Source: a virus. Taken from it: a DNA stretch of 32,547 nucleotides. The stretch is taken from positions 1-32,547 of the IMG/VR virus record IMGVR_UViG_3300006990_000099; one strand, written 5' to 3'. The notes under the pieces are model-generated. The model worked only from the letters and a program-made list of their open reading frames with translations, was not told the DNA's origin and made no database searches. Below, piece after piece: positions 1 through 32,547 of this stretch (position 1 is its first letter; each line of letters opens with the position of its first letter). A program made the position numbers and the translations under genes.

Positions 1-147
1 ATCTACGTGATTAAAGTGAAGAGCAGCAGGATGTGCATTGAAACCACAAACTTTACAACCAAACATAGTCTTCACTCTATCTGTGTAAGCCCTATGCTTA
101 CGTCTCCTCTCTTGAAAGTACTTACTCTGATTAGGCCAATGTGTCAT
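1..147 (-). CDS. HNH endonuclease-like protein, C-terminally truncated by the window edge
   Basis: Reading leftward from an ATG that overlaps the upstream stop as ATGA, the frame stays open to the window edge (49 codons). The N-terminus is basic, followed by FGCKVCGFNAHPAALHFNHVD-like residues: a CxxCG zinc knuckle and then an L-x-F-x-H-V-D stretch. This is the start of the Cys-containing HNH nuclease fold found in phage homing and packaging nucleases. The catalytic C-terminal half lies outside the window, so activity cannot be judged. It is the last visible gene of the leftward operon and is translationally coupled to the GIY-YIG gene. Confidence 0.72.
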   Translation of the reverse strand, partial: MTHWPNQSKYFQERRRKHRAYTDRVKTMFGCKVCGFNAHPAALHFNHVD

Positions 148-761
148 TCTTCTATCCTATTAATAATATCTATGGCTTGTTCTACTGACATCTTAAACCA
201 TTCACCGTTTTGTTTTTTGTCGTGACCCATGTGGATCTTCTGAGCCTCTACATGTGCAATACTTTCTGCGACATGTCTATCAGAAAACTTTTTCATGTAG
301 GCATACTCATGGTTTCTATGTGGAGTTGATGTATGAAACTGTCCTATTCTTCTATCTTCATAGCCTGTTTCAACTATCCCAATCTTTACCCAACCTTCAA
401 AGCAAGGTGTAGTCACGACATACACATATCCCTCTGATGATTTTATTCTTTTACTTTCCTGAGTAAATTCACCTACTATAATCTTTGCATCTTTATTCAT
501 CTTAGCCACAACTTCTGCCCAAGTTTTAAAATATCCTGGAGTGTGGTATCCAAGCAACACAAACGGGTGAGGGTCACGATCTTTCCTTGTACCTTTAGGT
601 ATGTAACCATCCTTATATTCAGGCTTAGCTTCTGCTACATACATCCTTCCTTTGTTTCTTTTACTGTGTGTAGACAGGCGTTGGCGCGGCTTGCCGTGTA
701 GCATATACCACCATTCGCCATCAATAAATTCTGCGTTAGCAAGGTTAAGTTTATTATTCAT
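144..761 (-). CDS. T5orf172 / GIY-YIG-type nuclease-like protein
   Basis: A 205-residue protein. The C-terminal half carries a T5orf172-type GIY-YIG layout: GYVYVV at about 111-116 (in place of GIYxxx), WVKIG at about 124-128 (in place of YVG/KIG), an arginine pair at 137-138, a glutamate near 172 and NGEWF at 185-189. The N-terminal ~100 residues are basic and aromatic-rich and not recognised; they may bind DNA. Family members act as DNA-cutting or DNA-binding domains in phage genomes. The start overlaps the primase stop by 8 nt, so the two are coupled. Alternative: a DNA-binding protein with a degenerate nuclease domain. Confidence 0.75.
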   Translation of the reverse strand: MNNKLNLANAEFIDGEWWYMLHGKPRQRLSTHSKRNKGRMYVAEAKPEYKDGYIPKGTRKDRDPHPFVLLGYHTPGYFKTWAEVVAKMNKDAKIIVGEFTQESKRIKSSEGYVYVVTTPCFEGWVKIGIVETGYEDRRIGQFHTSTPHRNHEYAYMKKFSDRHVAESIAHVEAQKIHMGHDKKQNGEWFKMSVEQAIDIINRIEE

Positions 762-1545
762 TGTTCAACATTCCTTCTAGCTTTTTCATGTCATCTTCTA
801 CTCTGTATTTAACATCGTCGTTTAGCATGTAAGCCATAGTGCGTAGCCCTGTCCATGCCTGTATCTCTGACCTGTACTTGATAGTCTTATCTATAGCATC
901 AGGATCAAGAGCAATAACAACCCTATTATATTCACCTATCTTCTCCATATGCTTGTCGGTTAATTGTGTACCAAGAATAGCCATGCTAGTTATATGCGGA
1001 AACTCTTGGTATGCAACGATAGCTGACACAACATCTTCAACAATAAATAGGACAGATCCTGTACCTATCGTGTAGTAGTCAGCTTTGCCAGTGTAGCGAT
1101 ACCATTTAGGGTGCTGCGTATTACCTACAGCCCTACCGATAGCGTCTACCATGCGCCCCTTGTGGTGTATCGGAAATACAACACGCTCATCCTTAACGTC
1201 ATAAAGTAAATTATCTATTGCTAAGCCCCAACGCCTTACAAACCTGTTAAACTTTAGGTGTGTAGGCATAGGCTTCACCACATACTGTGGTATCTCCATA
1301 GTCTCTTTCTCCCTATGTCGTTTTTGCTCTGCAGTTTGTCGCATAAGCATCATTATTTCTGCAGCAGTCAAATCAGTGTGGATAAAACCACCGATAGTGC
1401 AGGTATTTTTGTAGCAGTTATATTTTACTACACCATTGTCGTTGGTTGCAGTGAAAGTGTTACGCCCACCACACACAGGACAGTTACCACGATGGTTCTC
1501 ACCCGTAGTCAGGCATAGATCACCGACATACTTACGAATCTTCAT
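754..1545 (-). CDS. DNA primase, T7 gp4-like primase part (zinc finger + TOPRIM), no helicase domain
   Basis: A 263-residue protein. A Cys4 zinc finger (C22, C25, C44, C49) recognises template in this family. A TOPRIM-type core follows, with VED at 169-171 after a hydrophobic strand and ALDPD at 212-216, the metal-binding acidic motifs. The protein ends about 45 residues after the DxD motif, so the RecA-type helicase domain of T7 gp4 is absent. Three tandem ATGs occur at the start; the third is chosen because AAGGGG lies 8 nt upstream. A longer in-frame start exists inside the integrase gene. The 5' end overlaps the integrase stop by 14 nt. It should make RNA primers for phage replication with a separate helicase, which is not seen here. 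Confidence 0.85.
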   Translation of the reverse strand: MKIRKYVGDLCLTTGENHRGNCPVCGGRNTFTATNDNGVVKYNCYKNTCTIGGFIHTDLTAAEIMMLMRQTAEQKRHREKETMEIPQYVVKPMPTHLKFNRFVRRWGLAIDNLLYDVKDERVVFPIHHKGRMVDAIGRAVGNTQHPKWYRYTGKADYYTIGTGSVLFIVEDVVSAIVAYQEFPHITSMAILGTQLTDKHMEKIGEYNRVVIALDPDAIDKTIKYRSEIQAWTGLRTMAYMLNDDVKYRVEDDMKKLEGMLNNE

Positions 1546-2440
1546 CATCATTACCCCTTGCTGCCAAAGCTCTGCTTGCACCACTGAATGTATTGACCAT
1601 GTAAGGCTTTAATGATGCAGGGTTCACATGCCCTGTTACTTGCATGATACCTACTAGGTCAACCCCTGCTTCCATCATTTCAGTAACGGCAGTACGGCGC
1701 AGCGACATAGCTGTAAGCTCTCTAGGTAGATTAGCTTCGTCCAGTACCTCATTGATAAGAGGCGCTATTTCATTCAAGCCGTAGCGTCTGACCTGACCGC
1801 GATCCAGTGATACCTTTGGTGCAACGTAATCTTGAAAGCCAAAATCTTTGTGCTGCTCACGTAACATCTTGCAAAGGTTCTGACTGATAGGCAGGTGCAC
1901 ATCTGCGCCCCTCTTAGATTGTGTCAGATCCATGCGGCATTGATCCAGATCCAACGTATCCCATGTCAGGGTACGCATATCACCAGTACGTTGACCCCAA
2001 TCATAAGCCATGTGAACGATCAACCCAATGCTTCGCCACCGCCACTGGCTGTACGCTGTGGATAGGAAGGCCTTTACAGATACCCGATCCCACTTAGTCT
2101 TTGTTTTACGCTCTGTGCTAGTCTCTATGAGGCTCACAGGGTTATGTCGCATGACATCCTTGGACATGCTGTACTTCCATGCCCTAGATAGTACAGACTT
2201 TGTGTAATTAGCTGTGCGTATGCCGTGATCTTGTTCCCACTTCTCATAGGCTTTGTTTAGCATACCTGCTGTAACATCTTCGATAACCTTACTGCCAATA
2301 GATTTATTAACTCTAGCCAAATGATACTCATAGTCTTTCTGGCTGCGAGGGCTGAGCTTAGCAAAGGCAGGGCTGTGCAGATAGTAATCAATAAGCTTAC
2401 TTACCTTGTCTGTTGCCTTTGGGATCTTTACTTTTCTCAT
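1532..2440 (-). CDS. int: Tyrosine recombinase / phage integrase
   Basis: A 302-residue protein with an N-terminal SAM-like core-binding region (about 10-110) and a C-terminal catalytic domain. Visible active-site residues are R151 (QRTGDMRTLTW), K176 (TQSKRG), R248 (MSLRRTAVT), H271 (TGHVNP) and the likely nucleophile Y280 (LKPYMVNT). The His usually found three residues before the second Arg is Met245. The chosen start has AAGGAG 10 nt upstream; an ATG 19 codons earlier lacks a ribosome-binding site. The protein would recombine attP with a host attB, implying a temperate phage. No tRNA fragment or attP core was identified nearby. Sitting inside the leftward operon, it is likely co-expressed with the primase. 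Confidence 0.93.
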   Translation of the reverse strand: MRKVKIPKATDKVSKLIDYYLHSPAFAKLSPRSQKDYEYHLARVNKSIGSKVIEDVTAGMLNKAYEKWEQDHGIRTANYTKSVLSRAWKYSMSKDVMRHNPVSLIETSTERKTKTKWDRVSVKAFLSTAYSQWRWRSIGLIVHMAYDWGQRTGDMRTLTWDTLDLDQCRMDLTQSKRGADVHLPISQNLCKMLREQHKDFGFQDYVAPKVSLDRGQVRRYGLNEIAPLINEVLDEANLPRELTAMSLRRTAVTEMMEAGVDLVGIMQVTGHVNPASLKPYMVNTFSGASRALAARGNDDEDS

Positions 2441-2460
2441 TGTCCTTGTCTCCTTTTTTA

Positions 2461-2484
2461 CTGGGGGGCATGTTGCCCGCCCAG
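2461..2484 (-). promoter_or_regulatory. GC-rich hairpin in the integrase mRNA leader
   Basis: On the minus strand CTGGG-c-GGGC, loop AACAT, GCCC-CCCAG forms a 9-bp, almost all-GC stem with one bulged C. It ends about 20 nt upstream of the integrase start, just before its AAGGAG. There is no T-run after it, so it is not a standard terminator. It could attenuate or stabilise integrase mRNA or mark a processing site. The structure is seen in sequence; the role is inference. Confidence 0.55.
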
Positions 2485-2505
2485 TGTGATGCATCATCGT
2501 GAGGG

Positions 2506-2634
2506 TTATCGCAATCCTTTTCGCTTTGCACTGCTTAGCTCCTCATTGCTAGTAAACATCAAAGCAACAAAACCAATTACATAAGCAGCACAAATTAATA
2601 ACACGATGCTATAATTTAAAATGAAGGAAACCAT
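2506..2634 (-). CDS. Small single-pass membrane protein (42 aa)
   Basis: A mini-gene starting with ATG 6 nt after an AGAGG ribosome-binding site and overlapping the end of the preceding gene by 19 nt. Residues 3-28 form one long hydrophobic segment (SFILNYSIVLLICAAYVI and on), followed by an acidic then basic tail (SNEELSSAKRKG). This fits an inner-membrane anchored peptide with a short charged C-terminus. It lies directly upstream of integrase. Function is unknown; superinfection exclusion or a holin-like role are possibilities, but nothing in the sequence decides. Confidence 0.55.
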   Translation of the reverse strand: MVSFILNYSIVLLICAAYVIGFVALMFTSNEELSSAKRKGLR

Positions 2635-2750
2635 ACATCACCTCTACTATCTAACTCAGTTACATGCGCCAGATCTGTGCGTAGGAAATCAGCGCGCTTA
2701 AAGTCACCTTCCCACTCTAGATCATCTATCTGCCTCTTCAAAGAATACAT
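2616..2750 (-). CDS. Small hypothetical protein (44 aa), start revised
   Basis: The open frame extends 23 codons further upstream, but that part overlaps the preceding 54-residue gene. A better start is the internal ATG preceded by GAGG with 6-nt spacing, directly after the upstream TGA (TGAGGAAGCTTATG). The product begins MYSLKRQIDDLEW and is helical and charged, with no recognised domain. It sits in the leftward operon between two equally short genes. Confidence 0.5.
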   Translation of the reverse strand: MYSLKRQIDDLEWEGDFKRADFLRTDLAHVTELDSRGDVWFPSF

Positions 2751-2758
2751 AAGCTTCC

Positions 2759-2923
2759 TCACTGATATGCAGTTTCGCGGGGTATATACTTCTCCACCCT
2801 TGCTTTGACGTTTTCCCATCTAGAATACTTCTCCAATAGTTTATCTACTTCAAGTTGGTTCTTTGTGCTGATGTAACAGAAGTCAAAACCTTTAGCATCA
2901 CTAAGCCAGATACGATAGGTCAT
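2759..2923 (-). CDS. Small hypothetical protein (54 aa)
   Basis: The ATG overlaps the stop of the winged-helix gene as ATGA, a typical coupling in this operon. The product, MTYRIWLSDAKGFDFCYIST and onward, is mixed alpha/beta with an amphipathic C-terminal half rich in Lys/Glu. No family is recognised. Its coding status rests on the 4-nt overlap and on the next gene starting right after its stop. Confidence 0.5.
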   Translation of the reverse strand: MTYRIWLSDAKGFDFCYISTKNQLEVDKLLEKYSRWENVKARVEKYIPRETAYQ

Positions 2924-3132
2924 TTAGGTGAACCCTGCAGGTAGTAACGCACATACCGTTGATTGGTGACAGGGTGCCACTTCTTCATAGATAGAATGTC
3001 GTAGCCCTCTTCACGCATCTCTTGGATACGCTTGGTCAAGCTGCTGATGCTGTATTCAATCAGAGCTTCACGCACTGTGATTGAACCTGCAGTTTTAAGG
3101 TGCTTCAAGATAGTTTGTTTTTGATTAGTCAT
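2920..3132 (-). CDS. Winged helix-turn-helix protein (70 aa)
   Basis: The small protein fits a winged helix: helix 1 in NQKQTILKHLKTAGSITVRE, a recognition region ALIEYSISSLTKRIQEMREEG, then a basic beta wing YDILSMKKW...RYVRYY. Phages often carry this fold as a small DNA-binding regulator. The second of two ATGs is preferred because AAGG lies 9 nt upstream and it overlaps the upstream stop as TAATG. It is the only clear HTH regulator candidate in the left arm, so it could act on the repeats in the divergent control region; that link is inference. Confidence 0.7.
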   Translation of the reverse strand: MTNQKQTILKHLKTAGSITVREALIEYSISSLTKRIQEMREEGYDILSMKKWHPVTNQRYVRYYLQGSPK

Positions 3133-3359
3133 TACCATTTTCCTTTTCTAATCATCCAATATGACCAACATGTCATACAATGTCCTTTTCCACAGATCAA
3201 GTCGATCAAAAATACCAAGTTAAACCTGTGATCTTTTTGCCACTGATAGTTACGTGCACTGAAAGTTTGGTTCGATGAACCCCCTAGCAGTACGTTAAAC
3301 CAGACAGAGGTGGCAATGCCTAGTCTATACAAATAGCTATTCATCCTTAATAATCTCAT
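3132..3359 (-). CDS. Conserved small phage protein with LLGGSSNQTFSARN motif
   Basis: Up to 75 residues, with an alternative ATG five codons in. The core FNVLLGGSSNQTFSARNYQ followed by a hydrophobic helix (RFNLVFLIDLICG) and HCMTCWSYW resembles a widespread small phage protein with a (L)LGG...(E/Q)T(L/F)SAR signature, seen near replication or lysis genes in other phages. The function of that family is not known to me. Hydrophobic helices suggest membrane association. It overlaps both neighbours by a few bases. Confidence 0.6.
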   Translation of the reverse strand: MRLLRMNSYLYRLGIATSVWFNVLLGGSSNQTFSARNYQWQKDHRFNLVFLIDLICGKGHCMTCWSYWMIRKGKW

Positions 3360-3540
3360 CGCTTAATTCTTGGAGTGCGAAAAATACTTCTGCTCTGTGC
3401 ATCCAATATTTTGTTTGCTTAATACAGAAAAAGTCGTCAATCTCTGGGTCTGAAACAATTGTATCTTCAATATCCTGACTGATAATTGCTTGAAGTGTTA
3501 TCATTTGTTCATGCGTCAATTTAAGATCATACGTTTTCAT
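3337..3540 (-). CDS. Acidic small hypothetical protein (67 aa)
   Basis: Acidic, mostly helical product (MKTYDLKLTHEQMITLQAII at the N-terminus) with no recognised domain. It overlaps the upstream gene's stop (ATGA type) and the next gene's start by 23 nt. The arrangement is typical of small early phage genes that bind host proteins; function unknown. Confidence 0.6.
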   Translation of the reverse strand: MKTYDLKLTHEQMITLQAIISQDIEDTIVSDPEIDDFFCIKQTKYWMHRAEVFFALQELSDEIIKDE

Positions 3541-3740
3541 GCTGTCACCCCTCTTACATAGCCCTCTAAGATGGCTTGCACTTCATCTAATATATCGTTG
3601 AAACGATCCTGCGCCTCTTCTGTGTAGCGCTCATCACCGTTTTCATCCTCAACATAGATGTCATCAAGGTATGCGTCATTCATCCATGCTTCTGCAATCT
3701 CTGCAGATAACTCAAGAAATGTTTGATTAGATATGTTCAT
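3537..3740 (-). CDS. Very acidic small hypothetical protein (67 aa)
   Basis: Strongly acidic (for example NDAYLDDIYVEDENGDERYTEE), helical, with no Cys and no hydrophobic segment. The net charge recalls DNA-mimic or host-inhibitor proteins, but no family is recognised and this is only a compositional remark. It is coupled to both neighbours by 4-nt overlaps. Confidence 0.6.
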   Translation of the reverse strand: MNISNQTFLELSAEIAEAWMNDAYLDDIYVEDENGDERYTEEAQDRFNDILDEVQAILEGYVRGVTA

Positions 3741-3931
3741 TTTCTTTTCCTTAACTCTTGGCTGTATGTCATAGACTGATCAGCGTAATAGTTTTCACGA
3801 TTAGGGTTCCAACCGTGCATCGCCTCTTTAGCTGCACGGCAGTCACTAATTACATATTCTAAGGACTCTTTAGATAAAGTCTTAGCGTGGGCTTCCCACT
3901 TCTTAAAATCTTCTGATGTTGCACCTGACAT
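3737..3931 (-). CDS. Small hypothetical protein (64 aa)
   Basis: Helical product starting MSGATSEDFKKWEAHAKTLS and containing AAKEAMHGWNPNRENYYADQ near the C-terminus. It resembles small phage or bacterial proteins in which a short helix pair ends in a Tyr/Asp-rich tail, but no function is assigned. Its ATG overlaps the methyltransferase stop by one base. Confidence 0.6.
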   Translation of the reverse strand: MSGATSEDFKKWEAHAKTLSKESLEYVISDCRAAKEAMHGWNPNRENYYADQSMTYSQELRKRK

Positions 3932-4656
3932 TATACCGTTACTCCATTTGCATAATACACTGCACTAGCAAAACCACGGGGCGTTGCGCTGCGTATGTTC
4001 TTAGTCTTCATTGATTTACCGCCAAGCTTGCGGTGTTGCTTGCTGTAACCCTCTTCTGGCTCCACTGGCAAGCGGGCGGGCATAGTAAAGCCATTACCTG
4101 TCCACAGGCATGTCTTTTTAGGGTATGCATCACGCGGTGCAATATACTCAGGCCATGTTGGGTGCTCAGCATTGCTCTTGCAGATATAGCCACCATACTC
4201 ATACGGTTGGAAGCAGTGATCAGGCTTGCGCCACAGCGTTGCCAGTCTAGAGACAGGGTTCTCAATAAAGAAAGGCACCCCAAGCTCATTAAATAGCTGT
4301 GCACACATCATTGCATAGTTTGCTGCTTTGATCTGAAACAAAGGGTCTTTCTGTGCTTTGCGCTTGAAGTGTGCTGCACCTGATACAGCCAGATCTGTAC
4401 AGACAGGGAAGGCCATGCCAAAGACAACGTTTTCAAACTGCAGGTTGACTGCAATATTGTTGAGCACATTCTGGTCATGCAGATCTGCTTTGACATACTT
4501 GATGCTGCCACCGCTGCCATACACATCTGTGACTGTATCATCGTGCTGTATATCAAAGGCAAGGCAGCTATAACCTGCTTCTGCCCACGGCTTGAGAGCC
4601 TCGCCTGTGTAATCGTAAAGGCTGATGACATACTTATCTACATTAATATTCGACAT
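3931..4656 (-). CDS. Dcm-like DNA cytosine C5-methyltransferase homologue, short phage form
   Basis: A 241-residue protein. The SAM-binding strand VISLYDYTGEALKPWAEAGY with FDIQ, a motif IV-like FPVCTDLAVSG (candidate catalytic C86, with PVC in place of the usual PPC), and motif VI-like FIENPVSRL (ENP at 132-134) followed by LWRKPDHCFQPYEYGG and KKTCLWTG match a common short phage family usually called DNA cytosine methyltransferase. A clear target-recognition domain is missing, so specificity or even activity is uncertain. The start has AGAGGA 8 nt upstream; 12 further in-frame codons exist upstream. Likely role: modification of phage DNA against host restriction. Confidence 0.75.
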   Translation of the reverse strand: MSNINVDKYVISLYDYTGEALKPWAEAGYSCLAFDIQHDDTVTDVYGSGGSIKYVKADLHDQNVLNNIAVNLQFENVVFGMAFPVCTDLAVSGAAHFKRKAQKDPLFQIKAANYAMMCAQLFNELGVPFFIENPVSRLATLWRKPDHCFQPYEYGGYICKSNAEHPTWPEYIAPRDAYPKKTCLWTGNGFTMPARLPVEPEEGYSKQHRKLGGKSMKTKNIRSATPRGFASAVYYANGVTV

Positions 4657-4816
4657 GATTGATTTCCTCTTCAATGATAACTCTGTGACCACTTAGGGCC
4701 AATTCTTTGACACGATCAAGCGCTAATTCAAGATCAAGATACCAACTTTGATTGTGTTGCTCATTTGCAACATTGGTTGTTGCAACGTACCACATGCTTT
4801 TGCCTGTCAATCTCAT
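4643..4816 (-). CDS. Small hypothetical protein (57 aa)
   Basis: Starts with an ATG overlapping the upstream TGA as ATGA and ends 14 nt inside the methyltransferase gene. The product (MRLTGKSMWYVATTNVANEQ and on) has a beta strand, a LDLELALDRVKELALSG helix, then an acidic tail. Proteins of this plan, a W-Y-V/A strand followed by a helix with A..RV..LA, are common small phage orphans. Function unknown. Confidence 0.6.
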   Translation of the reverse strand: MRLTGKSMWYVATTNVANEQHNQSWYLDLELALDRVKELALSGHRVIIEEEINHVEY

Positions 4817-5034
4817 TTCAAATGCTCCGCAAACTCTATCGCTGCCTCTGCCATCAAGCAGCGCATTTCTTCCAAGCCATAATCATGCAGCCGATAAACG
4901 TATTCGCTGTCATATCCATTATCCTCAAGCCACACAGCCAGATCATCAATCATTTGTTCACTGGCAAGGGATAGCTCCGCTGCGTCTTCATTAAAGTAAG
5001 CCGCTTTGGCTTGTTCAAAAGTAAATGTTTTCAT
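4813..5034 (-). CDS. Acidic small hypothetical protein (73 aa)
   Basis: Begins MKTFTFEQAKAAYFNEDAAE and is almost wholly helical and acidic. The repeated (D/E)-x-x-Y and helix pattern gives no family match I recognise. It is coupled on both sides by 4-nt overlaps, so it is very likely translated. Confidence 0.6.
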   Translation of the reverse strand: MKTFTFEQAKAAYFNEDAAELSLASEQMIDDLAVWLEDNGYDSEYVYRLHDYGLEEMRCLMAEAAIEFAEHLK

Positions 5035-5201
5035 CTATCCATAATCCTATGTTCTCTAAATTCTACACTGTAGCCGCGTTTTTCCCATCTATCTGCGGCA
5101 CGTTTCATAGATTTTCCTGCAACCTCACAATCGCCTTTGTAAGGCCTTGTCTGGAAAATGATTTCACCTTGTTTATTTATCACGACAATAGAATAATCCA
5201 T
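5031..5201 (-). CDS. Small hypothetical protein (56 aa)
   Basis: Product MDYSIVVINKQGEIIFQTRP followed by a basic helix (AGKSMKRAADRWEKRGYSVEF). The beta-hairpin then helix layout is compact. The chosen ATG forms TGATG with the upstream stop; an ATG five codons earlier is possible. No family recognised. Confidence 0.55.
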   Translation of the reverse strand: MDYSIVVINKQGEIIFQTRPYKGDCEVAGKSMKRAADRWEKRGYSVEFREHRIMDR

Positions 5202-5650
5202 CAATCCATGCCCCATCTTTTAGCAATTTCAGCCAATTTCTTTTTGTTGCCAACTGGCAAATACACGCCATAAACGTCTAGAACCTTGCGCCTGTCACGT
5301 TTGCGCTTTGCAGTATCAACCCAAGTTTGACCTTGCGGCCCCAGCGCTAATACATGGCCCTCAACACGCACCACATAAAGCACTACATCACCGTGCGTTT
5401 TGAAATGCTTTTCAATATCACCGCGCAAGCTTCCTACCGTACTATCTTTTTTGCAATGCACTGCAGTCTTTACGCTGCGGAAACCATATAAGGAACCTAT
5501 AGCGCGTTTAAGATCCGGCCAAGTGTGAAGGTAAAGCGTTTTTTCTTCGACGCCTAAAATCTCAGCAATAGCCAACCCACAAATATTCTTGCGCGGGTTG
5601 TCAGGATTGTTTGACGTTTGCATGAGGTATTTTCTTTTAAAGTATTGCAT
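5201..5650 (-). CDS. Putative papain-like cysteine peptidase-fold protein (149 aa)
   Basis: A Cys near the N-terminus at the start of a helix (NICGLAIAEILGV, C24), a His in a beta strand (VVRVEGHVLALG, H99) and an Asp after a Trp (TWVDT, D112) follow the order Cys-His-Asp of papain/C39-like folds found in small phage proteins. The rest is basic. No catalytic Gln before the Cys is evident, so activity is uncertain. Alternative start: ATG nine codons in. Neighbours are unknown small genes. The assignment is inference from motif order only. Confidence 0.4.
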   Translation of the reverse strand: MQYFKRKYLMQTSNNPDNPRKNICGLAIAEILGVEEKTLYLHTWPDLKRAIGSLYGFRSVKTAVHCKKDSTVGSLRGDIEKHFKTHGDVVLYVVRVEGHVLALGPQGQTWVDTAKRKRDRRKVLDVYGVYLPVGNKKKLAEIAKRWGMD

Positions 5651-5858
5651 CTTTTATTTCTCCAGTTTGTTGCCGCATCAATCCATATGACAGACCCAGA
5701 TGCCCGCCATATTTTTTTGGTTTATCGGTAAAGCGAAGCGCTAAACGCGCCCGCCTCTTTTGCTTTTTATATCGCCATAAATGCAGCATTGTCTCTTGCC
5801 GCTCAAGCGCTTGCTCTAATGCTTGCGCCTTGCGAATTGCTTTTAACGGGTTTTTCAT
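5637..5858 (-). CDS. Basic small hypothetical protein (73 aa)
   Basis: Arg/Lys-rich helical protein (AQALEQALERQETMLHLWRY, then KKQKRRARLALRF) with no recognised domain; a nucleic-acid-binding role is possible from charge alone. The start has AAGGTG 6-7 nt upstream and overlaps the previous stop as ATGA. Confidence 0.6.
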   Translation of the reverse strand: MKNPLKAIRKAQALEQALERQETMLHLWRYKKQKRRARLALRFTDKPKKYGGHLGLSYGLMRQQTGEIKDAIL

Positions 5859-6073
5859 TTTGTCACCTTAACTTGATGAGGGCGCGGCGCGTTTAGGTTT
5901 ATTTCAAAGCGCAACCCGCCTAAGCAATCGCGCCCCACAATAACGCAATCAAGCTTGCGGGCTAATTGTTTAGCCTCTTTAAGCTTATTATAGGCGCTTA
6001 TATTGCTACCCAAAATTGCAAGCGCTTGGCCGTGATCAAATTGCTTGTGCAAATATATGGTTAAATTTTGCAT
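5855..6073 (-). CDS. Small hypothetical protein (72 aa)
   Basis: A predicted alpha/beta mini-protein: MQNLTIYLHKQ, a helix KLKEAKQLARKL, a strand DCVIVGRDCLGG. No family recognised. It is packed against its neighbours with no gap. Two AAGCTT hexamers fall inside it, part of an unusual cluster reported separately. Confidence 0.58.
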   Translation of the reverse strand: MQNLTIYLHKQFDHGQALAILGSNISAYNKLKEAKQLARKLDCVIVGRDCLGGLRFEINLNAPRPHQVKVTK

Positions 6074-6358
6074 TTATTCTGCCCCCATTGTTGCAAGCTT
6101 AAACGTCACTAAGCCGTTCAAGCTTATTTCATGCGCGGCAATTGTACGCGAAACAAAATCTATTTCAGGAAAAGCCGCCAATAAATCATCCAAGCTTTTT
6201 TTGTGCGATACGATACGAACCACGTTTGCGCGGGCGCTTGTGTGCAAGCTTTTTTCGGGGCACCTAAACTTTGCCGCAATCATACTAGCGAAATGCGCTT
6301 GTTCTTCGCGGGTTGTGTCTCGGTTTGATAAGCCGGTTATTCTGAACGCTATTTGCAT
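6074..6358 (-). CDS. Small hypothetical protein (94 aa)
   Basis: Starts MQIAFRITGLSNRDTTREEQ with GGAAGG 7 nt before the ATG. The beta-alpha-beta-like pattern (RITGL, helix EEQAHFASMIAAKF, VVRIVSH strand, helix SLDDLLAAFPE) would suit a small ferredoxin-like or RRM-like fold, which is a guess. It contains four AAGCTT hexamers. Function unknown. Confidence 0.6.
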   Translation of the reverse strand: MQIAFRITGLSNRDTTREEQAHFASMIAAKFRCPEKSLHTSARANVVRIVSHKKSLDDLLAAFPEIDFVSRTIAAHEISLNGLVTFKLATMGAE

Positions 6359-6375
6359 TGTGTTTCCTTCCTAAG

Positions 6376-6585
6376 TTAAAATCTATTATCGACATACATG
6401 CCAAGCAATTGCTCGCGCTTTTCTAAAACGGCGCGTATAAATGCATGACGTTGATCACGCGCAACCCGCGTTTTGCTATGCGGTTTTAAGCAATCGTGCA
6501 CGGCTTCAATAAAGCGTTTAGGCGATTGACCCACGCCACCCGCGCGGCGCTCAATATGGCAATATGCTGAGAATGTTAAATCCAT
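6376..6585 (-). CDS. Small basic hypothetical protein (69 aa)
   Basis: Begins MDLTFSAYCHIERRAGG; a Cys-His pair and many Arg are visible but no known motif. The start is preceded by AAAGGATATAAAATC. That leader repeats the AAAGGATATA sequence of the divergent control region, probably through its Shine-Dalgarno core. Confidence 0.6.
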   Translation of the reverse strand: MDLTFSAYCHIERRAGGVGQSPKRFIEAVHDCLKPHSKTRVARDQRHAFIRAVLEKREQLLGMYVDNRF

Positions 6586-6612
6586 GATTTTATATCCTTT
6601 TGATATGGGGTT

Positions 6613-7398
6613 TTAGTGAGTGATAAAGACAACGGGTTTCTTCGCTGTCCAGCATAGACCACAGGCACCACAGTCAGGCACAAGCGTTTCTTCGCCCTTT
6701 TGTGCATATTTGCCTGTGGTCTTGCTGATTTGCGTTGGGCACAAAAACGCTTGCTTGGCTTGTACAGCAGCAACGGCGCGTTGATCGTCATAGCTATTGG
6801 CCGTCCACCCGCTTTCATCGTCAAAATTGCCTGAAAAGCGGATGGCAAACCTATCGGGGCAAGCGGTGCGCAATGATAGTATGGCTTGACCTATCTCACG
6901 TTCTTTTTGATTTTCTTTTGTGGGATAGCAGAAAGGATTGTTTGCAGTGTAACCGTAAATGTGAAGGGCTGGGAATTTACCAAGCCAAGAGGCCCATTTT
7001 GCAACATACGACACACTGTAGAAATCGCCTAGAATGTGCAAGCGAACCATGAAGCCGCGTGGATGTTTGCGCTGCAAATCTGATAATTCAGCTTCAAGCA
7101 TTGCTTCAAGGGCAGGGCCAGCAGCATAGCGATATGCGTACATCATATTGTTGCCATAGCAATCGGCCCAATGGGCACAAGATCGAGGGCATGTTGCGCG
7201 TTCCTCTAGCGTCAAGGTGTAAATCGGGAAGCCCGCGAATTTGCCTTTAGTGATTTTTTTGCCAAGCTTAACGTTTGTTGAACGTTTGATAAGCAATTCG
7301 GTTTTGCCCATTGTGTCGCGGTTTGCTTGCTTAACACGGTTGCCAAAAACTGTTTTAGCGTTGGCAATTGCAATCTCTGTTTTTGATAGGGATTTCAT
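6613..7398 (-). CDS. GP88-like Cys-rich phage protein (261 aa)
   Basis: Resembles the phage 'gene product 88' family. The N-terminal third is basic and leads to a Cys cluster ATCPRSCAHWADCYG (C70, C74, C80). A central alpha/beta block RLHILGDFYSVSYVAKWASW and LHIYGYTANNPF follows, then a second Cys set (C220 in FLCPTQ; C243, C246, C249 in CGACGLCW). Seven conserved-looking Cys suggest a metal or iron-sulfur site, but biochemical function is not known to me. Good SD (GAGG, 9 nt). It is the largest gene of the early block and sits just downstream of a minus-strand terminator, so readthrough or an own promoter must supply it. Confidence 0.65.
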   Translation of the reverse strand: MKSLSKTEIAIANAKTVFGNRVKQANRDTMGKTELLIKRSTNVKLGKKITKGKFAGFPIYTLTLEERATCPRSCAHWADCYGNNMMYAYRYAAGPALEAMLEAELSDLQRKHPRGFMVRLHILGDFYSVSYVAKWASWLGKFPALHIYGYTANNPFCYPTKENQKEREIGQAILSLRTACPDRFAIRFSGNFDDESGWTANSYDDQRAVAAVQAKQAFLCPTQISKTTGKYAQKGEETLVPDCGACGLCWTAKKPVVFITH

Positions 7399-7438
7399 TT
7401 TAGTTTTTCCTCTTTTCTAGGGTTGCTGGCAATTGTGC

Positions 7439-7468
7439 CAAAAATACGCCGCGTGTAAACGGCGCATT
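7439..7468 (-). terminator. Rho-independent terminator, leftward
   Basis: In the leftward transcript AATGCGCCG, loop TTTACACG, CGGCGTATT forms a 9-bp stem with one G-U pair, overlapping a TATTTTT run. It lies between the 82-aa gene and the GP88-like gene, so it may limit expression of the rest of the left operon. Seen directly; strength not measured. Confidence 0.6.
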
Positions 7469-7478
7469 GAAAGCATAA

Positions 7479-7727
7479 TTATGACAGACCGTATAAGATA
7501 TTGTGAATTTCAACCGGCACGTTTTGCTTGCGCTTGAATTGCCCGTCATAAAAGCCGTAAATCTTGCCCCCTTTGAATACGACAATTTCATCAACGTCAT
7601 CTAGGGTTAAACCAAAAGGCTCTTTTTCCATCTGACTAAAATAGCGGGCTTTGGCAGCGCTTAGGGTTTTGGCTTGCGGTTGCATTAAGCCGTTGCCGCG
7701 TGTGGTGTTTACTTCAATATAATACAT
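7479..7727 (-). CDS. Small hypothetical protein (82 aa)
   Basis: The in-frame opening extends 17 codons upstream, but MYYIEVNTTRGNG is the better start: GAGGG lies 8 nt before it, within a leader nearly identical to those of two neighbours. The product has an N-terminal strand, a helix rich in Ala/Gln, then DDVDEIVVFKGGKIYGFYDG, a beta-hairpin. No family recognised. Confidence 0.6.
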   Translation of the reverse strand: MYYIEVNTTRGNGLMQPQAKTLSAAKARYFSQMEKEPFGLTLDDVDEIVVFKGGKIYGFYDGQFKRKQNVPVEIHNILYGLS

Positions 7728-7740
7728 TTTAGTTTCCCTC

Positions 7741-7920
7741 TTACCAATTGATAGGGCCGATAGTGAAGCCTTCTTCATTTACCCATATACCATCAGCGCC
7801 ATGATCGTTTGTAAATAAGCGCTTCAATATGGCTGTTGCTGCAGCAAGGTTGCTTGCTTCAATGGTGCCCATTTCAGCCCCACATTCCCCTTCAAAACAA
7901 AATTCGTATTCGTTAAGCAT
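7741..7920 (-). CDS. Small hypothetical protein (59 aa), first gene of the leftward operon
   Basis: Product MLNEYEFCFEGECGAEMGTI, then a helix (ASNLAAATAILKRLF) and an acidic beta C-terminus ending GPINW. Strong SD (AAGGA, 9 nt). As the promoter-proximal gene next to the control region it should be among the first made after infection, if the operon is early. Function unknown. Confidence 0.6.
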   Translation of the reverse strand: MLNEYEFCFEGECGAEMGTIEASNLAAATAILKRLFTNDHGADGIWVNEEGFTIGPINW

Positions 7921-8058
7921 TTTAGTTTTTCCTTCTTTGTTAAACGTTAAATTGTCCCAAATTATTTGCGCCGTTTTGCGCCATTGTCCAGCCCACCAAA
8001 TGCCAAACTATACGCCTGTCCTTGCTTTATATACGCAATTACCTGAGCCAACACCTTT

Positions 8059-8383
8059 GGATAGCGCTCGGATAGCCGCCGCCCGGCGAAAGGATATAAC
8101 GTTATAACCAAAAGGATATAGCACTATACCAAAGGATAGTTTGTATATCCGATAGGTATGTTTTTGGGGTTAAAGCTTTTTCACGTATCAGCACAAAGGA
8201 AAGCGCTTTCGACGCTGTAGACCCCTCTAGAACGGCTCTGAGCGCTATATATACCAGCGGATATGGTATTGCCTAACCTGTTGTGCCACTCGTATATCCA
8301 TCGGTATAGCGCAACCAGGCTAAAGGATAGCTCCCCCGGCTAAAGGATAGATGTTATATCCGAAGGGATAGGTTTGGGATAGG
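8059..8383. repeat. AAAGGATA/GGATAG iteron-like repeat cluster
   Basis: GGATA-core motifs occur at 8059, 8070, 8089, 8110, 8131, 8258, 8321, 8341, 8365 and 8378 in one orientation and as TATATCC near 8144, 8293 and 8355 in the other. Two 13-mers GGCTAAAGGATAG are exactly 20 bp apart (8318 and 8338). Such clusters are typical of initiator-binding iterons or operator arrays. Which protein binds is unknown. Confidence 0.65.
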
Positions 8384-8390
8384 TGCTGCT

Positions 8391-8490
8391 TTTGTGATCA
8401 CATATGAAAAGAGATTGCTGGTTTGTGATCACGTTTAAAGAGGGGTGGCTGTTTTGTGATCACAAACAAGAGACGGGTAGGGGTTTTGTG
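8391..8490. repeat. 31-bp tandem array of TGTGATCAC palindromic sites
   Basis: TTTGTGATCAC occurs three times with core starts at 8393, 8424 and 8455, exactly 31 bp apart (three helical turns). The third copy extends to the 14-bp perfect palindrome TTTGTGATCACAAA. Between the cores, AAAGAG and a GCTG-like element are also partly conserved, so the unit is the whole 31 bp. A degenerate fourth copy (TTTTGTGCATC) follows at about 8484. It is likely a binding array for a dimeric regulator or initiator. Confidence 0.8.
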
Positions 8491-8823
8491 CATCCAATCC
8501 GCGAAACGTGCCCCATATGAAAAAAGCCGTTAAAATTTCACGTTTTAGGCATTTTATGGACTGTATATCAGTTACAAAAGCGTGTCTTTTCAATGGTTTA
8601 CGCAATGAAATCAGCACAAATCAGCACAAAAAAAGGTAAAAGGTATCATGCTACCCCCCTGCGAGGGCCGGTGCCCCCATCCACGATGTACGTGTATGTA
8701 CAAGCACACAGAAGTGGTTTTTTAAGCCACAACTTTTACGTGTATACGCACCTATGTATTATCACATATTGTTACAAACCTGCAATATATGTAACATTTT
8801 ACAGGTAATCGCTTCATAGGGTA

Positions 8824-8851
8824 TTGACAGGGGTGGCTTTGTGAGTATAAC
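8824..8851 (+). promoter_or_regulatory. Sigma70-type promoter for the rightward arm
   Basis: A perfect TTGACA is followed by 16 bp and TATAAC. It points into the rightward genes and lies about 370 bp upstream of the first of them, so the transcript would have a long AT-rich leader. Its -10 matches the TANAAC form found at three other sites in this phage. Confidence 0.65.
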
Positions 8852-8867
8852 TGCGTAGCAGTAGCAG

Positions 8868-9066
8868 CAGAGTTATAACACTTTAAGTTAAAACACTTAA
8901 AAAAGAGTAATACTTAAAAGTAAAGTAATACTTTAGAAGAGTTATAACTTTATATAGAGTGTTGTAAATGGGTTAGTGGACATAGGAAGAGTTATAACAC
9001 TATAGTAACACTTTATTCTTGTATAACATGTTTGTAAGTGATATACTTTCTTTAATGTAACACTTT
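8868..9066. repeat. AT-rich repeats: GAGTTATAAC x3 and TAAYACTT x5-6
   Basis: GAGTTATAAC starts at 8870, 8939 and 8989; each contains the palindrome GTTATAAC, which also occurs at 8101. Interspersed are TAACACTTT or TAATACTT copies near 8877, 8908, 8926, 9006 and 9057. The segment is over 70 percent AT by eye and could be a DNA-unwinding element of an origin or a regulator-binding array downstream of the promoter. Confidence 0.6.
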
Positions 9067-9199
9067 CTCATAAGCAATAATCATAATTTGTGTTACAAAC
9101 TGGTACGTGTTGCAACTCTTAGTGTTGCTCTCCCCCTTGTCTCCTCTCTCAATACTTGTAGTTTGCGGCACGTACCACTTTTTTACGTGTATTAATGTA

Positions 9200-9227
9200 T
9201 TGACAATGAAAAATAAAAACATACAAC
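9200..9227 (+). promoter_or_regulatory. Second rightward promoter-like element
   Basis: TTGACA, 16 bp, TACAAC, with the extended -10 context ATACAACTATA shared with the element before the capsid gene. It overlaps the chosen start of the first rightward gene, so a transcript from it would serve the following genes rather than that one. Prediction from sequence only. Confidence 0.45.
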
Positions 9228-9463
9228 TATATGCATCTGATAATGTAATAGAAGAGTTTTACGATGCTCTTGTATCAGGTGACGCATCACGTTTGAAACG
9301 TGTACACATTCCTAAGAGTGACGTATTCTATGTAAGAGCAGCTATAGAGGCTGACACTGGCATCAGGTATTCTTTAGATCACGTAGAACGTGCTATGTAC
9401 TTAGAGGGCCACTTACCTAGAAGAGACGTATTAGATCCTGACAGAAAGCGGAGCTACGGCTAA
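9206..9463 (+). CDS. Conserved-looking hypothetical protein (85 aa), first rightward gene
   Basis: Starts MKNKNIQLYASDNVIEEFYD. An open frame extends 33 codons upstream, but that part is hydrophobic with low complexity and unlikely. No ribosome-binding site is visible at this ATG. The acidic helix region is followed by PKSDVFYVRAAIEADTGIRY and SLDHVERAMYLEGHL, a small helical protein with no assigned role. Its stop overlaps the next start as TAATG. Confidence 0.6.
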   Translation: MKNKNIQLYASDNVIEEFYDALVSGDASRLKRVHIPKSDVFYVRAAIEADTGIRYSLDHVERAMYLEGHLPRRDVLDPDRKRSYG

Positions 9464-9729
9464 TGCCCTATATGACTAACGGTAAGCGTGACTACAAGAA
9501 GCAGAACGCTAAGTATGACAGCAAGCCATCCGTAAAGAAGGATAGGGCTTCTCGTAATGCTGCACGTAAGGCTATGATGGCTGGTGGCTTAGCTAAGAAG
9601 GGTGACGGTAAGGATGTTGACCACAAGGATGGCAACCCTCGTAACAACAAACGTTCTAACTTGCGTGTACAGACTAAGGCTAAGAACCGTAGTGTAGCTC
9701 GTACAAGCAGCAACAAGAAAAAAGGATAA
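9463..9729 (+). CDS. Small HNH-like endonuclease or DNA-binding protein (88 aa)
   Basis: A very basic protein (Lys/Arg-rich throughout) with a recognisable HNH core near the C-terminus: VDHKDGNPRNNKRSNLRV at about residues 52-69 carries the DH, the G-N-P, the NN and the NLR of the family. Zinc-binding Cys are absent and the third catalytic His is replaced by Asn (TKAKNRSV), as in some phage HNH proteins. The large basic N-terminus may bind DNA. It is co-translated with the preceding gene. Confidence 0.65.
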   Translation: MPYMTNGKRDYKKQNAKYDSKPSVKKDRASRNAARKAMMAGGLAKKGDGKDVDHKDGNPRNNKRSNLRVQTKAKNRSVARTSSNKKKG

Positions 9730-9734
9730 GTAAA

Positions 9735-10025
9735 ATGCCAGCAAATAACTCAACAGCAAGACCAAAGAATCGTGACCAAAAACAAGCGACTCAGTTACTT
9801 AAAGATATAAAAACTCTTAAAGCCAAGCTTCGTAAGCAGTTAGGAAAAGGTGAAATAACTCAGGTTGCTTTTGATAGGACTATGAAAAAACTTGACCCAG
9901 CTTTTAAAGGTGCTGTCGTTAAAGGTATATCAGAACCAAAGATACAACAAAGTGAAAGAAATGCAGCTAAAAAGACTATGACTTATTCTACTTCTCGTAG
10001 AACAGGTAGAAAAGTTAAAAGTTAA
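9735..10025 (+). CDS. Basic hypothetical protein (96 aa)
   Basis: Lys-rich protein with a long amphipathic helix (KQATQLLKDIKTLKAKLRKQ) followed by GEITQVAFDRTMKKLDPAFK; the C-terminus is polybasic (TSRRTGRKVKS). No family recognised. It starts after AAAGGATAAGTAAAATG, so the ribosome-binding site lies inside the preceding gene's end. Confidence 0.65.
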   Translation: MPANNSTARPKNRDQKQATQLLKDIKTLKAKLRKQLGKGEITQVAFDRTMKKLDPAFKGAVVKGISEPKIQQSERNAAKKTMTYSTSRRTGRKVKS

Positions 10026-10035
10026 AGGTAATCCT

Positions 10036-10338
10036 ATGGCTAGTGAGACTCGCAGAGAAAAAGCTATACGCAAGACTACTAAAGGTAAGAACGCTAATTA
10101 CCGTAAGACCAAAGACGGTGCAGGTATGACAACTACAGGTATAGCTGCCCATCGTAAAGCTAACCCCAAGTCTAAGCTACAGGGTGCTGTGACAGGTGAA
10201 GTTAAGAAGGGTAGTAAGGCTGCAAAGCGGCGTAAGTCTTACTGTGCTAGAAGTGCTGGGCAGATGAAGAAGTTTCCTGCAGCAGCTAAAGATCCTAACT
10301 CTCGTTTGAGACAAGCCCGTAAACGTTGGAAATGCTAA
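10036..10338 (+). CDS. DUF6321-like basic phage protein (100 aa)
   Basis: The C-terminal part RRKSYCARSAGQMKKFPAAA followed by DPNSRLRQARKRWKC matches the KSFCAR...RWKC pattern I associate with DUF6321 proteins of phages; the middle GAGMTTTGIAAHRKANPKSK fits the same family (GLT..G...Y). The two Cys are conserved features. Function unknown; the high charge fits nucleic-acid binding or virion packaging. Start has AAGGTAATCCT upstream. Confidence 0.65.
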   Translation: MASETRREKAIRKTTKGKNANYRKTKDGAGMTTTGIAAHRKANPKSKLQGAVTGEVKKGSKAAKRRKSYCARSAGQMKKFPAAAKDPNSRLRQARKRWKC

Positions 10339-10353
10339 GGAGTATAAGCAGTT

Positions 10354-10491
10354 TTGAAGAGTCAGATTAAACGGAAGTTACCTAAACGTAAACGCCCTAT
10401 TCAGAAACTCAAGAAACAAAGATACTTACAAAAGAAGAAAGACAAGGAGTTTGATGCAGGTGACACTTATATCTCACCTTCCGCTGCCTAG
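10354..10491 (+). CDS. Small polybasic protein with TTG start (45 aa)
   Basis: Begins at TTG, 11 nt after AAGGAG. The first 30 residues are nearly all Lys/Arg/Gln (KSQIKRKLPKRKRPIQKLKK), followed by FDAGDTYISPSAA. The charge pattern matches its neighbours and its TAG is one base before the next ATG, supporting real coding. The overlapping frame that starts from an ATG at 10454 is the competing reading. Confidence 0.5.
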   Translation: MKSQIKRKLPKRKRPIQKLKKQRYLQKKKDKEFDAGDTYISPSAA

Positions 10492-10492
10492 T

Positions 10493-10708
10493 ATGCCTTT
10501 CCAGACACATGAGAATATTGTGTTTGAGAGTCAAGACAAAGACAGATCACATAAAGCTAATGTAGAAGAGAAACCAGAGCCTAACAAGGTTACGCCTGAC
10601 ACTGCAGTAGAGGATCTTAAATTAGTTAATCAAAAGTATGCATACCACCCTGATCCAAACAAGCTTAGAATGCCTGATGGTCAGATTGTAGACTTTATCA
10701 TTGCTTAG
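10493..10708 (+). CDS. Small hypothetical protein (71 aa)
   Basis: MPFQTHENIVFESQDKDRSH and on, then a C-terminus HPDPNKLRMPDGQIVDFIIA. It is chosen to start one base after the upstream TAG. An ATG 13 codons earlier has a close AAGGAG, but it would overlap the polybasic gene and add an unconvincing MQVTLISHLPLPS. No domain recognised; unlike its neighbours it is roughly neutral. Confidence 0.55.
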   Translation: MPFQTHENIVFESQDKDRSHKANVEEKPEPNKVTPDTAVEDLKLVNQKYAYHPDPNKLRMPDGQIVDFIIA

Positions 10709-10740
10709 GGGTAGGCGATGCAAATTGAGAGAGAGACATT

Positions 10741-11193
10741 ATGGATCCTATTACAATCGCTATGGCGAGTTTCAGCGCCGTTAAAGCAGGGGTTTCTGCC
10801 GGGAAAGAGATAACTTCTTTAGCTAAAGACATTGGTAGTTTATTCCAAGCAATAGATGACATTAAGGATGACCACAGTAAGAAAAGAGATAGTGTCTTTG
10901 CTAATTCAAATGAGGAAGCTTTATCCACGTTTGTAGCTCGTAAGAAAGCAGAGGACATGGAAGAGGAGCTAAGACAGATCGTCATAGCTACACGCGGCTT
11001 CTCTGCTTGGGGTGAATTGGTAGAGTTACGCAAAGAGATACGTGTACGTAATAAGAAGGAACGGGAAGAGAAGCGCAAGAAGACGCAAAAGATGGTAGAG
11101 AATATACTTATTTATGGTGGTATAGGTCTAATACTTTTATTTGTTTGTGGCTTTGCGTTACTAATCCTGCTGAAATACATGGGAAAGATATAA
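10741..11193 (+). CDS. Tail-anchored coiled-coil protein (150 aa)
   Basis: N-terminus MDPITIAMASFSAVKAGVSA GKEI is a small-residue amphipathic region; the middle is a long charged helix (ELVELRKEIRVRNKKEREEK and on) likely to form a coiled coil; residues 120-147 are a single transmembrane segment (YGGIGLILLFVCGFALLILL) with a short KYMGKI tail. The topology suggests a C-terminally anchored inner-membrane protein. Similar MDPIT-A-A..AVKAG proteins are frequent in marine phages without known function. A spanin- or holin-related role is possible but not shown. Confidence 0.65.
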   Translation: MDPITIAMASFSAVKAGVSAGKEITSLAKDIGSLFQAIDDIKDDHSKKRDSVFANSNEEALSTFVARKKAEDMEEELRQIVIATRGFSAWGELVELRKEIRVRNKKEREEKRKKTQKMVENILIYGGIGLILLFVCGFALLILLKYMGKI

Positions 11194-11194
11194 C

Positions 11195-11356
11195 ATGGCT
11201 ACACCGACTAACAAAAAACTCTATGCAACTGTAAAGGCAGCAGCTAAAAAGAAATTTAAAACATGGCCTAGCGCTTATGCATCAGCCTGGTTAGTTAAGG
11301 AATACAAGCGTAGGGGAGGCAAATATAGTGGCTCAAGCAAAAACAAAGTCGCGTAA
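11195..11356 (+). CDS. DUF5872-like protein, N-terminal half as a separate gene (53 aa)
   Basis: Product MATPTNKKLYATVKAAAKKK followed by TWPSAYASAWLVKEYKRRGG, the W/YPSAYA..WLV.EYK.RGG motif I associate with the first half of DUF5872-type phage proteins. Here it stops soon after RRGGKYS. Starts one base after the upstream TAA. The second half lies in the next, overlapping gene in the +1 frame. Confidence 0.6.
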   Translation: MATPTNKKLYATVKAAAKKKFKTWPSAYASAWLVKEYKRRGGKYSGSSKNKVA

Positions 11357-11612
11357 GACAGGCCACCTAATACAAAGCCGTAGGGGTTACGCTAAGGGTG
11401 GCTTAGGTAAGTGGTTTGGTGAAGAGTGGACAGATGTAAAGACCGGCAAAGAATGTGGTCGCTCAGGTAGTAAAGACTCAGGTAGACCTTACCCTGCATG
11501 TAGACCTAAAGCTGTAGCTAGTAAGATTAGTAAGAAAGAAGCTGCTAAGAAGACTGGCCCTAAGAAAGTAAAGTGGTCAACGACTGCATCAGGTAAAAAG
11601 AGAACAACATAA
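11328..11612 (+). CDS. DUF5872-like protein, C-terminal half (94 aa), GTG start
   Basis: GTG start with a strong SD (GGGGAGG, 7 nt). The core GLGKWFGEEWTDVKTGKECG RSG and PYPACRPKAVASK matches the second half of DUF5872-type proteins (GL..W..E.WVDV.TG.PCGR....YP.CRP), with two Cys that could bind metal. Overlaps the first half by 29 nt. The tail is Lys-rich. Function unknown. Confidence 0.65.
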   Translation: MAQAKTKSRKTGHLIQSRRGYAKGGLGKWFGEEWTDVKTGKECGRSGSKDSGRPYPACRPKAVASKISKKEAAKKTGPKKVKWSTTASGKKRTT

Positions 11613-12007
11613 TGGCTGATAAAAGACCCCCTAAAATAGGTGAGTTTCAAGAGCGCTACACTGGAAAAAAGACCCCTAAGTGGTTACTTGATGCATATAT
11701 ACAAGGTAGTAAAAGCTATAATGCAAAAGAATTAAAGCATAAAATAATAGGTTATGCAGAGAAAAATAACCTAAAATACCCACAGGTTGTTGCACAAGCT
11801 AGAGGTGAAGCAAATCAGATTAAGCATTACTTAAAAAAGACTGTGACACCTAGTGGTAAAAATAAAGCAAGAAAACCTAAAGTATCTGGCGGCGGCGGTA
11901 TGTTTAAAATAGGTGATACAGCAAGCTCTATAAATAGAGGAACCCTGTCTGTAGCTAAAAAACGTCAAATGAATAAGGGTGGATTAACTAAAAAGGCTAA
12001 AAAATAA
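11612..12007 (+). CDS. Basic hypothetical protein with C-terminal GGLTKK motif (131 aa)
   Basis: An N-terminal helical region (KWLLDAYIQGSKSYNAKELK ... YAEKNNLKYPQVVAQARGEA) and a flexible basic C-terminus with SGGGGMFKIGD and the ending MNKGGLTKKAKK. The KGGL-x-KK ending recurs in other proteins of this phage. Coupled at both ends by ATG/TAA overlaps (TAATG). No known family. Confidence 0.6.
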   Translation: MADKRPPKIGEFQERYTGKKTPKWLLDAYIQGSKSYNAKELKHKIIGYAEKNNLKYPQVVAQARGEANQIKHYLKKTVTPSGKNKARKPKVSGGGGMFKIGDTASSINRGTLSVAKKRQMNKGGLTKKAKK

Positions 12008-12189
12008 TGGCTAAAGGCGTAAAGCATTACTTTAAGGATGGTACTGAACATAAAGGTGGTATGCATAAGATGCCTAATGGTGAAGTACACTCTGGTAAGA
12101 CTCACGGTAAGAACAGTAAGAGGTTGTATCACTTGAAAGACTTGAGTGCTACAGCAAAGAAAAAAGCAACAACTCAAGGGAAGAAGTGA
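12007..12189 (+). CDS. Small His/Lys-rich phage protein (60 aa)
   Basis: MAKGVKHYFKDGTEHKGGMH then KMPNGEVHSGKTHGKNSKRL. The H-K-M-P-(N/D)-G-x-(V/I)-H-(S/T)-G-x-x-H-(S/G)-x-x-S-K-x-L pattern is a widely seen small phage protein with no described role; regularly spaced His suggest metal binding. TAATG overlap with the previous gene. Confidence 0.65.
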   Translation: MAKGVKHYFKDGTEHKGGMHKMPNGEVHSGKTHGKNSKRLYHLKDLSATAKKKATTQGKK

Positions 12190-12190
12190 C

Positions 12191-12367
12191 ATGGCTAATA
12201 AACCAATGAATGCTGGTATGGCAGCACTAAAGAAAGAGGCACCTGCTGTAGCTAAGAAGATGGGTTATATGGGTGGCGGTATGGCTAAGAAGAAGGGTTA
12301 CAACAAAGGCGGTTACTGTGGCGCATCTAATCCAGCAAAGAACCCTGTTAAGCGTGGTAAAGCCTAA
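12191..12367 (+). CDS. Small KGGY/GGMAKK-motif protein (58 aa)
   Basis: MANKPMNAGMAALKKEAPAV then KKMGYMGGGMAKKKGYNKGG. This Gly/Met/Lys low-complexity style is common in marine phage contigs and has no known function. The start follows AAGGGAAGAAGTGAC one base after the previous stop. Confidence 0.6.
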   Translation: MANKPMNAGMAALKKEAPAVAKKMGYMGGGMAKKKGYNKGGYCGASNPAKNPVKRGKA

Positions 12368-12600
12368 TGGCTAAGTATTACGATAAGTATAAGAAGCAGC
12401 TTAATGCGGCAGGTTACACTATTGATGGTGATGGCATGGTTTGGGATGCTAATGGCAACCAATCTGCAGGTGAGGATCGTTTTGGTAACGTACAAAGTAA
12501 AGACCCTAACGTTACTCAGATCTGTATGGACGCAGAGGCATCAGGTATATTTAAAAAAGTAAAGAAGGCTATTAAGCCAAAAACTAAGAAAGAAGCTTAA
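12367..12600 (+). CDS. Small hypothetical protein (77 aa)
   Basis: N-terminus MAKYYDKYKKQLNAAGYTID with DGDGMVWDANGNQSAGEDRF, an Asp/Asn/Gly-rich loop that could bind Ca2+, and a Lys-rich tail (KKVKKAIKPKTKKEA). No family recognised. TAATG overlaps on both sides. Confidence 0.6.
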   Translation: MAKYYDKYKKQLNAAGYTIDGDGMVWDANGNQSAGEDRFGNVQSKDPNVTQICMDAEASGIFKKVKKAIKPKTKKEA

Positions 12601-12959
12601 TGTCTTTTGTGAATCAAGGTAAGCCAGCACGTATTAAGTCTGTTTATGGGCATAATACAGGTACGACTACAGAGAATGTCTATACATGTCCTGCAAACTG
12701 TACTGCTGAGATTACTTTTATTCATGTAGTTAATGGTGGTGGTTCTACTAACACAGTAGAAGTAGGTTGGTATGTAGCAGCAGCTAACTATGTTTCTAAA
12801 TTTTTAAGTGCTAAATCTCTAGGTGGGGGTGATTACATAAGCTTCAATCAGATAGATTTAGTACTACAACCTAATGATCAAATAAGAGTTACCCCTACAG
12901 GTTCTGGGCATATAGATACGATATTAACAGTTACAGAAACCTTTGTGCCTGTAGGGTAA
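12600..12959 (+). CDS. Beta-rich probable virion protein (119 aa)
   Basis: Ser/Thr/Val-rich beta-sandwich-like protein. The segments TENVYTCPANCTAEITFIHV, TNTVEVGWYVAAANYVSKFL, GGGDYISFNQIDLVLQPNDQ and ITVT-like ends resemble small phage fibre, decoration or coat proteins that carry an LQPGD-type loop. It closes the run of small basic genes and is the first neutral, structural-looking protein. A decoration or fibre role is inference. Confidence 0.5.
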   Translation: MSFVNQGKPARIKSVYGHNTGTTTENVYTCPANCTAEITFIHVVNGGGSTNTVEVGWYVAAANYVSKFLSAKSLGGGDYISFNQIDLVLQPNDQIRVTPTGSGHIDTILTVTETFVPVG

Positions 12960-12996
12960 CGGGTATGCACATTATGTATCTACTATAGCGCTAACA

Positions 12997-13037
12997 TATA
13001 AGTATAACTATCTCCGCACGTAACATAAGGAGATAGT
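12997..13037 (+). promoter_or_regulatory. SD-sequestering hairpin with an overlapping -10 element (DUF1127 leader)
   Basis: ACTATCTCC (13007-13015) and GGAGATAGT (13029-13037) are perfect 9-bp complements separated by 13 nt. The right arm includes the GGAG of the DUF1127 ribosome-binding site, so a transcript carrying both arms should hide it. A TATAACTAT element (13003-13011), like the -10 elements elsewhere in this phage, would start RNA near 13015, leaving out the left arm and freeing the site. A -35 is not obvious. Confidence 0.6.
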
Positions 13038-13040
13038 GCA

Positions 13041-13190
13041 ATGTTTAAGAATTTACTGACACGTATTCAAAATCACCAGCAGCGTAGAGCAGACTACTGG
13101 GTTTTAAAGAATATGTCTAATAAAGAGCTACACGATATAGGTATTTCTCGTGGTGAGATATACAACCGTGTATACGGTGAGTACAAGTGA
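13041..13190 (+). CDS. DUF1127 (YjiS-like) small Arg-rich protein (49 aa)
   Basis: MFKNLLTRIQNHQQRRADYW, then NMSNKELHDIGISRGEIYNR. The R..A...L..MS..EL.DIGISR..I motif is diagnostic of DUF1127, a family abundant in Alphaproteobacteria, where members bind RNA or affect phosphate, carbon and stress responses. A phage copy suggests control of host RNA metabolism and points to an alphaproteobacterial host. SD is AAGGAGA 7 nt upstream and can be locked by the leader hairpin. It has its own terminator, so it looks like an independently controlled moron-type gene between the small-gene and packaging modules. Confidence 0.85.
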   Translation: MFKNLLTRIQNHQQRRADYWVLKNMSNKELHDIGISRGEIYNRVYGEYK

Positions 13191-13234
13191 GGTTAAGAAA
13201 CAGCATTCCTGTTATTCTTAGCCTTACAGTTTTT
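13190..13234 (+). terminator. Rho-independent terminator after the DUF1127 gene
   Basis: AGGTTAAGAA-ACAG, loop CATTC, CTGT-TA-TTCTTAGCCT makes a 14-bp stem with one G-U pair and a two-base bulge, followed by ACAGTTTTT. The T-run begins five bases after the stem. It would insulate the packaging genes from upstream transcription. Confidence 0.55.
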
Positions 13235-13308
13235 ACTCACGTATCATCTGGTGATACAGATAGACAGACAGGTTCTGGACTTAACAGAGGCTTAAATAAA
13301 AATAAAGC

Positions 13309-13336
13309 TTGCTTTTGTAGTAAAACTTCATAAAAC
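13309..13336 (+). promoter_or_regulatory. Promoter-like element before the terminase genes
   Basis: TTGCTT, 16 bp, TAAAAC, with the extended -10 ATAAAACTATA identical to that before the capsid gene. The -35 is weak (three of six). It lies just after the terminator and about 36 bp upstream of the small terminase start, the position expected for a late promoter. The 180 bp between the DUF1127 gene and the small terminase otherwise hold the terminator and a short GTATCA/TGATAC inverted repeat. Confidence 0.5.
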
Positions 13337-13371
13337 TATAAGGCAAGCCTATCTATAAAGGACAACTTCAT

Positions 13372-13740
13372 ATGGCAAGAAACCTCACAGAAAATCAACA
13401 AAAGTTTCTAGAAGTACTCTTCGATGATGCTGGTGGTGATGTTGTGCTTGCCAAGAAGTTGGCAGGTTACAGTAACGGCACACCGACTCGCATTATAGTG
13501 GAGGCACTTAAAGATGAAATTGGAGAAGCTACAAGATCTTATTTCGCCCGTACAGCGCCTAAAGCTGCAATGGCTATGGTACAGGCTTTGTCTGACCCTA
13601 CAGAGCTTGGGATAAAAGATAAGATGAGTGCCGCTAAAGACTTGCTTGATCGTGCTGGACTTGGTAAAGTAGATAAAGTTGATGTTACCTCAACAGGTGG
13701 CGTCTTTTATCTACCACCAAAAGAAGGTAATAACGAATAG
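13372..13740 (+). CDS. terS: Terminase small subunit
   Basis: MARNLTENQQKFLEVLFDDA, an HTH region (AKKLAGYSNGTPTRIIVEAL), then APKAAMAMVQALSDPTELGI, KMSAAKDLLDRAGLGK and a beta C-terminus GVFYLPPKEG. This matches the phage small terminase pattern (LT..Q..FL, AGY, PKAA, A...LLDRAGL, LP.K). It recognises the packaging site and feeds DNA to the large subunit. Length 122 is normal. SD AAAGGA 9-10 nt upstream. Immediately followed by the HTH and large-subunit genes. Confidence 0.85.
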   Translation: MARNLTENQQKFLEVLFDDAGGDVVLAKKLAGYSNGTPTRIIVEALKDEIGEATRSYFARTAPKAAMAMVQALSDPTELGIKDKMSAAKDLLDRAGLGKVDKVDVTSTGGVFYLPPKEGNNE

Positions 13741-14153
13741 TAAGACCAAAGCACATAAGCAGAGACTTAGAGTATTGGGAGCTACCTAAACCAAAACGCG
13801 GTAAAGAGAGAGAGTGGCACGTTATAGCCAAGCTAACTAAGAAGCCGCCTTTTGGTTATGAGATACACCACGACAACGAAAACTTGTTACAGCCTATACC
13901 GCTTGAGTTAGAAGCCTTAGAGCTTGCAAAGCGGCATCTTCAACAGTATAGTTACAGAGATGTAGCTAATTGGCTCACAAAACAAACTGGACGTAGCATA
14001 TCACATGCAGGTCTTAGACAGAGAATAGATATTGAGCGAAGACGTAAAAAAGCTGCTACAATTAAACGGAACCTTGCCAAGCGGCTCGAAACGGCGTTAT
14101 CCGAAATCGAGAGGCTCGAAAAAGGCTGTATCGGAGCGTACTCAGAAGAGTGA
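13737..14153 (+). CDS. Terminase-associated HTH protein (138 aa), probable AUA start
   Basis: The frame is open from the small terminase stop, with coding-like sequence from the first codons: ISRDLEYWELPKPKRGKERE and HVIAKLTKKPPFGYEIH, then QYSYRDVANWLTKQTGRSIS HAGLRQRI, an HTH, and a basic coiled coil. No ATG, GTG or TTG occurs before codon 50. The best upstream initiator is ATA overlapping the TAG as ATAG, 9 nt after AGAAGG. Starting at the TTG (13884) would delete the N-terminus. Similar proteins precede or join large terminases in marine phages, as far as I recall. Likely DNA-binding in packaging. Confidence 0.65.
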   Translation: MVRPKHISRDLEYWELPKPKRGKEREWHVIAKLTKKPPFGYEIHHDNENLLQPIPLELEALELAKRHLQQYSYRDVANWLTKQTGRSISHAGLRQRIDIERRRKKAATIKRNLAKRLETALSEIERLEKGCIGAYSEE

Positions 14154-15624
14154 GACTGTAGTTACCACTCCAAAAGAGACTGTACCTGCACAGGTAGCCC
14201 CTGCAGAGTTTGACGTTGAGGTGGCACAGGATGTAGTGTTTAAGCCTAATCCCGGCCCTCAGACAGACTTTCTAAGCGCATCTGAGCGTGAGGTACTATA
14301 TGGTGGTGCAGCAGGTGGCGGTAAGAGTTACGCAATGCTTGCTGATCCTCTACATGGGTTAAATGATCCTAACTTTAGTGGGTTACTTGTACGACATACT
14401 ACGGAGGAATTACGTGAGCTTATTCAAAAAAGCCAAGAGCTTTATCCTAAAGCTGTTCCGGGCATTAAGTGGTCTGAGCGTAAAAGTCAGTGGACTACTC
14501 CGAAAGGTGGTAGGCTCTGGATGTCGTATCTTGATAAAGATATGGACGTTACTCGTTACCAAGGCCAAGCGTTTAACTGGATCGGATTCGACGAGCTAAC
14601 TCAGTGGCCTACCCCTTATGCGTTTGATTACATGAGGAGTCGCTTGAGGTCTGCCCATAGTACAGACTTAGGCTTGTACATTCGTGCTACTACAAACCCA
14701 GGTGGTAGTGGTCATGCTTGGGTTAAAAAGATGTTTATTGACCCTGCACCATCTAATAAACCTTTCTGGGCAACTAACATAGAAACAGGGGATACTATTA
14801 CATTCCCTAAAGGTCACAGCAAAGAGGGTCAACCTCTGTTTAAGCGTAGGTTTATACCTGCTAGTCTGTTTGACAACCCATACCTAGCCGATACTGGTGA
14901 CTACGAAGCTATGCTTTTGTCTTTACCAGAACACCAAAGAAAACAACTATTAGAGGGTAATTGGGATGTCAATGAAGGAGCAGCTTTCCCAGAGTTTAAC
15001 AGATCCCTTCATGTCATTGACCCTTTTGAAATCCCAGACAACTGGGTTAAGTTTAGAGCTTGCGACTACGGCTACGGTAGTTATACAGGAGTTTTATGGT
15101 TTACTGTCGCTCCCGACGAACAGCTTATCGTCTACAGGGAGCTTTATTGTTCTAAAGTTACAGCTTCTGATTTAGCTGATATGATACTGGAAGCGGAAGC
15201 TAATGATGGTGGTATGCGATATGGTGTTCTGGATTCTAGTTTATGGCATAACCGTGGTGATACTGGGCCATCACTGGCTGAACAGATGAACATGAAGGGT
15301 TGCCGTTGGCGTCCTTCTGATAGATCTAGAGGCTCTCGTGTAGCTGGTAAGAACGAAATACATAGGCGTCTGCAGGTAGATGAGTTTACTGAGAAACCAA
15401 GACTTGCTTTTATGAGTAACTGTATTAACACCCTATCTCAAATACCTATTATCCCTCTAGATAAAAAGAACCCAGAGGATGTAGACACTAAAGCGGAAGA
15501 CCACCTATATGATGCCCTACGTTACGGCGTTATGACAAGACCCCGTAGTAGAAGTATATGGGATTTCACGCCTGACAAACCAAATCAGGGCTTTCAAGCA
15601 CAAGACACAACATTTGGATACTAA
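14032..15624 (+). CDS. terL: Terminase large subunit (ATPase-nuclease)
   Basis: Walker A GGAAGGGKSY at residues 91-100, Walker B WIGFDEL at 183-189 (D187, E188), coupling region RATTNPGG at 218-225, and a RNase H-like nuclease domain with acidic candidates D345 (ACDYGYG), D401 (GVLDSS) and D490/D494 (EDHLYDALRY). The motor translocates DNA through the portal and cuts concatemers. It is close to full length at up to 530 residues, but the start is unclear: TTG is the first in-frame initiator, inside the HTH gene (122-nt overlap, +1 frame); the next is a GTG at 14221 without an SD, and the first ATG lies within Walker A. Confidence 0.93.
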   Translation: MSEDVKKLLQLNGTLPSGSKRRYPKSRGSKKAVSERTQKSETVVTTPKETVPAQVAPAEFDVEVAQDVVFKPNPGPQTDFLSASEREVLYGGAAGGGKSYAMLADPLHGLNDPNFSGLLVRHTTEELRELIQKSQELYPKAVPGIKWSERKSQWTTPKGGRLWMSYLDKDMDVTRYQGQAFNWIGFDELTQWPTPYAFDYMRSRLRSAHSTDLGLYIRATTNPGGSGHAWVKKMFIDPAPSNKPFWATNIETGDTITFPKGHSKEGQPLFKRRFIPASLFDNPYLADTGDYEAMLLSLPEHQRKQLLEGNWDVNEGAAFPEFNRSLHVIDPFEIPDNWVKFRACDYGYGSYTGVLWFTVAPDEQLIVYRELYCSKVTASDLADMILEAEANDGGMRYGVLDSSLWHNRGDTGPSLAEQMNMKGCRWRPSDRSRGSRVAGKNEIHRRLQVDEFTEKPRLAFMSNCINTLSQIPIIPLDKKNPEDVDTKAEDHLYDALRYGVMTRPRSRSIWDFTPDKPNQGFQAQDTTFGY

Positions 15625-15627
15625 AAC

Positions 15628-17757
15628 ATGGCAGATATTGACGAAGTAACCTTTGATACAGATGAAGTTGTAGCTGCAGAGGACGCAGAGGATAGCATCT
15701 TTGAAGCTAAATCTAGTATTGTATCCTTTGTTGATGAACGTTTTAGCAGGGCAGAAGATGCTCGCAGGAGTGACGAAGATAGATGGTTACGTGCTTACCG
15801 CAACTATCGTGGTTTGTATGGGCCTGACGTAAAGTTTACAGACACAGAAAAGTCTCGTGTATTTGTTAAAGTCACGAAGACTAAGACCTTAGCTGCATAT
15901 GGGCAGATTGTTGACGTTTTGTTTGGTAACAATAAGTTTCCTATGTCAGTAGATCCATCTATTTTACCAGATGGCGTTGCTGAATCAGTACACATCAACA
16001 TTGACCCTAATGCCGCAGCAGCAGGTGAAGCACTTAAAAGTGTAACACAAGACAAGCCTTCACGGCCCTACTTACTTGACGGTACTGAGAAGTTAAAACC
16101 CGGAGAAACGTTAGCAGATCTAAAGCAGCGTTTAGGGCCACTCAGCGACAAGTTAGCATCCGTATCAGAAAAGGTTGTTGAAGGTGATGGCACAACGCCT
16201 ACCACCGTTACATTTCACCCTGCTATGGTTGCAGCTAAACGAATGGAAAAGAAGATCCATGACCAGCTAAATGAGTCTGGCGCTTCTTTGCATTTACGCT
16301 CTATGGCATTTGAGATGGCTTTGCTTGGTATGGGTGTTATGAAAGGCCCATTTGCTGTAGATAAAGAGTACCCTAACTGGAATGATCAAGGTGAGTATGA
16401 TCCTCTTATAAAGACTGTACCTGAGTGCAACCACGTAAGTGTGTGGAATTTCTACCCTGACCCAGAAGCTACGTCTATGGATGATGCTGAGTACACTATT
16501 GAGCGTCACAAGATGTCACGTACACAGCTACGCTCACTCAAGACACGCCCATACTTTATGGATGATGCTATTGATATGGCAGTTACTAAAGGCCCAGACT
16601 ATGTGCAGAAGCACTGGGAAATGACTATGGAAGACAATCAGGTTCATGCTGAGTCTGAGCGTTGGGAAGTGTTAGAGTTTTGGGGCTTTGTAGACACTGC
16701 TATTTTAGAAGAGCACGGTATTAAGATACCTACTTCTATGAAAGACTTAGACGAAGTAAGTGCTAACGTATGGATCTGTAATGGAGAAGTACTGCGTATG
16801 GTACTAAACCCGTTCAAGCCATCACGTATACCTTACTATGCTACCCCATATGAGCATAACCCCTACAGCTTCTTTGGTGTAGGTATCGCTGAGAATATGG
16901 ATGATACTCAAACACTTATGAATGGCTTTATGCGTATGGCTATTGATAATGCTGCATTGAGTGGTAACTTGATCATTGAGGTTGACGAAACGAACATGGT
17001 GCCGGGCCAAGACTTGTCTGTGTACCCCGGAAAAGTGTTTAGGCGTCAGGGGGGTGCAATGGGGCAGAGCATCTTTGGCACCAAGTTTCCTAATGTAGCA
17101 CAAGAGAATATGCAACTGTTTGATAAGGCAAGAGTTTTAGCGGATGAAAGCACTGGTTTCCCTTCTTTTGCTCACGGTCAGACAGGCGTGTCTGGAGTGG
17201 GTCGTACTGCTTCTGGTATTAGTATGCTTATGTCTGCTGCCAACGGCTCTATCCGTACTGTAGTAAAGAACGTAGATGATTACTTGATTCGTCCTCTAGG
17301 TAAGGCGTTTTTTGCATTTAACATGCAGTTTGACTTTGACGAAAGTATTAAAGGTGATTTAGAGGTACGTGCGTCTGGTACAGAAAGCTTGATGGCTAAT
17401 GAAGTACGGTCACAGCGTTTGATGCAATTCTTGCAAGTAGCACAGAACCCAGTACTAGCACCTTTTGCTAAGATGGACTACATCATTCGTGAGATTGCTA
17501 AGTCTATGGATCTTGACCCAGACAAGGTTACTAACTCCATGCAGGATGCGGCTATTCAAGCTGAGATCTTGAAGGGCTTTCAGCAGCCCGCACAGCCCCC
17601 TGCAGGGCCAGAAGGTGTTGCAGCACCAGAGGGTGCTCCACCTCAAGGACAAGGCCCACAGGGCGTAGCTGATACGTCTGGTGGCGGTGGTTCTCAGATG
17701 GGTATAGGTACTGCCCCTACACCTAATGAACAAGGGTTTACTGGTAATGTCGCTTAA
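15628..17757 (+). CDS. Portal protein (head-tail connector)
   Basis: A 709-residue protein right after terL, with the long acidic N-terminus, an ARRSDEDRWLRAYRNYRGLY helix and the conserved core YATPYEHNPYSFFGVGIAEN followed by DDTQTLMNGFMRMAIDNAAL, as in large podovirus portals. A region RTASGISMLMSAANGSIRTV precedes the C-terminal barrel-like part. The last ~60 residues are Pro/Gly/Gln-rich and disordered. As a dodecamer it forms the DNA channel at the capsid vertex. Identity also rests on position between TerL and scaffold. Confidence 0.88.
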   Translation: MADIDEVTFDTDEVVAAEDAEDSIFEAKSSIVSFVDERFSRAEDARRSDEDRWLRAYRNYRGLYGPDVKFTDTEKSRVFVKVTKTKTLAAYGQIVDVLFGNNKFPMSVDPSILPDGVAESVHINIDPNAAAAGEALKSVTQDKPSRPYLLDGTEKLKPGETLADLKQRLGPLSDKLASVSEKVVEGDGTTPTTVTFHPAMVAAKRMEKKIHDQLNESGASLHLRSMAFEMALLGMGVMKGPFAVDKEYPNWNDQGEYDPLIKTVPECNHVSVWNFYPDPEATSMDDAEYTIERHKMSRTQLRSLKTRPYFMDDAIDMAVTKGPDYVQKHWEMTMEDNQVHAESERWEVLEFWGFVDTAILEEHGIKIPTSMKDLDEVSANVWICNGEVLRMVLNPFKPSRIPYYATPYEHNPYSFFGVGIAENMDDTQTLMNGFMRMAIDNAALSGNLIIEVDETNMVPGQDLSVYPGKVFRRQGGAMGQSIFGTKFPNVAQENMQLFDKARVLADESTGFPSFAHGQTGVSGVGRTASGISMLMSAANGSIRTVVKNVDDYLIRPLGKAFFAFNMQFDFDESIKGDLEVRASGTESLMANEVRSQRLMQFLQVAQNPVLAPFAKMDYIIREIAKSMDLDPDKVTNSMQDAAIQAEILKGFQQPAQPPAGPEGVAAPEGAPPQGQGPQGVADTSGGGGSQMGIGTAPTPNEQGFTGNVA

Positions 17758-17944
17758 ACAGTTTGTAAATAACAAGCAAGCTATTGAAGAGTTTTATGCA
17801 CACATAGATGATCTAGTCACTATACAGCATAGAATCATTGAAAGTGCAGATACACCTGTAGAAGTACACAGAGCACAGGGTGCAATTAGTGTGCTAAGAC
17901 GATTAAAGCTACTCAGGGAGACAGTCAATGGATTTAGTAAGTAA
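17747..17944 (+). CDS. Small helical virion-module protein (65 aa)
   Basis: MSLKQFVNNKQAIEEFYAHI then a second helix QHRIIESADTPVEVHRAQGA and SVLRRLKLLRETVN. The ATG overlaps the portal stop by 11 nt; a longer frame from 17726 is less likely. Small helical proteins of this type with an LRRLK.LRE.VN ending follow the portal in other marine podoviruses. Possibly a portal- or scaffold-linked accessory; function unknown. Confidence 0.65.
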   Translation: MSLKQFVNNKQAIEEFYAHIDDLVTIQHRIIESADTPVEVHRAQGAISVLRRLKLLRETVNGFSK

Positions 17945-19337
17945 GCAGACTGATGAGGCACTAGAAGATGTAGATCCTGTATCAGGTAATGAAGTACCTA
18001 CAGGCTCACTACCAGAAGAGGTACGTGATGATATCCCTGCACAGCTAAGTGAAGGCGAGTATGTTGTACCTGCTGATGTTGTACGCTTTTATGGTGTCAA
18101 ATTCTTTGAGGATTTACGTACACAAGCCAAAGAAGGCTTTGCTGATATGGAAGCCAATGGTCGTATCGGTGGTGAGCCAATACCACCAGAAGGCATGGAG
18201 ATGGTTGAGCCAGAGGATGAAGACTTCCCGTTTGACATCTCTGAGCTACAGACAGTCGCAGAAGATCAGCCTATGGTCAATATGAAGGACGGTGGATACT
18301 TAAAAGGCTATAATGAGGGTGGAGATGTAACTACACCTGTTATGCCTGAACAGCCTGTTATACCTGACGTTTCTTCTATATTTGAAACAAACTTTATGGC
18401 TGATAATATTGAGTATAGAGAATATCGTGACCCAAAAACAGGAGCGGCATTTTCCTTACGCTTTGTTGATGGAAAACCAGATGCAGCAGCCCAAGCTATG
18501 ATTGACGCAGGTTATGTTGTGTCTGAGAATTATAAATCTCCAGAGATAACTGTGCAAAACCCTGAAACAGGTGAGTCCACTAAAATTAAAGCAAATGAAG
18601 AACAGAATAAAGCTAATAGAGAATTAGAGAACGTTAATAAAGCAGCAAAACAATTTGAAGACTATGAAGATGCAGAGCTTTTTGAGTTAGCTACTAATTT
18701 AGGTAGCCCAAAGGTAAACAAAGCTTTTGCTGGTCTTAGTACCTTTGCTGGCCCTGTAGGACTTATAGCACAAATAGGTAAACGTGCCACAGGTTTTGCG
18801 GTAGCTAGAGAGTTAGAAAAACGTTACAGAGCAACAGATGATGATGCACAAAAAGCTAAGATACAAGAGCTATTTAATGGTGTAACTAGACGCGGAAAAG
18901 ATGAGGGTCAGGGTATTCTAGGCGGCGGCGGTGTATTAGGCGGCGGCGGTATTCTTAATGACATGAATAATGATGGAAAAGTTGACTTCTTTGATACATG
19001 GCTGGGAGATCAGTTTGATAATAGCTATGAAGGCCCATCATTAAGTGACAGCTTTCATGGTTCAAGACGTACAGGTGGTACAGGAACGAAAGCAAAGAAG
19101 AGCTTATCTGAACATAAAAGTGGTACTGATTATATCACTAACCCTACTAAAAAAGAGCGTGATAGAAGAGAGAGTGCAACTGACAGAATTAAAGCAGATA
19201 CTAGCGCTGCTAGAGAAAGGGCAAAAACATCTGCTGCTGCAAAGGCAGGTAAATCTGCACCCAAAAGAGCAGACGGTAAATATTCTGGGTCAGGAAGAGC
19301 CGAAGGCGGCTTAATGAAGAAGAACAAAAAGAAATAA
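17928..19337 (+). CDS. Virion-associated protein with PAQLSEGEYVVPADVV motif and an EF-hand-like loop (469 aa)
   Basis: Residues 37-56 carry PAQLSEGEYVVPADVVRFYG, a signature common in phage virion-associated proteins encoded between portal and capsid. The centre has charged helices. Residues 345-356 read DMNNDGKVDFFD, a good Ca2+-binding EF-hand/dockerin-like loop, preceded by two GGGG clusters. The C-terminus is Lys-rich and ends GGLMKKNKKK, like the small basic proteins upstream. Probably packaged in the head (internal virion protein) or a morphogenesis factor; a function is not established. SD GGGAG, ATG overlapping the previous stop region. Confidence 0.65.
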   Translation: MDLVSKQTDEALEDVDPVSGNEVPTGSLPEEVRDDIPAQLSEGEYVVPADVVRFYGVKFFEDLRTQAKEGFADMEANGRIGGEPIPPEGMEMVEPEDEDFPFDISELQTVAEDQPMVNMKDGGYLKGYNEGGDVTTPVMPEQPVIPDVSSIFETNFMADNIEYREYRDPKTGAAFSLRFVDGKPDAAAQAMIDAGYVVSENYKSPEITVQNPETGESTKIKANEEQNKANRELENVNKAAKQFEDYEDAELFELATNLGSPKVNKAFAGLSTFAGPVGLIAQIGKRATGFAVARELEKRYRATDDDAQKAKIQELFNGVTRRGKDEGQGILGGGGVLGGGGILNDMNNDGKVDFFDTWLGDQFDNSYEGPSLSDSFHGSRRTGGTGTKAKKSLSEHKSGTDYITNPTKKERDRRESATDRIKADTSAARERAKTSAAAKAGKSAPKRADGKYSGSGRAEGGLMKKNKKK

Positions 19338-19406
19338 TAACTAAACGACAATAAATAACTATAAGGCTACCCAGCTTAGGCTGGCCCCAACATAAAGGAG
19401 TAAGAA
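19338..19406 (+). promoter_or_regulatory. Scaffold leader with small hairpin
   Basis: The gap holds AACTATAAGGC (19357-19367), shared with the terminase leader, a 5-bp hairpin CCAGC-TTAG-GCTGG (19371-19384) and a strong SD AAAGGAG before the scaffold gene. No good -35 is seen. The hairpin and following GGCCCC echo the terminator after the capsid gene. Confidence 0.4.
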
Positions 19407-20366
19407 ATGTCGGAAGCCCAAACTATTGCAGTTGAATCTGCATCACACATGCGTAATATGTCTCGTGTACAGAGAGATGAACAGGAGTTAGCTCAGCTTT
19501 TAAAAGATGCTGGCATAAAACAGGACGATGAAGAGCAAGAAGCCTCAACAGAAGAAGCTACTCAAGAGGAACCCAGTAGCTCAGAGCCTGTCGAACCCGA
19601 AGTACAGACAAAAAGTGATACCAAACAAGAAGAAGCCTCAGAGGAAGCAGAAGCACCCGCAAAGGATGATGCTGATCTGAGTGCAGAAGAGAAGAGCTTT
19701 AAAAAGCGATACTCTGATATTCGTAAGTACATGCAAGAAAAAGATGCAGAGTATAAAACGGAGTTAGATAAGCTAAAGGGTCAATTAGACTTAGCTGCTA
19801 AGAATGAGCTTGTACTACCTAAGTCAGAAGAAGAGATCGATGCTTGGACTAAGAAGTACCCTGATGTAGCTGGTATCATTGAAGCTATTGCGGATAAGAA
19901 GGCTAATGAACGTGCCTCTGATCTAGATAGTCGCTTACAAGAAATAGAAAGTATGCGTACTCAAGCTAAGAAAGAAAAGGCCGAGGTAGAGCTACTTAAC
20001 ATACACCCTGACTTCGCACAGATCCGCGAAGATGATGCATTCCATACATGGGCAGAAGAACAGCCTAAATGGGTACAGGATGCTTTGTATGAGAACACCG
20101 ACGATGCTAAATCAGTAGCTCGTGTATTAGATCTCTACAAGGTAGATAAAGGCATCAAGACAATGAAGCAGTCTAGCAGTGATAAGAATGCTGCTTCTTC
20201 TGTAAAGGCTAAGAAGGTATCTACACCTAACCCAGACGATTCATCTAACTATATTAGTGAGTCTATGGTAGCTAAAATGTCTATCAAAGAATACGAGAAG
20301 CGCATGGAAGAGATCTTAGATGCTCAGCGCTCTGGAAAATTTATTTATGATATGTCAAAGAAGTAG
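19407..20366 (+). CDS. Capsid scaffolding protein
   Basis: A 319-residue, highly acidic, coiled-coil protein directly before the major capsid gene. There is a long Glu/Ser/Pro-rich disordered region (about 40-100), then SAEEKSFKKRYSDIRKYMQE with a coiled coil KDAEYKTELDKLKGQLDLA, a conserved helix DAWTKKYPDVAGIIEAIADK, and a C-terminal YISESMVAKMSIKEYEKRM that likely docks to the coat protein. Composition, length and position fit a podovirus scaffold. It is lost or removed after capsid assembly. Confidence 0.88.
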   Translation: MSEAQTIAVESASHMRNMSRVQRDEQELAQLLKDAGIKQDDEEQEASTEEATQEEPSSSEPVEPEVQTKSDTKQEEASEEAEAPAKDDADLSAEEKSFKKRYSDIRKYMQEKDAEYKTELDKLKGQLDLAAKNELVLPKSEEEIDAWTKKYPDVAGIIEAIADKKANERASDLDSRLQEIESMRTQAKKEKAEVELLNIHPDFAQIREDDAFHTWAEEQPKWVQDALYENTDDAKSVARVLDLYKVDKGIKTMKQSSSDKNAASSVKAKKVSTPNPDDSSNYISESMVAKMSIKEYEKRMEEILDAQRSGKFIYDMSKK

Positions 20367-20394
20367 TTGACAATAACATTATCATAGATAAAAC
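20367..20394 (+). promoter_or_regulatory. Promoter before the major capsid gene
   Basis: A perfect TTGACA overlapping the end of the scaffold gene, 16 bp, TAAAAC; the extended -10 ATAAAACTATA is shared with the terminase element. Dedicated transcription of the most abundant virion protein would make sense. Confidence 0.6.
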
Positions 20395-20397
20395 TAT

Positions 20398-20431
20398 AGC
20401 ATATACACATATATTAAAGTGTGTGTATGCT
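20398..20431 (+). repeat. 12-bp inverted repeat at the capsid promoter start
   Basis: AGCATATACACA, a 10-base AT-rich loop, TGTGTGTATGCT: a 12-bp stem with one G-U pair, located where transcription from the promoter would begin. It could be an operator or a 5' mRNA hairpin. There is no U-tract, so termination of scaffold mRNA is less likely. Confidence 0.6.
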
Positions 20432-20558
20432 TTATGAAAAGCACAATCGCCACAAATATAAGACTCACCCTGACGTATAGGCCCAGCGCTTACAGAGAGG
20501 CATCTCTAAAGCAAAGCTGACTACCCTACTACAGAAGGCCTCTTTCAAGTGGGTATAG
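20427..20558 (+). pseudogene. Possible interrupted small ORF in the capsid leader
   Basis: Between promoter and capsid gene one frame reads MLYEKHNRHKYKTHPDV, an amber codon (20478), then AQRLQRGISKAKLTTLLQKA and SFKWV before a second amber. Both halves look protein-like and basic. Either it is a decayed gene, a readthrough product, or chance. No SD is visible and the ATG is inside the hairpin arm. The rest of the 230-bp gap carries weak inverted repeats (AGAGGC/GCCTCT). Confidence 0.3.
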
Positions 20559-20596
20559 TGTTACTATCAACGCCATATCATTGAAAGGAAACCATT

Positions 20597-21664
20597 ATGG
20601 CTATTACATCCGCATCAGGTGGATTTAACGGAAACTTCTCTCCGATTATCTACTCAAAACAGGCACAGATTGCTCTACGGCGTTCTGCTGTCACTAACGC
20701 AATTACCAACAACTCATATTTTGGTGAGATTGCAAACCAAGGCGATACTGTTCGCATCCAAAAAGAGCCAGACGTAACCGTCAACGCTCTGCAACGTCAT
20801 ACAAACATCTCTGTTGAGAAGCTTGATGATTCTGACTTTTCATTGACCATCGACAAAGCAAACTACTTTGCCTTCAAGATGGATGACATTGAAGAGCAAT
20901 TCGCCAATGTAGACTTTGTTCGTTTAGCATCTGATCGTGCAGCTTATAAAATGGCTGACTCAATGGATACAGACGTACTGTCATACATGTCAGGTTTCAC
21001 CTCTGCAGGTGCGCTGATTACATCTACTTCTGGTGATGCACAGCACCCAACAGCTAACCAGCTTGACGGTGAATTTTTGAAAGTGAATCACTTGGACGCT
21101 ACTGACTTTGGCTCATTAGGTTCTGCTGACGCAGCTTCAACAGCCTACGCAACTGGTGATTCAATTCCATTGGCCCCACGTTTGCCCGGTGCAACTGCCT
21201 TGTCATCCGCAACTGTCTCACCTTTGACTGTTATTGCGCGTATGGCTCGTCAGATGGACACAGCTAACGTTGAGTCACGAGGAAGATGGCTGGTTGTTGA
21301 CCCCGTGTTCGTAGAGATGCTCAAAGACGAAGACAGTCGTATGTTGAACGCCGATTTCGGTGGCGCTGGCTTGCAAAACGGTCTTGTGTTGAACAACTTG
21401 CACGGCTTCCGTGTATATGTTTCAAACGCATTACCTGCTAAGGGTACTGGCGCTGGCACTTCTGGTGCTTTGGCTCAAGATGCCAACTTTGGTGTTATCT
21501 TGGGTGGTCAGGATGATGCTGTTGCTTCTGCAGAGCAGATCAACAACGTGGAAAACTATCGTGATCCAGATTCATTCGCTGACATCGTGCGCGGTATGCA
21601 CCTTTACGGTCGCAAAATTCTTCGCCCACAAGCGTTGGTCACTGCAGCATACAACGCTGCTTAA
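20597..21664 (+). CDS. Major capsid protein (probable HK97 fold)
   Basis: A 355-residue protein after promoter, scaffold and a strong SD (AAAGGAAA). Features include an N-arm SASGGFNGNFSPIIYSKQAQ, a conserved TIDKANYFAFKMDDIEEQFA block as in marine podovirus coat proteins, a Ala/Gly/Ser-rich insertion (about 145-215) and a C-terminal FADIVRGMHLYGRKILRPQA that closes the fold. Codons are biased to C-ending forms (AAC, TTC, ATC), stronger than in neighbours, as expected for a highly expressed gene. Builds the icosahedral shell on the scaffold. No separate maturation protease is visible. Confidence 0.9.
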   Translation: MAITSASGGFNGNFSPIIYSKQAQIALRRSAVTNAITNNSYFGEIANQGDTVRIQKEPDVTVNALQRHTNISVEKLDDSDFSLTIDKANYFAFKMDDIEEQFANVDFVRLASDRAAYKMADSMDTDVLSYMSGFTSAGALITSTSGDAQHPTANQLDGEFLKVNHLDATDFGSLGSADAASTAYATGDSIPLAPRLPGATALSSATVSPLTVIARMARQMDTANVESRGRWLVVDPVFVEMLKDEDSRMLNADFGGAGLQNGLVLNNLHGFRVYVSNALPAKGTGAGTSGALAQDANFGVILGGQDDAVASAEQINNVENYRDPDSFADIVRGMHLYGRKILRPQALVTAAYNAA

Positions 21665-21678
21665 TTGATGTTATACTT

Positions 21679-21710
21679 AGGGGCTGGCTACATGCTGGCC
21701 CCTTTGTGCT
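21679..21710 (+). terminator. Terminator after the capsid gene
   Basis: AGGGGCTGGC, loop TACAT, GCTGGCCCCT forms a 10-bp GC-rich stem with two central G-U pairs, followed by a short TTTGTGCTT. The weak U-tract suggests partial termination, which would lower fibre gene expression relative to capsid. Confidence 0.65.
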
Positions 21711-21730
21711 TATTATAAGGGATACCCTCA

Positions 21731-22168
21731 ATGGCTATTACTACAGCAATGTGCAACTCGTTCAAGCAAGAGCTACTTGGCGGTGTTCACGATCTTGATA
21801 CTCACACACTAAAATTGGCTCTAATTAAATCTTCACCATCAGGTACGTATGGTGCAGCTACTACTAACTACTCAAATGTTACTGGTAACTCAGATGAAGC
21901 ATCAGGAACAAACTACTCTGCAGGTGGTCAATCACTGGATGGAGCATCAATTACTTTAGCAGGTACTACTGCTATTGTTGACTTTACTGACGAAGTGTTT
22001 TCAAATGTTACTGTTTCTGCAGATGGTTGTATAATCTACAATTCTTCACAGTCTAACAAAGCAATAGCAGTTATTGACTTTGGCGGTACAGTAAGTGCAA
22101 CAGCAGGTGACTTGACTATTCAGTTTCCTGCAGCAGGTGCGTCTACAGCAGTAATTCGTATTGCATAA
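21731..22168 (+). CDS. Virion decoration or structural protein (145 aa)
   Basis: MAITTAMCNSFKQELLGGVH then DTHTLKLALIKSSPSGTYGA; the rest is beta-rich Ser/Thr/Gly sequence with DGCIIYNSSQSNKAIAVIDF and a C-terminus of AVIRIA. This type of protein is common next to capsid and tail-fibre genes of marine phages and is annotated as structural. Its place straight after the capsid gene suits a head decoration or head-tail protein. SD AAGGG is close to the capsid terminator. Confidence 0.7.
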   Translation: MAITTAMCNSFKQELLGGVHDLDTHTLKLALIKSSPSGTYGAATTNYSNVTGNSDEASGTNYSAGGQSLDGASITLAGTTAIVDFTDEVFSNVTVSADGCIIYNSSQSNKAIAVIDFGGTVSATAGDLTIQFPAAGASTAVIRIA

Positions 22169-22191
22169 AATACTTTTAAGGGTGCCTACCT

Positions 22192-25100
22192 ATGACAATT
22201 AAGTTTGCAGATCGTGTAAAAGTAAGTACATCCAGTACAGGAACAGGAACTATAAGTCTTGGGTCTGCAGTAGATGGTTTTCAAACTTTTGCTCAAGGGG
22301 GTATCCTTAATGGTAATTCAGTAAGATACACAATTACTAACGGCGATAGCTGGGAGGTAGGCACTGGAGTTTACGCCTCTAGCGGTAACTCAATGACAAG
22401 ATCTTATGAGTCTAGCTCTACAGGATCTTTACTTAACTTGTCTGGTACATCAGAAGTATTTATTACTGTAGCCTCTGCAGATATCAATAATTTAGCTGAT
22501 ACTGTACCTAAATCTACGGGCGGGCAGTTTGATGCTAATGTAGACTTTGCTGCAGGTATTGATGTTACAGGTAATATTACTGTTACTGGTACTGTAGATG
22601 GAAGAGACGTAGCTACAGACGGTACTAAGCTAGATGGGGTAGAGGCTTCTGCTACAGCAGATCAAACTGCTGCTGAAATAAGAGCTTTGGTAGAGTCTGC
22701 GACAGACAGCAATGTTTTCACTGATGCAGACCACTCTAAGTTAAACGCCATAGAAGCATCTGCTACTGCAGACCAGACAGGCGCAGAAATAAAAACTTTA
22801 TATCAAGCAGAAGCTAATGCTTACACAGATGCTAAAGACACTAAACTGTCAGGTATTGAAACAGGTGCCACAGCAGATCAGACTGCTGCTGAGATACGCA
22901 CTCTTGTAGAGTCTGCGACAGACAGTAATGTTTTCACTGACGCTGATCATAGTAAGCTTAACGCTATTGAAGCAGGAGCAACTGGTGATCAAACAAATGC
23001 TGAGATCAGGGCGGCGGTAGAAGCCGCTACTGACAGTAATGTGTTTACAGATGCAGACCATTCTAAGCTTGATGCAATAGAAGCAAGCGCAGATGTAACT
23101 GATACTACTAACGTAACTGCCGCTGGTGCCTTAATGGATAGCGAGGTTACTAACCTAGCACAAGTTAAAGCATTTGATAGCTCCGACTATGCTACAGCCG
23201 CACAGGGTACTACTGCTGATGCCGCACTGCCTAAATCTGGCGGGGCTATGACAGGTGCTATTACTACTAATAGTACTTTTGATGGCCGTGATGTAGCGGC
23301 TGATGGTACAAAGTTGGACGGTATAGCTGCGGGTGCCAATGTTGGCATTGGTAGTTTGGCTGCCGATAGTTCCCCACAGTTGGGTGGTGTTCTTGATGTA
23401 AACGGACAAGCGATTGATTTCGGGGATGATGAACATCTACGGTTGGGAAACAACAACGAACATAGAATTTATCACAAGGGAAATGGCAGCACTTTAAGAA
23501 TTGAAGCGACAAGTGCAGGTAAATCGATTGAAGTAAGAGGTGTGCCTAGCTCCAACTCATTCTTTAGCGTTTTAGATGCTAACGGAACGAACATAATTAA
23601 AGCAACGATGAACGGTTCTAGTAGTGGGGTTACTCTGCACCACGGCGGTGGAACAAAACTTGCCACATCATCATCGGGCATAACCGTAACAGGAACCCTA
23701 GCTGCAACAGCCGTAACGGGTGATGGCAGTGGGCTTACTAACCTTCCTGCCCAGTCCGATAATACCAAGATGCCATTGGCTGGTGGCACGTTTACTGGTG
23801 ATGTTACCCTTGAAGGGGCTTCTTATGATGTAACTTGGGATAGCTCAGACAATGCACTTGAATTTGGCTCTTTAGCAAAAGCGAAGTTTAACAGTAATCT
23901 TGAAATATTTGGAGCCACTCATTCTGAAATTCACAATACTTCGTCGGGCAATCAACTTATTATTAGGCAGAATGCGCCTGATCAAGACATCAACTTAATG
24001 GCAGACGCTGGCAATGGGACGTTCCAAACTGTATATGTCAAACTAGACGGTTCAGAGGGTGAAGTTTTACTTTATCATTACGGGACTGAAAAACTTGCGA
24101 CAAAAAGCACAGGTATAGATGTTTCTGGTAATATCGCTGTTTCAGGCACCGTGGATGGTCGTGATATTGCTTCTGATGGTACAAAGCTAGACGGTATAGC
24201 TGCGGGTGCTAATGTTGGTATTCCAACAACAGGCGGGACGTTTACGGGCGGTGTAACCCTTTTCACTGGTACGGTCACTGATAGATTCGTTTTAAATGAC
24301 AACGTCCCCTTGCGTATCGGAACGGGTCACGACTTTACCATAATGCATAATGGAACCAACACCATTATTACTGGCGATGCCATTTTCGAAGATACCATTA
24401 AAATTAAACAGGGTGGAGTGTTAGCGTTTACCACTTCTTCTAATGTAAACAGATCAATTATTCAGTTTGATGGAACCCGAACCACATGGACAAACATAAG
24501 TAATTATCCAATTAGAATTGACGGTAGTTTTGAGGTTGTCAGTGGTTCTTCAAGCATTGCTTCGTTTGAAACCACTGGTGTAGATTTATATTACTCCAAC
24601 AGTAAGAAATTTGAGACAACAAGCACAGGTGTAGACATCACGGGTACTTTGACCAGCGATGGGCTGACTGTGGATGCTACTACATCAACGGCTGTACAAG
24701 CAAATGCTGATGCTGGTTATTCATTGTTCAATGGTTCTACCAATAGTTCTGGCGCAAGAATAAACATCTCAGGAGCAAGCGCATCTAGCGGTATTGCAAT
24801 CAACGGATACAACGCAGCGCAGAATGGTTATACACCTCTGAACTATTTGGCGGCAGATCACCGCTTTAAAATTGGTTCTAGCGAAAAGATGCGACTCGAT
24901 GCGAGCGGTAACTTGCTAGTGGGCAAAACGACAACTGCATTTGGAACTGACGGAACGCATATAAACAGTAGTGGTTATTTAGAAGTAACAAATACTAGCG
25001 GTGAGCTTTTGTATTTGAACCGCCTGTCAAACGATGGTGATTTGATTAGGCTTTACAAAGATTCGGCACAAGTGGGAAGTATTTCAAGTGTTAGTTCACG

Positions 25101-25572
25101 CCTAAAAGTGTCTTCAAATGATGCCCAAGGTTACTTCTTTTTGAACAATGGCACAGCAGATGCATCAAATAAACTATGGTTGAATGGTTCACTGCTTGCG
25201 TGGGATAATAGTGCATACGACATAGGTGGCTCTACGACAAAGTTTAAAGACCTCTACCTGTCAGGCACAGCAAACGCAGCCAACTTCAACAGCACCTCAG
25301 ACGCTACCTTAAAGACCAACGTAGAAACACTCAGCGGCTCACTGGATGCAGTGATGTCCATGCGGGGTGTGTCATTCGATTGGGTGGAAAGCGGAGCCGC
25401 TGAAATAGGTGTAATCGCTCAAGAAGTAGAAGAAGTTGTGCCAGATGTAGTAAACACTAATGGTGAAGGCATTAAGTCAGTAAAGTACGGCAACCTTGTA
25501 GGTGTGTTAATTGAGGCCATTAAAGAACAGCAAACGCAAATAGATGAGCTAAAATCAAAGATAGGAAAATAA
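22192..25572 (+). CDS. Tail fibre with C-terminal S74 intramolecular chaperone/peptidase (1126 aa)
   Basis: The N-terminal ~100 residues (MTIKFADRVKVSTSSTGTGT) form the virion-attachment domain seen in marine phage fibres. Residues ~144-300 hold four units of a DQT-AEIR-LVESATDSNVFTD-type repeat, a triple-helix-like shaft; GRD(V/I)A-DGTKLDG elements appear at ~137, 365 and later. The last ~93 residues are a peptidase S74 domain (STSDATLKTNVE with candidate Ser near 1034-1036 and K1041; EIGVIAQEVEEVVPDVV; SVKYGNLVGVLIEAIKEQQ) that trimerises the fibre and is then self-cleaved. The central ~600 residues, the likely receptor-binding part, have a higher-GC, different codon style. Confidence 0.88.
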   Translation: MTIKFADRVKVSTSSTGTGTISLGSAVDGFQTFAQGGILNGNSVRYTITNGDSWEVGTGVYASSGNSMTRSYESSSTGSLLNLSGTSEVFITVASADINNLADTVPKSTGGQFDANVDFAAGIDVTGNITVTGTVDGRDVATDGTKLDGVEASATADQTAAEIRALVESATDSNVFTDADHSKLNAIEASATADQTGAEIKTLYQAEANAYTDAKDTKLSGIETGATADQTAAEIRTLVESATDSNVFTDADHSKLNAIEAGATGDQTNAEIRAAVEAATDSNVFTDADHSKLDAIEASADVTDTTNVTAAGALMDSEVTNLAQVKAFDSSDYATAAQGTTADAALPKSGGAMTGAITTNSTFDGRDVAADGTKLDGIAAGANVGIGSLAADSSPQLGGVLDVNGQAIDFGDDEHLRLGNNNEHRIYHKGNGSTLRIEATSAGKSIEVRGVPSSNSFFSVLDANGTNIIKATMNGSSSGVTLHHGGGTKLATSSSGITVTGTLAATAVTGDGSGLTNLPAQSDNTKMPLAGGTFTGDVTLEGASYDVTWDSSDNALEFGSLAKAKFNSNLEIFGATHSEIHNTSSGNQLIIRQNAPDQDINLMADAGNGTFQTVYVKLDGSEGEVLLYHYGTEKLATKSTGIDVSGNIAVSGTVDGRDIASDGTKLDGIAAGANVGIPTTGGTFTGGVTLFTGTVTDRFVLNDNVPLRIGTGHDFTIMHNGTNTIITGDAIFEDTIKIKQGGVLAFTTSSNVNRSIIQFDGTRTTWTNISNYPIRIDGSFEVVSGSSSIASFETTGVDLYYSNSKKFETTSTGVDITGTLTSDGLTVDATTSTAVQANADAGYSLFNGSTNSSGARINISGASASSGIAINGYNAAQNGYTPLNYLAADHRFKIGSSEKMRLDASGNLLVGKTTTAFGTDGTHINSSGYLEVTNTSGELLYLNRLSNDGDLIRLYKDSAQVGSISSVSSRLKVSSNDAQGYFFLNNGTADASNKLWLNGSLLAWDNSAYDIGGSTTKFKDLYLSGTANAANFNSTSDATLKTNVETLSGSLDAVMSMRGVSFDWVESGAAEIGVIAQEVEEVVPDVVNTNGEGIKSVKYGNLVGVLIEAIKEQQTQIDELKSKIGK
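22600..23095 (+). repeat. Coding repeats in the fibre shaft
   Basis: About four units of ~40 codons encode A-T-DQT-AEI followed by ESATDSNVFTDADHSKL-AI. Copies differ mainly at synonymous sites, suggesting old duplication with protein-level selection. Confidence 0.7.
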
Positions 25573-25574
25573 GT

Positions 25575-25877
25575 ATGTCTATAGAATACACTTGGAGTAT
25601 ACCCACAGTAGAACGTAATTTAGCAGACGGTGGTGTGACAATGGCACACTGGCGTTGTAATGCAGTAGATGGTGAGTATAGTGCATCATTGTATGGTACA
25701 TGTGGCTTGAAGTATGATGCAGGTGCAGATAACTTCATTGCTTATGAGAGCTTAACTGAGGCAAATGTAATTGCTTGGGTAAAAGCTATTGTAGAATCAT
25801 CTAATATAGAAGCTTCACTAGCAGCAAATATTGAAGAAGATAAAACGCCTACTACTGGTGCCGGGATACCTTGGTAA
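25575..25877 (+). CDS. Conserved fibre-associated small phage protein (100 aa)
   Basis: MSIEYTWSIPTVERNLADGG then VTMAHWRCNAVDGEYSASLY. The pattern T-W-x-I-x-x-x-E-R, G-V-x-x-A-H-W-R, Y-G-T-C-G and C-terminal P-x-x-G-x-P-W is found in many cyanophage and other marine phage proteins next to tail fibres. It begins two bases after the fibre stop. Role unknown; a fibre assembly factor or fibre component is plausible. Confidence 0.65.
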   Translation: MSIEYTWSIPTVERNLADGGVTMAHWRCNAVDGEYSASLYGTCGLKYDAGADNFIAYESLTEANVIAWVKAIVESSNIEASLAANIEEDKTPTTGAGIPW

Positions 25878-25907
25878 TAAAGTAGCTAATAGTGAAAGGA
25901 CACGACG

Positions 25908-26537
25908 ATGGCTATAAAAATAAGCGGCACAACAGTCGTAAATGACAGTAGGCAACTACAGAATATTGCCAGCTTAGACAGCACAACAGCGGCTACGATT
26001 GGGGCGGCTGCAGCCGGTGGAGCTACACTTTCTTCATCAGGTACTTTCAATGCAGGCAGCGTAGAAATAACTATACCAAATGCTGATTTTGTTAAGGTTG
26101 TGTTTTATGATGTCTCAACAAGTAATAGCTATAACAATAACAGATGTTACATACGGATTAAGCCTGTAAATGGCGGTTATGATACAGCAGGTTGGCCTAA
26201 CTCTAACTATGACACTGCGGGATTTTCGAGAGGCTACAGTAGCTCCAGCAACCTAACAGACAACCAACCTATTTGGGTTTGTACGGGTTACTGTGATTAC
26301 TTTGACGGCTTTATAGAGATTAGAAACCCCAAAAGTACGACAGAAAAGAAATTTGGGCACTTTGAATTTTTCCACCGCTTTGAAAGTCAAAACCAAAATT
26401 ATCAACTTTCTTATAATAACGAGTCGCATGGCACTCATAGGTGGAGGCAAACCGCTGCAATAGATAAGATTAAATTAGAATATTACGTCGGAGGCAGTAA
26501 CTATAATGGTCGTTACGAAGTTTGGACGATAACGTAG
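25908..26537 (+). CDS. Short tail fibre / receptor-binding protein (209 aa)
   Basis: N-terminus MAIKISGTTVVNDSRQLQNI and SLDSTTAATIGAAAAGG is a typical anchor shared by phage tail fibres. The C-terminal ~165 residues are Tyr/Asn/Gly-rich beta sequence with FDGFIEIRNPKSTTEKKFGH and KIKLEYYVGG, a jelly-roll-like receptor-binding head. Good SD (GAAAGGA). It is likely a secondary host-recognition fibre; no chaperone domain is fused. Confidence 0.65.
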   Translation: MAIKISGTTVVNDSRQLQNIASLDSTTAATIGAAAAGGATLSSSGTFNAGSVEITIPNADFVKVVFYDVSTSNSYNNNRCYIRIKPVNGGYDTAGWPNSNYDTAGFSRGYSSSSNLTDNQPIWVCTGYCDYFDGFIEIRNPKSTTEKKFGHFEFFHRFESQNQNYQLSYNNESHGTHRWRQTAAIDKIKLEYYVGGSNYNGRYEVWTIT

Positions 26538-26549
26538 GAAATAATAATT

Positions 26550-26837
26550 ATGGCAACTTTATTTAAAAATGTTGACGGTGTTCAGGTAGAATTAACCGCA
26601 GAAGAGATTTCTGAACAAAAGCAACAACACGATTATTACGATCAGCATATTGCTCCTACTGTGGGTAGAGAGAAGCGAAATTCTTTATTAGAGGCAACAG
26701 ATTGGTGGGCAGTAGGGGATCTTATAATGACCGAAGAACAGCGTTCTTATCGTCAAGCTCTGCGAGACATTACCGCCCATGATAAATGGCCTCTATTGAT
26801 GCCAGAAGATTGGCCGACTAAGCCAGACGAGGGATAA
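26550..26837 (+). CDS. Phage tail assembly chaperone-like protein (95 aa)
   Basis: C-terminal REKRNSLLEATDWWAVGDLI then EEQRSYRQALRDITAHDKWP and WPTKPDE matches the RN.LL..TDW...........YRQALRDI.....WP..P signature of phage tail assembly chaperones found beside fibre genes. The N-terminal part is acidic and Gln-rich. Such proteins help fold or attach the preceding fibre. It starts 12 bases after that gene's stop. Confidence 0.7.
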   Translation: MATLFKNVDGVQVELTAEEISEQKQQHDYYDQHIAPTVGREKRNSLLEATDWWAVGDLIMTEEQRSYRQALRDITAHDKWPLLMPEDWPTKPDEG

Positions 26838-26840
26838 TAA

Positions 26841-28031
26841 ATGTTAGGCTTTTTACCACTAGCAACTACTACTTTAGCATCCTCTCAGGCAGGCGTTTCT
26901 GCAGAGGTAGCTATCACTGGTGTAGTTGCTACTGGTGCAGTTTCTAATGTTATAGAAAAAACTACAGCGGGTGTTTCTGGTGCGTCTGCTACAGGTTTTG
27001 TAAATGCCCTTTCTGTAAACATCTCTGAATTATTAAGCTCTGTTTCTGCTACTACATCTATAGGCTCTATTGAATTAATTTCTGGTAAACTTATATCAGG
27101 TGTTTCTGCAACAGGTATAGTAGTAGCTGTAGGTTTTAATGCTAAAGGCAATCATGTATTGTCTTCTGTAAGCGCAACAGGCTCTATTGAGTCAGTTTCT
27201 GTTGATGGCTTTGAAGTTGATGTATCTGAGAGTTTAGAATCTGTTTCTGCTGCAGGTGCAATAGGTGCCCTAAAAGTTAATACGTCTGAATCACTAGCTA
27301 GTGTATCTGCAACAGGTACAGTAGTATCCGTAGGTTTTGATGCTAAAGGTAATCATACAGTAGGGTCTGTAAGTGCTACAGGTTTTATCAATGATTTTGA
27401 AGTTGGTATAACTGAAAGTTTACAGTCTGTTTCTGCTACGGGTGCAGTTGTAGCTGTAGGGTTTGATGCTAAAGGCAACCAGACATTAGCATCTGTAAAT
27501 GCTACAGGGTTTATTCAACCCGTAAGTATTAATAGTTTTGAAGTTGATGTATCTGAGAGTTTACAATCTGTTTCTGCTACAGTCTCACTTGGTACTGTAC
27601 AGGCTGTAATTAATGTAGGTAAGCTATTAAATAGCGTAGCATCAACAGGTAGTGTAGCAAATGTTATAACGCATGTTGGTGCAGGTGTTTCTGGTGTACT
27701 AGCTACAGGTTCAGTCGAACCCCTTAGCTTTGATATATTTGAAGTTGATGTATCTGAAAAGCTACTGTCTGTTTCAGCTACTGGTGTAGTAACTTCTGTA
27801 AAACCTAATTTAAACGTATTACTTAATAGTGTAGCTGCTAATACAAACATAGCTGGTGTTTTAGCAACAGGTATTGCACTACAGTTTGATGTAAATGCCT
27901 TTGATAAAGATAGAGTTATCTATATACTAGCAGTACCAAAAGAAAACGTAGTATATATTAAACCAGATAATAGAACAATTATGATTAATGAAATAAGTAA
28001 TATTAATCAAACAATAAGAGTTGCAGCCTAA
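26841..28031 (+). CDS. SVSATG-repeat structural protein, putative beta-solenoid fibre (396 aa)
   Basis: Roughly 17 imperfect repeats of 20-25 residues built on (S/G)V(S/N/A)ATG(x)(V/I) with linkers such as VGFDAKGNxT and FEVDVSESL fill residues ~15-345. The period and small-polar/hydrophobic alternation suggest a beta-helix or stacked-strand fibre. The last ~45 residues (VIYILAVPKENVVYIKPDNR) form a compact beta domain seen at the ends of some marine phage structural proteins. Few charged residues and no Cys. Probably an extracellular tail appendage; function inferred from composition and location. Confidence 0.6.
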   Translation: MLGFLPLATTTLASSQAGVSAEVAITGVVATGAVSNVIEKTTAGVSGASATGFVNALSVNISELLSSVSATTSIGSIELISGKLISGVSATGIVVAVGFNAKGNHVLSSVSATGSIESVSVDGFEVDVSESLESVSAAGAIGALKVNTSESLASVSATGTVVSVGFDAKGNHTVGSVSATGFINDFEVGITESLQSVSATGAVVAVGFDAKGNQTLASVNATGFIQPVSINSFEVDVSESLQSVSATVSLGTVQAVINVGKLLNSVASTGSVANVITHVGAGVSGVLATGSVEPLSFDIFEVDVSEKLLSVSATGVVTSVKPNLNVLLNSVAANTNIAGVLATGIALQFDVNAFDKDRVIYILAVPKENVVYIKPDNRTIMINEISNINQTIRVAA

Positions 28032-28041
28032 AGGATAACAA

Positions 28042-28359
28042 ATGTCATATAAGTGGCCTGATAAAGATAAAGATGAATTGCTTGACTACAGCATTGATTG
28101 GTCACGCTTTCTAGGTACAGATACTATTTCTGCAGTTTCGTGGTTTATAGATGCTGCAGATGGTACTAAAACACAGGTTAGTGATAATGACGTTGTTGAT
28201 GGATTACAGTTTATTCAAGGTACATATACTAATACTGTCTCTACAATTAGGTTAGGTTTAGGTACAAATAATAAACGCTATAAAATTACGTGCAAAATAA
28301 CTACAGTGGGTTCCTTAGTATATGAACGCTCTGTCCTGTTGCGCGTGAGGGAGAAGTAA
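28042..28359 (+). CDS. Fibre-tail adaptor-like protein (105 aa)
   Basis: KWPDKDKDELLDYSIDWSRF then GTDTISAVSWFIDAADGTKT and LGTNNKRYKITCKITTVGSL match the pattern K-(D/P)-D-x-x-L-D-Y-x-I-D-W-S..L..D.I....W...Y.(I/L)T..ITT.G of phage fibre-tail adaptor proteins. It is an immunoglobulin-like beta domain linking fibres to the tail hub. Sits between the repeat fibre and the head-tail adaptor. Confidence 0.65.
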   Translation: MSYKWPDKDKDELLDYSIDWSRFLGTDTISAVSWFIDAADGTKTQVSDNDVVDGLQFIQGTYTNTVSTIRLGLGTNNKRYKITCKITTVGSLVYERSVLLRVREK

Positions 28360-28360
28360 G

Positions 28361-29050
28361 ATGGCATACGATTATCTTGGGTTAGTTAATGATGTGAATC
28401 GTAGGCTTAATGAAGTAGAATTAACATCTTCTAATTTTGCTGCTACTACAGGTTTTTACAGTTTTGCTAAAGATGCAGTAAACTCTTCTATTCGGCACAT
28501 CCAGCAAGAAGAGTATGAGTGGCCTTGGAATCACGTAGAGCAGGAAGAGGTACTACTTGCTGGTGAGGTTCGCTACAGTTTTCCTTATGATGCTAAGACT
28601 ATCAATATGAATAGCTTTCGTATCAAAAGAAATGCAGATTTAAGCGTAGATACCGTTAAACTTAAAGTACTTAGCTATGAAGAATATCTTGACAAGTATG
28701 CTGATTATGAGTATAACTCTAACACTAGCGTAAGATCTGTACCCTCTTTTATTATAAGAGCGCCTAGCAGGGAGTTACTGGTAGTACCAGCCCCAGACAA
28801 GGCGTATGAATTAGTTTATGAATATTACACAACTGGTTTTGATTTAGAGCTACACTCAGATGTTCCTAATCTCCCCGAAATGTACAAATATGTAATCGTT
28901 GATGGTGCTATGTACTATGTCTATCAGTTTAGAGGTGACATGCAAGCAGCACAATTAGCTATGCAGAAGTTTGAGCAGGGAATTAAACAATTACGTAGCA
29001 TACACATAAATCGTACTGAATATGTACGTGATCGAAGAGTATCCTTCTAA
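28361..29050 (+). CDS. Head-tail adaptor, P22 gp4 / T7 gp11-like (229 aa)
   Basis: MAYDYLGLVNDVNRRLNEVE, SFAKDAVNSSIRHIQQEEYE and WPWN at the start form the helical domain seen in podovirus adaptors; the central beta part and YVIVDGAMYYVYQFRGDMQA AQLAM helix close it. A ring of this protein binds below the portal and receives the nozzle. It overlaps the nozzle start by one base (TAATG), supporting joint assembly. Confidence 0.75.
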   Translation: MAYDYLGLVNDVNRRLNEVELTSSNFAATTGFYSFAKDAVNSSIRHIQQEEYEWPWNHVEQEEVLLAGEVRYSFPYDAKTINMNSFRIKRNADLSVDTVKLKVLSYEEYLDKYADYEYNSNTSVRSVPSFIIRAPSRELLVVPAPDKAYELVYEYYTTGFDLELHSDVPNLPEMYKYVIVDGAMYYVYQFRGDMQAAQLAMQKFEQGIKQLRSIHINRTEYVRDRRVSF

Positions 29051-30597
29051 TGGCAACACAATGGCAGACATTCCCTATAGAGTTTAGAGGTGGTCTTATC
29101 TCTAATCTCAGCCCTTTGCAGCATGGTACAAATGCTGTCGGGTCTGCCACTATATTACAAAACTTTGAAGCCAATAAAGAGGGTGGCTACTCCAAGATAA
29201 GAGGCTATGCTAAATATAGCTCAACAACTGTACCTGGATCTGGCCCCATACTTGCGCTTAAAGTTATTAGCTCTGGTAGGGTTGTAGCAGCACGTAAGAA
29301 TGGTAGTAATCAAACACAGTATTACTATAGTACAGGCTCTTCGTGGACTAGCATGGCTACTAGCGTCGGTACTAATGGTGGTAAAGCTAGGCACATTTTA
29401 TATAACTTAGAGGGTGATGATAAAGTTATATTTGTTGATGGTACTAACTACCCAGCTATATATAATACATCAGGTAATTCTACTACCTTTATGACATCCT
29501 CTAATAGCACAGATGTGTTGGGTGCAGAACATGTAGCTGTATTTAAAAACACTGCCTTCTACTCTAAAGGTAATAACATCTACTTTACTGCCCCTTTTAC
29601 TGTGGATGATTTTAGTGTTGCTAATGGTGCAGGTTCTATAAATGTAGCGAATGATGTTACAGGTCTAGCAGTATTTCGTGATCAACTGATTATATTTACT
29701 ACTGACTCTATTAAACGTTTGACAGGTAGCAGCTCTGCTGACTTTACTGTGTCACCTATTACTGACCGTATTGGTTGCATTAATGGGGATACTATTCAAG
29801 AGGTTGGTGGTGACATTATGTACCTCGCCCCTGATGGTATCAGACTATTGAGTGCTACTGATCGTATCGGTGACTTTGCTTTGGATGTAGCTTCTAATCA
29901 AATAGCCAAAGATGCTACTATCTTTCTTAGCCAAACATCTAGCTTTTGCTCTGTGTTATTTAAAGAAAAAGCTCAATACAGGATATTTGCGTATGTACAA
30001 TCAGAGCAAGATGATGCAGCTAAAGGTCTTATAGCTACAAAGTTTATATCTCAAGGTGCTGCAGGTATGGCTTGGTCAACCACCAAAGGCATTAAAGCAT
30101 TTGTAGCAGACAGCAGATACACAGGAACAGCGGAGACAATAGCTTTTGCTAATGAGGATGGTTACGTCTATACTATGGATACAGGTTCAGACTTCGATGG
30201 TGCTGCTATAGAAGCTATCTACGAATCTCCTTTCATGCCTATAAGTGACCCACAGGTACGTAAAACTTTCTACAAGATGACTCTGTACGCTGAACCTACA
30301 GGTAACATGAGTCTAGACTTAAACCTAAAGTACGACTTTGCTTCTGCTTCTAACACCAAAGTAGTGCAGCCAGCTACACAGCAGATTTCTGGTACAGGTG
30401 CATCTGTGTTTTTATTTGGTGCATCTAATGCTGTATTTGATACAGCTACATTTGGTGGTGAGCTTGATAAAATATATGACACTAATGTTATTGGTTCAGG
30501 TAAAACAGTAGCATTAAGATTAGAAGATCTTTCAACTAATCCCACCTTTACACTCGACACGGCTTTGTTAGAATACAGCCAAGAAGATAGACAATAA
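29050..30597 (+). CDS. Tail nozzle / P22 gp10-like stabilisation protein (515 aa)
   Basis: Starts with FPIEFRGGLISNLSPLQHGT, then QNFEANKEGGYSKIRGYAKY, the F.GG....P........A....N......G....RG pattern of P22 gp10-type tail hub or stabilisation proteins. Repeated beta blades follow (VAVFKNTAFYSKGNNIYFTA, DRIGCINGDTIQEVGGDIMY LAPDGIRLL). It seals the DNA exit and carries the tail fibres. Length 515 is close to other nozzles. Follows the adaptor as in P22-like tails. Confidence 0.8.
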   Translation: MATQWQTFPIEFRGGLISNLSPLQHGTNAVGSATILQNFEANKEGGYSKIRGYAKYSSTTVPGSGPILALKVISSGRVVAARKNGSNQTQYYYSTGSSWTSMATSVGTNGGKARHILYNLEGDDKVIFVDGTNYPAIYNTSGNSTTFMTSSNSTDVLGAEHVAVFKNTAFYSKGNNIYFTAPFTVDDFSVANGAGSINVANDVTGLAVFRDQLIIFTTDSIKRLTGSSSADFTVSPITDRIGCINGDTIQEVGGDIMYLAPDGIRLLSATDRIGDFALDVASNQIAKDATIFLSQTSSFCSVLFKEKAQYRIFAYVQSEQDDAAKGLIATKFISQGAAGMAWSTTKGIKAFVADSRYTGTAETIAFANEDGYVYTMDTGSDFDGAAIEAIYESPFMPISDPQVRKTFYKMTLYAEPTGNMSLDLNLKYDFASASNTKVVQPATQQISGTGASVFLFGASNAVFDTATFGGELDKIYDTNVIGSGKTVALRLEDLSTNPTFTLDTALLEYSQEDRQ

Positions 30598-30606
30598 GGA
30601 AACGAC

Positions 30607-32280
30607 ATGGCAGGTTATACAAGACAGGATACTGCAAACAACATTGCCAATGGTAACGTTATTGATGCAGATGATTTTGACGCAGAGTACAATGCAGTAG
30701 AAAGTGCTTTTAATGCCTCTACAGGGCATAAGCACGATGGTACTGCTGGTGAAGGCGCACCTATAACTAAGGTTGGCCCAAGCCAAGACCTCATTGTGTC
30801 GGGTACTAATGTCTTACCTAAAACAACAAACACCTTAGATCTAGGCTCAACGGGTGCAAAGTTTAAAAATAGCTTCTTCGATGGCACTGTAACAACAGAT
30901 GATCTTGCTGTAACGGGTGGTTCTGTTCTTACTGGTAACGCTACCGTAGGGGGAACACTAGGTGTGACAGGGGCAGCAACGCTGTCTAGTACAGCAGCCA
31001 TTACAGGTAACACTACAGTAGGAGGTACATTAGGGGTTACGGGAGCATCTACGTTAGCCAGTGCTGCAGTTACAAATAATGCTACAGTAGGCGGTACTCT
31101 TGGTGTTACTGGTAATAGTACCATTGGTGGTACCCTTGGCGTAACGGGCCAGATTACAGGTAATGTAACAGGTAATGTAACTGGTAACACAGCAGGTACA
31201 CATACAGGTGCTGTAACAGGTAATGCATCTACTGCAACTGCATTACAAACTGCAAGAAGCATTACTATTGATGGAGATGTAGATGCTAGTGCTACAAATT
31301 TTGATGGTACAGGCAACATTACCCTTACAACAACTTTGGATACAGTAAACTCTAATGTAGGCTCGTTTGGTAGCTCTACAGCTATACCTGTTGTTACTGT
31401 AAATGGTAAGGGTTTAGTTACGGGTGTAAGCACTGCTAATATCACTACCGCATTAACTGTGGGCGCTGATAGTGGTTCTAACGATAGTGTAGCTCTAGCT
31501 ACAGACACTTTAAACTTTGCTGGTACTGCTAATGAAATTGAGACTGCAGTAAGCAACAACCAGATTCAAATTGGTTTACCTAGCGCAGTTACAGTAGGTA
31601 GCCTTAATACATCAGGTAATGTTATTGTTGGAGGAAACTTAACTGTATCAGGCACCACTACTACAGTAAACACTGAGACTATTAACTTAGCTGATAACCA
31701 GATCTTATTAAATTCTAATGAAACGGGTACTCCTTCACAGAATGGTGGTATTGAGATTGAACGTGGTACATCTGCTAACAAAACCCTTGTATGGAATGAA
31801 ACAAGTGATAAGTGGACTGTAGGAAGTGAGACGTTTGTAGCGGGTACGTTTGAAGGCAACCTTACAGGCAATGTAACAGGTAACACAGCAGGTACACATA
31901 CAGGTGCTGTAACAGGTAACGCTTCTACTGCTACAGCTTTAGCTACATCACGTACTATTAGTCTTACAGGTGATGTATCAGGTAGCGCTTCTTTTAACGG
32001 TACAGCTAATGCTACTATTACTGCAACTGTAGCGGATGACAGCCATAATCATGTTATATCAAATGTCGATGGCTTACAGACTGCATTGAATGGTAAAGCA
32101 GCCCTTGCAGGTAGCTCTTCACAATCATTCCAAGCATCTACTATTGATTTAGGTGATTGGACAATTACTCAATCTGGATCTGATTTAAAGTTTGCTTATC
32201 AAGGCACAGACAGACTTAAACTAACGAGTGCAGGTGCGCTTACAGTAGAGAATGATGTAACAGCATTTGGTAGCGCATAA
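30607..32280 (+). CDS. Second long tail fibre protein (557 aa)
   Basis: N-terminus MAGYTRQDTANNIANGNVID and FDAEYNAVESAFNASTGHKH DG is a recurring fibre attachment domain. Then TLDLGSTGAKFKN and several TVGGTLGVTG(A/N) repeats form a shaft (~100-185), followed by VTGN-rich segments duplicated at two places, and a C-terminus with DRLKLTSAGALTVENDVTAF. No S74 domain is seen, so it ends differently from the other long fibre. It probably works with the following gene in receptor binding. Confidence 0.75.
   Translation: MAGYTRQDTANNIANGNVIDADDFDAEYNAVESAFNASTGHKHDGTAGEGAPITKVGPSQDLIVSGTNVLPKTTNTLDLGSTGAKFKNSFFDGTVTTDDLAVTGGSVLTGNATVGGTLGVTGAATLSSTAAITGNTTVGGTLGVTGASTLASAAVTNNATVGGTLGVTGNSTIGGTLGVTGQITGNVTGNVTGNTAGTHTGAVTGNASTATALQTARSITIDGDVDASATNFDGTGNITLTTTLDTVNSNVGSFGSSTAIPVVTVNGKGLVTGVSTANITTALTVGADSGSNDSVALATDTLNFAGTANEIETAVSNNQIQIGLPSAVTVGSLNTSGNVIVGGNLTVSGTTTTVNTETINLADNQILLNSNETGTPSQNGGIEIERGTSANKTLVWNETSDKWTVGSETFVAGTFEGNLTGNVTGNTAGTHTGAVTGNASTATALATSRTISLTGDVSGSASFNGTANATITATVADDSHNHVISNVDGLQTALNGKAALAGSSSQSFQASTIDLGDWTITQSGSDLKFAYQGTDRLKLTSAGALTVENDVTAFGSA
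31183..31223 (+). repeat. 41-bp exact direct repeat in fibre gene, copy 1
   Basis: An exact 41-bp segment starting GGTAACACAGCAGGTACACA recurs about 0.7 kb downstream; the similarity extends at about 90 percent identity to roughly 70 bp. It encodes the GNTAGTHTGAVTGN element and could mediate shaft-length change by recombination. Confidence 0.8.
31879..31919 (+). repeat. 41-bp exact direct repeat in fibre gene, copy 2
   Basis: Partner of the repeat at 31183, encoding the same GNTAGTHTGAVTGN element in the same frame (the 696-bp offset is a multiple of three), so deletion between copies would keep the fibre in frame. Confidence 0.8.
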
Positions 32281-32295
32281 AGAGGATATTAAATC

Positions 32296-32547
32296 ATGTC
32301 AGTACCAAGTGGAACAGCAAGTCTAAGCGATATACAGACTGAGTTTGGTGGCTCAAACCCTATATCTATGTCAGAGTACTATGACCTACAGTCAAACCCT
32401 TCTGGTATACCTTCAAGTGGTGCCCTATCTATTGATGATTTTCGTGGTAAGGATAATGTTTATACTCTTACCTCAGATATTTTTACTAGCTCAATAACCC
32501 TTACTGCCGATGATATAAACGGTAGTGGTGCTGCTTGGGTTGGAGTA
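32296..32547 (+). CDS. Fibre-like virion protein, C-terminally truncated by the window edge
   Basis: SD AGAGGA precedes ATG. The visible 84 residues read MSVPSGTASLSDIQTEFGGS, then NPISMSEYYDLQSNPSGIPS and ALSIDDFRGK before a Ser/Thr beta region. The L.DI..EFGG.NPIS(L/M)SEYY...GIP.SG.(I/L)S..DFRGK signature is frequent in marine phage structural proteins encoded beside tail fibres. The C-terminal domain lies beyond the window. Confidence 0.7.
   Translation, partial: MSVPSGTASLSDIQTEFGGSNPISMSEYYDLQSNPSGIPSSGALSIDDFRGKDNVYTLTSDIFTSSITLTADDINGSGAAWVGV

Follow-up and report, generated by a model that had tools for sequence, protein, structure and literature searches.

What binds the array of three evenly spaced palindromes that lies between the early and the late genes of a marine virus, and what does it control there? 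The window, meaning the whole 32.5-kb stretch of DNA that was analysed, is an IMG/VR virus record. Its TerL shares 83-86% identity with those of the Roseobacter phages CRP-2 and CRP-603 and 72% with that of the Puniceispirillum phage HMO-2011, and its early and late genes are ordered as in CRP-2, CRP-603 and IMG/VR relatives. Judged by terminase and portal relatedness and by this gene order, the window is an HMO-2011-type phage, a group described as dominant and widespread across the ocean (PMC9038755). The cultured array-bearing relatives infect Rhodobacteraceae, to which the window's own host may also belong. The early genes run leftward on one side and the late genes rightward on the other side of a non-coding junction of about 1.3 kb, and the linear records of CRP-2 and CRP-603 are cut at the equivalent junction, directly upstream of gp01. 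The features of this region are as follows.

7741..7920, minus strand: gene that probably opens the early leftward operon (ORF list; gene order compared with CRP-2 and CRP-603).
7921..9205, no strand: non-coding divergent early/late junction with the array inside (ORF map; same position in cultured CRP phages and IMG/VR relatives).
8393..8402, no strand: predicted AkgR-type operator 1 in copy 1, exact match to the perfect 10-bp palindromic core TGTGATCACA (TTT-TGTGATCACA-TAT); the identical core lies over host AkgR gene start codons.
8424..8433, no strand: predicted AkgR-type operator 2, TGTGATCACG, with one mismatch in the 10-bp core, ending in G.
8455..8464, no strand: predicted AkgR-type operator 3, TGTGATCACA, inside the perfect 14-bp palindrome TTTGTGATCACAAA of copy 3 (8453-8466), as the earlier note had reported for one copy.
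8660..8710, no strand: GGGCC...GGGGTGTACGTATATGTATACAC-like junction element (by inspection), present in array-bearing and in most array-less HMO-2011-type phages examined, including the CRP and HMO-2011 records; possibly related to a late promoter or an origin.
8824..8851, plus strand: candidate late promoter TTGACA-16-TATAAC (from sequence).
9206..9463, plus strand: gene that probably opens the late rightward operon (ORF 9107-9463, with 9206 as its likely start).

The first late gene is kept in array-bearing and array-less relatives alike. The equivalent of the candidate late promoter was seen in relatives as a late-directed peak of the sigma-70 scan, about 240-290 bp from the distal site. 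Sigma-70 scans of the window gave no convincing promoter abutting the array, and a fixed early promoter beside it was rejected on this result.

The 11-mer TTTGTGATCAC was located at 8391-8401, 8422-8432 and 8453-8463, which confirms the claimed start-to-start distances of 31 and 31 bp, and it has no other copy on the plus strand of the window. Not one of 20,000 Markov sequences of junction composition contained even two copies. The partial conservation of the spacer was also real, the second and third 31-mers being 74% and 61% identical to the first. The last position of operator 2 is A in the relatives L015, L022, L026, L063 and L076. The decayed fourth site proposed at TTTTGTGCATCC near 8485 is doubtful: close relatives keep TTTTGTGCATCC or TTTTGTCCATCC, the motif GTGCATY occurs near 23 of the 95 arrays among the matches listed, and the stretch looks more like a separate GTGCATC element than a decayed site.

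Similarity searching with the junction returned no useful match from the phage collection, and relatives were found via the terminase and via pattern scans. Scanning of the viral contigs for TGTGATCAC-N22-TGTGATCAC retrieved 67 contigs, most with the pattern at the early/late junction. Leaving the spacing open (18-48 and 49-79 bp), in scans whose counts are of matches listed and hence lower bounds, yielded at least 119 non-redundant arrays, mostly of two or three sites each, at least 95 of them in HMO-2011-type contigs with assignable early/late orientation. TGTGATCACA is present in two to four copies at the junction of at least about 95 distinct related contigs and of the cultured phages CRP-603 (spacings of 32, 46 and 31 bp), CRP-13 (44 and 31 bp), CRP-1 (74 bp) and CRP-345 (75 bp), and CRP-2 has a single site there. 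When related genomes were checked at the same divergent position, the close relatives with the same gene order were found to keep the array, so that it passes the refuting check set in the earlier note. It was absent from HMO-2011, CRP-3, CRP-9, CRP-207, CRP-212, CRP-235, CRP-738, ctYwJ313, HTVC033P and HTVC115P; the six CRP phages among these belong to the same host group, so the array is not essential. An integrase is present in the window and in CRP-1, CRP-2, CRP-345 and CRP-603, and no homologous integrase was found in the array-bearing CRP-13, which indicates that the array is not a device for lysogeny only. A few of the 24 arrays beyond the oriented HMO-type set fall inside ORFs (among the matches listed), probably by chance. 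The array appears, as supposed in the earlier note, undescribed for these phages, the examined papers on HMO-2011-type phages mentioning no promoter, operator or repressor at the junction. Arrays lie near contig ends (e.g. L006, L020, L037, L062 and L064) more often than contigs of about 10 kb would lead one to expect; the junction may interrupt assemblies or differ strongly from strain to strain.

The spacings among the matches listed cluster at 20-22, 30-33, 41-44, 52-54, 63-65 and 74-75 bp across diverged DNA. For the arrays from the open-spacing scans only (n=120), a Rayleigh Z of 40 was obtained at a best period of about 10.7 bp with a phase near zero, the maximum in 2000 random sets being 10.3; the HMO-type arrays alone gave Z=33 (n=94). 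The spacings follow the helical repeat, which establishes that the sites of an array face the same side of the DNA. In close relatives, conservation is 95.5% for the sites versus 87.5% for the spacers. Compared with the window clade, L064 and L065 have lost exactly one unit, the middle one in L065, and the two sites left are 31 bp apart. One-face cooperative binding is a well-supported, predicted design feature of the array.

The earlier note had suggested cooperative binding by a dimeric phage regulator. A dimeric binder and one-face phasing at the divergent junction agree with the spacing statistics and the conservation; the attribution to the phage is probably wrong, since no phage gene covaries with the array in the cultured genomes compared. 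If a dimeric repressor or activator encoded by the phage were the binder, at a lambda-like operator set whose resemblance to AkgR sites is convergence, this would fit the divergent location, the integrase in the window and in CRP-1, CRP-2, CRP-345 and CRP-603, and the short phased operators that are typical of phage repressors. Among 16 cultured genomes, no phage protein was common to the array-bearing and missing from the array-less ones, a comparison in which small or highly diverged proteins could be missed, and the phage-encoded binder that accompanies a lambda-type operator set was not found in them; no CI-like repressor was seen among the ORFs examined. The 70-aa winged-helix protein (2920-3138) that had been put forward as binder was rejected, its distribution across cultured phages not following the array: it occurs in the array-less CRP-207 and is absent from the array-bearing CRP-1, CRP-345 and CRP-13. 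As the same 10-bp core is also found at host akgR, sdh and suc genes, we consider a phage-encoded binder improbable.

A CRP site (TGTGA-N6-TCACA) was rejected as well, the half-sites abutting without spacer in all three copies. The view that a host site is unlikely was right for CRP and is not supported for host sites in general; the array matches the operator of the host GntR/FCD regulator AkgR. Paired palindromes were not rare among controls: TGTCATGACA was paired in 58 viral contigs (L444-L501), many with the copies about 23-27 bp apart, and looks like a different phage operator family, and TCGTATACGA was paired in 3. Pairs of palindromes alone thus prove little, and the case rests on phasing, place and host match.

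Among the bacterial species genomes, the exact pair TGTGATCACA-N21-TGTGATCACA turned up in no more than two contigs, one from a Rhodobacteraceae MAG and one betaproteobacterial. In the Rhodobacteraceae MAG (G001) this 31-bp pair is chromosomal and lies upstream of a TauE-type exporter gene. The same MAG has the palindrome 8 bp ahead of the gene for a GntR/FCD regulator, and a 21-bp pair precedes sucA inside an sdh-mdh-suc cluster. Orthologues of this regulator (at least 61% identity) were present in 104 of 121 Rhodobacteraceae genomes sampled. At 25 of 30 orthologue loci the palindrome is found no more than about 21 bp from the aligned start codon (24 exact matches and one with a single mismatch), and these loci differ widely in G+C content. 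Chromosomal pairs 20-22 bp apart were detected in 39 of 61 genomes and in none with the reversed-pattern control, and single sites in 57 of the 61, with few control matches. Of 30 chromosomal pair loci, 15 adjoin mdh, 5 precede sdhCDAB and 1 precedes sucA.

The core GTGATCAC, present in the window at 8394-8401, 8425-8432 and 8456-8463, is among the binding sites of Rhodobacter sphaeroides AkgR (PMC6365646). The GntR protein RSP_0981 was predicted to control succinyl-CoA synthetase (sucCD), succinate dehydrogenase (sdh) and 2-oxoglutarate dehydrogenase (PMC4344238), and from gene family, targets and synteny we infer that RSP_0981 is AkgR. With the palindrome over or near its start, AkgR appears to regulate its own gene. 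Three marks of an AkgR operator are found, namely the core palindrome, a site at the regulator gene and sites at TCA-cycle genes of the host lineage. The phage sites share their palindrome with the AkgR operators of R. sphaeroides and relatives, which lie at akgR and at the mdh, suc and sdh genes, and differ from them in being on a phage genome, at the early/late junction, in two to four copies. Their spacing, mostly 30-33 bp versus mostly 21 bp in the host pairs, speaks against the AkgR reading.

We propose that the array is probably a set of phased host AkgR operators that couples phage transcription at the early/late junction to host TCA-cycle regulation. AkgR dimers already present in the host at phage entry would occupy the three palindromes next to one another, all facing the same side of the DNA, and cooperate; the complex would control transcription from the divergent junction, and phage expression would then follow the carbon and energy state reported by AkgR. 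The computation establishes the motif, the phasing, the conservation at the junction and the identity with host sites at akgR and beside mdh, suc and sdh; from these we infer occupancy of the array by AkgR, action on phage promoters and the sign of control. Activation of the early operon would be the first guess because R. sphaeroides AkgR is described as an activator (PMC6365646); repression, or a choice of promoter between early and late, is the alternative.

The sites could also act as a decoy, many phage genome copies titrating AkgR and shifting host TCA-cycle expression with no control of phage promoters. Each genome carries several sites, and titration of a regulator that apparently controls its own gene would have effects. 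A constant position at the junction and helical phasing would both be superfluous for a sponge, yet evolution has kept them, and other host-type operators crowd the same junction, which makes a decoy unlikely. Still less probable is that the repeats are iterons of a replication origin, recognised by an initiator that may act together with AkgR or the phage replisome. The repeats do lie beside AT-rich non-coding DNA and the cumulative GC skew is lowest close to the junction, but the skew also tracks gene direction (with its maximum near the convergent point) and so does not discriminate, several array-less relatives replicate without the array, and in host chromosomes the motif serves as a transcription-factor site.

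The other host-type operators were seen at the junctions of relatives; the window has neither of the two kinds. The alphaproteobacterial LexA-type box GTTCN7GTTC is 13.6-fold enriched in 95 junctions over the rest of the contigs, with 39 boxes in 26 loci (e.g. L059, L240, L274, L301 and L313), both among the matches listed, and mostly on the early side of the array. The spacing variants N5, N8, N9 and N10 showed no junction enrichment and N6 a weak one. A second palindrome, similar to GTTTAAYRTTAAAC, reaches an enrichment of about 390-fold, with 16-17 loci among the matches listed, and GTTTAACGTTAAAC-like second arrays, with copies mostly 30-33 bp apart and mostly on the late side, occur for example in L010, L056, L234, L239, L309 and L330 and in the cultured CRP-13 (L161) and CRP-9 (L162). 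In host genomes the second palindrome adjoins genes that read, named by eye, as malic enzyme, pyruvate dehydrogenase E1 alpha (pdhA) and dihydrolipoamide dehydrogenase (lpd). RSP_1663 (CceR) has the motif GTT-N6-8-AAC and predicted malic-enzyme and pyruvate-dehydrogenase targets (PMC4344238), and the palindrome fits a CceR-like operator in predicted motif and targets. CRP-9, which lacks the AkgR-type array, has two LexA-type boxes (L162:503 and 532) and four CceR-like palindromes. A broader and more tentative reading, to which we give somewhat less than even chances, is that HMO-2011-type phages of marine Rhodobacteraceae do without a repressor of their own. Host regulators would take the early/late decision for them, and in phages with an integrase also the choice between lysis and lysogeny, by way of interchangeable sets of phased operators at a single junction; AkgR and CceR would report carbon and energy state, and LexA DNA damage.

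Capture of host operators by phages is already known; this regulator, the phased form and the location appear new. The closest tested case is the cyanophage Pho boxes, host-regulator operators on phage promoters (P-SSM2 pstS; S-PM2d promoters, PMC10976474) by which phage genes likewise follow host physiology. There, PhoB binding was shown by gel shift, and that study warns that motif prediction alone is no proof of binding (PMC10976474). In contrast to the PhoB boxes, the array would answer to a central-carbon rather than a phosphate regulator, forms a phased multi-site set at the master divergent junction and belongs to other phage and host groups. With lambda OR1-3 and OL1-3 it shares three short palindromes, a divergent junction and apparent cooperative binding of dimers, and it differs from them in its likely host binder, its spacing of about three helical turns and the lack of a CI-like repressor among the ORFs examined.

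The AkgR match suggests that an abundant ocean virus group ties its genes to the host metabolic state instead of to a switch protein of its own. If the junction reads AkgR, and CceR or LexA in relatives, infection would be wired directly to host TCA-cycle and carbon regulation, which would offer a concrete, testable mechanism by which host metabolic state shapes infection or lysogeny in marine bacteria that grow slowly. Control circuits of uncultured phages could then be predicted by a rule, the presence of phased host operators at the early/late junction.

Further repeats were observed at these junctions. In CRP-1 (L159), CRP-345 (L160), L308, L312, L316 and L318 the palindrome GTCCAACATTGGAC (or GTCCAACGTTGGAC) adjoins the AkgR-type site, and the same six loci, together with HMO-2011, carry a CAACTG...CAGTTG inverted repeat. 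The interval between the array and the early genes of the window (8040-8380) contains repeated GGATA/TATCC units, some of them imperfect palindromes such as TATATCCGAAGGGATAG, which from their sequence are a possible further operator set.
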